Translations under genes and position numbers: made by a program
NCBI RefSeq assembly: GCF_000444995.1
Contig: NC_022041.1
Coordinates: 1,586,001-1,650,000, forward strand
Reading direction: 5' to 3'
Source: Paracoccus aminophilus JCM 7686
Lineage (GTDB): Bacteria > Pseudomonadota > Alphaproteobacteria > Rhodobacterales > Rhodobacteraceae
Length of the DNA stretch: 64,000 nucleotides
Part shown: positions 1 to 64,000 of the stretch, piece by piece
Numbering within the stretch: position 1 is the first letter of the stretch
Layout: every line of letters begins with the position of its first letter
Notes under the pieces: generated by a model
Told to the model about the DNA's origin: nothing
Database searches by the model: none
What the model saw: only the letters and a program-made list of their open reading frames with translations

Positions 1-89
1 AGCCGGGGGCAAGACCTTCGTCGCACGCACCGGGAAAATGCCGCGCTTTCTCATTAAGTCACCTGATTTCAGTCTATTGCGCGGCGCTG

Positions 90-596
90 TTAATCCTTCG
101 GTAAGGTCACGATTGCATTGTCCTTGATCGCCTCCATCGCGACATAGGTCGAGCTCGAGGCGACATGAGGCAAGGTCGAGATCCGTTCGGCCAGCACCCG
201 GCGGTAATCGGTGATATCGGTGGTCCGGACCTTGAGAAGATAGTCGAAACCGCCCGCAATCATATGACATTCCTCGATTTCCGGCACTGCACGCACTGCA
301 CGGTTGAAGGCCTGCAAAGCCGCCTCTCGGGTGTCCGACAGCTTCAGCTCGACAAAGGCCACATGCGCCAGATTCATCCGCACCGCTGAAATGATCGCGC
401 GATAGCCCGCAATCACTCCGGCCGCTTCAAGCCGCTTCATCCGCGCCTGTACCGGGGTCTTGGAAAGCCCCACACGCCCCGCAAGTTCGGTTACACTGAG
501 CCTGCCGTCCCGGGCGAGTTCCGCCAGAATCGCGCGGTCGGTGCGGTCAAGTTCAAATGGACCGTCACTTGGCTCTATTTTGGTCGTTTCGGCCAT
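90..596 (-). CDS. Lrp/AsnC-family transcriptional regulator, probable PutR (activator of putA)
   Basis: 168 aa. Residues about 14-75 form the AsnC-type winged helix-turn-helix (LDRTDRAILAELARDGRLS, then VTELAGRVGLSKTPV) and about 80-155 the ligand-binding RAM domain. It is divergent from putA with only 72 bp between the start codons. That arrangement matches the proline-responsive PutR/putA pairs known in Rhodobacter and other alphaproteobacteria, where the Lrp-type protein activates putA when proline is present. The proline link is inferred from context; the family assignment is clear. It is likely autoregulated from the shared intergenic region. Confidence 0.88.
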   Translation of the reverse strand: MAETTKIEPSDGPFELDRTDRAILAELARDGRLSVTELAGRVGLSKTPVQARMKRLEAAGVIAGYRAIISAVRMNLAHVAFVELKLSDTREAALQAFNRAVRAVPEIEECHMIAGGFDYLLKVRTTDITDYRRVLAERISTLPHVASSSTYVAMEAIKDNAIVTLPKD

Positions 597-668
597 CTAA
601 CTGCTTCTCTTTAGTCGGAACGCTTTACCGATCAGCGATATATCCTCGTGAAAGTCAAGGAGTGCCGC

Positions 669-3600
669 ATGTCCGCCTATACCCCCGCTCTTGCCGCCAT
701 CGACGCGGCGACGCTTGCCCCAGAGGCGCCACTCCTCACGGCCCTGATCGCCGAGGCCGCCCTCGACGCCGAGGCCCGCGCGCGCATCGCCCGCGCCGGG
801 GCCGATCTGGTCAGCCGCATCCGCGCCCAGCTTCATCCCGGGTTGATGGAGGTCTTTCTGGCCGAATACGGCCTCTCGACCGAGGAAGGTCTGGCGCTGA
901 TGTCGCTGGCGGAGGCGCTTTTGCGCGTGCCCGATGCCGAGACCTCGGATGCGCTGATCGAGGACAAGATCGCGCCCGCCGACTGGAAGCGCCACAAGGG
1001 CCGCTCGAAATCCTCGCTGGTCAATATCTCGACGCGCGGTCTGATCCTGACCGGCGGCGTGCTGGATCGCCGTGACACCGGTGTGATCCGCTCGGCGGTG
1101 CGCCGCCTTGGCCAGCCGGTCATCCGCGCCGCCGTGACCCGTGCCATGCGCGAGATGGGCCGCCAGTTCGTGCTGGGCCAGACCATCGAAGAGGCGATGA
1201 AACGCGCCGCCGAAGATCCGAAATCGACCCAAAGCTACGACATGCTGGGCGAAGCGGCGATGACCGCAGGCGATGCCCGCAAATATGAAGCCGCCTATGC
1301 CAAAGCGATCACCGCGATCGCCTCGGCCTGCGTCAAGGGGCGGCTGCGCGACAACCCCGGGATTTCGGTCAAGCTCTCCGCGCTGCATCCGCGCTATGAG
1401 ACCGCGCAGGAAGCGCGCGTGCTGGCGGAGCTTGTGCCGATCGTCACCCGGCTCGCGCGGGCGGCAGCGGCGGCGGATATGCCGCTGACCATCGATGCCG
1501 AGGAAAGCTATCGCCTGACGCTCTCGCTTCAAGTGATCGAAGCGGTGCTCGCCGATCCGGCGCTGGCCGGTTGGGAGGGCTTTGGCATCGTCGTTCAGGC
1601 TTACGGTCGCCGCGCTGGTCCGGCGATTGACTGGCTTTACGACATGGCCTCAAGACTTGATCGCAAGGTCATGATCCGGCTGGTAAAAGGTGCCTATTGG
1701 GACGCCGAGATCAAGCGCGCTCAAGTCACCGGCCTGCCCGATTTCCCGGTCTATACCCGCAAGGTCTCGACCGATGCGAGCTATATCGGACTTGCGCGGC
1801 GCCTGCTCGCCAAGACCGACCGGATCTATCCGCAATTCGCCACCCATAACGCCCATACGGTCTGCGCCATTCTCGACATGGCCAAGGGCCGCGATTTCGA
1901 ATTCCAGCGCCTGCATGGTATGGGTGAAGGGCTGCACAAGCTGGTGCAGGACGACAACAACACCCGGCTGCGCATCTATGCCCCGGTCGGCGCGCATCGC
2001 GAGCTTCTGGCCTATCTCGTCCGCCGTCTGCTCGAAAACGGCGCGAATTCAAGCTTCGTGAACCAGATCGTCGATGAGGCGATCGCGCCCGAGGTTGTGG
2101 CCGCCTGCCCGCTGACCGCCGTCGAAAAGCTCGGCCAGATCGAGAATCCGGCAATTGCGCGCGGCACCGGCCTCTTCACCCCCGAGCGTGAGAATTCGCG
2201 CGGTCATGACATCGCCGACCGTCCGGCCCGCGACGGCCTGCTTGCCGCGCGCCTTGACGCGGGGGCCGCGCCCAAGGCCGTGCCGCTGATCGTCGCGGAT
2301 CTGGAGAACGGCCCAGCCGAGCCGGTCGAAAACCCCGCGACGCTTGCCCCGGCGGGCAGCGTCCATCAGGCCAGCGCGGCTCAGGTCGAGGCAGCGATTG
2401 CGGCGGCCCAACCCTGGAGCCAACCGGCCTCGGCCCGCGCCGAAACCCTGCGCCGCGTGGCCGATCTTTACGAGGCCGATACGCCGGCGCTTCTGGCCCT
2501 TCTCGCCAGCGAATCCGGCAAGACCCTGGCCGATGCTGTGGCCGAGATCCGCGAAGCCGTTGACTTCCTGCGCTATTATGCCGCACAGATCACGACCCTG
2601 CGCCATCCGCCGCGCGGGATTTTCACCGCGATCAGCCCGTGGAACTTCCCGCTCGCGATCTTCACCGGCCAAATCGCCGCAGCTTTGGCCGCAGGCAATG
2701 GCGTGCTGGCGAAACCTGCCGAGCAAACGCCGCTGATCGCCCATCACGCGGTTGCGCTGATGCATCGCGCGGGCGTGCCGGTCGCGGCGCTGCAGCTCTT
2801 GCCCGGCGACGGGGCGAGCGTCGGTGCCGCGCTGACCTCGGATGCGCGGATTTCGGGCGTCGTCTTCACCGGCTCGACCGAGACCGCGAAGCTCATCCGC
2901 CGCGCCATGGCCGAGAAAATGGCCCCGACCGCGCCGCTGATTGCGGAAACCGGCGGGCTGAATGCCATGGTCGTCGATTCGACCGCTCTTCCCGAACAGG
3001 CGGTGCGCGACATCGTCACCAGCGCCTTCCAATCGGCAGGCCAGCGCTGTTCGGCTTTGCGCTGCCTCTATCTGCAAGAAGACATCGCGGGTCCGGTTCT
3101 GGAAATGCTGTCGGGCGCGATGGATGAGCTGGCGCTTGGCAATCCTGCCGAAATCGAGACCGATATCGGCCCGGTCATCGACCTTGAGGCGGCAGGTCCG
3201 ATCCGCGCCCATATCGCGAAAGCGGCCTCAGAGGGGCGGCTCATCAAGCAATTGCCGACCCCGGAGGGCGGTCATTTCATCGGCCCGGCCATGCTGCGCG
3301 TCGGCTCGATTGCCGAGATGAAGCAGGAAATCTTCGGCCCGGTTCTGCATGTCGCGACCTTCCCGGCGGATGCGCTCGACAAGGTCGTGGCCGAGATCAA
3401 TGCGACCGGCTATGGGCTGACCTTCGGCCTGCACTCGCGCATTGCCTCGCGTATTCAAAGCGTTGCGGGCAAGATCCACGCCGGGAACGCCTATGTGAAC
3501 CGCAACCAGATCGGCGCGGTGGTCGGCAGCCAGCCCTTCGGCGGCGAAGGCCTGTCAGGCACCGGTCCCAAGGCGGGCGGCCCGGAATATGTCGCCCGTT

Positions 3601-4112
3601 TCACGGCGGCACCGGTCACGGAAACTCAGGCCGAAAGCAAGCCTTATTCCAGTTATTACAAAACGCTGGAGAAGGATATTGAGAAGGTTTCGATCTCTGG
3701 CGACGCGCAGCGGGTGCTTGACCTGCCCGGCCCGACCGGCGAGCTGAACCAGCTGAGCCTTTATAGCCGCGATCCGATCCTCTGCCTTGGCCCGGGCTAT
3801 GATGTGGCGAAGGCGCAGGCCGCAGAGATTGCCCGACTGGGCGGTTACGGGATCGCGCTGGACGGCGTTCCTGATGCCGATTGGCTGGCACGGATCGAGG
3901 GGATTTCGGGCGCGGTCTGGTGGGGCGACGAGGCGCGCGGTCGCGGCTTTGCCCGTGCGCTCGCGACCCGGCCCGGCCCGATCCTGCCCTTGATCGGGGC
4001 GATCGACAAAGGCCATGTCGTGCTCGAGCGTCATCTGTGCATCGACACGACCGCATCGGGCGGCAATGCGGCACTGCTCGCGGGCGAGGCTTTGGCGATC
4101 CAACCGCGCTGA
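669..4112 (+). CDS. putA: Bifunctional proline dehydrogenase / L-glutamate gamma-semialdehyde dehydrogenase PutA
   Basis: 1147 aa. Oxidises proline to glutamate: the N-terminal FAD beta-barrel makes P5C (motif RLVKGAYW from residue 337) and the C-terminal aldehyde dehydrogenase domain makes glutamate with NAD (general base E760 in ETGG, nucleophile C794 in GQRCSA). E. coli PutA (1320 aa) carries an N-terminal ribbon-helix-helix repressor domain that is absent here, so regulation must come from elsewhere, presumably the divergent Lrp-type gene. The ATG at 669 is chosen over the upstream GTG at 648 because AAGGAG lies 7 nt before it and MSAYTP is a plausible N-terminus. Confidence 0.96.
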   Translation: MSAYTPALAAIDAATLAPEAPLLTALIAEAALDAEARARIARAGADLVSRIRAQLHPGLMEVFLAEYGLSTEEGLALMSLAEALLRVPDAETSDALIEDKIAPADWKRHKGRSKSSLVNISTRGLILTGGVLDRRDTGVIRSAVRRLGQPVIRAAVTRAMREMGRQFVLGQTIEEAMKRAAEDPKSTQSYDMLGEAAMTAGDARKYEAAYAKAITAIASACVKGRLRDNPGISVKLSALHPRYETAQEARVLAELVPIVTRLARAAAAADMPLTIDAEESYRLTLSLQVIEAVLADPALAGWEGFGIVVQAYGRRAGPAIDWLYDMASRLDRKVMIRLVKGAYWDAEIKRAQVTGLPDFPVYTRKVSTDASYIGLARRLLAKTDRIYPQFATHNAHTVCAILDMAKGRDFEFQRLHGMGEGLHKLVQDDNNTRLRIYAPVGAHRELLAYLVRRLLENGANSSFVNQIVDEAIAPEVVAACPLTAVEKLGQIENPAIARGTGLFTPERENSRGHDIADRPARDGLLAARLDAGAAPKAVPLIVADLENGPAEPVENPATLAPAGSVHQASAAQVEAAIAAAQPWSQPASARAETLRRVADLYEADTPALLALLASESGKTLADAVAEIREAVDFLRYYAAQITTLRHPPRGIFTAISPWNFPLAIFTGQIAAALAAGNGVLAKPAEQTPLIAHHAVALMHRAGVPVAALQLLPGDGASVGAALTSDARISGVVFTGSTETAKLIRRAMAEKMAPTAPLIAETGGLNAMVVDSTALPEQAVRDIVTSAFQSAGQRCSALRCLYLQEDIAGPVLEMLSGAMDELALGNPAEIETDIGPVIDLEAAGPIRAHIAKAASEGRLIKQLPTPEGGHFIGPAMLRVGSIAEMKQEIFGPVLHVATFPADALDKVVAEINATGYGLTFGLHSRIASRIQSVAGKIHAGNAYVNRNQIGAVVGSQPFGGEGLSGTGPKAGGPEYVARFTAAPVTETQAESKPYSSYYKTLEKDIEKVSISGDAQRVLDLPGPTGELNQLSLYSRDPILCLGPGYDVAKAQAAEIARLGGYGIALDGVPDADWLARIEGISGAVWWGDEARGRGFARALATRPGPILPLIGAIDKGHVVLERHLCIDTTASGGNAALLAGEALAIQPR

Positions 4113-4165
4113 TCGCCGGGCGCTCAGGCTCTTGCGACACAGCGCCCTGCGACACTGAGACCCGC

Positions 4166-4186
4166 GGCCGGGCTTGCATCCCGGCC
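4166..4186 (+). terminator. Perfect hairpin downstream of putA
   Basis: GGCCGGG at 4166-4172 and CCCGGCC at 4180-4186 form a 7-bp GC stem with a 7-nt loop, 54 nt after the putA stop. No T-run follows, so it is either a weak terminator or simply a stable 3' end structure. Confidence 0.4.
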
Positions 4187-4223
4187 CCGGCCTTGCCATC
4201 TGGGGTGAAACTCAGGAGGCCCC

Positions 4224-5450
4224 ATGCAGAAGATCGCTTTGCCCGAACGCCCCGATTGGCGTGCCCGCGCCGAAGAGCTCGGTTTCACTTTCGCGGATAT
4301 GGGGGGCGAGCCTTATTGGGACGAAACCTCGGCCTATAGCTTCACCCTTCAGGAGATCGAGCAGGATATCGAGATCCCCTCGACCGAGCTTCACGCCATG
4401 TGCCGCGAGGCGGTGGCGCGCGCGATCGACAGCGAGGATTGGCTGACCCGGCTGGCGATCCCGCGCGAGCATTGGGATTTCCTGCGCGACAGCTGGACCA
4501 ATGGCGAGCCCGAGCTCTATGGCCGCTTTGATCTCGCCTATGACGGCTCCGGCCCGGCGAAGCTGCTAGAATATAATGCAGATACGCCGACTTCGCTTTA
4601 CGAATCGGCCTCGTTCCAATGGCTCTGGCTCGAAGAGCAGCAGGGTCTGGGCGTGCTGTCGCCCGACACCGATCAGTTCAACCGCATCCACGAGGCTTTG
4701 GTCGAGCGTTGGGCCGAAATCGCCGATCAGGGCACCGAGATCCATTTCGCCTGCGACAAGGACAATCCCGAGGATTACGCCACAGTCGAGGCGCTCGGCT
4801 GGTCCGCGCGCGAGGCGGGCATGGGCGCGCATCTGACCGCGCTGGCCGGGATCGGGCTGACCGAGGACGATCAATTCGCCGATGACGAGGATCGCGTGAT
4901 CGGCACGCTCTTCAAGCTTTACCCGTGGGAGGACATGCTGCGCGATGATTTCGCGCCCTTCCTCGCGGTTTCGCAGACCCGTTTCATCGAGCCGCCGTGG
5001 AAGGCGATCCTTTCAAACAAGGGGATCCTGCCGCTGCTGTGGGAGATGTTCCCGGGCCATCCGAACCTCCTGCCCGCCTTTTTCGCCGCCGATGTCGAGG
5101 CCGCTTTGCGCGGTGACGGGGCGGCGGCGCCGGCCGTGGCGGCTGCTTTCGCGGCGGCCGAAAGTCAGCTGCGCCGGGGCCATGTCACCAAGCCGATCTT
5201 TTCGCGCGAAGGCTCGGGCGTCACGCTTTACCAGCAGGGCGCGCGTCCCGAGACCAATGCCGATGACAGCTATTCTCACCACCCGATGATCGTGCAGGCC
5301 TTGGCGCCTTTGCCCGAATTCGACGGTTTCCGCCCGGTTCTCGGCGCCTGGATGGTCGGAGAATCTTGCGTTGGTCTTGGCATCCGCGAAGACCGCGCTA
5401 GGATCACCCATAACCTGTCCCGTTTCAAACCGCATTTCATCGAGGCTTAA
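4224..5450 (+). CDS. Glutathionylspermidine synthase family protein (YgiC/YjfC-like ATP-grasp ligase)
   Basis: 408 aa, close to E. coli YgiC/YjfC (about 386 aa) and covering only the ATP-grasp C-N ligase domain of glutathionylspermidine synthetase, with no amidase domain. The conserved block LLEYNADTPTSLYESASFQW (about residues 112-131) and a late SREGSGV loop match the family. It is followed 2 nt later by a DUF1190 (YgiB-like) gene, the same pairing as ygiB-ygiC in E. coli. The true substrate of this class is not known; glutathionylspermidine formation is unlikely to be its proven role. SD CTCAGGAGG precedes the ATG. Confidence 0.85.
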   Translation: MQKIALPERPDWRARAEELGFTFADMGGEPYWDETSAYSFTLQEIEQDIEIPSTELHAMCREAVARAIDSEDWLTRLAIPREHWDFLRDSWTNGEPELYGRFDLAYDGSGPAKLLEYNADTPTSLYESASFQWLWLEEQQGLGVLSPDTDQFNRIHEALVERWAEIADQGTEIHFACDKDNPEDYATVEALGWSAREAGMGAHLTALAGIGLTEDDQFADDEDRVIGTLFKLYPWEDMLRDDFAPFLAVSQTRFIEPPWKAILSNKGILPLLWEMFPGHPNLLPAFFAADVEAALRGDGAAAPAVAAAFAAAESQLRRGHVTKPIFSREGSGVTLYQQGARPETNADDSYSHHPMIVQALAPLPEFDGFRPVLGAWMVGESCVGLGIREDRARITHNLSRFKPHFIEA

Positions 5451-5452
5451 CC

Positions 5453-6070
5453 ATGTCCCAACGCAAACGGTCCCGTCACGTCGCACTGGTCCTTGCGGGG
5501 ACGGCTCTTCTCGGGCTTTCGGCCTGCCGCGAGGAACAGGTTGATGCGGAAAGCTTTCCCGATCTGCAAAGCTGTGTCGCGGCGGCGCAGAAAAACAGCC
5601 TTTGGTTCACCGAAGATGATTGCCGTGCCAATTTCGCAGCCGCCGAGAAGGAATATCTCGAAACCGCACCGCGCTACGAATCGAAAGAGCTCTGCGAGCA
5701 GGAACATGGCGTCGGCAAATGCGGCGGCGATCCGACCCAGCAGCAGCAGGCGCAAAATGGCGGTGGCGGCGGCTTTTCCTTCATGCCGCTGCTCGTCGGC
5801 TATATGATGGGCTCGATGCTGTCGCGCGGCGGCGGCATCTTCAGCCAGCCGATGGTCCAGACCGCGAATGGCCGCTATACGACGCCCTCGGGCAACCAGA
5901 GCTTTGCCTCGAACCGGGGCGCGGGCAAAGTGCCCTCGCAGGTCTTCACAAGCAAGGCCGCCCCGACGATCGGCAAGCCACCCCTGACCCAATCGGCGGT
6001 CCAGCAACGCGGCGGCTTTGGCGGCTCGTCAACCGCACGCTCCAGCGGCTCGCGGAGTTTTGGCGGCTGA
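5453..6070 (+). CDS. DUF1190 (YgiB-like) family lipoprotein
   Basis: 205 aa. The N-terminus is basic (SQRKRSRH) and followed by a hydrophobic stretch ending in a lipobox-like LLGLSAC at about residues 18-24, so it is probably a membrane-anchored lipoprotein. Four further cysteines lie in residues 36-95. The rest is low-complexity: a Q run, a Gly-rich stretch, a short hydrophobic MPLLVGYMMGSML segment, and a Gly/Ser/Arg tail ending SRSFGG. It is coupled to the YgiC-like ligase (2-nt gap), as in the E. coli ygiBC pair. No function is established. Confidence 0.8.
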   Translation: MSQRKRSRHVALVLAGTALLGLSACREEQVDAESFPDLQSCVAAAQKNSLWFTEDDCRANFAAAEKEYLETAPRYESKELCEQEHGVGKCGGDPTQQQQAQNGGGGGFSFMPLLVGYMMGSMLSRGGGIFSQPMVQTANGRYTTPSGNQSFASNRGAGKVPSQVFTSKAAPTIGKPPLTQSAVQQRGGFGGSSTARSSGSRSFGG

Positions 6071-6096
6071 TCACGGCTTGCGACTTTGGTCAGAAA

Positions 6097-6112
6097 GGCG
6101 CAGGTTTGCGCC
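6097..6112 (+). terminator. Small hairpin between the DUF1190 gene and eda
   Basis: GGCGCA (6097-6102) and TGCGCC (6107-6112) form a 6-bp stem with loop GGTT, followed by ATATT. It may end the ygiCB-like transcript ahead of eda. Short, and without a long T-run. Confidence 0.3.
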
Positions 6113-6144
6113 ATATTCCCCCTGATGCCAAGGCGTTGAGCACG

Positions 6145-6789
6145 ATGACCCCGCAAGACCAATCCGCCCTGAACCGCAAACTCTGTCAGATCGCGCCGGT
6201 CATTCCGGTTCTGGTGGTCAGCGATGCCGCGCGGGCCGAAGGGCTGGCGCAGGCGCTGGTCGCGGGCGGCCTGCCGGTTCTTGAGGTGACGCTGCGCACC
6301 CCCGCCGCGCTCGATGTCATCCGCGAGATGGCCAAGGTTGCGGGTGGGTATGTCGGCGCGGGCACGGTGATCACGCCCGATGATGTGAAGCGCGCGAAAG
6401 ATGCCGGGGCAAGCTTTGCGGTTTCGCCCGGCGCGACCGAAAAGCTCATCCGCGCCTGCGAAGAGGTCGAGCTGCCGCTTCTGCCGGGCGCGGCCACCGC
6501 CTCTGAAGCGATGCTGCTGCTTGAGGCGGGCTACACCATGGGCAAATTCTTCCCGGCAGAAGCCGCGGGCGGGGTCAAGGCGCTGAAATCGCTTGGCGGT
6601 CCGCTGCCGCAGCTCAGCTTCTGCCCGACCGGAGGGATCACGCTGGAAAGCGCGCCCTCTTATCTCGCTCTGCCGAATGTCGTCTGCGTCGGCGGCAGCT
6701 GGATTGCGCCGGATGCCGATGTCGCGGATGCGAATTGGGAAGCGATCCGGGCGCGTGCCGCGACGGCGGCGGGGCTGGTTCGTGGCTGA
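6145..6789 (+). CDS. eda: 2-dehydro-3-deoxy-6-phosphogluconate aldolase (KDPG/KHG aldolase)
   Basis: 214 aa, class I TIM-barrel aldolase that splits KDPG to pyruvate and glyceraldehyde-3-phosphate (Entner-Doudoroff), often also 4-hydroxy-2-oxoglutarate to pyruvate and glyoxylate. The Schiff-base lysine is K134 in [11 protein letters not shown]; the substrate loop GAGTVI and the SPGATE block are also present. The start is the ATG at 6145 ([10 protein letters not shown]); the frame is open far upstream but there it is only a shadow of the preceding gene. No edd or zwf lies nearby. The stop overlaps the start of the MFS gene. Confidence 0.93.
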
Positions 6790-8029
6790 GAAAGACCGCG
6801 TGGCTGGCGTGGATCCGGCCCTTGATCCGGGCGTGAACCTTGGCCGAGCCAAGCGTAATCTGGTGGTGCTGGGGCTGGCGCAGGCGATCCTCGGCTCGCA
6901 GATGTCGATGAATTTCGTGGTCAGCGGGCTGGCGGGACAGATGCTAAGCCCGAACCCTTGCATTGCCACCCTGCCCCTGTCGATGATCGTTCTGGGCTCG
7001 GCTTTGTCTGCGCGTCCGCTTGCGGGCTTCATGGCACGTCACGGACGGCGGGCGGGCTTTTTGCTGTCGTGCCTTGCCGGTGCGCTTGGTGCGGCTGTGG
7101 CCTTCCTTGGGCTGCAACTCGGCTCGTTCTGGCTCTTGACGGCAGGTGGGCTTCTGACCGGGATCTATATGTCGGCGCAGGGGTTTTACCGCTTTGCCGC
7201 GACCGATACCGCGCCGCCCGAGTTTCAGGGCAAGGCGATTTCCATGGTCATGGCGGCGGGCCTCGTCTCGGCCTTGCTCGGGCCCTATCTGGTGCGCCAC
7301 ACCACCGAGGCGCTGCCGGTGCCCTTCATGGCGACCTATGCCGCAATCGTCGTTCTGAACCTGATCGGGCCCTTCCTTTTCGCCTTTCTCGATATTCCGA
7401 AACAGCCGGGGGGCGGGAAAGCCGCGCGCGGCGGCCGTTCCCTCAAGGAGCTGATCCGCACCCCCGAGATTGCGGTTGCCATGATCTGCGCGACCGTCAC
7501 TTATGCGCTGATGAACCTTGTGATGACCTCGACGCCTTTGGCGGTGGTCGGTTGCGGGTTTCAGACCTCGGATGCGGCGAATATCGTCTCGACCCATGTG
7601 CTGGCGATGTTCGTGCCCTCTTTCTTCACGGGCTTTCTGATCGCGCGTTTCGGCGCGACCCGGATCGTGACTTTGGGGCTGGTCATTCTGGCCGGAGCCG
7701 GCGCGGTGGCGCTTTCGGGCGTGGCGCTTGGGCAGTTCTACCTGACGCTGATCCTGCTCGGGCTCGGCTGGAACTTCGGCTATATCGGCGCGACCACAAT
7801 GCTGACACGCGCACAGCGCCCCGAAGAGCGGGCGCGTCTGCAAGGGCTCAATGACAGCGTGGTCTTTGGCGGGGTGTTTCTGGCCTCGCTCTCCTCGGGC
7901 GGGCTGATGAACTGCCTGGGCGGCGATCCCCGCACTGGCTGGAATGCGGTCAATCTGGCGATGCTGCCGTTCCTGGTTCTGGCGGGCGGCGCGCTCATCT
8001 GGCTGATGCTGCGCCCGAAGGAGGATTGA
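6782..8029 (+). CDS. MFS transporter
   Basis: 415 aa with about 12 hydrophobic segments. An MFS-A-like loop (RPLAGFMARHGRRAGF) follows the second segment, and the central loop PKQPGGGKAARGGRSLKEL separates the two halves. The GTG at 6782 overlaps the eda stop by 8 nt, indicating translational coupling; the next in-frame ATG would remove most of the first helix. Co-transcription with eda could suggest a sugar-acid or related substrate, but this is inference and the substrate cannot be read from sequence. Confidence 0.8.
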   Translation: MAEKDRVAGVDPALDPGVNLGRAKRNLVVLGLAQAILGSQMSMNFVVSGLAGQMLSPNPCIATLPLSMIVLGSALSARPLAGFMARHGRRAGFLLSCLAGALGAAVAFLGLQLGSFWLLTAGGLLTGIYMSAQGFYRFAATDTAPPEFQGKAISMVMAAGLVSALLGPYLVRHTTEALPVPFMATYAAIVVLNLIGPFLFAFLDIPKQPGGGKAARGGRSLKELIRTPEIAVAMICATVTYALMNLVMTSTPLAVVGCGFQTSDAANIVSTHVLAMFVPSFFTGFLIARFGATRIVTLGLVILAGAGAVALSGVALGQFYLTLILLGLGWNFGYIGATTMLTRAQRPEERARLQGLNDSVVFGGVFLASLSSGGLMNCLGGDPRTGWNAVNLAMLPFLVLAGGALIWLMLRPKED

Positions 8030-8038
8030 GAAAAGGCT

Positions 8039-8082
8039 GGGGGCGCTGCCCCCGGCCCTGCGGGCCTCCCCCGGGATATTTT
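8039..8082. repeat. GC-rich double-hairpin intergenic repeat, copy A
   Basis: Two perfect hairpins in tandem, GGGGGC-GCT-GCCCCC (8039-8053) and GGCCC-TGC-GGGCC (8054-8066), then CCCCCGGGATATTTT. A shorter relative sits at 25329-25360. Such elements are scattered between genes in Rhodobacterales. Here it lies between the convergent MFS and xseA genes and probably serves as a two-way terminator. Confidence 0.65.
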
Positions 8083-8093
8083 CGCATGAAAGA

Positions 8094-9674
8094 TCAGAAG
8101 AGCGATTGTTGCCCGTCGCTTTTCTTTTTGCGCGGTTTGGCAGGTGCGGGCTCGGGCGGGCTTGCCGGTTGGGCAGGCAGACGGCCATCGTGGAATTCGA
8201 TCTCGAAGGCGGGGGTTTGACGGGCGGTCTCGACGCTTGTGAGGAGGCCCTTCGGGCCGTGGACGACCGCAAAGCCGCGCTTGAGGGTTTCGCGGTAGCC
8301 GAGCGTTTGGCGGAGCCGGTCGAGCCGGTCGAGTCTTTCGCGTCTGGGCTGCAAGCTGCGCGTCATGGCAGCGTCAAGGCGGGTGGTGAGCTTTTCGAAT
8401 GTGTCGCGGTTGCGGGTGAGGCCTCGGCTGGCTTCGCCGAGCAGGCGGGCGCGGCTGTTGGTCAGGCTTTGGCCGAGGCGCTGGATGCGTTCTTGCCGCA
8501 GTGTGAGGCCGCGTTTCGTCGCGGGGGCGAGCTTTTGGGTGAGAGCTGCGAGGCGTTGGGTGCCGCTGCGGGTGAAGCTGCGCAAGAGCGCCACCGGTAG
8601 GCCAAGTGCATTCAACCGCTCGCGCCGGGTGCGGGTGAATTGCCGCAAAGCCGGTTCCAGCCTTCCGGCAAAGAGGTCGAAGCGCTGGCGTGCGGGATCG
8701 GTCAGGCTTTGCGGGCGGCCAAGCGCACGAGAGAGATCGCGCAGACGCTGGCCGGGATGCTCGATTCGGGCACGGGCGGCGCGGCCCATGCGTGAGTGCA
8801 TCTCGCCCAGACGCAAGGCCAGATCGGCGCGCACCGGCACGGCGATTTCGGCGGCGGCGGTCGGCGTTGGCGCGCGGCGATCGGAAGCGTAGTCAATCAA
8901 CGTCGTGTCGGTTTCGTGGCCCACCGCTGAGATCAGCGGGATCTGGCTTTCGGCAGCGGCACGCACCACCGATTCCTCGTTGAAGCCCCAAAGGTCCTCC
9001 AAGCTGCCGCCCCCGCGCGCCACGATGATCAGATCGGGGCGCGGGATCGGACCGCCCTTTTCCAGCGCATTGAGCCCCCGGATCGCCGCCGTCACCTGCG
9101 GCGCGCAATCCTGCCCCTGCACCGCCACCGGCCAAAGCAGCACGCGGCTGGGGAAGCGGTCGCGCAGGCGGTGGAGGATGTCGCGGATCACCGCGCCCGA
9201 GGGCGAGGTCACGACCGCGATCACCTCGGGCAGATAGGGCAGCGGGCGCTTGCGGCTCTCGTCGAAAAGCCCTTCGGCGGCGAGCGCCTTCTTGCGCTTT
9301 TCGAGCATCATCATCAGCGCGCCCGCCCCTGCGGGTTCGATCTGATCGACGATCATCTGGTATTTGGACTGGCCCGGGAAGGTGGTGAGCTTGCCGGTCG
9401 CGATAACCTCGAGCCCTTCTTCGGGCCGGGTGATGAGCCGTGCCGCCTGCCCTTTCCAGGTCACGGCATTGAGGACCGAGCGGTCATCCTTGAGGTCGAA
9501 GTAAAGATGGCCCGAGGCGGGACGCGAGACGCGCCCGACCTCGCCCCGCACACGGACGCGGCCGAATTGATCCTCGATCGAGCGCTTCACCGCGCCCGAG
9601 ATTTCCGAGACGGTGAACTCATGCGCATTCGAGGCGGTCTCGGTGTTTTCCGGCTCGTCGTCAAAGAGCTCCAT
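8094..9674 (-). CDS. xseA: Exodeoxyribonuclease VII large subunit
   Basis: 526 aa. N-terminal OB-fold (about residues 20-115, including GEVGRVSRPASGHLYFDLKD), catalytic Exonuc_VII_L domain (about 130-330; VVTSPSGAVIRDILHRL, IVARGGGSLEDLWGFN, SAVGHETDTTLIDYASD), then a long Arg-rich coiled-coil region and a C-terminal domain. With XseB it degrades single-stranded DNA from both ends to oligonucleotides. xseB is not in the window. The tail ends in a basic Pro/Ala/Lys segment (PAKPRKKKSDGQQSLF). It is divergent from purD, with 73 nt between the starts. Confidence 0.96.
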   Translation of the reverse strand: MELFDDEPENTETASNAHEFTVSEISGAVKRSIEDQFGRVRVRGEVGRVSRPASGHLYFDLKDDRSVLNAVTWKGQAARLITRPEEGLEVIATGKLTTFPGQSKYQMIVDQIEPAGAGALMMMLEKRKKALAAEGLFDESRKRPLPYLPEVIAVVTSPSGAVIRDILHRLRDRFPSRVLLWPVAVQGQDCAPQVTAAIRGLNALEKGGPIPRPDLIIVARGGGSLEDLWGFNEESVVRAAAESQIPLISAVGHETDTTLIDYASDRRAPTPTAAAEIAVPVRADLALRLGEMHSRMGRAARARIEHPGQRLRDLSRALGRPQSLTDPARQRFDLFAGRLEPALRQFTRTRRERLNALGLPVALLRSFTRSGTQRLAALTQKLAPATKRGLTLRQERIQRLGQSLTNSRARLLGEASRGLTRNRDTFEKLTTRLDAAMTRSLQPRRERLDRLDRLRQTLGYRETLKRGFAVVHGPKGLLTSVETARQTPAFEIEFHDGRLPAQPASPPEPAPAKPRKKKSDGQQSLF

Positions 9675-9747
9675 CTTATCCTCGCAAGGCTTGTTCCGTC
9701 AGGGCGCTCAGACTAGAACGCGGGCGAGCAAGAAGGAAGGGCTGCGC

Positions 9748-11010
9748 ATGAATATCCTGATCCTCGGCAGTGGCGGGCGCGAACATGCGCTGGCTTGGGC
9801 CATCCGCCAGAACCCGAAATGCGACCGTCTGTTCGTCGCGCCGGGCAATGCTGGGATCGAAGGCGTCGCGCGCTGCGTCAATCTGGACATTCTCTCGGGC
9901 GCGGATGTGATCCGCTTCTGCGAGGAAGCCGCGGTCGACTTCGTCGTGGTCGGCCCTGAGGCGCCTTTGGCGGCTGGCGTGGCCGATGCCTTGCGTGAGG
10001 CCGATATTCTGGTCTTTGGCCCCTCGCAGGCGGCGGCGCAGCTCGAAGCCTCGAAAGCCTTCACCAAAGAGGTCTGCGACGCTTGCGCCGCGCCGACCGC
10101 CGCTTGGGCACGCTTTGCCGAGGCAGAGCCTGCCCGCGCCTATATCCGCGAAAAGGGCGCGCCGATTGTCGTCAAGGCCGATGGGCTGGCGGCGGGCAAA
10201 GGCGTCACCGTCGCTCTGACCGAGGCCGAGGCGATTGCCGCGATTGATGACGCGTTCGGCGGGGCTTTTGGCGCGGCTGGGGCCGAGGTCGTGATCGAGG
10301 AGTTCATGGAGGGCGAAGAGGCCAGCTTCTTCGTTTTGTCCGATGGCACCGATTGCCTACCGATTGGCACGGCTCAGGACCATAAGCGCGTCGGCGACGG
10401 TGATACCGGGCCGAATACTGGCGGCATGGGCGCCTATTCGCCCGCGCCGGTGCTGACGCCTGCGCTGCAAGAGCAGGTCATGGCGCGGATCGTGCGCCCG
10501 ACGGTTGCGGAAATGGCGCGGCGCGGCACACCCTTCCAAGGGGTGCTTTACGTCGGTCTGATGATCAAGGACGGCGAGGCGCGTCTGGTCGAATATAACG
10601 TCCGCTTCGGCGATCCCGAATGTCAGGTGCTGATGATGCGTCTGGGCGCGCAGGCGCTCGATCTGCTTCATGCCTGCGCCGAGGGCCGTCTGGCCGATGC
10701 CCGCGTCAACTGGGCCGACGATCATGCGTTGAGCGTGGTTCTGGCCGCGAACGGCTATCCCGGCGCTTACGAGAAAGGCACGGTCATTCGCGGGCTTGCG
10801 GGCCTTGCCGACGACAGCCACAACAAGGTCTTTCACGCAGGCACCGCAGAGAAGGATGGCCAGATCATCGCGACTGGCGGTCGGGTTCTGGCCGCGACCG
10901 CGCGCGGCGCGACCCTGCAAGAAGCCCATGACCTCGCCTATGCTCTGGCGCACTCGATCGACTGGCCGGAAGGATTTTATCGCCGCGATATCGGTTGGCG
11001 GGCGCTTTAG
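9748..11010 (+). CDS. purD: Phosphoribosylamine-glycine ligase (GAR synthetase)
   Basis: 420 aa ATP-grasp enzyme of purine synthesis joining 5-phosphoribosylamine and glycine. The N-terminus MNILILGSGGREHALAW is diagnostic; GPEAPLAAGVAD, KADGLAAGKGV, the HKRVGDGDTGPNTGGMGAYSP block and VEYNVRFGDPECQ follow. The ATG at 9748 is preceded by GAAGGAAGG and replaces an upstream in-frame opening that is antisense to xseA. Length is normal for the family. Confidence 0.97.
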   Translation: MNILILGSGGREHALAWAIRQNPKCDRLFVAPGNAGIEGVARCVNLDILSGADVIRFCEEAAVDFVVVGPEAPLAAGVADALREADILVFGPSQAAAQLEASKAFTKEVCDACAAPTAAWARFAEAEPARAYIREKGAPIVVKADGLAAGKGVTVALTEAEAIAAIDDAFGGAFGAAGAEVVIEEFMEGEEASFFVLSDGTDCLPIGTAQDHKRVGDGDTGPNTGGMGAYSPAPVLTPALQEQVMARIVRPTVAEMARRGTPFQGVLYVGLMIKDGEARLVEYNVRFGDPECQVLMMRLGAQALDLLHACAEGRLADARVNWADDHALSVVLAANGYPGAYEKGTVIRGLAGLADDSHNKVFHAGTAEKDGQIIATGGRVLAATARGATLQEAHDLAYALAHSIDWPEGFYRRDIGWRAL

Positions 11011-11013
11011 GCC

Positions 11014-11042
11014 TTTTCATCCCCCTCGCCCGGACATATTAA
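11014..11042 (+). promoter_or_regulatory. Candidate promoter of the leuA leader
   Basis: TTTTCA (11014-11019), a 17-nt spacer, then TATTAA (11037-11042). Transcription would begin around 11049-11050, at or next to the leader-peptide ATG at 11050. That would explain the absence of a Shine-Dalgarno sequence there. Predicted by eye only. Confidence 0.45.
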
Positions 11043-11049
11043 TTCGCCC

Positions 11050-11148
11050 ATGACACGGACACGCCCCATATTCCCGGCCCAGAACGCGCAAATCGGCGCG
11101 CGCTTCGCCGTGAGCCTCCGTGGTCTCCTTCTTCTTACGCTTCACTGA
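11050..11148 (+). CDS. leuL: leuA leader peptide (LeuL-like), 32 aa
   Basis: Short ORF 75 nt upstream of leuA ending LRGLLLLTLH. Six of its last ten residues are leucine, with codons CTC-CTT-CTT-CTT-ACG-CTT at 11125-11142. No SD is seen before the ATG; an in-frame GTG at 11110 would give a 12-aa version. The Leu codons overlap exactly the 5' arm of a 10-bp pairing with the leuA ribosome-entry region. This is the signature of ribosome-mediated leucine attenuation, which has been predicted upstream of leuA in alphaproteobacteria. Not experimentally supported here. Confidence 0.75.
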   Translation: MTRTRPIFPAQNAQIGARFAVSLRGLLLLTLH

Positions 11149-11223
11149 GCGGGTCTCCGGGCCACCGCTCAGGATGGGATGCGCCCGGTTCAAGACCACC
11201 CCAGCGTAAGAAAGAATGAGCAA
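11120..11223 (+). promoter_or_regulatory. leuA attenuator: alternative RNA pairings after the leader peptide
   Basis: Four elements can be seen. (1) 11132-11141 TTCTTACGCT, within the Leu codons, is perfectly complementary to (4) 11203-11212 AGCGTAAGAA, 11 nt before the leuA ATG. (2) 11145-11152 CTGAGCGG is complementary to (3) 11165-11172 CCGCTCAG, nested inside. A competing pairing, GTGGTCT (11120-11126) with AGACCAC (11193-11199), cannot form together with 1-4 except as a pseudoknot. There is no T-run, so control is more likely of translation initiation than of termination. A ribosome stalled on Leu codons would mask arm 1 and free the leuA start region. Confidence 0.65.
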
Positions 11224-14069
<2,846 letters not shown>

Positions 14070-14078
14070 GGTGCCCCC

Positions 14079-15005
14079 GTGGCGCGCAAGGGCCCTGATT
14101 TTGCCACTCCGGTCCGGCGCGTCCTGATTTCGCTGCTGGTTCTCGTTCTGCTGAGCGCATTCCTGTTCTGGCGGATCGACGGTCCGCGGGCCGAGCGAAT
14201 GCGCTCGGCTTTCGTTGATCGCTTCGTGCCGGGCTTCGACTGGGCCTTGGCGCCAATGACGAAGCTCTCGAATATGGTGTCGAGCTATCAATCTTACGCC
14301 CGGCTCTATGATCAGAACAAAGAGCTGCGCCGCGAGCTGCAGAAAATGTCCGCCTGGAAAGAGGCGGCGGTTCAGCTTGAGCAGGAAAATGCCAAGCTTC
14401 TTGCCCAGAACAACGTCCGGCTTGACCCTGCACTGACCTCGGTTTCGGGCGTGGTGATGACCGACAGCGGCTCGGCCTTCCGCCAGTCGGTGCTGCTCAA
14501 TGTCGGGCTGCGCGACGGGATTGTCGATGGCTGGGCGACCATGGACGGGTTGGGCCTTGTCGGCCGCATCTCGGGCGTTGGCGAGACGACGAGCCGGGTC
14601 ATCCTGCTCACCGATCCCTCCTCGCGCATTCCGGTGCTGATCCAGCCTTCGGGCCAGCACGCGCTGCTCAGCGGCGACAACACGCCCTTGCCCTATCTCG
14701 AATTCATCGAAAGCCCGGAGAATGTCCGGCCGGGAGACCGGGTGACCAGTTCGGGCGACGGCGGGGTCTTTCCGCCGGGCCTACTGGTCGGTCAGGTCGC
14801 CTTGGCCTCGGACGGGCGGTTGCGCGTGCGCATGGCCGCCGATTATGGCCGCCTCGAATTCCTGCGCGTGTTGCGCAGCCATTCCGCCGAGCAGCTTGCC
14901 GATTCGGGCCTCTTGATCCCGCCGCCGATCCCCGAATTCGTCGGGCCTCAGATGCCGCCGGGCTTCACTCCGCCGACCAAGCGCGGAAAAGCGCGCCATG
15001 ATTGA
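14079..15005 (+). CDS. mreC: Rod shape-determining protein MreC
   Basis: 308 aa, GTG start 9 nt after mreB. Short cytoplasmic basic N-terminus, one membrane segment (about residues 14-33: LISLLVLVLLSAFLFW), a periplasmic coiled coil (about 65-110, YDQNKELRRELQKMSAWKEA) and two beta-barrel domains. It links cytoplasmic MreB to PBP2 and MreD. The C-terminus is Pro-rich (IPPPIPEFV..., using residues visible near 285-305). It overlaps mreD by 8 nt. Confidence 0.94.
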   Translation: MARKGPDFATPVRRVLISLLVLVLLSAFLFWRIDGPRAERMRSAFVDRFVPGFDWALAPMTKLSNMVSSYQSYARLYDQNKELRRELQKMSAWKEAAVQLEQENAKLLAQNNVRLDPALTSVSGVVMTDSGSAFRQSVLLNVGLRDGIVDGWATMDGLGLVGRISGVGETTSRVILLTDPSSRIPVLIQPSGQHALLSGDNTPLPYLEFIESPENVRPGDRVTSSGDGGVFPPGLLVGQVALASDGRLRVRMAADYGRLEFLRVLRSHSAEQLADSGLLIPPPIPEFVGPQMPPGFTPPTKRGKARHD

Positions 15006-15534
15006 CCGGATGCGCCACCGCCGCTACGTCGGCATGGTGCTCTATGCGCTGGTGATGCTGGTCTTTCTGCTGCTCCGGCTGTTGCCGCTTGCGCCGGGCA
15101 AGGTGCCATGGCCGGGCGCGGATCTCTCGCTTTGCCTGACGCTGGTCTGGGTGCTGCGCCGTCCCGAACAGGTGCCGGTCCTGCTGATCGCCACGGTCTT
15201 TTTTATCGAGGATCTGCTGTTGCTGCGCCCGCTTGGCCTGTGGACCGCGATTGTCATTCTTGGCACCGAGGCTGCACGCATTCGTGAGCCCCGTTGGCGC
15301 GAATTGCCGTTTATGATTGAATGGTTGCGCGTCGCACTTCTGATTGCCCTGATGACCCTTGGCTATCGCATCGCATTGGCCATTTTCTTCGTTCCGATGC
15401 CCGCCTTGGGGCAGGTGATCCTGCAATATCTGGCGACGATCATCGCTTATCCGGTGCTTGTCGTGGCGGCGCGCTGGCTGCTCGGTCTTTCGCGTGTGGA
15501 TTACATCGAGGCCGAAATCATGAGGCAACGTTAA
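14998..15534 (+). CDS. mreD: Rod shape-determining protein MreD
   Basis: 178 aa integral membrane protein with about five hydrophobic helices, starting inside the mreC stop region and ending 3 nt before mrdA. Low sequence conservation is normal for MreD; position and topology support the call. Confidence 0.9.
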   Translation: MIDRMRHRRYVGMVLYALVMLVFLLLRLLPLAPGKVPWPGADLSLCLTLVWVLRRPEQVPVLLIATVFFIEDLLLLRPLGLWTAIVILGTEAARIREPRWRELPFMIEWLRVALLIALMTLGYRIALAIFFVPMPALGQVILQYLATIIAYPVLVVAARWLLGLSRVDYIEAEIMRQR

Positions 15535-15537
15535 GCG

Positions 15538-17481
15538 ATGAGAAAATCGCCCAAAGATATCGTCGAGAGCACGCGCAGCATTTCGCGCCGTGCGCTTTTG
15601 CTGGGCTCGGTGCAGGTCGCGGCGGTGGCGGCCTTGGGGTTGCGGCTGCGCTCGATGCAGCTCGACCATGCCGATCAATACCGGATGCTCTCGGACGGCA
15701 ACTCGATCAAGATGCGGCTTTTGCCGCCGACGCGCGGCCTGATCCTCGACCGCAATGGCATGGTCATCGCGGGCAATGAGCAGAATTACCGCGTCACGAT
15801 CACGCGCGAGGAAGCCGGCGATGTCACCGCCGTCATGGGCAAGCTGCGCCAGATCATCCCGCTCTCGGACACCCAGACCGCGACGCTGATGACTGAGATC
15901 GACAAGCGCAGCGCCATCACCCCGGTCAGCGTGGCCGATCGCCTGAGCTGGGACGAATTCGCCTCGATCGCGGTCAATGCGCCCTCGCTGCCCGGCGTTT
16001 CGCCGGAATCCGGCCTGTCGCGGATTTATCCCCGCGCCGAAGATTTCGCCCATATTCTGGGCTATGTCGGCCCGGTTTCGGACTACGACCTCGCCAAGAT
16101 CGAAAACCCCGATCCGGTGCTGCGCCTGCCCGAGTTCCAGCTTGGCAAGGTCGGGGTCGAGGCAAAGCTCGAGGATGATCTGCGCGGCAAGGCCGGGGCC
16201 CGGCGCATCGAGGTCAATTCCGCCGGGCGCGAGATGCGCGAGCTCTCGCGTCAGGAGGGCCAACAGGGCTCGACCGTCCAGCTGACCATCGACTCGGCGC
16301 TGCAAAACTTCGCGACCCAGCGCTTGGGGACGGAAAGTGCCGCCGCCGTGGTCATTGATGTCACCAATGGCGATCTGGTCGCCATGGCCTCGGCGCCGTC
16401 CTTCGACCCCAATATGTTCGTGCGCGGAATTTCCTCGGCCGATTACTCGGCGCTGATGAACCACGACCACCGCCCGCTTGCCGACAAGACCGTGCAAGGC
16501 GTCTATCCGCCCGGTTCGACCTATAAGATGGTCTCGCTTTTGGCCGGGCTTGAGGCCGGGGTCATCAACGGCGGCAGCCATTTCTATTGTCCGGGCTATA
16601 TTCAGGTCGCGGGCCGCAAGTTTCACTGCTGGAGCCGCGGCGGACATGGTTCGGTCTCGCCGACCCAGAGCCTCGAGAAATCCTGCGACGTCTTCTATTA
16701 CGAGCTGGCCCAGCAGCTTGGCATCGACCGCATGTCGGCGATGGCGCGCCGTCTGGGCGTCGGCATCCGCCACGATCTGCCGATGTCCGCGGTGGCCGAA
16801 GGCATTGCGCCCGACCGCGACTGGAAAAAGAAGCGCTACAAGCAGGAATGGCAGATCGGCGATTCGATCAACGCGAGCATCGGTCAGGGCTATGTTCTGG
16901 CCTCGCCGCTGCAATTGGCCGTGATGACCGCGCGCGTCGCCACCGGCAAGGTCGTCGAGCCGCGTCTGGTGCGCTCGCTCGACGGCGTCCAGATCCCGAC
17001 GCCGGAATTCGAAAGCCTCGGCATCCCGGAACCGGCCCTGCGCATTGCCCGCGCGGGTATGGATGCGGTGGTCAATGGTGCCTCGGGGACCGGCGCGAAA
17101 TCCAAGATCGTCGCGCCGCAATGGCGGATGGCGGGGAAATCGGGCACGTCTCAGGTCCGCAACATCACCGCGGCCGAGCGCGCCCGCGGCGTTATCCGCA
17201 ACGAGCAACTGCCGTGGAACCGCCGCGACCATGCGCTCTTTGTCTGCTTCGCGCCCTTCGACAATCCGAAATATGCGGTCTCGGTCGTGGTCGAGCATGG
17301 GATGGGCGGCTCGACCGCTGCCGCGCCGATTGCCCGCGACATCCTGCTGTTTGCACTGGCGGGCGGCTTGCCGCCGCTGACGGCCTATCCCGAAAGCCAG
17401 CGCGGCAACATCGACGCAACCTTCAAATCGCTCAAGCTCGCGCCCACCGTGGTGGCACAGGCCGGGCGCGCGAGAGCGTGA
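15538..17481 (+). CDS. mrdA: Penicillin-binding protein 2 (peptidoglycan D,D-transpeptidase)
   Basis: 647 aa class B PBP. One N-terminal membrane anchor (about residues 18-40), a PBP dimer domain with the typical RGLILDRNGMVIAGN entry, and a transpeptidase domain with nucleophile S327 in PPGSTYK, SxN as SCD (in LEKSCDVFYYELA) and KSGTSQ. It cross-links lateral-wall peptidoglycan with its partner glycosyltransferase RodA, the next gene. The second motif reads SCD rather than SxN, as is common in PBP2 proteins. Confidence 0.96.
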   Translation: MRKSPKDIVESTRSISRRALLLGSVQVAAVAALGLRLRSMQLDHADQYRMLSDGNSIKMRLLPPTRGLILDRNGMVIAGNEQNYRVTITREEAGDVTAVMGKLRQIIPLSDTQTATLMTEIDKRSAITPVSVADRLSWDEFASIAVNAPSLPGVSPESGLSRIYPRAEDFAHILGYVGPVSDYDLAKIENPDPVLRLPEFQLGKVGVEAKLEDDLRGKAGARRIEVNSAGREMRELSRQEGQQGSTVQLTIDSALQNFATQRLGTESAAAVVIDVTNGDLVAMASAPSFDPNMFVRGISSADYSALMNHDHRPLADKTVQGVYPPGSTYKMVSLLAGLEAGVINGGSHFYCPGYIQVAGRKFHCWSRGGHGSVSPTQSLEKSCDVFYYELAQQLGIDRMSAMARRLGVGIRHDLPMSAVAEGIAPDRDWKKKRYKQEWQIGDSINASIGQGYVLASPLQLAVMTARVATGKVVEPRLVRSLDGVQIPTPEFESLGIPEPALRIARAGMDAVVNGASGTGAKSKIVAPQWRMAGKSGTSQVRNITAAERARGVIRNEQLPWNRRDHALFVCFAPFDNPKYAVSVVVEHGMGGSTAAAPIARDILLFALAGGLPPLTAYPESQRGNIDATFKSLKLAPTVVAQAGRARA

Positions 17482-17482
17482 G

Positions 17483-18622
17483 ATGAGCTATCTCGACTAT
17501 AAATCCGAGCAGACGCCGACCGGGCTGAAGAAGATCCTTTACCTGAATTGGCCGCTGGTCTTTCTGCTGACCGCGATTTCCTGCACCGGCTTTCTCATGC
17601 TCTATTCGGTCGCGGGCGGCCGGGTCGAGGTTTGGGCGCAGCCGCAGATGTATCGCTTCGCCGTCGGCATGGTGGCGATGATCGGGCTGGCTTTCGTGCC
17701 GATCTGGTTCTGGCGCTCGATCTCGGTCGTGGCCTATCTGATCTGCGTGCTGCTGCTCGTCGCGGTGGATTTCATCGGCTATGTCGGTATGGGCGCGCAG
17801 CGCTGGCTCGATCTTGGCCCGATCAAGCTGCAACCCTCGGAAATCACCAAGATCGCGCTCGTGCTGATGCTCGCGGCCTATTACGACTGGCTGCCGCTGG
17901 AAAAGGTCTCGCGCCCGCTTTGGGTGCTGATCCCGGTCGTGCTGATCCTCTTGCCGACGGGTCTTGTGCTTGAACAGCCCGATCTTGGCACCGGGCTCAT
18001 GCTGATCATGGGTGGCGGCATCGTCATGCTGATCGCAGGCGTGAGCCTGTGGTATTTCGGGGCGGTCATCGCGATTGTCGCCGGGCTCGTCTTTGGCGTC
18101 CTGCACACGCGCGGCACCGAATGGCAGCCGTTGCACGACTATCAATATCGCCGCATCGACACCTTCCTTGACCCCGGGGCCGATCCTTTGGGCGCGGGCT
18201 ATAACATCATGCAGGCGCAGATCGCGCTTGGCTCGGGCGGCTGGTCGGGACGCGGCTTCATGCAGGGCACGCAATCGCGGCTGAACTTCCTGCCCGAAAA
18301 GCACACCGACTTCATCTTCACCACGCTGGCCGAGGAATTCGGCTTTGTCGGGGCGATGTCGCTTCTCGTGCTTTATGCGTTGGTTCTGGGCTTTTGCACC
18401 TATTCGGCTTTGACCAATCGAGACCGGTTCGCCAGCCTGATGACCTTTGGCATCTCGGGCACATTTTTCCTTTATTTTCTGGTGAATATGGGCATGGTCA
18501 TGGGGCTGATGCCGGTCGTGGGCGCGCCCTTGCCGATGGTGAGCTATGGCGGCACGCAGCTGATGATCCTTCTGATGGCCTTTGGCATGGTGCAATCCGC
18601 CCATGTCCACCGGCCGCGCTAG
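17483..18622 (+). CDS. rodA: Rod shape-determining peptidoglycan glycosyltransferase RodA
   Basis: 379 aa SEDS-family polytopic membrane protein (about ten helices). Conserved SEDS features include GAQRWLDLGPIKLQPSE, EQPDLGTG, the LNFLPEKHTDFIFTTLAEEFGFVG block and the C-terminal PMVSYGGTQLM. It polymerises lipid II glycan strands together with PBP2. It begins 1 nt after the mrdA stop and ends the cell-elongation cluster. Confidence 0.96.
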   Translation: MSYLDYKSEQTPTGLKKILYLNWPLVFLLTAISCTGFLMLYSVAGGRVEVWAQPQMYRFAVGMVAMIGLAFVPIWFWRSISVVAYLICVLLLVAVDFIGYVGMGAQRWLDLGPIKLQPSEITKIALVLMLAAYYDWLPLEKVSRPLWVLIPVVLILLPTGLVLEQPDLGTGLMLIMGGGIVMLIAGVSLWYFGAVIAIVAGLVFGVLHTRGTEWQPLHDYQYRRIDTFLDPGADPLGAGYNIMQAQIALGSGGWSGRGFMQGTQSRLNFLPEKHTDFIFTTLAEEFGFVGAMSLLVLYALVLGFCTYSALTNRDRFASLMTFGISGTFFLYFLVNMGMVMGLMPVVGAPLPMVSYGGTQLMILLMAFGMVQSAHVHRPR

Positions 18623-18637
18623 ACCGGGACCTGCCGC

Positions 18638-19558
18638 ATGAAAGTTCTCTTCGCCGCCCCGTCCAAGGATTGGGCCAGTTGGCAGCCCGCGCTTGAGGCC
18701 GCCTGCCCCGAGATCGAGCTTCACCGCGACGGCGATCCGGCAAGCTTTGATGCGCTGATCTATGCGCCGGGCTATCCCGAAAATGGCGAGATCCTCGACT
18801 TCACGCCCTTCACCCGGGCGCGCGTCGTGCAAAGCCTCTGGGCCGGGGTCGAGCGGATCGTGACCAATCCGACCCTGACCCAGCCGCTCTGCCGGATGGT
18901 CGATCCGGGGCTTGAACGCGGCATGACCGAATATTGTCTGGGCTGGGTCATGCGCGCCCATCTCGGCATGGATCTCTATGCGCAGGACGGGATTTGGCGC
19001 GGCAAGACCTGCCCGCCGCTCGCGACCAGCCGCCGGGTCACCATTCTCGGCATGGGCGAGCTTGGACGCGGCCTTGCCGCCGCCCTTCGCCCGCTTGGCT
19101 TTCGGGTGGCGGGCTGGTCGGTCTCTGGCCGCCCGGTCGAGGGGATCGAGACTTTCGCCGAGGCCGATCTGCCCGCGGCCTTGGCACGCGCGGAAATCCT
19201 TGTCGCGCTTTTGCCCGATACGCCGGGCACGCGCGGGCTTTTGAACCGCGAGACGTTGGCGCTGCTGCCCGAGGGCGCTTGGTTGGTGAATGCCGGGCGC
19301 GGCACGCTCTTCGACGAGGCCGATCTTCTGGCCGCGCTCGATGCGGGGCGTCCGGGCCATGCCGTGCTCGATGTCTTCTCGGCCGAGCCACTCGCCCCCG
19401 ACCATCCGTTCTGGTCCCATCCGCGCGTCACCGTCACCCCGCATATCGCGGCGGCGACCCGGCCCGAGACGGCCGCGCTGATCGCCGCCGACAATCTGCG
19501 CCGCGCCATGCGGGGCGAGCCTTTGCGCTTTCTGGTCGATCGCACCCGCGGCTATTGA
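18638..19558 (+). CDS. D-2-hydroxyacid dehydrogenase, GhrA-like (glyoxylate/hydroxypyruvate reductase A)
   Basis: 306 aa, close to E. coli GhrA (312 aa). The Rossmann motif ILGMGELGRGLAAALRPLGF (about residues 131-150) ends in GWSVSGR rather than an acidic residue, favouring NADPH. The catalytic Arg lies in NAGRGTLFDEADL, Glu in FSAEPLA and His in TPHIAAAT. It would reduce glyoxylate to glycolate and hydroxypyruvate to glycerate. It follows rodA by 15 nt but has no functional link to it. Relevant because the window also encodes two other glyoxylate-consuming routes (glcB and bhc). Confidence 0.8.
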   Translation: MKVLFAAPSKDWASWQPALEAACPEIELHRDGDPASFDALIYAPGYPENGEILDFTPFTRARVVQSLWAGVERIVTNPTLTQPLCRMVDPGLERGMTEYCLGWVMRAHLGMDLYAQDGIWRGKTCPPLATSRRVTILGMGELGRGLAAALRPLGFRVAGWSVSGRPVEGIETFAEADLPAALARAEILVALLPDTPGTRGLLNRETLALLPEGAWLVNAGRGTLFDEADLLAALDAGRPGHAVLDVFSAEPLAPDHPFWSHPRVTVTPHIAAATRPETAALIAADNLRRAMRGEPLRFLVDRTRGY

Positions 19559-19708
19559 GGCCGCCCGTCAGCAATCCCGTTTGCCGCTTCAGGCGGTGGG
19601 TTGTGGTATTTGTCGATTTCTGCTAATCGTGCGCGCCAGCCGAACGCAAGCTCGGGTCCGCGCCTTTGTCGCGGTGCCTCCCATACAATTTGAAACCGGA
19701 TCTTTCCG

Positions 19709-20905
19709 ATGCAAGCCAGCATGTTCCGCATGGCCCTGCTTTTGGGCCTGCTCTCCGCCGTCGGTCCCTTTGCGATCGACATGTATCTGCCCGCCTTGCC
19801 CCAGATCGCCCATGATCTGGGCGCGAGCGACGCTCGGGCGCAACAAACTCTTTCGATCTATTTCCTCGTCTTCGGCGTCGCCCAGATGATCTATGGCCCG
19901 ATGGCCGATGCCATTGGGCGCCGCAAACCGCTGCTGATCGGGGTCGGACTGTTTCTGGTCGCTTCGCTTGCGGCGACGCTTGCCCAGGACATGACCACGC
20001 TGATCATCGCCCGCGCCTTCCAGGCTTTGGGTGCTGCGACCCTGATGGTCGTGCCGCGTGCGATTGTGCGCGACAGCGCCACCGGCACCGATGCGACCCG
20101 AATGATGGCCGCGATCATGATCGTGATCTCGATCTCGCCGATGCTGGCGCCGATGTTCGGTTCGGGCGTCATGGCCTTCGCGGGCTGGCGCTCGATCTTC
20201 GGCTGCCTTGCCGCCGCCTCTGTTATCGCGCTTTTGCTGATCCTCTTCGTTCTGCCCGAAACGCAGGACCCGAAAGATCGCCAGCCGGTCCGGCTCGACG
20301 CGATGCTTGCGGGCATGAAGACACTTCTGCAATCGCGCCGCTTCATGGGGCTCTCGATGATCGGTGGCTTTGCCATGGCGAGCTTCTTCGTCTATCTCGC
20401 CGCCGCGCCCTTCGTCTACACCGGCCAATATGAGCTGAGCCCGACCGGCTTCTCCGTGGTCTTCGCGATCAATGCGATCGGCTTTTTCGCCGCCTCGCAA
20501 TTCGCGGGCCGTCTGGGCGAGCTGCTGGGGATGGAGCGGCTGATCGCCTATGGCGTCACCGGCTTCCTGATCGCTACGGCCCTGCTCACGCTGGTCGTCT
20601 GGGCAGGCTTCCAATCGCTGCCGCTGATCGTGGCCGGGCTTTTCATCGCCAATGCCTTCCTTGGCGTGGTGATGCCGACCGCGATGGTGCTCTCGCTCGA
20701 CCCCCATCCCCAGATCGCGGGGCTCGCCTCGTCGCTTGGCGGGACGCTGCAAATGCTGACCGGCTCGGCGATGATCGCGCTTTGCGGCGGGCTGTTCAGC
20801 AAGGGCGCGATTGGCATGGTCGGCGCCATTCTGATCTGCGCGGCACTGGCTTGGGTCTCGGCCGTGCTCGCCCTGCCACGTCTGCGCTTGGCCTTGCGCG
20901 CCTGA
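19709..20905 (+). CDS. Bcr/CflA-family multidrug efflux MFS transporter
   Basis: 398 aa, 12 predicted helices. Family hallmarks: LSAVGPFAIDMYLPALPQI at the N-terminus (DHA1 Bcr type), the motif-A loop GPMADAIGRRKPLLIGV, and RAFQALGAATLMVVPRAIVRD (motif C region). Drug/H+ antiport at the inner membrane is the family role; the actual substrate is unknown. An in-frame start at 19709 with a nearby purine tract is consistent. Convergent with kup. Confidence 0.9.
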   Translation: MQASMFRMALLLGLLSAVGPFAIDMYLPALPQIAHDLGASDARAQQTLSIYFLVFGVAQMIYGPMADAIGRRKPLLIGVGLFLVASLAATLAQDMTTLIIARAFQALGAATLMVVPRAIVRDSATGTDATRMMAAIMIVISISPMLAPMFGSGVMAFAGWRSIFGCLAAASVIALLLILFVLPETQDPKDRQPVRLDAMLAGMKTLLQSRRFMGLSMIGGFAMASFFVYLAAAPFVYTGQYELSPTGFSVVFAINAIGFFAASQFAGRLGELLGMERLIAYGVTGFLIATALLTLVVWAGFQSLPLIVAGLFIANAFLGVVMPTAMVLSLDPHPQIAGLASSLGGTLQMLTGSAMIALCGGLFSKGAIGMVGAILICAALAWVSAVLALPRLRLALRA

Positions 20906-20921
20906 CGCGCCCTGACCTCTT

Positions 20922-20954
20922 CGGCCAGCGGATCAGATATTGATCTGCTGGCCG
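20922..20954. terminator. Long hairpin between the efflux gene and kup, spanning the kup stop codon
   Basis: CGGCCAGCGGATCA (20922-20935) pairs with TGATCTGCTGGCCG (20941-20954) over 14 bp including one G-T, with loop GATAT. It overlaps the last codons and stop of kup. Probably a shared structure ending both convergent transcripts; no T-run on either side. Confidence 0.45.
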
Positions 20955-22942
20955 AGCTCGATCACCCGGTTCGAGGGCAGGCGATAGAAGTTCGTGGCCT
21001 CGGAGGCCGAACGGTAAAGCCCCGCATAAAGCCGCGCCGCCCATTTCGGCATCAGATTGGCCTTGCCGACCTTGAGCGTCCTGCGGTTGAGGAAATAGCT
21101 CGTATTCATAATGTCGAACTTGAGCCCAAAGCGGCGCGCCTCGGCCAGAGCGCGCGGGACATTCGGCTGCTCCATATAGCCAAAGCGGCAGACCACACGC
21201 CAGAAGCCCTTGCCGATCTCGCGGATCTGCAACCGATCCTTGACTGGCACCCAAGGCGTCGTCGCGAACTCGACTTTGACGATGAAATTGCGCTCGTGAA
21301 GCACGCGGTTGTGCTTGAGGTTATGCATCAGCGCCGAGGGCGCGATATCGGGATCGGCCGTCAGAAAGACCGCCGTGCCCGGCACAATGGTCGGCGGCGA
21401 TTTCGCCAGCTTGTCGACCAGGAAATCCAGCCCGATCGCCTCGGCCTTCAGCTTGCGTTCCAGCATGGCCGAGCCACGCACCCAGATCAGCATCAAGGTG
21501 ATGACGATGACCGCGAAAGCCAGCGGGATATAGCCGCCATCGACGACTTTCATCAGGTTGGCATAAAGGAAAATCAGCTCGATCGAGAGGATCGGCAAGA
21601 CGATCGCCAGCACCAGAAGCCAGCTCCATTTCCATGCATAGCGGAAGACGATGATCGCAAGGAACGAGGTGATGACCATATCGCCCGTGACCGCGATCCC
21701 GTAAGCCCCCGCCAGATTGGCCGAGCTGCCGAAGGTCAGCACGAGCGCGACGACGCCGACCATCAGGATCGAGTTCACCCGGGGCAGGAAGACCTGACCA
21801 AGCTGCTTGTCCGAGGTGTGCTGGATTTCGAGCCGGGGCGTCAGGCCAAGCTGGACCGCCTGCTGCGCCACCGAGAACGCCCCCGAGATCACCGCCTGCG
21901 AGGCGATCACCGTCGCCATGGTCGCAAGGATGATCAGCGGAAGCCGGAACCAATCAGGCGCCATCAGGAAGAACGGATTGGCGATATTCTCGGGATGCTG
22001 CAGGATCATCGCTCCCTGACCGAGATAGCTCAGGGTGAGTGCAGGCAGGACCAGAACCGTCCAAGCGACCCGGACCGGCTTTTTGCCGAAATGGCCCATA
22101 TCGGCATAAAGCGCCTCTGCCCCGGTCACGGCGAGAAAGACCGAGCCCAGAACCGGCAGCGAGCCGAAGCCATTGTGAAAGAGAAAGCTCAGCGCGCGAA
22201 GCGGGTTCAGCGCGTAAAGGATGCGGGAATCATCGAAAATATGCGTGGCGCCGACAATGCCCATGGTCACAAACCAGATCAGCATGATCGGTCCGAACCA
22301 GCGCGCGACGACCTCGGTGCCCGAACGCTGGACCGAGAACAGCACCATGACGATGCCGCAGGTCAAGGGCACGACCCAAGGGGTAAAGCCCGGCGCGACC
22401 AGCTCTAGCCCCTCGACCGCCGACAACACGGAAATCGCGGGCGTGATCATCGAATCGCCAAAGAACAGCGACACGCCGACGATGCCGAGCAGATAGACCT
22501 TCCACGAGCGATGCCCCAGCGCGCCCTGCGCCTTGGCGACAAGCGACAGCGTGCCGCCCTCGCCCTTGTTGTCCGCCCGCATGATCAGAAGGACATATTT
22601 CACGAAAACGATGAGGATGACCGTCCAAAAGAGCAGCGAGACGATGCCGATCACGGCATTTTCGGGCAGGCCTTCCTCGCGCGCATGGACAAGCGACTCA
22701 CGCAAAGCATAAAGCGGCGAGGTGCCGATATCACCGTAGACCACGCCCAGACAGGCGAGAACCAGTCCCGCCGTCAACTTCTGGTTGGTGTGATCATGGG
22801 CTTCAATCGCCCTATCCGGGTCCGGTAGCGCATCGGCAAGCTCTTCGGGCGTCATCTCGGGGTCTTGAGCCTGCCCCGATCCTTGCGCCTTTCTGTCCGT
22901 CGTCTTCCTCTTGCCGTTGTCGACTCCGCCCTGTTCGGACAT
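20933..22942 (-). CDS. kup: Low-affinity potassium transporter Kup
   Basis: 669 aa, 12 helices plus a C-terminal cytoplasmic domain, as in Kup/HAK/KT K+/H+ symporters. Diagnostic blocks: GVVYGDIGTSPLYALRE, FFGDSMITPAISVLSAVEGLE, GAEALYADMGHFGKKP. The start is uncertain: ATG at 22942 (MSEQGGVDNG) or 22960 (MKMVQDMSEQ); the long extension to 23152 runs into the neighbouring regulator and is rejected. A charged soluble tail of about 60 residues precedes the first helix. Confidence 0.95.
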   Translation of the reverse strand: MSEQGGVDNGKRKTTDRKAQGSGQAQDPEMTPEELADALPDPDRAIEAHDHTNQKLTAGLVLACLGVVYGDIGTSPLYALRESLVHAREEGLPENAVIGIVSLLFWTVILIVFVKYVLLIMRADNKGEGGTLSLVAKAQGALGHRSWKVYLLGIVGVSLFFGDSMITPAISVLSAVEGLELVAPGFTPWVVPLTCGIVMVLFSVQRSGTEVVARWFGPIMLIWFVTMGIVGATHIFDDSRILYALNPLRALSFLFHNGFGSLPVLGSVFLAVTGAEALYADMGHFGKKPVRVAWTVLVLPALTLSYLGQGAMILQHPENIANPFFLMAPDWFRLPLIILATMATVIASQAVISGAFSVAQQAVQLGLTPRLEIQHTSDKQLGQVFLPRVNSILMVGVVALVLTFGSSANLAGAYGIAVTGDMVITSFLAIIVFRYAWKWSWLLVLAIVLPILSIELIFLYANLMKVVDGGYIPLAFAVIVITLMLIWVRGSAMLERKLKAEAIGLDFLVDKLAKSPPTIVPGTAVFLTADPDIAPSALMHNLKHNRVLHERNFIVKVEFATTPWVPVKDRLQIREIGKGFWRVVCRFGYMEQPNVPRALAEARRFGLKFDIMNTSYFLNRRTLKVGKANLMPKWAARLYAGLYRSASEATNFYRLPSNRVIELGQQINI

Positions 22943-23042
22943 GTCCTGCACCATCTTCATCCCGGCCCGGTGTCTCGAGCCATGAGCGCGCAGGCAATCA
23001 CGAGAATGCGAGAACGGCAAGGCAGTTCCGTCTGCGCCGCGA

Positions 23043-23657
23043 TCAATTGGCGAGAAGTCGGCAATAAAGTTCTTCAAGGAAGCTGTCGGCTTCGGAAAAC
23101 GGATCGCGGCCCGCGCCCAGAACCGCGCGAATCTGGGTCTCGAAATCGGCATAATGCTGGGTCAGCGCCCAGATCGAGATGATAAGATGATGGGGATCGA
23201 CCACCGCCAGCCGGCCTTGGGCAATCCAGCGCGAAATCATCTCGGCCTTGTCCGCGACCAGCTGGCGCAAAGCACCGCCAAGGATCGGGCCAAGCTGCGG
23301 GGCGCCTTGCAGGATCTCATTGGCGAAGAGCCTGCTCTCGCGCGGAAAATCTCGCGACAACTGAAGCTTAGCGCGCATATATGAGATAATTTCTTGCTTT
23401 GGATCGCCGCCCGCTTCCATCCGCTGCAGCGGCGCAAGCCAAAGATCGAGCAGCTCTTCGAGCAGCTGGCGATAGATCTCTTCCTTCGAGGCGAAGTAAT
23501 ACAGCACATTCGGCTTCGACAGCGCAGCCTGCTCGGCGATCTGGTCGATGGTGGTTCCTGCAAAGCCGCGCGCCGAGAATTCTTGCAGCGCCGCGCCAAG
23601 GATCACCTGACGGTTTTTCTGCTGGATGCGACTGCGCTGTTTGACTTGGCCTGTCAT
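23043..23657 (-). CDS. TetR-family regulator, RutR-like (pyrimidine-responsive repressor)
   Basis: 204 aa. N-terminal TetR HTH (about residues 18-64: ILGAALQEFSARGFAGTTID...LSKPNVLYYFASKEEIY). The C-terminal domain shares E. coli RutR blocks such as LDLWLAPL, SRDFPRESRLF and the IWALTQHYADF segment. The start at 23657 has GGAG 6 nt upstream. It is divergent from the amidohydrolase gene, and the intergenic region holds a near-perfect RutR consensus operator. By homology it binds uracil or thymine and is released from DNA; control of the neighbouring pyrimidine genes is inferred. Confidence 0.88.
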   Translation of the reverse strand: MTGQVKQRSRIQQKNRQVILGAALQEFSARGFAGTTIDQIAEQAALSKPNVLYYFASKEEIYRQLLEELLDLWLAPLQRMEAGGDPKQEIISYMRAKLQLSRDFPRESRLFANEILQGAPQLGPILGGALRQLVADKAEMISRWIAQGRLAVVDPHHLIISIWALTQHYADFETQIRAVLGAGRDPFSEADSFLEELYCRLLAN

Positions 23658-23719
23658 CGTGAACTCCGGGTCAACTTCCGTCCGGCACTCTTTCCCGAGC
23701 ATCATCCGCAAGCAGGTGC

Positions 23720-23767
23720 TTGACTGACTTATCACCCGTGCTAGCCTGATCCTGACCAAATGGTCAA
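23720..23767 (+). promoter_or_regulatory. Promoter and RutR-type operator ahead of the pyrimidine genes
   Basis: The operator CTGACCAAATGGTCAA at 23752-23767 matches the E. coli RutR consensus TTGACCA-NN-TGGTCAA at all but the first base. Arms TGACCA (23753-23758) and TGGTCA (23761-23766) flank a 2-bp centre. Just upstream, TTGACT (23720-23725) and TAGCCT (23742-23747), 16 bp apart, could be -35 and -10 elements facing the amidohydrolase. The operator would then cover the transcription start, a classic repression geometry. Confidence 0.72.
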
Positions 23768-24010
23768 TATTCTGACGGGAACATGAATGTCGGCACTGCT
23801 GAGGCTCTCTCCCAAAGATCACAAAGCCCGGGGCCTTTACGCCGGGCGAGATCTCGATTTGGCGCGAGACATCCTCCTGCCCCGGCTTTTCCCTCCCGTC
23901 TGACCGACCGGCGTGCCCCGCCCGGGGCGCGCGTGCACTGCTTGCATCAGAACGACCCATTCAACCGACCATCCACGAGAAGATGGCGGCCAGACAGGAA
24001 GGAAAGAAAG
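23768..24010. other. Long untranslated leader before the amidohydrolase gene
   Basis: About 240 nt between the operator and the ATG. It is open in frame from an ATG at 23783, but that extension is Arg/Pro-rich and unlike the family. It contains a possible hairpin, GCCCGG...CCGGGC, near 23827-23848. I see no riboswitch or leader peptide. Confidence 0.4.
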
Positions 24011-25309
24011 ATGACCAGCGACAGCGGGGCGGGATCGGCTGTGCCGACGACAGCCAGCCATCTCACCAGCGCCAATATCCGCATCGACGGTGCGCGGCTC
24101 TGGGACAGCCTGATGGAGATGGCCAAGATCGGCCCCGGCATCGCAGGCGGCAACAACCGCCAGACGCTCACCGATGAAGATGGCGAGGGCCGCCGCCTGT
24201 TCCAGAGCTGGTGCGAGGCCGCTGGCATGGTGATGAGCGTCGATCAGATGGGCAATATGTTCCTGCGCCATGAGGGCGCCGAGCCTGATCTCGACCCGGT
24301 CTATATCGGCAGCCACCTTGATACCCAGCCGACCGGCGGGAAATATGACGGGGTTTTGGGCGTTCTGGCCGGGCTCGAGGTGGTGCGCTCGATCCGCGAT
24401 CTCGGCATCAAGACCCGCCGTCCGATCGTCGTGACCAATTGGACGAATGAGGAAGGCACGCGTTTTGCCCCCGCGATGATGGCCTCGGGTGTCTTCGCCG
24501 GGGTGATCTCGCAAGAGGAGGCCTATGACAAGCGCGACGCCAAGGGCAAACGCTTTGGCGACGAGCTCGCGCGGATTGGCTGGAAGGGCGAGGAACGGCC
24601 TGGCGACCGCAAGATCCATGCGATGTTTGAATATCACATCGAACAAGGCCCGATCCTCGAGGCCGAGGGCAAGGATATCGGCATCGTCACCCATGGTCAG
24701 GGCCTGCGCTGGATCGAATGCACGGTGACCGGCAAGGGTCAGCACACCGGCTCGACCCCGATGCGAATGCGCCGCAATGCCGGGCGCGGCCTCGCGCAGT
24801 TGACCGAGCTTGTCCATGAGATCGCGATGAAGCACCAGCCCGATGCGGTCGGCGCGATCGGTCATATCGACATCTTCCCAAACAGCCGCAATATCATCGT
24901 GGAGAAGGCTGTTTTCACGGTGGATTTTCGCAGCCACCTGCTGCCGGTCTTGCTGTCGATGATCGAGGAATATCTCGCAAAGGCTCCGGCGATTTGCGAG
25001 GCTTTGGGCTGCAGTTTCGAGGCGAAGATCGTCGGCCAATTCGATCCCCCCGCCTTTGACGAGGTGCTTCTGAACCGGATCCGCGCGGCCGCGGATCGGC
25101 TCGGCTATTCGAAAATGGATATCGTCTCGGGCGCGGGTCATGACGCCTGCTGGATCAACAAGGTCGCACCGACGGTGATGATCATGTGTCCTTGCGTCGA
25201 TGGGCTTTCGCATAACGAGGCCGAAGAGATCAGCCCGGATTGGGCGCAGATGGGCGCGGATGTGCTTTTGAACGCGGTGCTCGAGACGGCCGAGGTCGTC
25301 GAGGCCTGA
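24011..25309 (+). CDS. Zn-dependent amidohydrolase, probable N-carbamoyl-beta-alanine amidohydrolase (beta-ureidopropionase)
   Basis: 432 aa, M20/HyuC family. Metal and substrate motifs: GSHLDTQPTGGKYDGVLGVL (about residues 103-122), TNWTNEEGTRFAP (Glu pair), a central dimerisation domain, and the late GAGHDACWINKVAPTVMIMCP. It should hydrolyse N-carbamoyl-beta-alanine to beta-alanine, CO2 and NH3, the third step of reductive pyrimidine breakdown. Allantoate or N-carbamoyl-amino-acid hydrolases are close relatives, but the RutR operator and adjacent dihydropyrimidinase favour pyrimidines. Start preceded by AGGAAGGAAAG. Confidence 0.86.
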   Translation: MTSDSGAGSAVPTTASHLTSANIRIDGARLWDSLMEMAKIGPGIAGGNNRQTLTDEDGEGRRLFQSWCEAAGMVMSVDQMGNMFLRHEGAEPDLDPVYIGSHLDTQPTGGKYDGVLGVLAGLEVVRSIRDLGIKTRRPIVVTNWTNEEGTRFAPAMMASGVFAGVISQEEAYDKRDAKGKRFGDELARIGWKGEERPGDRKIHAMFEYHIEQGPILEAEGKDIGIVTHGQGLRWIECTVTGKGQHTGSTPMRMRRNAGRGLAQLTELVHEIAMKHQPDAVGAIGHIDIFPNSRNIIVEKAVFTVDFRSHLLPVLLSMIEEYLAKAPAICEALGCSFEAKIVGQFDPPAFDEVLLNRIRAAADRLGYSKMDIVSGAGHDACWINKVAPTVMIMCPCVDGLSHNEAEEISPDWAQMGADVLLNAVLETAEVVEA

Positions 25310-25328
25310 GGTTTGGCGGACCACAGCC

Positions 25329-25360
25329 GGGGGCTCTGCCCCCGGACCCCCGAGGTATTT
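25329..25360. repeat. GC-rich hairpin intergenic repeat, copy B
   Basis: GGGGGC-TCT-GCCCCC (25329-25343) followed by CCCCCGAGGTATTT, the same architecture as the element at 8039-8082 but with one hairpin. Here it sits inside a same-strand cluster, between the amidohydrolase and dihydropyrimidinase genes, so it may act as an mRNA stability or attenuation element rather than a full terminator. Confidence 0.6.
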
Positions 25361-25383
25361 GGATCAAAGCGAAGGACCTGAGG

Positions 25384-26835
25384 ATGAGCACGGTCATCAA
25401 AAACGGCACGATTGTTACCGCGGATCTGACTTATGCGGCGGATGTCCTGATCGAGGGCGGCAAGATCGCGGCAATCGGCAAGGGGCTGGTCGGGGACGAG
25501 GTTCTCGATGCGACGGGCTGCTATATCATGCCGGGCGGGATTGACCCGCATACCCATCTCGAGATGCCCTTCATGGGCACCTATTCGAGCGATGATTTCG
25601 AGAGCGGCACGCGCGCGGCTTTGGCGGGGGGCACCACGATGGTCGTCGATTTCGCTTTGCCCAATCCCGGGCAGAGCCTGCTTGATGCGCTGAAGGTCTG
25701 GGACAATAAATCGGGCCGAGCGCATTGCGATTACTCGTTTCATATGGCGGTGACCTGGTGGGGCGAGCAGGTCTTTGAGGAAATGGCCGAGGTTGTTGAT
25801 CGCGGCATCACCAGCTTCAAGCATTTCATGGCCTATAAGGGCTCGCTCATGGTCAATGACGATGAGATGTTCTCGAGCTTCCGCCGGGTCGGCGATCTCG
25901 GTGGCGTCGCTTTGGTTCATGCCGAGAATGGCGATGTCGTGGCCGAGCTTTCCGCGCGGCTTCTGGCCGAGGGCAATACCGGGCCGGAGGGCCACGCCTA
26001 TTCACGACCGCCTCAGGTCGAGGGGGAGGCCACCAATCGCGCGATCATGATCGCCGATATGGCGGGCGTGCCGCTTTATGTCGTTCATACCTCCTGCGAG
26101 GAGAGCCATGAGGCGATCCGGCGCGCGCGGCAGGCCGGAAAACGGGTCTGGGGCGAGCCCTTGATCCAGCATCTGACCTTGGATGAGAGCGAGTATTTCA
26201 ACCCGGATTGGGACCATGCCGCCCGGCGCGTGATGTCGCCGCCGTTCCGCAACAAGGCTCATCAGGACAGCCTGTGGAACGGGCTCGCGGCCGGAAGCCT
26301 TTCTTGCGTGGCGACCGATCATTGCGCCTTCACCTCGGCGCAAAAGCGCACCGGGATCGGCGATTTCACCAAGATCCCGAATGGCACGGGCGGGCTTGAG
26401 GACCGGCTGCCGATGCTTTGGACCCATGGCGTCAACACCGGGCGGCTGACACCCAATGAATTCGTCGCGGTCACTTCGACCAATATCGCCAAGATCCTGA
26501 ACATGTATCCGAAGAAGGGCGCGGTTCTGGTTGGCTCGGACGCCGATCTGGTGATCTGGGACCCCGAGGCCGAGAAGGTGATTTCGGCCAAGGGTCAGCA
26601 AAGCGCTATTGATTACAATGTCTTCGAGGGACAACATGTCAAAGGACTGCCGCGCTATACGCTGTCGCGCGGCGTCGTGGCCTGGCGGGACGGCAAGATC
26701 GAGAGCCCTGAGGGCCATGGCGAATTCGTCGCGCGTCCGGCCCGTCCGGCGGTCAACCGCGCACTCTCGGCCTGGAAAGAGCTGACCGCGCCGCGTCCCG
26801 TTCAGCGCGCGGGCATCCCCGTGAGTGGGGTGTGA
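25384..26835 (+). CDS. hydA: Dihydropyrimidinase
   Basis: 483 aa, urease-superfamily cyclic amidohydrolase. Metal ligands HTHLEMP (His pair, about residues 57-63), the carboxylated lysine in TSFKHFMAYKGSLMVNDDEMF (about 148), and later His/Asp blocks (VHTSCEESHEAIRRAR, ATDHCAFTSAQK). It opens dihydrouracil or dihydrothymine to N-carbamoyl-beta-amino acids, the substrate of the upstream amidohydrolase. AGG immediately precedes the ATG. The first enzyme, dihydropyrimidine dehydrogenase, is not in the window. Confidence 0.94.
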   Translation: MSTVIKNGTIVTADLTYAADVLIEGGKIAAIGKGLVGDEVLDATGCYIMPGGIDPHTHLEMPFMGTYSSDDFESGTRAALAGGTTMVVDFALPNPGQSLLDALKVWDNKSGRAHCDYSFHMAVTWWGEQVFEEMAEVVDRGITSFKHFMAYKGSLMVNDDEMFSSFRRVGDLGGVALVHAENGDVVAELSARLLAEGNTGPEGHAYSRPPQVEGEATNRAIMIADMAGVPLYVVHTSCEESHEAIRRARQAGKRVWGEPLIQHLTLDESEYFNPDWDHAARRVMSPPFRNKAHQDSLWNGLAAGSLSCVATDHCAFTSAQKRTGIGDFTKIPNGTGGLEDRLPMLWTHGVNTGRLTPNEFVAVTSTNIAKILNMYPKKGAVLVGSDADLVIWDPEAEKVISAKGQQSAIDYNVFEGQHVKGLPRYTLSRGVVAWRDGKIESPEGHGEFVARPARPAVNRALSAWKELTAPRPVQRAGIPVSGV

Positions 26836-26952
26836 TGGCTGCACTTTGCCCCGGCTTTTTTGTGCGCGATCCCCTGGCCTTCGGCTGGGCTGCAGCCCGG
26901 CTGACCAGTGAGGCCCGCCCCCTGCGCCACCCCAAGGATATGGACCTCTGAC

Positions 26953-27735
26953 ATGCCCAGCTCTTCTGTGATCGACGCCCGCAATGTCAGCCTGACTTTC
27001 CGCACCAATGACGGTCCGGTCCATGCCCTGAAGGATGTCGATCTGACCATCGAAAAGGGCGATTTCGTCAGCTTCATCGGCCCTTCGGGCTGCGGCAAGA
27101 CCACCTTCCTGCGCACGATTGCCGCGCTCGAGACCCCGACCGCCGGCATGGTCTATGTCAATGGCCAAGAGGCTGATGAGGCGCGCAAGGCCCGCGCCTA
27201 TGGCTATGTCTTTCAGGCGCCGGGGCTCTATCCTTGGCGGACGATTGCGGGAAATATCTCGCTGCCCCTGGAGATCATGGGCTTTGACAAGCCCGAGCGG
27301 CAGGCGCGGATCGCCCGCGTGCTGGAACTGGTCGAGCTTGGCGGCTTTGCCGGGAAATTTCCCTGGCAGCTTTCAGGGGGGATGCAACAACGCGCCTCGA
27401 TCGCGCGGGCCTTGGCCTTTGATGCCGATATCCTGCTGATGGACGAGCCCTTCGGCGCGCTCGATGAAATCGTGCGCGACCGGCTGAATGCGGCGGTGCT
27501 TGAGCTCTGGCGCAAGACCGGCAAGACCATTGGCTTTGTCACCCATTCCATCCCCGAGGCGGTCTATCTCTCGACCAAGATCGTGGTGATGTCGCCGCGT
27601 CCGGGGCGGATCACGCGGGTGATCGAAAGCACCCTGCCCGCCGAGCGCCCGCTCGAGATCCGCGACACGCCCGAATTCATCGAGATCGCCCAGCAGGTCC
27701 GCGAAGGTTTGCGCGAGGGCCACAGCTATGACTGA
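26953..27735 (+). CDS. ABC transporter ATP-binding protein (pyrimidine-type uptake, SsuB/TauB/ThiZ-like)
   Basis: 260 aa. Walker A GPSGCGKTTF (about residues 38-47), Q-loop FQAPGLYPW, signature LSGGMQQR, Walker B ILLMDEPFGALDE, switch His in VTHSIPEAV. It energises the two following permeases and overlaps the first by 8 nt. The nitrate/sulfonate/taurine-type class uses NMT1-like binding proteins, and one is encoded at the end of this set. Placement after hydA suggests import of a pyrimidine or ureide. Confidence 0.92.
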   Translation: MPSSSVIDARNVSLTFRTNDGPVHALKDVDLTIEKGDFVSFIGPSGCGKTTFLRTIAALETPTAGMVYVNGQEADEARKARAYGYVFQAPGLYPWRTIAGNISLPLEIMGFDKPERQARIARVLELVELGGFAGKFPWQLSGGMQQRASIARALAFDADILLMDEPFGALDEIVRDRLNAAVLELWRKTGKTIGFVTHSIPEAVYLSTKIVVMSPRPGRITRVIESTLPAERPLEIRDTPEFIEIAQQVREGLREGHSYD

Positions 27736-28654
27736 TGCAGCCTTTGCCCGGCCAAGTGCACGCCCGCGCCTGAGCCTTGGCGCCGGGATCGCGCAGAAGG
27801 TCCTGCCGGTGCTGACCGTGCTCGGGGTCCTTCTGGTGATCTGGTATGGCGCGGCGGTGGCGCTGAATGCGCCCTGGGCGCGCGATCAAGCGGCGCGGGC
27901 GGGAGAAAGCCTGAGCTTTCCCGAGCTTGTCGCCGCGACCATGGTGCAGGAGCGCCCGGTTCTGCCCGCCCCCCATCAGGTCGCGAAGGGGCTCTGGGAT
28001 GGGCTTGCTGGCCAGAAGATCACCTCGAAAAAAAGCCTTGTCTGGCATGGCTGGATCACACTCTCGGCGACGCTCGCGGGCTTTGCCATCGGCAGTCTGG
28101 CCGGGATCGCTTTGGCCGTCGGCATCCTGCACAACCGCGCCATGGACAAATCGGTCATGCCCTGGGCGGTCGCGAGCCAGACCATTCCGATCCTTGCCAT
28201 TGCGCCAATGGTCATCGTGGTCTTTGCCAGCCTCGGCATCACCGGGATCCTGCCCAAAGCGATCATTGCGGCCTGGCTCTCGTTCTTTCCTGTCCTCGTG
28301 GGCATGGTCAAGGGCCTGCGCACCCCCGACCGGATGCAGCTTGACCTGATGCACAGCTGGAGCGCCAGCCCGGCGCAGGTCTTTTGGCGGCTGCGCCTGC
28401 CCTCCTCGATGCCCTATCTCTTCACGAGCCTGAAGGTCGCGGTCGCGGCGGCTCTGGTCGGCACCATTGTCGGAGAGCTTCCGGCGGGCGCCACCGCGGG
28501 TCTGGGCGCGCGGCTTTTGTCGGGCAGCTATTACGGCCAGACCATTCAGATATGGTCGGCGCTTTTCGTGGCGGCGGGCCTTGCAGGGGCACTGGTCGTC
28601 GTGATCGGCGCGATTGAAAAGCTCACCCTTCGCCGAATGGGGCTTGCACGATGA
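27728..28654 (+). CDS. ABC transporter permease 1
   Basis: 308 aa, BPD_transp_1 family. An N-terminal helix (about residues 21-43) is followed by a periplasmic loop and five to six more helices. The coupling EAA-like loop (LMHSWSASPAQVFWRLRLPSSMPYL) lies at about 205-228. Overlaps both neighbours (8 nt upstream, 4 nt downstream). Confidence 0.9.
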   Translation: MTDAAFARPSARPRLSLGAGIAQKVLPVLTVLGVLLVIWYGAAVALNAPWARDQAARAGESLSFPELVAATMVQERPVLPAPHQVAKGLWDGLAGQKITSKKSLVWHGWITLSATLAGFAIGSLAGIALAVGILHNRAMDKSVMPWAVASQTIPILAIAPMVIVVFASLGITGILPKAIIAAWLSFFPVLVGMVKGLRTPDRMQLDLMHSWSASPAQVFWRLRLPSSMPYLFTSLKVAVAAALVGTIVGELPAGATAGLGARLLSGSYYGQTIQIWSALFVAAGLAGALVVVIGAIEKLTLRRMGLAR

Positions 28655-29499
28655 CAGGAGCGATGACAGGCGCAATCTCGATCCTTGCGGTCTGGCTGGG
28701 CGCGATGGGCCTCAACGGCTGGCTCGCCCGGCGCGACGGGCCGCTGTTTGCCGGTCTGGTCGCGGCGATCTTTGGCATCACCTTGCTGATCCTGTGGGAA
28801 ATGGCCGTGCGGATCTATCAGGTCCCGAATGTGATCCTGCCCGCGCCAAGCGCGATCTGGAGCGCCTTTATCGGCAATCTGCCGATCCTCTGGGGCGATT
28901 TTGTCCAGACCATCGTCAAGGGTGCGCTGAGCGGCTGGGTGATCGGCGCGCTTGCCGCCACCGTCACCGCAATCGCCATCGACCGCAGCAGCTTCTTGCA
29001 GCGCGGCCTTCTGCCCATCGGCAATTTCGTCGCCGCTTTGCCGATCGTCGGCATCGCGCCGATCCTCGTCATGTGGTTCGGTTTCGACTGGCAGTCCAAG
29101 GCGGCGGTGGTGGTCGTGATGGTCTTCTTCCCGATCCTCGTGAATATGGTTGCGGGGCTTGCCGCGACCGATCAGCTGCAGCGCGATCAGATGAAGACCT
29201 GGAATGCGGGCTATTGGCAGTCGCTCTGGAAGCTGCGCTTGCCTGCAGCTATGCCCTTTCTCTTCAACGGGTTGAAGATCACGACCACGCTGGCGCTGAT
29301 CGGCGCGATCGTGGCCGAGTTCTTCGGCAGCCCGACCCGCGGCATGGGGTTTCGCATCTCGACTTCGGTCGGGCAGCTCAACCTGCCGATGGTCTGGGCC
29401 GAGATCCTTGTCGCGGCCATCGCCGGGACAGTGTTTTATGGAATTGTCGCGTGGGTCGAGAAAAGGGTGACCTTCTGGCACCCCTCGCAACGCCAATAG
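28651..29499 (+). CDS. ABC transporter permease 2
   Basis: 282 aa, BPD_transp_1 family, with the EAA-like loop KTWNAGYWQSLWKLRLPAAM (about residues 183-202). It starts in an ATGA overlap with permease 1. A second ATG (MTGAIS) five codons in is a possible alternative start. Two different permeases imply a heterodimeric channel, like ThiX-type systems with paired permeases. Confidence 0.9.
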   Translation: MTGAMTGAISILAVWLGAMGLNGWLARRDGPLFAGLVAAIFGITLLILWEMAVRIYQVPNVILPAPSAIWSAFIGNLPILWGDFVQTIVKGALSGWVIGALAATVTAIAIDRSSFLQRGLLPIGNFVAALPIVGIAPILVMWFGFDWQSKAAVVVVMVFFPILVNMVAGLAATDQLQRDQMKTWNAGYWQSLWKLRLPAAMPFLFNGLKITTTLALIGAIVAEFFGSPTRGMGFRISTSVGQLNLPMVWAEILVAAIAGTVFYGIVAWVEKRVTFWHPSQRQ

Positions 29500-29534
29500 C
29501 GGGCAGAACCGCCCCTCAACAGTGGAGAGCAAGG

Positions 29535-30524
29535 ATGAAGAAGCTTCTGATTGGCGCGACCCTCTCGGCAGTCTTTGCCGGGAGCGCCTGGGCCGCCGAT
29601 GATCTGACGCTACAGCTCAAATGGGTGACCCAGGCCCAGTTCGCGGGCTATTATGTCGCCAAGGACAAGGGCTTTTACGAGGCCGAGAACCTTGATGTCA
29701 CGATCAAGCCGGGCGGGCCGGATATCGCTCCGGTGCAGGTGCTGGCCGGGGGCGGTGCCGATGTCGCGGTCGAATGGATGCCCGCCGCCCTTGCTGCGCG
29801 TGAAAAGGGCCTGCCCATCGTCAATATCGCCCAGCCTTTCAAGAAATCGGGAATGATGCTGACCTGTCTGAAGGAAAGCGGCATCAAAGACCCCAAGACC
29901 GACTTCAAGGGCAAGACGCTCGGCGTCTGGTTCTCGGGCAATGAATATCCGTTCCTCAGCTGGATGAGCCATCTTGGCCTCAAGACCGATGGCGGGGCCG
30001 ATGGCGTCACCGTGTTGAAACAGGGCTTCAACGTCGATCCTTTGCTGCAAAAGCAGGCCGCTTGTATCTCGACCATGACCTATAACGAATATGGTCAGGT
30101 GCTTGATGCCGGGATCAAGCCCGAGGATCTGGTGACCTTCAAATATGATGACCAAGGCGTCGCCACGCTGGAAGACGGGCTCTATGTCCTCGAGGACAAG
30201 CTCAAGGATCCGGCGATGGAGGATAAGCTCGCTCGCTTCGTACGCGCCTCGATGAAGGGCTGGAACTATGTGAAAGAGCATCCCGACGAGGCCGCGCAGA
30301 TCGTCATCGACAATGACGAAACCGGCGCGCAGACGCTGGCGCACCAGCAATATATGGCGACCGAAGTCGCCAAGCTGCTGGATCCGGGCAGCGGCGAGCT
30401 GGATGAGGCTGATTACAAGCGCACGGTCGAGACCCTGCTTGCGGGCGGCTCGGATCCGGTGATCTCGAAAGAGCCCGTCGGCGCCTTCACCCATGCGGTG
30501 ACCGATCTCGCCGAGAAGAAATAA
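29535..30524 (+). CDS. ABC transporter substrate-binding protein, NMT1/THI5-like
   Basis: 329 aa. Signal peptide MKKLLIGATLSAVFAGSAWA with likely cleavage before ADDL. The mature N-terminus LTLQLKWVTQAQFAGYYVAK is typical of NMT1/THI5 pyrimidine-precursor or riboflavin-type binding proteins. GGAGAGCAAGG precedes the ATG. With the RutR-type control region upstream, it most likely captures a pyrimidine or its breakdown product; formylaminopyrimidine (thiamine salvage) is the main alternative, though no TPP riboswitch is seen. Confidence 0.88.
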   Translation: MKKLLIGATLSAVFAGSAWAADDLTLQLKWVTQAQFAGYYVAKDKGFYEAENLDVTIKPGGPDIAPVQVLAGGGADVAVEWMPAALAAREKGLPIVNIAQPFKKSGMMLTCLKESGIKDPKTDFKGKTLGVWFSGNEYPFLSWMSHLGLKTDGGADGVTVLKQGFNVDPLLQKQAACISTMTYNEYGQVLDAGIKPEDLVTFKYDDQGVATLEDGLYVLEDKLKDPAMEDKLARFVRASMKGWNYVKEHPDEAAQIVIDNDETGAQTLAHQQYMATEVAKLLDPGSGELDEADYKRTVETLLAGGSDPVISKEPVGAFTHAVTDLAEKK

Positions 30525-30547
30525 GCGCCGCCAAGAAAGCCGCGTAA

Positions 30548-30577
30548 CCGAGAGCCGCGTGACCTTGCAGCTCTCGG
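30548..30577 (+). terminator. Hairpin after the pyrimidine importer genes
   Basis: CCGAGAGC (30548-30555) and GCTCTCGG (30570-30577), an 8-bp stem with a 14-nt loop, 24 nt after the binding-protein stop. No T-run. Confidence 0.4.
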
Positions 30578-30624
30578 CCTCTGCCCCGCTTGCAGGCCCG
30601 CGCGGTTCGGCATAACCGGGCGGG

Positions 30625-31233
30625 ATGAGCGATACCCCGACCCCACCCCGCCACAGTTTCATCGAAGATGCCCAAGGGCTGGCTTATGGCAGCTTCATGG
30701 CGGCGGTCGGCGTGTTGATCCTGACCCATCTTGGCTTTGTCACCGGCCAGACGGCGGGCCTTGCCGTGATGATTTCCTACTCGACCGGCTGGAGCTTCGC
30801 CCCGGTCTTTTTCGCGGTGAACCTGCCCTTTTATTGGCTGGGCTATCGCCGCTTCGGGCTGCGCTTCACCGTCAAGAGCTTCATCGCCGTGGCGCTTCTG
30901 TCCGTGCTCGTCGCGACGCTGCCCAGCCAGATCAGCTTTGCCCATCTCGATCCGCTGATCGGCGCGCTCCTGTTCGGGTTCCTGACCGGATCGGCGCTGC
31001 TGGCGCTCTTCCGGCACGGCGCCTCGCTTGGCGGGATCGGGATTGTCGGGCTCTATCTGCAGGACAAGACCGGCTTTCGCGCGGGCTGGACGCAGCTGAT
31101 CTTTGACGCCTTCCTCTTTGCCTGGGCCTTCGCGATCCGCGACTGGCAAAGCGTCGCCTGGTCCTTCCTTGGCGCTTTGGTGGTCAATCTCGTCATCGCG
31201 ATCAACCACCGCCGCGATCGCTACGTCGTTTAG
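30625..31233 (+). CDS. YitT-family membrane protein
   Basis: 202 aa, about five membrane helices, with family-type segments FVTGQTAGLAVMISYSTGWS and GASLGGIGIVGLY. YitT (DUF161) proteins have no proven function. It lacks the C-terminal DUF2179 domain found in longer Firmicutes members. Its stop overlaps the stop of the convergent ArsC-family gene by 4 nt. Confidence 0.82.
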   Translation: MSDTPTPPRHSFIEDAQGLAYGSFMAAVGVLILTHLGFVTGQTAGLAVMISYSTGWSFAPVFFAVNLPFYWLGYRRFGLRFTVKSFIAVALLSVLVATLPSQISFAHLDPLIGALLFGFLTGSALLALFRHGASLGGIGIVGLYLQDKTGFRAGWTQLIFDAFLFAWAFAIRDWQSVAWSFLGALVVNLVIAINHRRDRYVV

Positions 31234-31574
31234 GCCGCAACCCCAAGCGCACGCTTCACATTCGCGGTCCAGCCAAGGAAATGCTGGCCCTCGGCGGCAA
31301 TCGCCGGGCGTTTGATGAGCGAGGGCTTCGCTTCGAGCATCTCGACCGGGGTCTTGGCGCGCTCGTCTTCCTTCATGCCGCGCCAGGTCAGGCTCGCACG
31401 GTTCACCAGCTTCTCGCCGAAATCGCCATAAAGCCCCGCCCATTCGGCGGCCGACAGCGGCGCGGTCTTCACATCACGGAAGGTGATGGTCCAACCCGCC
31501 GCCTCAAGCTCTGCCCGCGCCTTGACGCAGGTCGAGCAATGGTCGAGGCCCCACATATTCAGCTCTTTCGACAT
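31230..31574 (-). CDS. ArsC-family (YffB/Spx-like) reductase-fold protein
   Basis: 114 aa thioredoxin-fold protein. A CSTC motif (residues 13-16, in LDHCSTCVKAR) sits where ArsC has its catalytic Cys, and the KPSLIKRPAI segment near residue 84 is the usual ArsC/Spx loop. YffB-like members of unknown substrate are the closest class; true arsenate reduction is not supported by any ars neighbour. Confidence 0.82.
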   Translation of the reverse strand: MSKELNMWGLDHCSTCVKARAELEAAGWTITFRDVKTAPLSAAEWAGLYGDFGEKLVNRASLTWRGMKEDERAKTPVEMLEAKPSLIKRPAIAAEGQHFLGWTANVKRALGVAA

Positions 31575-31632
31575 ATCCGCTCCTTCGCAAAATCATGCCA
31601 GACTTGTGCCAAGGCGCGCGCGCGAAGTCGAG

Positions 31633-32943
31633 TCAATGCGTCCCGCCGCTTGCGTCGTCGTCATGGATGCGCGCCTTGATGCGGCGGATGCTGAACCAGA
31701 CCGCGAGGATGACCAGAGGGGTCAGCGCCGCGATCAGCACCGCCTTTTCGATATGCAGCTCTTCGGCGAAGGGATAGAGCCCATAGCTCAAAAGCCCGAC
31801 CGCGTAATAGCTGATCGCAAAGACCGAAAGCCCCTCGACCGTGTGCTGAAGCCGCAGCTGCAGATCGGCGCGCCGGTCCATCCGCCGCATGACCTCCTGA
31901 TTTTGCGCCGAGCGTTCGACATCGACCCGGGTGCGCAGCAACTCGCCCGCGCGCTCGGTCCGGTCGAGCATGGCTTGCAGCCGCTCCTCGGCCGATTTCG
32001 CGGTGCGCATCGCCGGGTGATAGCGCCGCGCCATGAACTCGGTCAGCATCTGCCGCCCCATGAAGCGGCTTTCGCGCAGAACCCGGACACGATCCTCGAC
32101 AATCGCCTGATAGGCGGCGGTGGCGCCGAAGCGGAAAGAATGATCAGCCGCCGCCGCCTCAAGCTTCGAGGCGACTTGCAGGAGCTCTTGCAGCGTGGTT
32201 TCCGCCGATTGCCCGTCGCTGGCCATGCCCTGCACGATCGCGTTGAGCTTGGGATCGAGCGCATTCAGCTCGGCCGTAAGCTCGCGCGCCCGGCCAAGGC
32301 CCAGCATCGACATGGCGCGATAGGTTTCGAGCTCCAGCAGTCGCTGAACGATGCGGCCGACGCGACCCGCGCCGATCTCGGGGCGCACAAAGATCGCGAA
32401 ACGCATGAAGCCCGCCGGATCAATCCGGAAATCCCCCGCGACAATCGCGGATTCGTCGAGCACCCAGACCGTGGCCAGACTGTCGCGCGCAAACCATTGG
32501 TTGAGCTTCGGCAGGATCTGCTCGGGCGCTTCGGGCAAAGTATCGACCTGGATCATCACCGCCGTCAGCCGCTTGCCGGGCGCGGCGCGCTGCCAATCCT
32601 CCGGGAAGACCTCGGCGGCAGCGGGATCGAAGGGGCGCTGCGGCAGGCCCGAGGCGAAGGCCGCATAGGTCACGAATTCGGTATGGCTTTCCCAGCGCAG
32701 CTCATAGCGGCCAAGCTGCGCCGCGTAATGGCCCGCCGAAGTATCGGGCGCGGGCGCGCCGTGGCGGTGGCAGAGATCGGCGAGATGCGCGGTGTCCTCG
32801 CTCCGGTCACGGTTCGCGGCATGGCCCGGCTGTTTGAAGGCCAGAAAGACCGCCGTACAGGGCGCCACCAGCCGCGGCGAGGGCCGGGCATGCAGCTCAT
32901 TGACAAGCGAATAGCGGAGCGGGTGTTCGTCAGCGGGTTCCAT
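31633..32943 (-). CDS. DUF3422 family membrane protein
   Basis: 436 aa. The N-terminus HPLRYSLVNELHARPSPRLVAP is characteristic of DUF3422. A long helical, partly coiled-coil middle (about residues 200-370) leads to two C-terminal membrane helices (about 375-395 and 403-422), leaving a short basic tail. Function unknown; widespread in alpha- and gammaproteobacteria. Confidence 0.85.
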   Translation of the reverse strand: MEPADEHPLRYSLVNELHARPSPRLVAPCTAVFLAFKQPGHAANRDRSEDTAHLADLCHRHGAPAPDTSAGHYAAQLGRYELRWESHTEFVTYAAFASGLPQRPFDPAAAEVFPEDWQRAAPGKRLTAVMIQVDTLPEAPEQILPKLNQWFARDSLATVWVLDESAIVAGDFRIDPAGFMRFAIFVRPEIGAGRVGRIVQRLLELETYRAMSMLGLGRARELTAELNALDPKLNAIVQGMASDGQSAETTLQELLQVASKLEAAAADHSFRFGATAAYQAIVEDRVRVLRESRFMGRQMLTEFMARRYHPAMRTAKSAEERLQAMLDRTERAGELLRTRVDVERSAQNQEVMRRMDRRADLQLRLQHTVEGLSVFAISYYAVGLLSYGLYPFAEELHIEKAVLIAALTPLVILAVWFSIRRIKARIHDDDASGGTH

Positions 32944-33107
32944 AACCCGAGGTTATGCCCAGCTTTTCGCGCGGTGAAAGCGAAATCGGCAGGCCTGCTC
33001 TGCGATTTCCCGCCCGTGCGCCGGATGCATCAGGCATTCGTGACCGCACCGCGATTGCACCTTGGGCGCGCACAAGGCAAATTGGCCAAAAGATGGACGG
33101 TGAACAG

Positions 33108-33620
33108 ATGGCATTGACCCGCAGAACCCTTCTGGCCGGCGCCGCGCTGGCGGCTTTGAGCGCTTGCACGGGCCCGAGCAAATTCAAAAGCTACGATGGC
33201 CCGCCTGTCACGCAAATCGTCGTGCGCAAGGGCGAGCGCAAGATGTATCTGCTGTCAGGCAATCGCGCGATCAAGGTCTATGACATCGGGCTTGGCACGG
33301 TGCCCATCGGTCACAAGCAGTTCGAGGGCGACGGCAAGACGCCCGAGGGGCTTTATTACATCGACCGGCGCAATCCAAACAGCCGCTATCACCTCTCGCT
33401 CGGGGTCTCTTACCCGAATGCGGCGGATGCGGCGGCAGCGGCGGCGATTGGCCAGACCGCGGGCAGCGATATTTTCATCCATGGTCAGGGGCCCGAGGGA
33501 CAGGTGCTCTCGAAGCAGAGGCGCGATTGGACCGTGGGCTGCATCGCGGTGACCGACAAGGAGGTCGAGGATATTTACTCGATGGTTCCCGATGGCGTGC
33601 CGATCATGATCACGCCCTGA
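33108..33620 (+). CDS. L,D-transpeptidase family lipoprotein (YkuD domain)
   Basis: 170 aa. Tat-like basic start ALTRRTLL, hydrophobic stretch and lipobox LSAC, so probably a lipoprotein. The YkuD domain holds the catalytic set: His in IFIHGQG and Cys in WTVGCIAVTDKEV near the C-terminus. It should form or remodel 3-3 peptidoglycan cross-links, or attach an outer-membrane protein to the wall. The start could also be the ATG at 33093, five codons earlier. Ends at a strong shared terminator. Confidence 0.85.
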   Translation: MALTRRTLLAGAALAALSACTGPSKFKSYDGPPVTQIVVRKGERKMYLLSGNRAIKVYDIGLGTVPIGHKQFEGDGKTPEGLYYIDRRNPNSRYHLSLGVSYPNAADAAAAAAIGQTAGSDIFIHGQGPEGQVLSKQRRDWTVGCIAVTDKEVEDIYSMVPDGVPIMITP

Positions 33621-33650
33621 GCCTCGGTCTCAACAAGAGGCGTCCATGCA

Positions 33651-33676
33651 AAAGGCCCCGCATCTGCGGGGCCTTT
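33651..33676. terminator. Bidirectional Rho-independent terminator
   Basis: AAAGGCCCCGC (33651-33661), loop ATCT, GCGGGGCCTTT (33666-33676). An 11-bp GC stem flanked by A and T runs serves both the L,D-transpeptidase gene (+) and pntB (-). Confidence 0.9.
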
Positions 33677-33700
33677 CTGATTTTCCGAAGCCTCGGCCGA

Positions 33701-35233
33701 TCAGTCGATCATCGGCAGAAGTGCGTCGAGCGACTTCTTGGCATCGCCATAGAACATCCGGGTGTTCTCTTTGTAGAAGAGCGGGTTTTCGATGCCCGAA
33801 TAGCCGGTGCCCTGACCGCGTTTCGACACGAAGACCTGCTTGGCTTTCCAGACTTCCAGCACCGGCATGCCGGCGATGGGCGAGTTCGGATCTTCCTGAG
33901 CCGCCGGGTTCACGATGTCGTTCGAGCCGATGACGATGACCACGTCGGTCGAGGGGAAGTCCTCGTTGATCTCGTCCATTTCCAGAACGATGTCATAGGG
34001 AACCTTCGCCTCGGCGAGCAGCACGTTCATATGGCCCGGCAGACGACCCGCGACCGGGTGGATCGCAAAGCGGACCTTCTTGCCGCGCGCGCGCAGCTTG
34101 CGGGTCAGCTCGCTGACCGACTGCTGCGCCTGCGCAACCGCCATGCCATAGCCCGGAACAATGATGACCTCATCGGCATCATTGAGCGCCGCCGCCACGC
34201 CTTCGGCGTCAATCGCGACCTGCTCGCCCTCGATCTCCATCGCGGGACCGGTGGTGCCGCCGAAGCCGCCCAGGATCACGCTGATGAAGGAGCGGTTCAT
34301 CGCCTTACACATGATATAGCTCAGGATCGCACCCGACGAGCCGACGAGCGCACCGGTGACGATCAGCAGGTCGTTGCCAAGCGAGAAGCCGATGGCCGCC
34401 GCCGCCCAACCCGAATAGCTGTTCAGCATCGAGACCACGACCGGCATGTCGGCGCCGCCGATGCCCATGATCAGGTGGTAGCCGATGAAGAACGCCAGAA
34501 GCGTCATGATCCCAAGCGCCCAGAACGAGCCGGTCTTGAGATAGACGATGAGCAGGATCACCGAGAGGATCGCCGCGCCGGCGTTCAGCATGTGGCCGCC
34601 AGGCAGCTTCTTCGCCGCGCCATCGACCTTGCCCGCAAGCTTGCCGAAAGCGATGACCGAGCCGGTGAAGGTCACGGCACCGATGAAGACGCCAAGGAAG
34701 GTCTCGACCATGAGAATCGAGATCTCGGCCGAGGATTTCGTCAGAAGCGTCTGCACGAAGCCCGAGGACATCCGGTGCTCAAGTGCTGCCGCCGCTGTCT
34801 GATCGCCGCCCATGATCGCGCCCATGACCGCATCGGGATTGTTGGCCAGACCCAAGAGATAGGAGAGCTCGATATGGGTGTTGAAGCCGATGAAGACAGC
34901 CGCCAGACCGACGAAGCTGTGCAGCGCAGCGACAAGCTGGGGCATCTCGGTCATCTGGACGCGTTGCGCCAGAACGACCCCGATCCCTGCCCCGATGATC
35001 AGCATAAGCGCGATCACCCAATAGGCGCCGACGCCCGGCGTGAAGATCGCCGCAACCACCGCCAGCGCCATGCCGGCAATGCCATACCACACCGCGCGTT
35101 TCGCGCTTTCCTGTCCCGACAGACCGCCAAGGCAGAGAATGAACAGCACCGCCGCGACGATATAGGCCGCAATCACGATGCCGGGGATGCCGTGGCCTGC
35201 GCCTTTGGCACCCAGTTGGATCAATTCGTTCAT
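33701..35233 (-). CDS. pntB: NAD(P) transhydrogenase subunit beta
   Basis: 510 aa. About nine membrane helices (domain II) in the first 280 residues, then the NADP-binding domain III (about 330-510) with [12 protein letters not shown] and [15 protein letters not shown]. With PntA it couples proton entry to hydride transfer from NADH to NADP+, supplying NADPH. It lies 19 nt downstream of pntA. Confidence 0.96.
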
Positions 35234-35252
35234 CTGTTACTTTCCCCCGCCG

Positions 35253-36827
35253 TCACGACTTCTGGAACATCGCCAACATGCGGCGCGTCACCAGGAAGCC
35301 CCCCACGATGTTGATGCTGGCAATCAGCACCGAGATCCCGGCCAGCAGGATGACGATCCACGAGCCCGAGCCGATCTGGGCGATCGCGCCCAGGATGATG
35401 ATGCCCGAGACCGCATTGGTCACAGCCATCAGCGGCGTGTGCAGCGAATGCGAGACGTTCCAGATCACCTGGAAGCCCACGAAACAGGCCAGCATGAAGA
35501 CCACGAAATGGCTCATGAAGCTGACCGGAGCGACATAGCCGACCAGCAGCATCAGGATCGCGCCGACGCCGAGAAGCGTGATCTGCGATTTGGTCTGAGC
35601 CTTGAAGGTGGCGACTTCCTTGGCGCGTTTTTCCTCGGGCGTCAGCTCTTTGGCTTTTTCCTTCGGCTTTTGCGCGGCAATTGCGGCCACTTTCGGCGGC
35701 GGCGGCGGCCAGGTCACATCGCCATCATGGGCGACGGTCGAGCCGCGGATGACATCGTCTTCCATGTTCTGGACGATGACGCCGTCTTTGCCCGGGGTCA
35801 GATCCGAGAGCATGTGGCGGATGTTGTTGCCATAAAGCTCGGAGGCCTGAGCGCCCATGCGCGAGGGGAAATCGGTATAGCCGATGATGACGACGCCGTT
35901 TTCGGTGGTGAATTTCTCACCGGGAACCGTCAGCTCGCAGTTGCCGCCGCGCTCGGCGGCCAGATCGACGATGACCGAGCCGCGTTTCATGGCTTCGACC
36001 ATGTCGCGCGTCCACAGGATCGGCGCATCGCGGTTCGGGATCAGCGCGGTCGAGATCACGATGTCCATTTCGGGCGCGAGCTCGCGGAACTTCTTGAGCT
36101 GGGCCTCGCGGAATTCGGGGCTCGAAGGGGCGGCATAGCCGCCGGTGGCCGCGCCATCGGTCTGGGTCTCGGCGAAATCGAGATAGACGAATTCAGCGCC
36201 CATCGATTCGATCTGCTCGGCCACTTCGGGACGCACGTCAAAGGCATAGACCTGCGCGCCAAGCGAGGTCGCAGCGCCAATCGCAGCAAGACCGGCAACG
36301 CCTGCCCCGATGATCAGCACCTTGGCCGGGGGCACCTTGCCCGCCGCCGTCACCTGACCGGTGAAGAAGCGGCCGAAATTATTCGCCGCCTCGATCACCG
36401 CGCGATAGCCCGCGATATTGGCCATGGACGACAGAGCATCCATTTTCTGCGCGCGCGAGATCCGCGGCACCATATCCATCGCGATCGCGGTGATGCCCTG
36501 TTGACGCGCCGTTTCGAGAAGCTCGGGATTGGCGGCTGGCAGGAAATACGAGATCAGCGTCTGACCGCGCCGCATCTCATGGATCTCGTCCTCGCTCGGC
36601 GGACGCACCTTGACGACGATATCCGTATCCCGGATCAGCTCAGCCGCGCTCGGCTCGACCGTGATCCCGGCTGCGCGATAAGCGTCATCCGTAAAGCCTG
36701 CGCGCGCCCCCGCACCGGTTTCGACGAAGACCTCATGTCCGAGTTTCTTCAGATGGCCAGCCGAGGAAGGCGTGATCGCGACCCGCGTCTCGCCATCCTG
36801 AAGCTCCTTTAACGCTCCGATTTTCAT
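35253..36827 (-). CDS. pntA: NAD(P) transhydrogenase subunit alpha
   Basis: 524 aa, full-length E. coli-type PntA: domain I (NAD-binding; [22 protein letters not shown] at about residues 172-193) fused to four C-terminal membrane helices. Rhodospirillum splits these into two proteins; here they are joined through a Lys/Glu/Pro-rich linker (about 375-410). The ATG at 36827 ([13 protein letters not shown]) is preferred over the GTG at 36839 because GGGGGG then serves as the SD. Upstream, 36840-37011 is an AT-richer intergenic region with the 10-bp palindrome TTTGCGCAAA (36980-36989), a possible operator. Confidence 0.96.
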
Positions 36828-37011
36828 CGTGCCCCCCACTTAGAAAAGTCGAGGCAAGTTCTAGCATCGCTCCGTTAGCGTTCACAAGGCCGCGAGCCAT
36901 GTCGCAGCGCAATAAAATTACCCATTTCGGCGGAAAACCTCTCGCTATTTAGTCGCAATCGGTAAGCGCAAGCCACAATTTTGCGCAAATTGCGCCAGCA
37001 TTTCGCGCCGT

Positions 37012-37458
37012 CTACAGCCAACGCCTGACCCGCGCGCGGTAGCTGTCATACAGCGGACCGAAGCGGGCAGCGGCGGTTTCCTCCTCCTTCCGGATGAAGG
37101 CACGATCAAGGATCACACCCAAAATCGGCACCATCAGCAGACCCGCAGCACAGTCGAGCGCCAGCATGAGGCTGGCCAGAACCAGAAGGTCGCCTAGATA
37201 GATCGGGTTGCGCGAAAAGGCGAAGGGCCCGCGCGTCACCAGATGGTCGGGCGTCTGATCGGGCATGAAAGTGGTGCCAGCGCGGCGCATCGTGCCCGCC
37301 GCCCAAACCATCAACGCGGCCCCTGCCCCGAAGAGCAGAAAGCCCAGAACGCGCAGGATCGGCGGCAAGCTGAGCGGCAGGAGCTGGCCAAGCCCGATTC
37401 CCGCCGCGACACAAACCGCCAGCCAGACCTGCGGCAATCTGAGCACCCGGGCGATCAC
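37012..37458 (-). CDS. Isoprenylcysteine carboxyl methyltransferase-like (ICMT/PEMT-type) membrane protein
   Basis: 148 aa, about four membrane helices. The SAM-binding family block is [20 protein letters not shown] (about residues 68-87), followed by [24 protein letters not shown] at the end. Bacterial members have unknown substrates. The ATGA overlap with glcB indicates co-translation, though no metabolic link is obvious. Confidence 0.85.
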
Positions 37459-39596
37459 GCGCCCGCCTGCTCGGCCTTGGCCTGACGCCGCCGGGCGTGC
37501 AGCACCGGCTCGGTATAGCCCGAGGGCTGGACCCGGCCGAGAAAGATCAGGTCACAAGCGGCCTGAAAAGCGACCCCGTCAAAACCCGGCGCCATCGGCC
37601 GGTAAAGCGGATCGTCGGCGTTCTGGCGATCCACGACCACGGCCATCTTGCGCAGACCGTTCATCACCTGACCCTCGCTGATCACGCCATGGAGCAGCCA
37701 GTTGGCCAAAGCCTGACTGGAAATGCGCAAGGTCGCACGGTCTTCCATCAGGCCGATGTCGTGGATATCGGGCACTTTCGAGCAACCGATGCCCTGATCG
37801 ACCCAGCGCACGACATAGCCGAGAATTCCCTGACAATTGTTCTCGATCTCGGCCTGAATCTCGGCCTCGCTGTAGTTGCGCCCCTTGGCCAGCGGCACGG
37901 TCAGCAGGTCGTCGAGCCCCTCGGGGCGCGGATTGGCCTTGATCTCGGCCTGACGCGCAAAGACATCGACCTCATGGTAATGGGTCGCATGAAGCGTCGC
38001 GGCGGTCGGGCTCGGCACCCAGGCGGTGTTCGCGCCCGCTTGCGGATGAGCGATCTTTTCGCGCAGCATATCGGCCATGTGATCGGGCACCGCCCACATA
38101 CCCTTGCCGATCTGGGCCTTGCCCGACAAGCCGCAGGCCAGACCGATATCGACATTGCGGTTCTCGTAAGAGGTGATCCAGGGTTTGCCCTTCATCTCGC
38201 CCTTGGCGAGCATGGCCCCGGCCTCGATCGAGGTGTGATATTCATCGCCCGTGCGATCAAGGAAGCCCGTGTTGATGAAGGCCACCCGGTCCTTGGCGGC
38301 GCGGATGCATTCCTTGAGATTGGCCGAGGTCCGGCGCTCTTCATCCATGATGCCAAGCTTCACGGTATTCTTGGGCAGGCCAAGCATTTCCTCGACCCGG
38401 TCGAAGATCTCGACGGCGAAGGCCACTTCGGCAGGCCCGTGCATCTTGGGCTTCACGACATAGATCGAGCCCTGGGCCGAGTTCCGTGCCCCCTCGCGCG
38501 TCAGATCGCGCATGGCGCAAAGCGTGGTGACGGCGGCATCGAGAATACCCTCGAAGACCTCATTGCCTTCGCGGTCAAGGACGGCGGGCGTGGTCATCAG
38601 ATGGCCGACATTGCGCACCAGCATCAGCGCGCGGCCCTTGAAGCTGATCGGGCTGCCATCGGGCGCGGTCGCGTCGATGTCTTGGGCGAGACGGCGGGTG
38701 ATGGTGCGCTCGCCCTTCTGGACGCGCTCTTCCAGCGTGCCCTCCATCAGGCCAAGCCAGTTGGCATAGGCCTGCGTCTTGTCCTCGCCATCGACGGCGG
38801 CCACGCTGTCCTCGCAATCCATGATCGCCGAGATCGCGGATTCGATCACCAGATCAGAAATCCCGGCCCGATCCTGCGCGCCCACCGGCGTCGAGGCGTC
38901 AAAGCGGATGCGGATCAAGAGGTTGTTGTTGCGCAGGAAAACATCAGACGGGGCCGCGAGATCGCCGATCGAGGCTGCAAATTTCGCGGGATCGGCCAAA
39001 GCGGGCACCAGCGCGCCGTCCTTGACCGAAATCTGCGTGACATCGGCCCAGCTCCCGCTGGCGAGCGGCGCGGCCTTGTCGAGAAAAGCTCGGCCCCAAG
39101 CGATGACGCGCGCGCCCCGCGCGGCATCATAGCCCTTTTCCAGCGGCAGATCGCCAAGCGCATCGGTGCCGTAAAGCGCGTCATAAAGGCTGCCCCAGCG
39201 CGCATTGGCGGCATTGAGCGCATAGCGCGCATTGGCGATCGGCACGACCAGCTGCGGCCCGGCGATTGTGGCGAATTCGGGATCGGTGTTGGCGGTCTCG
39301 ATCGCGAAATCGGCGCCGATGGGCTGAAGATAACCGATCTCGGTCAGGAACGCGCGATAGGCTGCGGGATCGGGCTCTTGCCCGATGTGGTGCAGATGCC
39401 ATTCGTCGATCGAGGCCTGCATCCGCTCGCGCTGCTCAAGCAAAGCCCGGTTTTTCGGCCCAAGGTCATGGAGCAATGCCGACAGGCCCTCCCAAAAGGC
39501 GCGCGGGTCCACACCGCTGCCCGGAAGCGCCTTTTCATTGAGGAAATCGGCAAGAAGGGAGTCGACCCGCAGTCCGGCTTTCTCCACGCGACCCAT
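37455..39596 (-). CDS. glcB: Malate synthase G
   Basis: 713 aa, the expected size for the monomeric G isoform (about 723 aa). Condenses glyoxylate and acetyl-CoA to malate. Motifs include [14 protein letters not shown], the [13 protein letters not shown] stretch and a late [16 protein letters not shown] block. The ATG at 39596 ([15 protein letters not shown]) has AAAGGA 9 nt upstream. No glycolate oxidase genes or isocitrate lyase are adjacent. It is one of three glyoxylate-consuming functions in this window. Confidence 0.96.
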
Positions 39597-39672
39597 GACA
39601 TATCCTTTCCAAAGACAAATCTGGCGCCTAGTAAGCCAAGCCACGTCCGGTTGCAATGATCAGCGTGGACGA

Positions 39673-39682
39673 TGGTATACAA
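39673..39682. promoter_or_regulatory. Candidate GntR-type operator upstream of glcB
   Basis: TGGTATACAA, an imperfect palindrome around GTATAC, 77 bp upstream of the glcB start. It resembles sites of FadR-subfamily GntR regulators, the family that includes GlcC. A single site, by eye only. Confidence 0.3.
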
Positions 39683-39748
39683 AACGCGGCGACACCTCGC
39701 CCTCACGCCGGGAGTGGACCGGGATGCGAGCGGGATCGCCGCCTGGCC

Positions 39749-40102
39749 TTAGTTTGCGGCGGGCGCGCTGGTTGCCGGGGCTGCGGGCGTATCACCGCCG
39801 GTCGGGGCGGGCGTTGCCGGAGCCGCAGGCGTCGGGGCCACCGACGGGCTGGCCGATGGCGTGGCGCTGGAGGGCGTGGCGCTGGAGGGTGCCGGGCTGG
39901 TGACGACAGGCGGTTCGAGCGTGGTCGGCGCCACCACATCCTGCCGCATGAAATATTGCAGCACGAAATAGGCGACGGCCAGCGCCAGCAAAATGCCGAC
40001 GATCAGGGGCAAGGGCGAAGAGCGCCGCTCGACCGGCTCGACATAGACCTCGGTCACCTTCGGCGGCACCTCGATCGGGCGGTTGGCATCGGGATCGGAC
40101 AT
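39749..40102 (-). CDS. Small single-pass membrane protein with Pro/Ala/Ser/Thr-rich tail
   Basis: 117 aa, not recognised. Charged cytoplasmic N-terminus (about 30 residues, MSDPDANRPIEVPPKV), one membrane helix (about 32-52: LIVGILLALAVAYFVLQYFM), then a low-complexity periplasmic tail of Ala, Pro, Ser and Thr. GGAGAG precedes the ATG. The tail contains a recent 15-bp tandem duplication. Confidence 0.7.
   Translation of the reverse strand: MSDPDANRPIEVPPKVTEVYVEPVERRSSPLPLIVGILLALAVAYFVLQYFMRQDVVAPTTLEPPVVTSPAPSSATPSSATPSASPSVAPTPAAPATPAPTGGDTPAAPATSAPAAN
39858..39887. repeat. Two 15-bp tandem repeats inside the small membrane protein gene
   Basis: GGCGTGGCGCTGGAG occurs twice in a row, encoding two TPSSA units in the low-complexity tail. 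In-frame, so length variation would not disrupt the gene. Confidence 0.8.
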
Positions 40103-40338
40103 GACGGGCTCTCCTTGAGATTTCGGCGGGTCGGCAGGTTTCGGCCCGGAGGGGCCGGTCGTTTCGGATCGGCCCGCTGCGCCTTTGACCGCCATCAACC
40201 AATCAAGTCCGGCCGATGGCGACCAGACGGGCCGGAGCGGTTGCTGCGCCTTGCGAGCCGAGCCTCTACCGGGTAACACTCGGTTTCCGCACAAGTTCCC
40301 CCGGAGCGTGCCGAAAATAGTGAAAGCGGAGGTTCCCC

Positions 40339-42891
40339 GTGACCGCAACGCAATATCTCGCCGATTGGCAACCCTACCCCTTCAACATTCTGGAAACACG
40401 GCTGGAATTCGATCTTGCGCCCAAAGGGACCAAGGTCCGCTCCGAGATCCGGCTCCAAGGCGACAAGCCTGCCGATCTCGTGCTCGATGGCGCGGGGCTC
40501 CAGACGCTTTCCCTGCGAATCGACGGGGTCGAGATCGCCGAGACCGACCGGATTTTCGAGGGCGAGCGCCTGACGATCCCGGCTGCCGCTTTGCCCGAAG
40601 GCAGCTTCACCTTCTCGGCCGAGGTCGCGATTGATCCCGAGGCGAATACCACGCTCGAAGGGCTCTATCTGTCGGGCGGCATGTTCTGCACCCAATGCGA
40701 GGCCGAGGGTTTTCGCCACATCACCTGGTATCCCGACCGCCCCGATGTGATGGCGCCCTTCCATGTCACCATCCGCTCGGAAAAGCCCGTTCTTTTGTCG
40801 AACGGCAACCCGGTCCGGCGCGAGCCCGGTCTGGCCGAATGGCACGATCCCTGGCCGAAACCCTCCTACCTTTTCGCGCTGGTCGCGGGCAATCTCGTCT
40901 CGATCGACGACCATTTCACCACCGCCTCTGGTGCGCCGGTCGATCTGCATGTCTGGGTGCGCGAGGGCGATCAAGACCGTGCGGGCTATGCGATGGAGGC
41001 GCTCAAACGCTCGATGCGCTGGGATGAAGAGGTTTACGGGCGCGAATATGACCTTGAGGTCTTCAACCTCGTCGCGGTCGATGATTTCAACATGGGCGCG
41101 ATGGAGAACAAGGGGCTGAACATCTTCAACTCGAAGCTTGTTCTGGCCAGCGCCGACACCGCGACCGATCTCGATTACGAGCGCATCGAAGGCGTGATTG
41201 GGCATGAATACTTCCACAACTGGACCGGCGACCGCATCACCTGCCGCGACTGGTTCCAGCTTTGCCTGAAGGAAGGGCTCACCGTCTTCCGCGACCAGCA
41301 GTTCACCAGCGACATGCGCTCGGCGGCGGTCAAGCGCATTCAGGACGTCCAGACGCTGCGCGCGCGCCAGTTCCGCGAGGATCAAGGCCCGCTCTCCCAT
41401 CCGCCGCGCCCCGATCATTATCAGGAAATCAACAATTTCTACACCGCGACCGTCTATGAAAAGGGCGCCGAGGTCATCGGTATGCTCAAGCGGCTGATCG
41501 GGGATGCGGAGTATTACAAGGCGCTCGACCTCTACTTCACCCGCCACGACGGGCAGGCCTGCACGATCGAGGATTGGATCAAGGTCTTCGAGGATGCGAC
41601 CGGCCGCGATCTGACCCAGTTCAAGCGCTGGTATACGGATGCGGGCACGCCCGAGCTGACCATGTCGGAAAGCTGGAACGACGGCACGCTGACCCTGACC
41701 TTCCGGCAGGACACCGCGCCGACGCCGGGCCAGACCCAAAAGCCGCCGCGTGTGATCCCGGTGGCGCTTGGCCTCATCAGCCCGAACGGTGACGAGGCGC
41801 TGCCGACGACCGTGCTCGAACTGACCGAGACCGAGCAAAATTTCAGCTTCCACCATCTCGGCGCGCGTCCGGTCGTCTCGCTCTTGCGCGGCTTTTCCGC
41901 CCCGGTCGTGCTGCGCCGCGAGATCTCGGCCGAGGCGCAGGCGCTGCTTCTGGCGCATGACACCGACAGCTTCACCCGCTGGGAGGCCGGGCATGATCTG
42001 GCGCTCGATGCGCTGATCGCGCGGGCACGCGGCGAGCATGGCGGGCGCGCCTATATCGACGCGATTGGCGCGCTCCTCGAGCATGGCGCCGAGGATCCGG
42101 CCTTCACCGCGCTCTGCTTGGCCCTGCCCGGCGAGGAGGAGATCGCGACCGCCTTGAGCGATCGCGGCCAGATCCCCGACCCCGACGCGATCCACCGCGC
42201 GCGGGACGGTTTTGCCGCCGAGATCGCTGCGACCCATCAAGATGCCCTCGCCCGGCTTTACGCCGAAATGGCGCCGAATGGGCCCTATCAGCCTGATGCC
42301 GAAGGAGCGGCGCGGCGCAGCCTGCGATTGGCGTCGCTGGTGCTCCTCAGCCATCTCGACGAGGGCGACCGGGCGCTGGTGCTCTTTGGCATTGCCGAGA
42401 ACATGACCGAAAGGTTTGGCGCGCTTGGCCAGCTTGTCGCGGCGGGACGTGCCCGCGAGAGCCTCGAGCTCTTCCGGCAGGAATTCGCGAAAAACCGGCT
42501 GGTGATGGACAAATGGTTCATGGTCCAGACCCATCGCGCCAGTCCCGAGACCGCGGTCGAACGCGCGGCGGCACTGGCGGCGCGTGACGATTTCGATTGG
42601 AAGAACCCCAATCGGTTCCGCGCACTTCTGGGCGGTTTTGCGGCCAACCATGCCGGATTCCATCGCGCCGATGGGGCGGGTTACGATTTCTATGCCGATT
42701 GGCTGATCAAGCTCGATCCGCTGAACCCGCAGACCACGGCGCGGATGTGCACGGCCTTTGAAACCTGGCGCAGCTATGACGCCGGGCGGCAGGAAAAGGC
42801 ACGCGCCGCGCTGACGCGGATTGCGGCCACGCCGGGGCTCTCGCGCAACACATCGGAAATGGTCACGCGTATCCTTGCCGGGAAGGGCTGA
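40339..42891 (+). CDS. pepN: Aminopeptidase N
   Basis: 850 aa M1 metallopeptidase of the E. coli PepN type. Exopeptidase motif GAMENKGLNIFNS (about residues 254-266), zinc motif VIGHEYFHNWTGDR (HExxH, about 290-303) with the third ligand in LKEGLTVFRDQQF. C-terminal DUF3458 and ARM-like domains complete the protein. GTG start with GGAGG 6 nt upstream. Cytosolic peptide turnover. Confidence 0.96.
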   Translation: MTATQYLADWQPYPFNILETRLEFDLAPKGTKVRSEIRLQGDKPADLVLDGAGLQTLSLRIDGVEIAETDRIFEGERLTIPAAALPEGSFTFSAEVAIDPEANTTLEGLYLSGGMFCTQCEAEGFRHITWYPDRPDVMAPFHVTIRSEKPVLLSNGNPVRREPGLAEWHDPWPKPSYLFALVAGNLVSIDDHFTTASGAPVDLHVWVREGDQDRAGYAMEALKRSMRWDEEVYGREYDLEVFNLVAVDDFNMGAMENKGLNIFNSKLVLASADTATDLDYERIEGVIGHEYFHNWTGDRITCRDWFQLCLKEGLTVFRDQQFTSDMRSAAVKRIQDVQTLRARQFREDQGPLSHPPRPDHYQEINNFYTATVYEKGAEVIGMLKRLIGDAEYYKALDLYFTRHDGQACTIEDWIKVFEDATGRDLTQFKRWYTDAGTPELTMSESWNDGTLTLTFRQDTAPTPGQTQKPPRVIPVALGLISPNGDEALPTTVLELTETEQNFSFHHLGARPVVSLLRGFSAPVVLRREISAEAQALLLAHDTDSFTRWEAGHDLALDALIARARGEHGGRAYIDAIGALLEHGAEDPAFTALCLALPGEEEIATALSDRGQIPDPDAIHRARDGFAAEIAATHQDALARLYAEMAPNGPYQPDAEGAARRSLRLASLVLLSHLDEGDRALVLFGIAENMTERFGALGQLVAAGRARESLELFRQEFAKNRLVMDKWFMVQTHRASPETAVERAAALAARDDFDWKNPNRFRALLGGFAANHAGFHRADGAGYDFYADWLIKLDPLNPQTTARMCTAFETWRSYDAGRQEKARAALTRIAATPGLSRNTSEMVTRILAGKG

Positions 42892-42944
42892 TCCGCCCTC
42901 TTGCCCTCTTGCGGGCGCTCGTGCGGCACGGCAATACTTCGCCC

Positions 42945-43838
42945 ATGAACGCCCGTGACGACATGAAAAGCCGTATAGATCCGCTGATTGTCGAGCGGGC
43001 ACCCTGGCTCTTTTCCGGCAAATGGCACCATACGATGGTGCGTGAGCTGCTGATGCGGCTGTTGCGCTATCCCGAGACGCTCGACATCGGCGCGGAATAC
43101 CGCGACTTGCCCACCGATGAGCTGATGCGCCGCCTCGCCATGCTGACCGTGCGCGATATGGTGGTGGATGGGCTCAAGAACCTGCCCAGCTCGGGCCCGG
43201 CGCTGATCGTCTCGAACCATCCAACCGGGATCGCCGATGGGGTCGTGCTGAACCACCTGATCTCGGCGCTGCGTGGCGATCTGTTCATCTATGCCAACCA
43301 CGACATCCTGCGCGTGCTGCCGCAGATGGAATCGCTGATCGCGCCGGTCGAATGGCGGCAGGAAAAGCGCAGCCATGCCAAGACACGCCAGACGATGGAT
43401 TACACCAAGCGCGCGCTGGAAGCCGGGCGGATCGGGCTAATCTTCCCCTCGGGGCGTCTGGCCAAGCGCCACGGGCTGACGCTGCATGAGCGCCCCTGGA
43501 TGGCCAGCGCCGCGATGATCGCGCGCAAATATGGCGTGCCGGTGATCCCTTTGCGGATCCGCGCGCATAACTCGTTCCTCTTCTATGCGCTCGACGCGAT
43601 CCATCCGACCGTGCGGGATGTGACGCTTTTCAACGAGATGCTGAACAAGGCGCGCCAGACCTATCGCATCACCATTGGCACACCGATTGATCCCTCGACG
43701 CTGCCGATCAAAAGCGAGGAAGGGATCGAGGTTCTGCGCGCCGCGGTTCTGGCCTTGCCCGAGCCCGGCCCCGAGGCCGTGCGGCTCTCGCATCTTCGCA
43801 GGCTCGAAAACCGCAGGCTTGCCGCGCGCCCGGCCTAA
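42945..43838 (+). CDS. PlsC-like lysophospholipid acyltransferase family protein
   Basis: 297 aa. The acyltransferase core lies about residues 85-210: SNHPTGIADG, then LIFPSGRLAKRHG and GVPVIPLRIRA. The canonical block I is NHX4D; here the Asp is one residue later (HPTGIAD), the NHPxGxxDG type seen in hemolysin/ornithine-lipid-related acyltransferases. It may therefore acylate a lyso-lipid other than lysophosphatidate. The start at 42945 or 42963 cannot be decided; no clear SD. Confidence 0.8.
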   Translation: MNARDDMKSRIDPLIVERAPWLFSGKWHHTMVRELLMRLLRYPETLDIGAEYRDLPTDELMRRLAMLTVRDMVVDGLKNLPSSGPALIVSNHPTGIADGVVLNHLISALRGDLFIYANHDILRVLPQMESLIAPVEWRQEKRSHAKTRQTMDYTKRALEAGRIGLIFPSGRLAKRHGLTLHERPWMASAAMIARKYGVPVIPLRIRAHNSFLFYALDAIHPTVRDVTLFNEMLNKARQTYRITIGTPIDPSTLPIKSEEGIEVLRAAVLALPEPGPEAVRLSHLRRLENRRLAARPA

Positions 43839-43861
43839 GCCGTGTAAATAAAGGCCAAGAA

Positions 43862-43885
43862 AAAACCGGCCCTTAGGCCGGTTTT
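43862..43885. terminator. Bidirectional Rho-independent terminator
   Basis: AAAACCGGCC (43862-43871), loop CTTA, GGCCGGTTTT (43876-43885): a 10-bp stem with A and T flanks between the convergent acyltransferase and proB genes, ending just before the proB stop. Confidence 0.88.
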
Positions 43886-43886
43886 C

Positions 43887-46096
<2,210 letters not shown>

Positions 46097-46209
46097 TCAA
46101 GCCCGCGATCGGGCAGAATTCCCGGCAAAACGCTTGACGGCACGACCGGAGCGCGCGATTTCGACAGAGGAACGGTCGGGAGAGCGCGATGAGACCACTG
46201 ACATGAGCG

Positions 46210-46536
46210 GTGCTGTTGCTGGCGATCGCGCTTGAGGTCACCGGCACCTCGCTTCTTCATGCGACCGAGCAATTCTCGCGCCTCACGCCGACGCTCGCGA
46301 TGGCGGGGTGCTACGGGCTGTCCTTCTACCTGCTGTCGCGCGTGCTCCGGCACATCCCCCTCGGCATTGCCTATGCGCTCTGGAGCGGGCTTGGCATGAT
46401 CATGGTCGCGCTTGTCGGCACTTTTCTTCTGGGCCAGCCGCTCGACCTTGCGGCCATGGTCGGGCTTGCCTTCATCCTTGTCGGCGTGGTCATCGTCAAC
46501 CTCTTCTCGAAATCCTCGAGCCACGAAACGCCATGA
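46210..46536 (+). CDS. SMR-family transporter with an in-frame TGA near the N-terminus
   Basis: 108 aa from the GTG at 46210. Small multidrug resistance type with four helices; the essential Glu of the EmrE class lies in IALEVTG (residue 9 of this version), with the family segment HIPLGIAYALWSGLG. The natural-looking start is the ATG at 46189, with GGGAGAG as SD, but its sixth codon is TGA (46204-46206), where a Trp (TGG) would fit. Translation may restart at the GTG 4 nt later, or the gene may be dead, or the base may be a sequencing error. First-helix length is marginal with the GTG start. Confidence 0.65.
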   Translation: MLLLAIALEVTGTSLLHATEQFSRLTPTLAMAGCYGLSFYLLSRVLRHIPLGIAYALWSGLGMIMVALVGTFLLGQPLDLAAMVGLAFILVGVVIVNLFSKSSSHETP

Positions 46537-46590
46537 GCCCTTTCCTTTTGTCGCACCGCGCCTAGATAGAGGGGAAAGGAAGGAGACCGC

Positions 46591-48009
46591 ATGATCCGCT
46601 TTGACAACAGTTATGCGCGCTTGCCCTCTGGCTTTTTCACCCGCACGGCGCCCACGCCCGTGCGCGACCCCAAGCTGATCGCGCTCAACCGCCCGCTTGC
46701 CGAAAGCCTCGGGCTTGATGCGGATTGGCTTTCGGGGGCCGAAGGTCTGCGAATGCTGTCAGGAAACGCCATGCCCGAAGGGGCCGAGCCGATCGCTCAG
46801 GCCTATGCCGGCCACCAGTTCGGCGGCTTCTCGCCCCAGCTTGGTGATGGCCGCGCGATCCTTTTGGGCGAGATCCGAGCGCCGGACGGCAAACGTTATG
46901 ATCTCCAGCTCAAAGGCGCAGGCCCGACGCCCTTTTCGCGGCGCGGCGATGGCCGGGCTTGGCTTGGGCCGGTGCTGCGCGAATATCTGGTCAGCGAATT
47001 CATGGCGGCCTTTGGCCTGCCGACGACCCGCGCCTTGGCGGCGGTCTCGACCGGCGAGATCGTCGTGCGCGAAATGCCCTATCCCGGCGCCATTCTGACC
47101 CGCGTCGCCTCAAGCCATATCCGGGTCGGCACCTTCGAATTCTACGCCGCGCGCGGCGATCATGAGCGGCTGAAGCTTCTGGCCGATCACGTCATCGCCC
47201 GCCATTACCCCGAGGTCGGCTCGGCGCTTGGCCTCCTCGAAGCGGTCATTCGGGCACAGGCGGCGACCATCGCGCAATGGATGGCGCTCGGCTTCATTCA
47301 CGGGGTGATGAACACCGACAATATGTCGGTTTCGGGCGAAACCATCGATTATGGGCCCTGCGCCTTCATGGACGGCTATCACCCGGATATGGTCTTTTCC
47401 TCGATCGACCAGACCGGCCGTTATGCCTGGAGCGAGCAGCCCAATATCGCGGTCTGGAACCTCGCGCAGCTCGCGAGCTGTCTTGTGCCGCTGATGGGCG
47501 AGGATGCTGACAAGGCAGTCGATGCGGCAACGCGCGCCGTTCATGACTTCCCTGCGATCTATCAAAAACAATGGCTTCTGCGCTTTGGCGCCAAGATCGG
47601 TCTGACCGAGGCGAGCGAAAAGGATCGCCCGCTGATCGAGCGCTTGCTCGATCTGATGGCCGCCTCGCGCGCCGATTTCACCCGCACCTTCGCGGGGCTT
47701 TCGGACGGCACCGCTGCGTCCGAATTCAAGGACCCCGCCGGGTTTCTCGCCTGGCAGCAGGACTGGCAGAAACGCCTTGCGTCCGAAGCGGATCCACAGG
47801 CCGTCATGGCGCGCGCCAATCCCCGGCGCATCCCGCGCAACCATCGCATCGAAGAGGTGATCTCTGCCGCGCGGGACGGGAACTTCGCCCCGTTCCACAA
47901 GTTGGACGAAGCCCTTCGCGCGCCGCGTGAGCCGCGCGCCGATTGGGATGAGTTTTCTCTGGCACCCACCTCGGAACAGGTGGTGCACCGGACCTTTTGC
48001 GGGACGTGA
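46591..48009 (+). CDS. selO: SelO/YdiU-family protein adenylyltransferase (pseudokinase)
   Basis: 472 aa, the normal bacterial length. SelO enzymes have a kinase fold with inverted ATP and transfer AMP to Ser/Thr/Tyr of redox proteins. Recognisable blocks: YAGHQFGGFSPQLGDGRA (about 71-88), LKGAGPTPFSRRGDGRAWLG, VNTD-like region as HGVMNTDNMSVSGETIDYGP (about 240-260). Many bacterial forms, like this one, lack the C-terminal selenocysteine of the eukaryotic protein. Confidence 0.93.
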   Translation: MIRFDNSYARLPSGFFTRTAPTPVRDPKLIALNRPLAESLGLDADWLSGAEGLRMLSGNAMPEGAEPIAQAYAGHQFGGFSPQLGDGRAILLGEIRAPDGKRYDLQLKGAGPTPFSRRGDGRAWLGPVLREYLVSEFMAAFGLPTTRALAAVSTGEIVVREMPYPGAILTRVASSHIRVGTFEFYAARGDHERLKLLADHVIARHYPEVGSALGLLEAVIRAQAATIAQWMALGFIHGVMNTDNMSVSGETIDYGPCAFMDGYHPDMVFSSIDQTGRYAWSEQPNIAVWNLAQLASCLVPLMGEDADKAVDAATRAVHDFPAIYQKQWLLRFGAKIGLTEASEKDRPLIERLLDLMAASRADFTRTFAGLSDGTAASEFKDPAGFLAWQQDWQKRLASEADPQAVMARANPRRIPRNHRIEEVISAARDGNFAPFHKLDEALRAPREPRADWDEFSLAPTSEQVVHRTFCGT

Positions 48010-48019
48010 CGAACGAAGC

Positions 48020-48721
48020 ATGGTGACGACATCGGGGAAGCTGCGGCTGGCGAGCTACAATCTGCACAAATGCCGAGGGATGACCGGGCCACACGCCCCC
48101 GAGCGCAATCTCGAAGTCATTGCAGAGCTCGCCCCCGATATCATCGCGCTTCAGGAGGTGGACTTTCGCCTTGGCGCGCGCCCCGAAGCCCTGCCCCGCG
48201 CACTGATCGAGAAATGGACCGGGCTCGTCCCGGTGCCTTTCCTTGGCACCAGTGAAAGCTCGCTCGGCTGGCATGGCCAGACCATCCTGATCAAACCCGA
48301 ATTTTCCGAGAAAGCCTCGATCCGGCGGCTGCCTTTGCCGGGGATTGAGCCGCGCGGCGCGCTTGCTTTGCGCCTGCCCGGGCTGACCGTGGTCGCGCTG
48401 CATCTCGGGCTGATGCGCAGCTCGCGCCGCCAGCAGCTGGCCCGGATCATTTCTCGTGCGGGCCTGATCGGCGGGGATGAGCTAATCCTCACCGGCGATT
48501 TCAACGAATGGCATGACACCCGCGGGCTCGAGGCACTCGATCCGCTGCATGTATTGGCGCCCGGACCGAGCTGGCCCGCGCCCTTCCCACGCCTGCGCTA
48601 TGACCGCATTGCGGTCTCTCCGGGCATCACCGTCGAGCGCAGCGGCGTCCTAAACTCGCCGATCGCGCGAATTGCCTCAGACCATTTGCCGATTTGGGCC
48701 CATATAGCGCTTGACAGCTAG
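48020..48721 (+). CDS. Endonuclease/exonuclease/phosphatase (EEP) family protein
   Basis: 233 aa. EEP catalytic set in order: SYNLHKCRG (residues about 12-20), LQEVDFRLG (Glu), HLGL (His), TGDFNEWHD (Asp/Asn), SDHLPIWA (terminal Asp-His). The ATG at 48020 begins 11 nt after selO. The substrate (nucleic acid, lipid or nucleotide) is not determined; small bacterial members are often annotated only by family. Confidence 0.85.
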   Translation: MVTTSGKLRLASYNLHKCRGMTGPHAPERNLEVIAELAPDIIALQEVDFRLGARPEALPRALIEKWTGLVPVPFLGTSESSLGWHGQTILIKPEFSEKASIRRLPLPGIEPRGALALRLPGLTVVALHLGLMRSSRRQQLARIISRAGLIGGDELILTGDFNEWHDTRGLEALDPLHVLAPGPSWPAPFPRLRYDRIAVSPGITVERSGVLNSPIARIASDHLPIWAHIALDS

Positions 48722-48741
48722 CCGCCGCGGCGCAGCATGTT
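48711..48741 (+). promoter_or_regulatory. Candidate eno promoter
   Basis: A perfect TTGACA (48711-48716) overlaps the end of the EEP gene; a loose -10 CATGTT (48736-48741) lies 19 bp downstream. Weak on the -10 side. Confidence 0.3.
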
Positions 48742-48771
48742 TCCGCTACCAGCCCAGAAATCAGTCTTTTC

Positions 48772-48788
48772 CGGGGATGAGATCCCCG
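48772..48788. terminator. Perfect hairpin in the eno upstream region
   Basis: CGGGGAT-GAG-ATCCCCG (7-bp stem, 3-nt loop), 40 nt before the eno ATG. It could end the selO-EEP transcript or lie in the eno leader; TTAA follows rather than a T-run. Confidence 0.45.
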
Positions 48789-48815
48789 TTAAACACTTGC
48801 CAACCCGTAAACTGA

Positions 48816-50105
<1,290 letters not shown>

Positions 50106-50128
50106 GTTATTGCTGACATAACCTTTTC

Positions 50129-50155
50129 GGGTCCGCCCTATGGCGGGCCCTTTTT
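50129..50155 (+). terminator. Rho-independent terminator of eno
   Basis: GGGTCCGCC (50129-50137), loop CTAT, GGCGGGCCC (50142-50150) with one G-T pair, then TTTTT (50151-50155). Confidence 0.92.
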
Positions 50156-50189
50156 CATGCCCGATCGTTCGTACCGCCACTGCCATGGC

Positions 50190-51236
50190 TCACCGCGCCG
50201 GCGTTTTGGTCTGTCGACCGCAAGCCTGCAGGATCGCATCGCTCATATAGTGGAGCGGGACCAGATTTTGCGTTGCACCGTTTTCATAGGCAGCGCGCGG
50301 CATCCCCCAGACCACGGAGCTGTCCTTGTCCTGCGCCAAAGTGTTGCTGCCGGTTTTTCGCATTCGGAGCATCCCGTCAGCGCCATCGCGGCCCATCCCG
50401 GTCAGAATGACTGCAACCGCATAATCCCCAAGAAAAACCGCTGAATCAAAGAGGTTGTCGATCGATGGCCGATGACCCGAACGTTTCTCTCCTTCGATGA
50501 GCTGACAGACCGGGCTACCGCGCTGACCGGCCAGAGTCAGATGGGTCTCTCCCCCTGGGGCGAGGTAGATGTTACCCGGCAGAAGCGGCGCGCCCGTACT
50601 TGCCAGCTGAACCGTCGGGGAAATTCGACCATTCAGCCGTTGGGCGAAATTGGCGAGGAAAGATTCTGGCATGTGCTGCACGATCACCGTCGGCGGGCAG
50701 TTTTTGGGGAAAGATTGCAGGATCTTTTCCAGTGCCTCTACCCCACCGGTCGATGAGCCGATCAGCACATACCGACCATTCCAGATAAACGACGCAGATG
50801 AGGGCGCACGCACCTGAAGGGCTTCGGGCGAGCGCTTGGTGACCTTGGCCTGAGAGGCCATCACCACGACGTCTGGAAGCGCCGAAAAGGCCTCCGCTCG
50901 GGTCGCATCGGTGGGTTTGCCCACACATTCTACCGCCCCGAGGGAAAGCGCCTCGATCGCGGCGGCACTGCCCCGATGCGTTTCGGTCGAGACCATGACC
51001 ACCGGGATCGGCTGCGTCGTCATCAGCTCGGCCAAAAGATCGAGCCCCGAGACACCGGGCATCTCGACATCCAGCGTCATGACATCGGGTTTCAATTCGG
51101 CGAGCCGCTGCTTGGCCTGAGCCGCATCACGCGCCTCGCCAACGACCTCTATTCGGGAATCAGCCGAGAGCGCCAGTCGGATCAACCGGCGCATTGTCAG
51201 CGAATCATCCACCACCAGCACACGGACGGTCCGCAC
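50190..51236 (-). CDS. cheB: Protein-glutamate methylesterase CheB (orphan)
   Basis: 348 aa. N-terminal receiver domain (residues about 4-110; VVDDS acid pocket, phospho-acceptor Asp in TLDVEMPG) and C-terminal methylesterase with catalytic Ser in GSSTGGVEAL, His in VQHMPESF, Asp in TGMGRDGADG. It removes methyl groups from chemoreceptors. No cheA, cheR, cheW or receptor gene is in the window, and the gene stands alone between eno and the squalene-synthase-like gene. It could serve a distant che cluster or a chemosensory-like pathway. Confidence 0.93.
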   Translation of the reverse strand: MRTVRVLVVDDSLTMRRLIRLALSADSRIEVVGEARDAAQAKQRLAELKPDVMTLDVEMPGVSGLDLLAELMTTQPIPVVMVSTETHRGSAAAIEALSLGAVECVGKPTDATRAEAFSALPDVVVMASQAKVTKRSPEALQVRAPSSASFIWNGRYVLIGSSTGGVEALEKILQSFPKNCPPTVIVQHMPESFLANFAQRLNGRISPTVQLASTGAPLLPGNIYLAPGGETHLTLAGQRGSPVCQLIEGEKRSGHRPSIDNLFDSAVFLGDYAVAVILTGMGRDGADGMLRMRKTGSNTLAQDKDSSVVWGMPRAAYENGATQNLVPLHYMSDAILQACGRQTKTPAR

Positions 51237-51347
51237 AGCCTAACCGCCCCTATACATCATCGTGGATTGTCCAATCGCAGCCATCTTTCCCCCGTTCGTG
51301 ATTCGAAGGTCAGAATGGCCGAAGGCGCTGAAGAATGCTTTAACGGA

Positions 51348-52106
51348 TTAGACCCACCAGCGCCCGGTGAGTGCCAGACGCCCTAAACCGAAGCGGCGAC
51401 GGAACTCGGAAACCTCGGGAACCAGTGCCTCACCGTCCTGCCTGAGAAGCTTCAAAATCCGACCCGCTTGGGGCGGCGCGTAAAGCGCGGGGGCGGCAGA
51501 TCTCGGCACTTTCTTCCGAGACTTTCTAGCCAATTCCAATAAATTGAGACCAATACCTGCCAATTCTTCGATCTGCTCGGAAGCGCGGGTTGCGAACCCC
51601 AGCCCAAGTGCGTTGAGCGCCGGGAGAGCCGCCAGCCAGTTTGCGAGTCCCAGCCCCAAAGCCTGCGCCTCAAGCACCGGCTTTGCCTCTGCCGGAAAGT
51701 TCAGAGCATTTGCTGCAAATTGCATCAGAGGCACGGAAGTGGCGCGAATATAGGCCACGACCTCGTCAGGGCCCGCAAAAGGCGCGCGCTCGCAGTCGCG
51801 GCGACGCGCCTCTGCCAGAGCCGCGAACTCGCCGGTGGCCGGCCCCCAAGCCTCGGCCAAAGCCTGCAAAAGATCATCCGCGCCTCGCATCCCGAGTGCG
51901 GATTTGTGCAGCTGGTCGATCCACCATTGCAGGCGCATTTCCGCAATCAGGGGCTCGTTCGACTGCAACGGCGCCCGGGCGAGCTCGATATTCAGCGCAT
52001 AAAGCGTCCAGAGCTTGGCCCGCGCCACAGCGGGCGCCACGAGCACGGCGCCGAAGCGGTCGGGATCGGCCTCGCGCAGGCCCTCGGCGATCTCTGCAAG
52101 GCTCAT
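51348..52106 (-). CDS. Squalene/phytoene synthase family protein (NDUFAF6-like)
   Basis: 252 aa. Resembles the trans-isoprenyl diphosphate synthase fold: ALYALNIELARA and RLQWWIDQLHKS (about residues 36-70). The Asp-rich DxxxD metal motifs of true phytoene synthases are not evident, so catalytic activity is doubtful. Short relatives of this kind include NDUFAF6-type complex I assembly factors. Its ATG overlaps the cimA stop (ATGA), giving a cysS-cimA-this gene operon. Confidence 0.75.
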   Translation of the reverse strand: MSLAEIAEGLREADPDRFGAVLVAPAVARAKLWTLYALNIELARAPLQSNEPLIAEMRLQWWIDQLHKSALGMRGADDLLQALAEAWGPATGEFAALAEARRRDCERAPFAGPDEVVAYIRATSVPLMQFAANALNFPAEAKPVLEAQALGLGLANWLAALPALNALGLGFATRASEQIEELAGIGLNLLELARKSRKKVPRSAAPALYAPPQAGRILKLLRQDGEALVPEVSEFRRRFGLGRLALTGRWWV

Positions 52107-53722
52107 AGCGGGGCCAATCCGTCGCGCAAAAGCTTCCAATGGATCGCGTCGATCAGCGCCTCGAAACTCGCGTCGACAAGGTTCGGCGAGACCCCCACCG
52201 TCGACCAATGCCGCCCCAGATCGTCGGCACTGTCGATGGTGACACGGGTCACGGCATCGACGCCCGCGCCGGTGATGCGTACGCGAAAATCGGTGAGGCG
52301 CATCCCGTCGACCGCCGCCTGATAGGGGCCGAGATCCTTGCCGAGCGCGTGCCAAAGCGCCGAGACCGGGCCGCGGTCGCCGCCGTGCTCATCCATGCTT
52401 TCGCTGGCGGAAATCACCCTTTCTCCGGCGATGCGCGCGACCACGACCGCCTCAGAGACCGAGATGCGGCGGCCAAGCGCGTTCATGCGCCGCTCGATGG
52501 TGACGCGGTAACGCTCGACCTCGAAGAAGCGCGGCATCAGGCCCAATTCGCTGCGGGCAAGCAGCTCGAAACTCGCCTGCGCAGCGTCATAGGCATAGCC
52601 CTGATCCTCGCGCGCCTTCACCAGATCAAGGATGCGCGGCAGCGCTGGATCCTCGCGCGAGACCTCGATCCCGGCCTCGGCGAGACGCGCGCGCAGGTTC
52701 GACTGGCCCGCCTGATTGGACATCGGAATGATGCGCTCATTGCCGACCGATTCCGGGGCGATATGTTCGTAAGTCGCGGGGTTCTTGATGATCGCACTGG
52801 CGTGGAGCCCGGCCTTATGCGCGAAAGCCGATGCGCCGACATAAGGCAGACCGCGCGCCGAGGGGCGGTTCAGGATCTCATCGAGACGGCGCGAGATGCG
52901 CACCATCCGACCAAGCGCCTCGGGCGCGATCCCGGTCGAGAGCGTCGAGCGATAGGGTTCCTTCAGCAGCAGCGTCGGGATCAGGCTAGTGAGGCTCGCA
53001 TTGCCGCAGCGCTCGCCCAGACCGTTGAGCGTGCCCTGGATCTGGCGCGCGCCCGCGTCCACCGCGGCCAGAGTACAGGCGACCGCATTGCCGGTGTCGT
53101 CATGGGTGTGAATGCCGAGATGATTGCCGGGAATGCCCGCCGCGATCACCGCTGTCGTCACCGCATGGATCTGCGCGGGCAAGGTGCCCCCGTTGGTGTC
53201 GCACAGAACCACCCAGCGCGCGCCGGCCTCGAGCGCGGTGCGCAGGCAAAGCACCGCGTAATCCGGGTCATCGGCATAGCCGTCAAAGAAATGCTCGGCG
53301 TCAAACAAGGCCTCGCGGCCAAGCGCGGTGACATGGGCAATCGAGGCGCGGATATTGGCGAGGTTGTCGTCAAGCGAGATGCCAAGCGCCTCGCGGACGT
53401 GGAAGGGATGTGTCTTGCCGACCAGACAGACGGCGCGGGTTCCGGCATTCAGAACAGCGGCCAGCACATCGTCATTCTCGGCCGAGCGCCCTGCCCGTTT
53501 GGTCATGCCAAAGGCGGTCATCGTGGCAAAGGTCTGGGGGGCTGCGGCGAAGAAATCGCTGTCGGTCGGGTTCGCGCCCGGCCAACCACCCTCGATGTAA
53601 TCGACGCCGAGATCGTCGAGCATCCGCGCAATCTCGGCCTTTTCGGCGGCCGAGAATTGCACGCCCTGCGTTTGTTGCCCGTCGCGTAGCGTGGTGTCGT
53701 AAAGGTAGAGGCGATCCATCAA
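52103..53722 (-). CDS. cimA: (R)-citramalate synthase
   Basis: 539 aa, DRE-TIM metallolyase of the CimA clade (LeuA-like). N-terminus [20 protein letters not shown], then [17 protein letters not shown], the metal-binding [17 protein letters not shown], and a C-terminal LeuA-type regulatory domain (about 400-530). It condenses pyruvate and acetyl-CoA to citramalate, feeding isoleucine synthesis without threonine. The second Met (53719) is an alternative start. It overlaps cysS by 4 nt. Confidence 0.93.
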
Positions 53723-55131
53723 AGCAGCGCCTTCAGCTTGCCCAGATCAAGGCGCGGACCAGCCACAAGATCGACGCCCTCCTTGGTCATGCGCACTTCG
53801 ACGCCCGCCTCGGTGAGCGCGGATTTGTAGCCATCCAGAGCAGAGAAGTCTTTTGTTATCTTTGCATTGTCGCGAATATCTACGAATTTACTTGAGGCGG
53901 ATTTCAGCAACGCGTCAAGGTCCGGCCCATCAGCATCCCCGCTGCTCGCAAACCATGCGCCCAGATCCTCGCCAAGCAGCCCGATCAGCTGCGCCGAAGC
54001 CAAGAGTGCCGCCGGATCGCCCTTGAGCCCATGCAGGACCGAGAGCGCACCTGCAGTGTTCAGATCATCGGCCAAGGCCTCGATCACGCGCGGATCGGCA
54101 GCCGAGGGCGCGACGCCTGCGGTCAGCTTGCGCCATTCCCACAGCGTGTCACGGGCCTGAGCAGCTTTCTCTGCCGTCCAATCCATCGGCTTGCGGTAAT
54201 GGGTCGAGAGCAGCACGAAGCGGATCACCTCGCCCGGGACGCCCTCATCCAAGAGGTCGCGAACGGTGAAGAAATTGCCGAGGCTTTTCGACATCTTCTT
54301 GCCTTCGACCTGCAGCATCTCATTGTGCAGCCAGACGCGGGCAAACTCGCTATGGGGATGGGCGCAGCAGCTCTGCGCGATCTCGTTCTCATGATGGGGG
54401 AATTGCAGATCGATCCCGCCCGCATGGATGTCGAAATTCGTGCCCAGCAGCTTCTCCGACATGGCCGAGCATTCGATATGCCAGCCCGGACGCCCGCGCC
54501 CCCAGGGGCTGTCCCAACCTGGCAGATCTTCGGTCGAGGGCTTCCACAGCACGAAATCCATCGGATCGCGCTTGAAGGGAGAAACCTCGACCCGTGCGCC
54601 CGCGATCATGTCATCGACCGAGCGGCCCGAAAGGCGGCCATACTCCTCGAAAGTGCGGACCTCGAAGAGCACATGACCCTCGGCGGCATAGGCATGGCCG
54701 CGCGCGATCAGGGTTTCGATCATCGCAACCATCTCGGCGATATATTCAGTCGCGCGGGGCTCGTGATCGGGACGGGCCGCGCCAAGCGCGTCCATATCCT
54801 GATGATACCAGCCGATGGTTTTCTCGGTCCGCTCACGGATCAGCTCTTCGAGCGTGCCCGCCGCCCCCGCCTCTTTGCGCTGCAAGGCGGTCGCGTTGAT
54901 CTTGTCGTCAACATCGGTGAAATTGCGCACATAGGTCACGGCATCCGCGCCATAGGCATGACGCAGCAGCCGGTCGAGCACATCGATCACCACCACCGGC
55001 CGGGCGTTGCCCAGATGCGCGCGGTCATAGACCGTCGGCCCACACAGATACATGCGGACGTTTTCCGGATCGATCGGCCGGAAATCTTCTTTCCTGCGGG
55101 TCTTGCTATTCGTCAGACGGATCTGGACCAT
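53719..55131 (-). CDS. cysS: Cysteinyl-tRNA synthetase
   Basis: 470 aa class I synthetase. HIGH motif as HLGN (in [11 protein letters not shown], about residues 36-46), KMSKS in KKMSKSLGN (about 273-281), and zinc ligands including the Cys of LCGPT, ECSAMS and [16 protein letters not shown] lies 2 nt before the ATG. Preceded by a Cys-Cys leader peptide and a hairpin. First gene of the cysS-cimA-51348 operon. Confidence 0.96.
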
Positions 55132-55143
55132 GACTTCCCCTGT

Positions 55144-55178
55144 TGCGGGCGTCTACTGGTCACGCTGAGCCGCCCGCA
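55144..55178 (-). promoter_or_regulatory. Hairpin between the Cys leader peptide and cysS
   Basis: TGCGGGCG (55144-55151) pairs with CGCCCGCA (55171-55178), an 8-bp GC stem with a 19-nt loop. It lies 9 nt after the leader stop and directly abuts the cysS Shine-Dalgarno (55134-55141). A ribosome on the leader could affect its formation. Confidence 0.5.
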
Positions 55179-55186
55179 TGAAATTT

Positions 55187-55228
55187 TCAGCCGGTAATGC
55201 AGCAGATGATGGCGGTGCGTGCAAACAT
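55187..55228 (-). CDS. Probable cysteine leader peptide of cysS (13 aa)
   Basis: MFARTAIICCITG, with a very strong SD (AAGGGAGG, 4 nt before the ATG) and stop TGA 55 nt before the cysS start. Two adjacent Cys codons (TGC TGC) near the end are the kind of sensor expected in a cysteine attenuator. It lies under the divergent YjbR gene's upstream region. No protein evidence; the strong SD and gene context are the support. Confidence 0.6.
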   Translation of the reverse strand: MFARTAIICCITG

Positions 55229-55286
55229 GACGCCTCCCTTAAAGCAAGATCTTGTCTCTGCCAAGAGAGACTGGCATTTTCACTCT

Positions 55287-55628
55287 ATGTCGCGCGAACT
55301 GGTGAATGATCTCTGTGCCCGTCAACCTGGAGCCGCTTGGTCGGATCCTTGGGGCGAAGGCCATGATTGCTGGAAGGTCGGCGGCAAGATCTTCGCGCTG
55401 ATCGGAGCTGCGAGCGAAACCGTCTCGGTCAAGACCGCGAGCCCAGAGATGGCGGAACTGCTGATCCAGACCGGCGTCGCCGAACGCGCGAAATATCTGC
55501 ATCGAAGCTGGGTGGCGGTCCCCCTGGACAGCGCGCCGGACGAGCTTTTGCATCGCATCCGCGCGTCTTACAAGCTGATCCGCGACAAGCTGCCCAAACG
55601 CCTGCGCGACGGCCTCGAGCTCAGCTAG
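55287..55628 (+). CDS. MmcQ/YjbR family protein
   Basis: 113 aa, the usual YjbR length. The fold is CyaY-like; DPWGEGHDCWKVGGKIFALIG (about residues 18-38) is the family signature. YjbR proteins are sometimes called DNA-binding, without strong proof. The ATG at 55287 (MSRELVNDLCARQPG) matches the family start; upstream in-frame Met codons at 55197 and 55227 would overlap the cysS leader and are not favoured. Confidence 0.85.
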   Translation: MSRELVNDLCARQPGAAWSDPWGEGHDCWKVGGKIFALIGAASETVSVKTASPEMAELLIQTGVAERAKYLHRSWVAVPLDSAPDELLHRIRASYKLIRDKLPKRLRDGLELS

Positions 55629-55633
55629 AGGCT

Positions 55634-55660
55634 GCGCGGCGCCCGTGACAGGCGCCGCGC
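55634..55660. terminator. Perfect 10-bp hairpin between convergent genes
   Basis: GCGCGGCGCC (55634-55643), loop CGTGACA, GGCGCCGCGC (55651-55660). It separates the YjbR gene (+) from the small exported protein gene (-). No T-run, but very stable. Confidence 0.6.
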
Positions 55661-55667
55661 GAAAGGC

Positions 55668-56072
55668 TTATTGCGGAAGCTGGGCGGCAAGCGCCTGGAT
55701 CATCGTGTCCATCTGCTTGCACAGAGCTTCTTCCGAGCTGTTTTGCGCTTTGGAGGCCGCGTCAAGCGACTGCTCGACGCCCATGGCCGCAACCGTGCCC
55801 GACTTGCCCTTGGCTTCAGCCGCATCGCCCTTGGCCTTGTCGCCTTCCGGGATCAGGGTCAGAAGCTTGGTCTGGATCTCGACAGCTTTGCCGTCGATAT
55901 GGCCTTTCTCGGTGCAATATTCGAGCACGCCGAGCTGGTTGCGGGCGCTTTCATAAGCAACCCCGGCATCCATTTGCATCGGCGCGGGAGCGGCCGGGGT
56001 CTCGGCAGCTTGCGCGAAAGCCGCACCGGCGGTCAGAGCCAGAACGGGAAGTGCATAAAAGGCGCGGATCAT
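55668..56072 (-). CDS. Small exported protein (resembles 'pore-forming ESAT-6 family' proteins of Rhodobacterales)
   Basis: 134 aa. Signal peptide ending GAAFAQ-AAET (cleavage about residue 21), then an all-helical mature domain with two cysteines (YCTEKG at about 53 and LCKQMD near 117). I recall similar proteins annotated as pore-forming ESAT-6 family in Rhodobacterales; that name is not evidence of function. GGAG precedes the ATG. Confidence 0.65.
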   Translation of the reverse strand: MIRAFYALPVLALTAGAAFAQAAETPAAPAPMQMDAGVAYESARNQLGVLEYCTEKGHIDGKAVEIQTKLLTLIPEGDKAKGDAAEAKGKSGTVAAMGVEQSLDAASKAQNSSEEALCKQMDTMIQALAAQLPQ

Positions 56073-56166
56073 GGTGATCTCCGTAGTTGAACCGAAGCGG
56101 AGCCTGTCATGCGCGTTTTGCCTGCGCAACTCCCGGGAGCGGAATCTTGCCGAAATCACAGACATA

Positions 56167-57297
56167 TTAGCGGAAAAGCACCAAAGACCCTTCGGACCAG
56201 CTGATCCGGGTACGGGTTCCGACATCGGGAACGTCGCGGCCGAAAACGTTGCGCATCGAAATCCGGACCGGGCGGCTGACGCCGTCGAATCGCGCCGAGC
56301 CGTCGAGGCGAACGTCGTAATAGGTCATGTCGCCGTAATAGACGACTTCGTCGATGACGCCGCCGGTCACGCGACCCGTCGCGGGCTGGTTTGCAGCGAG
56401 GAGCGACACCCCTTCCGGGCGAAACCCGATCATCGGGCCCGCATCACCGGGGTTCGAGCGGCTGACATTGCGCTGGGGGATGGTGACGACGCCGAAGCCC
56501 GGCGTTTCGACGCGCACGCCCTCCGCAGTTTCCTCGATGACATGGGCGGGCAGGAAGTTCATCACACCGATGAAATCGGCAACCCGGCGGCTTGCGGGGC
56601 GCGCATAAAGCGCCTCGGGGCCGTCGAGCTGGGCGATCTCGCCCTCGAACATCACCGCAATCCGGTCGGACATGACCAGAGCTTCCTCCTGATCATGGGT
56701 GACCAGAACGAAGGTGATGCCGACCTGACGCTGCAGCTTGATGAGCTCGACCTGCATCTGCTCGCGCATCTTGCGATCCAGCGCCGAAAGCGGCTCGTCG
56801 AGAAGCAGCACCTTGGGCTTGAGGATCAGCGCGCGCGCCAAAGCCACGCGCTGGCGCTGGCCACCCGAGAGCGCATGGGCGGCGCGCTTGCCATAGCCTT
56901 TGAGCCCGACCATCTCGAGCGCCTCTTCGACCGCCTTGGCCTTTTCCGCCGAGGAACGCGGATCGCGGCGCAGACCAAAGCCCACGTTTTCCGCAACCGT
57001 CAGATGCGGGAAAATCGCATAGGATTGAAAGACCATATTGGTCGGACGCCGGTTCGCGGGCACGCCCGCCATATCCTGCCCGTCGATCAGCACCACGCCC
57101 GAGGAAATATCCTCGAACCCGGCAATCGTGCGCAAGAGCGTGGTCTTGCCGCAGCCCGAGGGGCCGAGAAGCGAGAAGAATTCGCCCTCGCGGATGGTCA
57201 GGTCAATGCCGCGCAGCGCGTGATAATCGGCATAATATTTATGCACATCGCGGCATTCGATCATCGGCTTGCGGTCTTGGGTTGTGGTCACGCTCAC
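56167..57297 (-). CDS. ABC transporter ATP-binding protein (PotA-like)
   Basis: 376 aa. Walker A GPSGCGKTTL (about residues 41-50), signature LSGGQRQRV (about 145-153), Walker B VLLLDEPLSALD, and a C-terminal TOBE domain (about 290-370). It belongs to the spermidine/putrescine-type class. Last gene of a three-gene set (permease, permease, ATPase), overlapping the upstream permease by 4 nt. Substrate not determinable; see the missing binding protein. Confidence 0.9.
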   Translation of the reverse strand: MSVTTTQDRKPMIECRDVHKYYADYHALRGIDLTIREGEFFSLLGPSGCGKTTLLRTIAGFEDISSGVVLIDGQDMAGVPANRRPTNMVFQSYAIFPHLTVAENVGFGLRRDPRSSAEKAKAVEEALEMVGLKGYGKRAAHALSGGQRQRVALARALILKPKVLLLDEPLSALDRKMREQMQVELIKLQRQVGITFVLVTHDQEEALVMSDRIAVMFEGEIAQLDGPEALYARPASRRVADFIGVMNFLPAHVIEETAEGVRVETPGFGVVTIPQRNVSRSNPGDAGPMIGFRPEGVSLLAANQPATGRVTGGVIDEVVYYGDMTYYDVRLDGSARFDGVSRPVRISMRNVFGRDVPDVGTRTRISWSEGSLVLFR

Positions 57298-58100
57298 AGG
57301 AAGCCTCCGGAATCTTTGCCGCCGGTCCGGGCAACGCCGCGGCGACGGAAATATTCAGCAATGGTCAGAAGGACGATCGACAGCACGACCAGCACCGTGC
57401 CGAGCGCCATGATCATCGGGATTTGTTTGGGGAAGCGCAGCTGCGAATAGATATAGGTCGGCAGCGTCACCTCTTTGCCCGCAAGGAAGAAGGCGATGAT
57501 GAATTCGTCCAGACTGATGGTGAAGGACATCAGAAGCGAGGAGATCACCCCCGGCATCACCAAGGGCAGGATGACCAGCCGGAAGGCGCTCCATTTCGTT
57601 TCGCCGAGATCATAGGCGGCCTCTTCCAGCGAACGGTCGAGCGAGTTGAACGCGGTCGTCAGGATCACCGTCGCATAGGGAATGCAGATCAGCGTATGGC
57701 CCATGATGACGGTCAGGATCGAGAGTTCGACCCCCACGGACAAGAGCACGACCAGCAGCGACATCGAGACGATGATCTCGGGCAGGACCAGCGGCAGCAT
57801 GATCAGCCCGACGATTGGCCCTTTGCCCGGGAACTCGAACCGGGTCGAGGCGCGCGCGGCAAAGATGCCAAGGCATGTCGCAAAGATCGATGAGCAGACC
57901 GCGATGATCAGCGAATTCGACAGCGCCCGGCGCAAAGTCAGGTTCTCGGCCGCCTGCACGAACCAGTCGGTGGTGAAGCCCTTGAGCGGGAAGGCGATGA
58001 TCGTGCCCGAGTTGAAGGCAAAGATCGGCAAAAGCACGATCGGCGCGTAAAGGAAGATCAGATAAAGGATCGCATAGATCCGAAGGCCGCCACCCTTCAT
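57294..58100 (-). CDS. ABC transporter permease (PotC-like)
   Basis: 268 aa, six membrane helices, EAA-like loop DLGETKWSAFRLVILPLVMPG (about residues 168-188; here cited by its LGETKWSAF core). ATGA overlap on both sides. Confidence 0.9.
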   Translation of the reverse strand: MKGGGLRIYAILYLIFLYAPIVLLPIFAFNSGTIIAFPLKGFTTDWFVQAAENLTLRRALSNSLIIAVCSSIFATCLGIFAARASTRFEFPGKGPIVGLIMLPLVLPEIIVSMSLLVVLLSVGVELSILTVIMGHTLICIPYATVILTTAFNSLDRSLEEAAYDLGETKWSAFRLVILPLVMPGVISSLLMSFTISLDEFIIAFFLAGKEVTLPTYIYSQLRFPKQIPMIMALGTVLVVLSIVLLTIAEYFRRRGVARTGGKDSGGFL

Positions 58101-58966
58101 TGCTTCACCTTGAGAAAACGCCGGTTGAGGAAGAGGAAGATCACGCTCACCACGCCGACGATCAGCATGGCGGTGATCGCCAGCGCCGAGCCGAGCGGGC
58201 GGTTGTCGAGATCAAGCATCTGCGCCTGAATGAGGTTCGCGATCATCGGGATCTTGCCGCCGCCGATCAGGGCGGGCGTGACGTAATCGCCGATGGTCGG
58301 AATGAAGACGATCAGCGAGGCCGCAACCACACCCGGCATCGCCAAGGGCAGCGTCACGCGCCAGAAGGTCATCAGCCGGTTCTCGCCCAGATCGCGCCCG
58401 GCTTCGAGCAGCGAGCGGTCGATCTTTTCCAGCGCGACAAAGATCGGCAAGATCGCAAAAGGCGCATAGGCATGGGCAAGCGTGATCACCATGGAATTGA
58501 CGTTATAGAGGATGAACGTCAGGGGTTCCTCAATGATTCCAAGGCTTTTTAGGCCAGAGTTGATAACGCCATTATAGCCGAGGATCACCTTCCACAGAAA
58601 CACCCGGATCAGATAGCTGGTCCAGAAGGGAATGGTGATCAAAAAGATCCAAAGCGATTTCTTGCTCGGCGAGACCACGAAGGACAGAAAATAGGCGACC
58701 GGAAAGGCCAGAACCACCGTCGTCAGCGTGACCAAAGCGGCAACGATCAGCGAGCGGCTCATGATCTTGTAAAAGATCGGATCGCCCCAGACCGCGATAT
58801 AGTTTTCGAAAGTAAACTCGCGAATGACTACGAGATAGCCGTCCTTGAGGAAGGAATAGGCCAGGATCGTGGCCAGCGGCACTGCGAGAACCAGAATAGA
58901 ATAGATCAGAGGGGGCGAGATGAGGGCCAACCCCTGCCGAGCCTCTGATCGGTGACCTGCCGCCAT
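58097..58966 (-). CDS. ABC transporter permease (PotB-like)
   Basis: 289 aa, six membrane helices, EAA-like loop EAGRDLGENRLMTFWRVTLP (about residues 190-210). The ATG at 58966 (MAAGHRSEARQG) has GAGGGAAAA as SD; the 35-residue upstream extension is rejected. First gene of the importer. No binding-protein gene precedes or follows it in this window. Confidence 0.9.
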   Translation of the reverse strand: MAAGHRSEARQGLALISPPLIYSILVLAVPLATILAYSFLKDGYLVVIREFTFENYIAVWGDPIFYKIMSRSLIVAALVTLTTVVLAFPVAYFLSFVVSPSKKSLWIFLITIPFWTSYLIRVFLWKVILGYNGVINSGLKSLGIIEEPLTFILYNVNSMVITLAHAYAPFAILPIFVALEKIDRSLLEAGRDLGENRLMTFWRVTLPLAMPGVVAASLIVFIPTIGDYVTPALIGGGKIPMIANLIQAQMLDLDNRPLGSALAITAMLIVGVVSVIFLFLNRRFLKVKQ

Positions 58967-59270
58967 TTTTCCCTCGCATGCCGGACCGACGTTCTTTTCC
59001 GGATAATTTTCACAACTTAGCCGGAAGGGAAAGCCTTTTTGGACCGGCAAACGGATCTGTCCGCGCGGCAAGGGCTAGAGCGGGCAGGTAACGACCCTAT
59101 GACGCCCCCGTGACGCCCCGGAAACGACCCTGTGTGACCGGGAGAAGTCGGGAGAAAATACGGGTGGCCATCAAGGAGACGACCACCCGCGCGTGATGAA
59201 AAGAGTCAGTTGCAATAACGCCAGTCTGACACAGAAGCATTAAAGTTTCCTTTCATCCTTTCCCCCTACC
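58967..59270. other. Intergenic region between the PotB-like gene and bhcR
   Basis: 304 bp with no credible gene, in particular no solute-binding protein. It includes a hairpin CGGGTGG (59161-59167) / CCACCCG (59183-59189) with a 15-nt loop, which could be the bhcR terminator or part of the importer promoter, and an AT/pyrimidine-rich stretch (59235-59275) just after the bhcR stop. Confidence 0.6.
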
Positions 59271-60107
59271 CTAAAAATTATCTTCTGCCGGGCCCGAGAG
59301 CGATAGGGCACGCGCCGCCTCGACCACGGCACTGCCAATATCAGAGAGCCGCGCCTCGGTCATGCGATGCGACGGACCCGAAACGGAAATCCCGGCCACG
59401 GGCTCTCCGAACATGTCAAAGATCGGGGCGGCAATGCAGCGCATCCCGGGCGAGCGCTCTTCATTGTCGATCGAATAGCCGCGCGCGCGCGTTTCCGTCA
59501 GATCGGCGACCAGATCGGCCCGCTCTGTCAGCGTCGTCGGCGTGAAGCGATCCAGCACCGCCTCGTGGAAGAAGGTGCGCAAGACCTCGGGGCGCACGAA
59601 AGCCAGCAGCGCCTTGCCAATTCCCGAGGAATGGAGGGGCGAGCGCGTGCCCGGCGGAAAGAAGGCGCGGATCGTCTCATGGGTTTCAACCTGACCGATA
59701 AACAGAACCGCATTACCGTTGCGGATCCCAAGGTTGGCGGTTTCACCGGTCAGCTCCATCAGGCGGCGCATCACGGGACGCGAACGCTCGATCAACCCCG
59801 AGCGACGCATGAAGGCCGAGCCATAGCGAAACGCCGTCGGGCCAAGATGCCAGGCCTGCGTGAGCGGATCGCTTTCGACCACGGCGCGGGCATCAAGCGT
59901 CGTCAGGACGCGGTGCACGGTCGAGGGTGCAAGCCCCATGCGCTGCGCGATCTCGCTGAGCGTCATGCCCTGTTCGCTGGCCAAGATGTCCATGAGGTCC
60001 AGCGCCCGGTCCAGCGCGCGCACCCCACCCTTGTCTTCGGCCTGCGAATTTCCCGAGCCACGCGGCCTGCCCCTTTTGCGGGGTTGATTCTCTTTTCCAT
60101 GAATCAT
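59271..60107 (-). CDS. bhcR: IclR-family regulator BhcR
   Basis: 278 aa. Basic N-terminal tail (QPRKRGRPRGSGN), IclR winged HTH (about residues 28-90: LASEQGMTLSEIAQRMGL, APSTVHRVLTTLD), and a C-terminal effector domain (about 105-270). It is divergent from bhcA with 170 bp between start codons, the arrangement of the Paracoccus denitrificans bhc cluster, where BhcR binds this region and glyoxylate weakens binding (established there). Ends in TAG. Confidence 0.92.
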   Translation of the reverse strand: MIHGKENQPRKRGRPRGSGNSQAEDKGGVRALDRALDLMDILASEQGMTLSEIAQRMGLAPSTVHRVLTTLDARAVVESDPLTQAWHLGPTAFRYGSAFMRRSGLIERSRPVMRRLMELTGETANLGIRNGNAVLFIGQVETHETIRAFFPPGTRSPLHSSGIGKALLAFVRPEVLRTFFHEAVLDRFTPTTLTERADLVADLTETRARGYSIDNEERSPGMRCIAAPIFDMFGEPVAGISVSGPSHRMTEARLSDIGSAVVEAARALSLSGPAEDNF

Positions 60108-60277
60108 TGAGGATCATTATGCCTTTCGTTGAAAATCATATTTGCGATCTGGAAAAGCCCAAGATTTTGATTTCTCAAGCTTATATCATATTTTTCCGTC
60201 ATTGCGAAATATTTTTCAGAAAAATTGCAACATTCCCAGACCGCTCGTAACGTGGAATGAAGAGGAAAGGATATGCC
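60108..60277. promoter_or_regulatory. bhcR-bhcA promoter/operator region
   Basis: 170 bp that are strikingly AT-rich against the rest of the window. It contains the 15-bp perfect palindrome ATTTTTC-A-GAAAAAT (60211-60225). A direct repeat ATATTTTTC at 60188-60196 and 60209-60217 is offset by 21 bp (two helical turns), and TTGC (60202-60205) and GCAA (60227-60230) flank the palindrome. A GAAAAT half-site lies near 60131. These are the best candidates for BhcR binding. The bhcA SD is AGGAAAGG (60262-60269). Confidence 0.6.
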
Positions 60278-61468
60278 ATGATCAGCCAGAACCCCGTCTT
60301 CATTCCCGGCCCGACCAATATGCCCGAGGCCCTTCGCCGGGCGGTGGATATTCCGACCATCGACCACCGTTCAGCGGAATTCGGTCGCATCCTTCACCCC
60401 GCACTTGAGGGCGTGAAGAAGGTTCTCAAGACGAAAGACGCGCAGGTCTTCGTGTTTCCCTCGACCGGCACCGGTGGCTGGGAAACCGCGATCTCGAACA
60501 CGCTTTCGGCCGGCGACAAGGTGCTGGCGGCGCGCAACGGCATGTTCAGCCATCGCTGGATCGACATGTGCCAACGCCACAATCTCGATGTCACCATCGT
60601 CGAGACGCCCTGGGGCGAAGGCATCCCGGCCGACCGCTTCGAGGAGATCCTGAGCGCCGACAAGGGTCACGAGATCCGCGTCGTTCTGGCCACGCATAAC
60701 GAGACCGCGACCGGGGTCAAATCCGACATCGCCGCGGTCCGCCGTGCGCTGGATGCGGCGGGCCATCCGGCGCTTCTGTTCGTTGACGGCGTCAGCTCGA
60801 TCGGCTCGATGGATTTCCGCATGGATGAATGGGGCGTCGATATTGCCGTCACCGGCAGCCAGAAGGGCTTCATGCTGCCGCCGGGTCTGGCGATCACCGC
60901 CTTCTCGCCGAAAGCAATGGCAGCGGTCGAAAGCGCCCGCCTGCCCCGCACCTTCTTCGACATCCGCGACATGGCCTCGGGCTATGCCCGCAACGGCTAT
61001 CCCTATACCCCGCCGGTCGGGCTCATCAACGGGCTGAACGAAAGCTGCAAGCTGCTGCTCGCCGAGGGCATCGACAATGTCTTCGCCCGCCACCGCCGCA
61101 TTGCCGAAGGCGTGCGCAAGGCGGTCCACGCCTGGGGGATGGAGCTTTGCGCCGCGCGCCCCGAGCTTTACTCGGACAGCGTCAGCGCGATCAAATTCCC
61201 AGCGGGCTTTGACGGCAACCGCTTCGTCAGCCATGCGATGGACCAATATCAGGTCGCCTTCGGCACCGGGCTGGGCGAGGTTGCGGGCAAGGTCTTCCGC
61301 ATCGGCCATCTCGGCAGCCTGACCGATGCCATGGCGCTGCTCGCGATCTCGGTCGCCGAGATGTGTCTGGCCGATATGGACCTGCCGGTCCAGCTGGGTT
61401 CCGGGGTTGCGGCGGCGCAGGAGCATTACCGCCAGACCGCAGGCGCTGCCCTGAGAAAGGCCGCGTGA
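60278..61468 (+). CDS. bhcA: Aspartate-glyoxylate aminotransferase BhcA
   Basis: 396 aa, PLP fold-type I, class V (serine-glyoxylate/alanine-glyoxylate aminotransferase type). Transfers the amino group of aspartate to glyoxylate, giving glycine and oxaloacetate. PLP lysine K196 in GSQKGFMLPPG; N-terminus NPVFIPGPTNMPEALRRA and FVDGVSSIGSMDFRMDEW are typical. Called BhcA rather than plain SgaA because the B, C and D genes follow in order. ATG at 60278 chosen from the SD. Confidence 0.94.
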   Translation: MISQNPVFIPGPTNMPEALRRAVDIPTIDHRSAEFGRILHPALEGVKKVLKTKDAQVFVFPSTGTGGWETAISNTLSAGDKVLAARNGMFSHRWIDMCQRHNLDVTIVETPWGEGIPADRFEEILSADKGHEIRVVLATHNETATGVKSDIAAVRRALDAAGHPALLFVDGVSSIGSMDFRMDEWGVDIAVTGSQKGFMLPPGLAITAFSPKAMAAVESARLPRTFFDIRDMASGYARNGYPYTPPVGLINGLNESCKLLLAEGIDNVFARHRRIAEGVRKAVHAWGMELCAARPELYSDSVSAIKFPAGFDGNRFVSHAMDQYQVAFGTGLGEVAGKVFRIGHLGSLTDAMALLAISVAEMCLADMDLPVQLGSGVAAAQEHYRQTAGAALRKAA

Positions 61469-62433
61469 TGAAGGACGCGGCGCCCTTTTATATCCCGACC
61501 CTGGGCGACATGTTTGCCGCCCGGGACCGGATCGCCCCCTATGTCCACCGCACGCCGGTGATGACCTCGCGGATGCTCAATGAGCTGACCGGGGCCGAGC
61601 TCTTCTTCAAATGCGAGAACCTGCAAAAGGCGGGCGCCTTCAAGGCACGGGGCGCGTCGAATGCGGTCTTTTTGCTGACCGAGGAGCAGGCGGCGCGCGG
61701 GGTCGCGACCCATTCGAGCGGCAACCACGGCAGCTGTCTGTCCTATGCTGCGGGCCGTCGGGGCATTCCCTGCACCGTGGTCATGCCGCGCACCGCGCCG
61801 CAGGCCAAGAAGGATGCCGTGCGCGGCTATGGCGCGCGGATCGTGGAATGCGAGCCTTCGACCTCCAGCCGCGAGGCGGTCTTTGCCGAAGTCGTGGCCG
61901 AGACCGGGGCCGAGTTCGTGCATCCCTATAATGACTGGCGCGTGATCGCTGGTCAGGCGACTTGCTCGGCCGAGCTGATCGAGCAGGTCGAAGGCCTTGA
62001 TGCGGTGGTTGCGCCGATCGGCGGCGGCGGCATGATTTCGGGGACTTGTCTGACGCTCTCGAACCTCTCGCCGAAAACCCGGATCTATGCCGCCGAGCCG
62101 CTGAATGCCGACGATGCGGCGCGCAGTTTCCGCGCCGGTCGCATCATCGCCGATGACGCGCCCAACACCGTCGCCGACGGGCTGAAAGTGCCGCTGAAGG
62201 AGCTGACCTGGCACTTCGTCCGCAACCATGTGACCGACATCCTCACCGCCACCGAAGACGAAATCGTCGAGGCGATGAAGCTGATCTGGAAGCGCATGAA
62301 GATCGTGATGGAGCCCTCGAGCGCCGTGCCGCTCGCGACCATCATCAAGAACCGTGATCTCTTCGCCGGCAAACGCGTCGGCCTCATCATCACCGGCGGC
62401 AACGTCGATCTCGACCGCCTGCCGTGGAACTAA
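61468..62433 (+). CDS. bhcB: beta-Hydroxyaspartate dehydratase BhcB
   Basis: 321 aa, PLP fold-type II, serine/threonine dehydratase/racemase-like. PLP lysine K59 in KAGAFKARGA; PLP phosphate loop GGGGMISG; SSGNHGSCLSYAAG. Removes water from beta-hydroxyaspartate to give iminosuccinate. The TGATG overlap with bhcA shows coupling. In isolation it would be called threonine dehydratase or serine racemase; context sets the call. Confidence 0.93.
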   Translation: MKDAAPFYIPTLGDMFAARDRIAPYVHRTPVMTSRMLNELTGAELFFKCENLQKAGAFKARGASNAVFLLTEEQAARGVATHSSGNHGSCLSYAAGRRGIPCTVVMPRTAPQAKKDAVRGYGARIVECEPSTSSREAVFAEVVAETGAEFVHPYNDWRVIAGQATCSAELIEQVEGLDAVVAPIGGGGMISGTCLTLSNLSPKTRIYAAEPLNADDAARSFRAGRIIADDAPNTVADGLKVPLKELTWHFVRNHVTDILTATEDEIVEAMKLIWKRMKIVMEPSSAVPLATIIKNRDLFAGKRVGLIITGGNVDLDRLPWN

Positions 62434-62443
62434 GGGGAACATC

Positions 62444-63607
62444 ATGAACGCCAAAACGGATTTTGCGGGTTACGAGGTCGGTTTCGACATCCCCGCCCTG
62501 CCCGGCATGGACGAGAAGGACATCCAGACGCCCTGCCTGATCCTTGATCTCGACGCGCTCGAGCGCAACGTCAAGAAAATGGGCGATTACGCCAAGGCCC
62601 ATGGGATGCGCCACCGCAGCCACGGCAAGATGCACAAATCGGTCGATGTTCAGAGACTTCAGGAACATCTCGGCGGGGCCGCTGGGGTTTGCTGCCAAAA
62701 GGTGTCAGAGGCCGAGGTCTTTGCTCGCGGCGGGATCAAGGACATTCTGGTCACGAACGAGGTCCGCGATCTGGCCAAGATCGACCGGCTGGCGCGGATG
62801 CCGAAACTGGGATCCACGGTGACGGTTTGCGTCGATGATGTGAAAAACATCGCCGATCTCTCTGCCGCGGCGCAGAAATACGGCACCGAGCTTGGCATTT
62901 TCGTCGAGATTGATTGCGGCGCGGGGCGTTGCGGCGTCAAGACCGCCGAGGCTGTCGTTGAAATCGCTCAGGCGGCAGCCGCCGCCCCGAACCTGACCTT
63001 CAAGGGCATTCAGGCCTATCAGGGCGCAATGCAGCATATGGATTCCTTTGAGGATCGCAAAGCCAAGCTCGACGCCGCGATTGCGCAGGTGAAAGAAGCG
63101 GTCGAGGCGCTGGATAAAGTCGGGCTGAAGCCGGAATTTGTCTCGGGCGGCGGCACGGGGTCTTATTACTTCGAAAGCAATTCGGGCGTCTTCAACGAGC
63201 TTCAATGCGGCTCTTACGCCTTTATGGATGCCGATTACGGCCGCATTCACGACGCGCAGGGCCAGCGTATCGACCATGGCGAATGGGAGAATGCGCTGTT
63301 TATTCTGACCTCGGTGATGAGCCATGCAAAACCCCATCTTGCGGTGGTCGATGCGGGTCTCAAAGCGCAATCGGTCGACAGCGGCCTGCCGGTCATCTAT
63401 GGTCGTGAAGATGTCAAATATATCAAATGCTCGGACGAACATGGCGTCATTGACGATCCGAATGGCGTTCTGGCGATCAATGAAAAGCTGAAACTCGTTC
63501 CCGGCCATTGCGATCCGACCTGCAACGTCCATGATTGGTATGTCGGGGTTCGAAACGGCAAGGTGGAATCGGTTTGGCCGGTTTCAGCACGCGGAAAGGC
63601 CTATTGA
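62444..63607 (+). CDS. bhcC: beta-Hydroxyaspartate aldolase BhcC
   Basis: 387 aa, PLP fold-type III of the D-threonine aldolase group. PLP lysine K62 in RSHGKMHKS; C-terminal DSD1 metal domain with HGVIDD and GHCDPTCNVHD (metal ligands His and Cys). Joins glycine with a second glyoxylate to form beta-hydroxyaspartate. AAGGGGAA precedes the ATG, 10 nt after bhcB. Overlaps bhcD by one base (TGATG). Confidence 0.94.
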   Translation: MNAKTDFAGYEVGFDIPALPGMDEKDIQTPCLILDLDALERNVKKMGDYAKAHGMRHRSHGKMHKSVDVQRLQEHLGGAAGVCCQKVSEAEVFARGGIKDILVTNEVRDLAKIDRLARMPKLGSTVTVCVDDVKNIADLSAAAQKYGTELGIFVEIDCGAGRCGVKTAEAVVEIAQAAAAAPNLTFKGIQAYQGAMQHMDSFEDRKAKLDAAIAQVKEAVEALDKVGLKPEFVSGGGTGSYYFESNSGVFNELQCGSYAFMDADYGRIHDAQGQRIDHGEWENALFILTSVMSHAKPHLAVVDAGLKAQSVDSGLPVIYGREDVKYIKCSDEHGVIDDPNGVLAINEKLKLVPGHCDPTCNVHDWYVGVRNGKVESVWPVSARGKAY

Positions 63608-64000
63608 TGTATATTGTCGCAGAGAAAGAAATCGCGGGCCTGATGACTCCGGCCGCAGCCTTTGAGGCGATCGAGGCGGTTTTCGCCGCAATGGCCGCGC
63701 GCAAGGCCTATAACTTTCCGGTGGTGCGCGAAGCCATTGGCTATGAGGATGCGCTTTACGGCTTTAAAGGTGGGTTTGACGGGGCGGCCCTGACGCTTGG
63801 GCTGAAAGCGGGCGGCTATTGGCCCAATAACCAGAAGCACAATCTCATCAACCACCAATCGACGATCTTTCTCTTTGACGCCGATACCGGGCGCGCCAAA
63901 GCCGCAATCGGGGGCAATCTGCTGACCGCTTTGCGCACGGCGGCGGCCTCGGCGGTCTCGATCAAATATCTCGCGCCGAAAGGTGCGAAGGTTCTGGGCA
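63607..64000 (+). CDS. bhcD: Iminosuccinate reductase BhcD (partial, cut by window end)
   Basis: First 131 codons only. Ornithine cyclodeaminase/mu-crystallin family; the Rossmann half lies beyond the window. Visible features: MYIVAEKEIAGLMTP, KGGFDGAALTLGLKAGGYWP, TALRTAAASAVSIKYLAPKG. Reduces iminosuccinate to aspartate with NAD(P)H, regenerating the amino donor of BhcA and closing the cycle. Confidence 0.92.
   Translation, partial: MYIVAEKEIAGLMTPAAAFEAIEAVFAAMAARKAYNFPVVREAIGYEDALYGFKGGFDGAALTLGLKAGGYWPNNQKHNLINHQSTIFLFDADTGRAKAAIGGNLLTALRTAAASAVSIKYLAPKGAKVLG

Follow-up and report, generated by a model that had tools for sequence, protein, structure and literature searches.

The bhc cluster at the right-hand end of the window (the whole analysed stretch, 64,000 nucleotides of Paracoccus aminophilus) is a further member of the known beta-hydroxyaspartate cycle (BHAC) pathway, which was reportedly described in detail in a 2019 Nature paper. 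Judged from sequence, the BHAC identity of the cluster, taken alone, appears all but beyond doubt. The wider claim, that this is a canonical and complete BHAC operon with a divergent regulator which drains glyoxylate from both purine/urate breakdown and glycolate, is probable but less secure, because it includes the purine input and because a terminator-like site lies inside the downstream gene ncs2. The useful part is the linkage: although BHAC is treated as a glycolate pathway, its genes in the genomes tested adjoin urate-breakdown genes far more often than they adjoin the best-matching glycolate oxidase gene, and P. denitrificans shows the same adjacency. From this linkage a carbon-conserving route for purine glyoxylate is predicted, as against the E. 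coli-type glycerate (Gcl) pathway, which gives off CO2 when assimilating glyoxylate (PMC11323563).

On the reverse strand, bhcR (59271..60107) encodes an IclR-family regulator (NCBIfam NF045644, 402.9 bits, cut-off 350; Pfam HTH_IclR and IclR_C). Divergent from it, on the forward strand, are bhcA for L-aspartate--glyoxylate aminotransferase (60278..61468; NF045640, 744.7 bits, cut-off 650; Aminotran_5), a “type A” bhcB for beta-hydroxyaspartate dehydratase (61468..62433; NF045641, 598.4 bits, cut-off 550; PALP), bhcC for 3-hydroxy-D-aspartate aldolase (62444..63607; NF045642, 756.7 bits, cut-off 690; Ala_racemase_N and D-ser_dehydrat) and bhcD for iminosuccinate reductase (63607..64000, cut by the window end; NF045643, 555.1 bits for the complete protein, cut-off 500; OCD_Mu_crystall). 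The order bhcR(-)/bhcA-bhcB-bhcC-bhcD(+) given by the first-pass annotation is borne out by these coordinates and by the equivalog models NF045640-NF045644, with five of five proteins above cut-off; chance is excluded, on sequence grounds, as the source of this five-protein match. The one-base overlaps that it described are present at bhcA/bhcB and bhcC/bhcD, while bhcB and bhcC are separated by a 10-base gap. Extended past 64000 in the host genome, bhcD is completed as a 320-amino-acid frame (G000:C1:1649607-1650569, equivalent to L004:6608-7570). A three-gene ABC transporter further upstream (56167-59071) was rejected as a component of the system, since only 2 of the 80 named loci retain it at 60% identity or more.

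The three pyridoxal phosphate (PLP) enzymes, presumably of fold types I, II and III for BhcA, BhcB and BhcC respectively, and the mu-crystallin-type reductase have the PLP lysines and Pfam families that the pathway calls for. Lys59 of BhcB and Lys62 of BhcC can be read from the translations at the positions originally assigned; the BhcA lysine is Lys196 if counted from the ATG at 60278, and Lys203 if counted from that at 60257. In all 18 Paracoccus promoter regions compared the 60278 start lines up, and it corresponds to the first residue of the NCBIfam BhcA model.

By analogy with P. denitrificans, BhcA would convert glyoxylate to glycine with aspartate as amino donor, releasing oxaloacetate; BhcC would join the glycine to a second glyoxylate to form beta-hydroxyaspartate; BhcB would dehydrate this to iminosuccinate; and BhcD would reduce the iminosuccinate to aspartate, so that two glyoxylate would yield oxaloacetate with no carbon lost. 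BhcR, with a conserved glyoxylate pocket, is the putative switch of the operon: in an IclR alignment, all nine listed ligand positions (T, A, S, M; G, I, D, S, S), taken from Table 1 of PMC11323563, are the same as in P. denitrificans BhcR. The best-scoring solved relative of BhcR is the effector domain of AllR (PDB 1tf1), the regulator of the E. coli-type glycerate pathway, which likewise uses glyoxylate. That pathway is Gcl-based, whereas the host genome has no glyoxylate carboligase Gcl above cut-off (best TIGR01504 score 353 vs 711 bits).

Past the window edge, bhcD is followed on the same strand by genes for an NCS2 permease (504.7 by hmmscan in two stretches), an 8-oxoguanine deaminase and the hydroxyisourate hydrolase UraH, with successive gaps of 59, 13 and 24 bases; the xdh genes lie beyond a reverse-strand LysR-like gene that comes after this run. 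From the same-strand run into purine genes, we infer that the operon would drain purine/urate glyoxylate besides glycolate. bhcABCD, ncs2 and uraH may be co-transcribed: no terminator-like site falls in the 59 bases between bhcD and ncs2, but one just inside ncs2 (L004:7668-7691; 13 found in the stretch, 8.2 expected by chance) speaks against it. P. denitrificans (stretch L135 of NZ_CP141053.1) has the same bhcRABCD gene order and regulator pocket residues, and its bhcABCD-ncs2-oxoGD-uraH-puuD run has the permease, deaminase and uraH in the host's order. It differs in that puuD adjoins uraH there but is at C1:3576727 in the host, and in that xdh genes were matched beside the host's island while the 29 kb of P. 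denitrificans gave no such match.

The host genome has the set of genes leading from urate to glyoxylate: profile matches to xdhB (XDH) and the bhc-linked uraH and, elsewhere in the genome, to AllA (ureidoglycolate lyase), the urate oxidase PuuD, a protein with an OHCU decarboxylase domain, and AllE (ureidoglycine/allantoate hydrolase), which also exceeds the allantoicase-bifunctional model (465.5, cut-off 350). The allantoinase domain of the host protein was matched as Pfam Polysacc_deac_1 only, TIGR03212 having scored on a relative in L138. Counting against a purine link, allA, puuD, allE and puuE-uraD are all far from bhc. The genome also has a glcDEF-like set at C1:2441000 (glcE- and glcF-like being names given by reading of the frames after glcD), which makes glycolate a likely further source of glyoxylate.

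In the host's family, 47 BhcB-encoding genomes were tested; in 19 of them uraH lies no more than 10 kb from bhcB, against 0.30 expected from random placement. The expectation treats each genome as a single circle and the genera as independent, which are approximations; fragmented assemblies lower the observed count. Leaving out the host genome gives 18/46. The marker was picked after reading the P. denitrificans region, and the idea thus comes from Paracoccus. At the same distance, xdhB was found in 4/47 genomes (0.26 expected) and the xanthine permease model TIGR03173 in at least 13/47, a lower bound because the model search missed the host's own bhc-adjacent NCS2 protein. Glycolate oxidase was rejected as a genomic partner of bhc: the best glcD match (E <= 1e-115, one per genome) is near bhcB in 0/47 (0.26 expected), the nearest being 20.9 kb away, in G029. 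No GlcD reaches the model cut-off in any of the 47, which suggests that the threshold is set too high for these bacteria. Given the uraH linkage against that of glcD, the order common to P. denitrificans and the presence of the pathway genes, purine-derived glyoxylate is likely to be a native input of the operon. No paper reporting the bhc-purine linkage was found in the open-access library searched; a mention in the 2019 Nature paper or its supplements is possible.

One alternative is that the cycle is correctly assigned but its purine neighbours are incidental, glycolate being the sole relevant source of glyoxylate and the arrangement a product of inherited synteny or of general clustering of catabolic genes. 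It draws on the published, glycolate-based physiology (PMC11323563), and on the relatedness of the compared genera, so that the 19 uraH-linked genomes are not independent. Among the 69 named full bhcABCD loci, moreover, 22 have no purine neighbour, including all three Gammaproteobacterial ones, and loci with two or more purine genes (“linked” loci) are absent from the sampled Hyphomicrobiaceae (0/1), Phreatobacteraceae (0/1), Phyllobacteriaceae (0/3), Moraxellaceae (0/2) and Oceanospirillaceae (0/1).

Against it, the 43 linked loci show 18 different nearest-neighbour arrangements (safer than a count of 30 distinct orders, which takes in any difference in the matched-gene string, including contig ends and missed genes), and linkage extends to Aurantimonadaceae (1/1), Ahrensiaceae (1/1), Rhizobiaceae (2/5) and Methylobacteriaceae (1/2). 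At least one purine gene was found in the fetched flanks of 47/69 full loci, and none at the 10 bhcA-less bhcBC(D) loci recovered by the same query, two of which (L020 and L038) open with bhcB, possibly having lost bhcA to a contig end; without these two the comparison is 47/69 vs 0/8 (Fisher p 0.0003). L014 has only a 42% aminotransferase match in place of bhcA, and L063, with bhcRABC and no bhcD in its 11-kb stretch, was left out of both groups. With an earlier panel that lacked uricolytic genes, 34/80 named loci (contig-cut and bhcA-less ones included) had purine neighbours. With glcD proximity at chance level as well, incidental neighbours seem rather unlikely.

If purine glyoxylate is indeed a native input, a bolder proposal can be put forward tentatively, as a conjecture that may well prove wrong: that in Rhodobacteraceae and relatives BHAC is primarily the carbon-salvaging end of purine/urate degradation, with one glyoxylate-sensing regulator and one island taking purine carbon to oxaloacetate, the last step without CO2 loss, and with free glycolate as a second use. 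bhcB would have been swapped between lineages as a cassette, possibly via mobile bhcBCD modules. Modules of bhcBCD or bhcBC lacking bhcA and bhcR are found, for example, on the Paracoccus pantotrophus plasmid NZ_CP058692.1 (BhcB and BhcC of the families found here, 87% and 83% identical) and the Phaeobacter plasmid pP75_g. Unlike the host cluster, these have no purine genes annotated nearby; they lie beside genes for alcohol and aldehyde dehydrogenases, or for RidA and an FAD oxidoreductase, with mobilisation genes in the vicinity.

Clustering of 81 BhcB sequences placed the window protein in type A and that of P. denitrificans in type B, although the two-way split is forced and type A is loose (differences of up to 29% within A; smallest A-B difference 16%). 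The types are told apart by nine positions (90% or more within each type), among them 240 and, beside PLP Lys59, 54 and 55. The type B residues are R27, R32, E54, P55, M96, T117, R120, L240 and R278, all nine found in P. denitrificans; at these places the window protein has H, M, K, A, G, A, G, K and K, and is not type B. One possibility is that type A has another substrate preference or stereochemistry, altering the specificity of the cycle or feeding another product. The nine positions and the mingling of both types across the BhcA+C+D tree could be read in this way, but it is improbable: the window protein exceeds the one BhcB equivalog model, and both types occur in otherwise similar operons, which argues for interchangeability. 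The mixture may instead of exchange reflect the sorting of two old paralogues; two of the 47 BhcB genomes (G048 and G083) have two BhcB genes each. As a separate observation, the 75% identity of the window BhcB to that of P. denitrificans (242/321) and its differences at 54 and 55 count against the main reading of the operon.

Alignment to the other P. denitrificans enzymes gave 326/385 aligned positions identical for BhcA, 342/387 for BhcC and 273/320 for BhcD, the last two being comparisons with the closest solved structures (PDB 6qkb and 6rqa, both P. denitrificans enzymes). That these are instead neighbouring non-BHAC enzymes (serine-glyoxylate aminotransferase, threonine dehydratase, D-threonine aldolase, ornithine cyclodeaminase), whose wider families do match, is barely credible, given those identities and given that all five proteins exceed the BHAC-specific cut-offs and fall below the cut-offs of the other models listed (for BhcB, 25 of 41). 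The BHAC assignment of the first-pass annotation was thus supported in every sequence test made: equivalog models, P. denitrificans identities and regulator pocket. Its expectation that each enzyme would be misannotated now holds only in part: among the 40 plasmid matches listed, 29 are already annotated as BhcB, 2 have a generic PLP-enzyme name and 9 are without a feature; in two records without the NZ_ prefix, bhcC is labelled “alanine racemase” and “DSD1 family PLP-dependent enzyme.”

The scan used for terminator-like sites flagged no consensus promoter at bhcA. The bhcR-bhcA intergenic region contains the near-palindrome GAAATATTTTTC (60206..60217, forward strand), a possible BhcR operator. 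It is the sole match in the window at one mismatch or fewer (0.10 expected), and a 22-mer starting with it has a single occurrence in L004 when up to three mismatches are allowed (0 expected). Across 18 Paracoccus intergenic regions, this 22-mer is exact in 8, has one mismatch in 5, and has two to four in 5.

The five genes at the end of the window form a beta-hydroxyaspartate cycle (BHAC) cluster. bhcR (59271-60107) is on the minus strand, with bhcA (60278-61468), bhcB (61468-62433), bhcC (62444-63607) and bhcD (63607 to the window end) on the plus strand; bhcD is complete in the host genome, at 6608-7570 of L004, a stretch reaching past the window end. All five proteins (BhcR, BhcA, BhcB, BhcC, BhcD) pass their NCBIfam BHAC equivalog cut-offs, and they fall under the cut-off of every non-BHAC model shown for them. 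Against the P. denitrificans enzymes of known structure, BhcC has 342/387 and BhcD 273/320 identical residues. Judged by BhcC among the best 80 of 590 confirmed loci, Paracoccus cavernae, P. sulfuroxidans and P. halophilus come out as the nearest named relatives. The first-pass annotation had identified the cluster and its gene order correctly, with two adjustments: its one-base overlaps do not extend to the B/C junction, where there is a 10-base gap (its other junction details hold), and of its PLP lysines, K59 and K62 stand as numbered, while K196 of BhcA is valid only when counted from the second ATG, at 60278. This ATG lines up as the start in every one of the 18 promoter regions compared from Paracoccus. 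The pathway itself is already known; by analogy with P. denitrificans, BhcA-D would carry out its four reactions and BhcR would activate the operon.

According to PMC11323563, BhcR is an activator required for growth on glyoxylate, and its Table 1 gives nine ligand positions at which P. denitrificans BhcR has the same residues as the window protein (T143, A146, S154, M220, G160, I161, D212, S239 and S241, located by alignment with E. coli IclR). A possible palindrome is reported there too, ahead of the -35 region of bhcA. The bhcR-bhcA intergenic region of the window contains an operator-like block, GAAATATTTTTCAGAAAAATTG (60206-60227), which occurs once in L004 (none expected); among 18 Paracoccus intergenic regions it is exact in eight, has one mismatch in five and two to four in five, and CAGAAAAATTG is common to all 18. 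A consensus scan flagged no consensus promoter at bhcA.

Immediately beyond bhcD, on the same strand, are three purine-related genes: an NCS2/xanthine permease (L004:7630-9111; TIGR03173, 504.7/414), an 8-oxoguanine deaminase (9125-10468; NF006055, 689.1/532) and the hydroxyisourate hydrolase gene uraH (10493-10846; TIGR02962, 131.3/87), with successive gaps of 59, 13 and 24 bases. The bhc genes may be co-transcribed with all three. On the plus strand, the consensus scan found nothing resembling a terminator between bhcD and ncs2 but one terminator-like site just inside ncs2 (L004:7668-7691), among 13 such sites against 8.2 expected. Beyond uraH are a LysR-like gene on the opposite strand and a group comprising xdhA (both named from reading of the sequence), xdhB (TIGR02965, 1292.8), xdhC (Pfam) and a guanine-deaminase-like amidohydrolase gene (Pfam Amidohydro_1; finer name from reading). 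P. denitrificans HAMBI_2443 has bhcR, bhcABCD, ncs2, 8-oxoguanine deaminase, uraH and puuD in order (named by comparison, the record being unannotated there). The remaining urate-to-glyoxylate steps are encoded in the host genome away from bhc, on the contig (C1) that carries the window at 1586001-1650000: PuuD (3576727), an OHCU decarboxylase fusion (1274667) with an adjacent (S)-ureidoglycine aminohydrolase that also passes an allantoicase-bifunctional model (465.5/350), and ureidoglycolate lyase (3185070).

The linkage recurs in other genomes. In an even draw of 120 Rhodobacteraceae genomes (119 genera), 47 have BhcB over cut-off, in 49 places. Within 10 kb of bhcB, uraH is found in 19/47 (18/46 with the host genome left out) against 0.30 expected under random placement, xanthine permease in at least 13/47 (0.19 expected) and xdhB in 4/47 (0.26 expected), the corresponding Poisson values making too strong a case because the sampled genera are related; the best glcD match is that close in 0/47 (0.26 expected). 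Among the best 80 named loci, of 590 confirmed, encoding a relative of the window BhcC, 69 have all of bhcA-D. Within their flanks (up to 10 kb), at least one purine-catabolic gene is present at 47 of these and two or more at 43; 22 lack any. glcD is near two of the 69. The 43 comprise 18 nearest-neighbour arrangements and 20 of 35 genus-level groups (loci without a genus name pooled). By family, loci with two or more purine genes number Paracoccaceae 30/40, Roseobacteraceae 7/9, Rhizobiaceae 2/5, Methylobacteriaceae 1/2, and Ahrensiaceae, Aurantimonadaceae and an unplaced locus 1/1 each. There are none in Hyphomicrobiaceae (0/1), Phreatobacteraceae (0/1), Phyllobacteriaceae (0/3), Moraxellaceae (0/2), Oceanospirillaceae (0/1) or the Rhodobacterales loci lacking a family (0/2). 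Purine genes are at none of ten bhcA-less loci, two of them truncated. In 16 of 20 further stretches, chosen because uraH or xdhB is near bhcB, puuD, uraH, puuE-uraD and allA occur together, 12 of these also with allE; in those 16 the urate-to-glyoxylate route adjoins the glyoxylate-assimilating cycle.

Purine-derived glyoxylate is a likely native input of the cycle. No glyoxylate carboligase is over cut-off in the host genome (best 353 vs 711 bits), so that, in searches covering this enzyme and the Bhc proteins, BHAC is the only one recognized of the two net routes that PMC11323563 names. A GlcD-like gene with glcE- and glcF-like frames lies far from bhc (C1:2441000), its product scoring 440 bits, under a 568 cut-off that none of the 47 BhcB-bearing genomes reaches. 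The introduction of PMC11323563 lists purines as a glyoxylate source; a word search found "purine" elsewhere only in its reference list. A search limited to open literature found no paper on the bhc-purine linkage, and passages of PMC8307300, PMC12214560 and PMC10499878 on related topics do not report it.

BhcB itself is of two types. Clustering of 81 sequences into two groups gave 44 type A, including the window protein, and 37 type B, differing on average by 24% between types, 18% within A and 12% within B, with overlapping ranges. Nine positions, including 54 and 55 (near PLP Lys59) and 240, separate the types with a frequency of at least 90% within either one. The P. denitrificans protein carries the type B residue at every one of the nine and is 242/321 identical to the window protein. 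For 22 hand-picked loci (17 Paracoccus, five others), typed beforehand from BhcB alone, type A forms one side of a 100/100 branch in the BhcB tree, but in a tree of joined BhcA, BhcC and BhcD the eight type A loci are dispersed, and grouping them as one clade is rejected (p-AU 5.6e-7). Between P. kondratievae and P. versutus, for example, identity is 97, 93 and 91% in BhcA, BhcC and BhcD but 79% in BhcB. The plain reading of these sequences is that the operon has repeatedly exchanged its bhcB; alternatively, two old paralogues may have been lost differentially. For exchange, mobile bhcBCD sets could be the vehicle: one, without bhcA or bhcR, is on a mobilizable P. pantotrophus plasmid (NZ_CP058692.1; L136:9001-12088), with a recombinase gene beside it and transposases within 10 kb.

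On that plasmid, genes for N-formylglutamate amidohydrolase, a glutamine synthetase family protein, and aldehyde and alcohol dehydrogenases precede bhcBCD. At two Ancylobacter loci (L016, L017), bhcBCD likewise occurs with neither bhcA nor bhcR. A shorter bhcBC set, lacking A and D, comes after RidA and FAD-dependent oxidoreductase genes, with a transporter, on the 32-kb conjugative Phaeobacter plasmid pP75_g (L137:6759-11164) and an 11-kb contig labelled Spirulina (L023:880-4856; gene names from reading); this appears to be an independent module for using 3-hydroxyaspartate.

A second BhcC-family gene in the host (C1:1748597-1749757; L005:8598-9761; 740 bits vs 690; 290/387 identical to bhcC) has no bhcA, B or D around it. 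It has a dpp-type peptide ABC transporter (name from reading) and an MlrC-like protein under its cut-off on one side, and LysR-like, MFS-like, DUF5943/V4R and M19 dipeptidase genes on the other; its product has no match above 79% in the 100 further genomes searched from the genus, and it might cleave 3-hydroxyaspartate released from peptides.

Directly beyond bhcR is a three-gene ABC transporter (56167-59071, minus strand; ATPase with TOBE domain and two permeases), with no substrate-binding protein seen adjoining it, kept at only two of the best 80 of 590 related loci. In L086:1-3467, beyond guaD, hydantoinase A/B-like and isochorismatase-family amidase-like genes (names from reading) are possibly for N-methylhydantoin/N-carbamoylsarcosine breakdown. 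A GAPDH-family paralogue was matched at 17/69 named full clusters and 12/20 chosen stretches, adjoining bhcD in two examples (L138:7110-8093 and L150:6927-7922); the L138 copy, at 325.7 bits, is under the GAPDH-I cut-off of 367.2.
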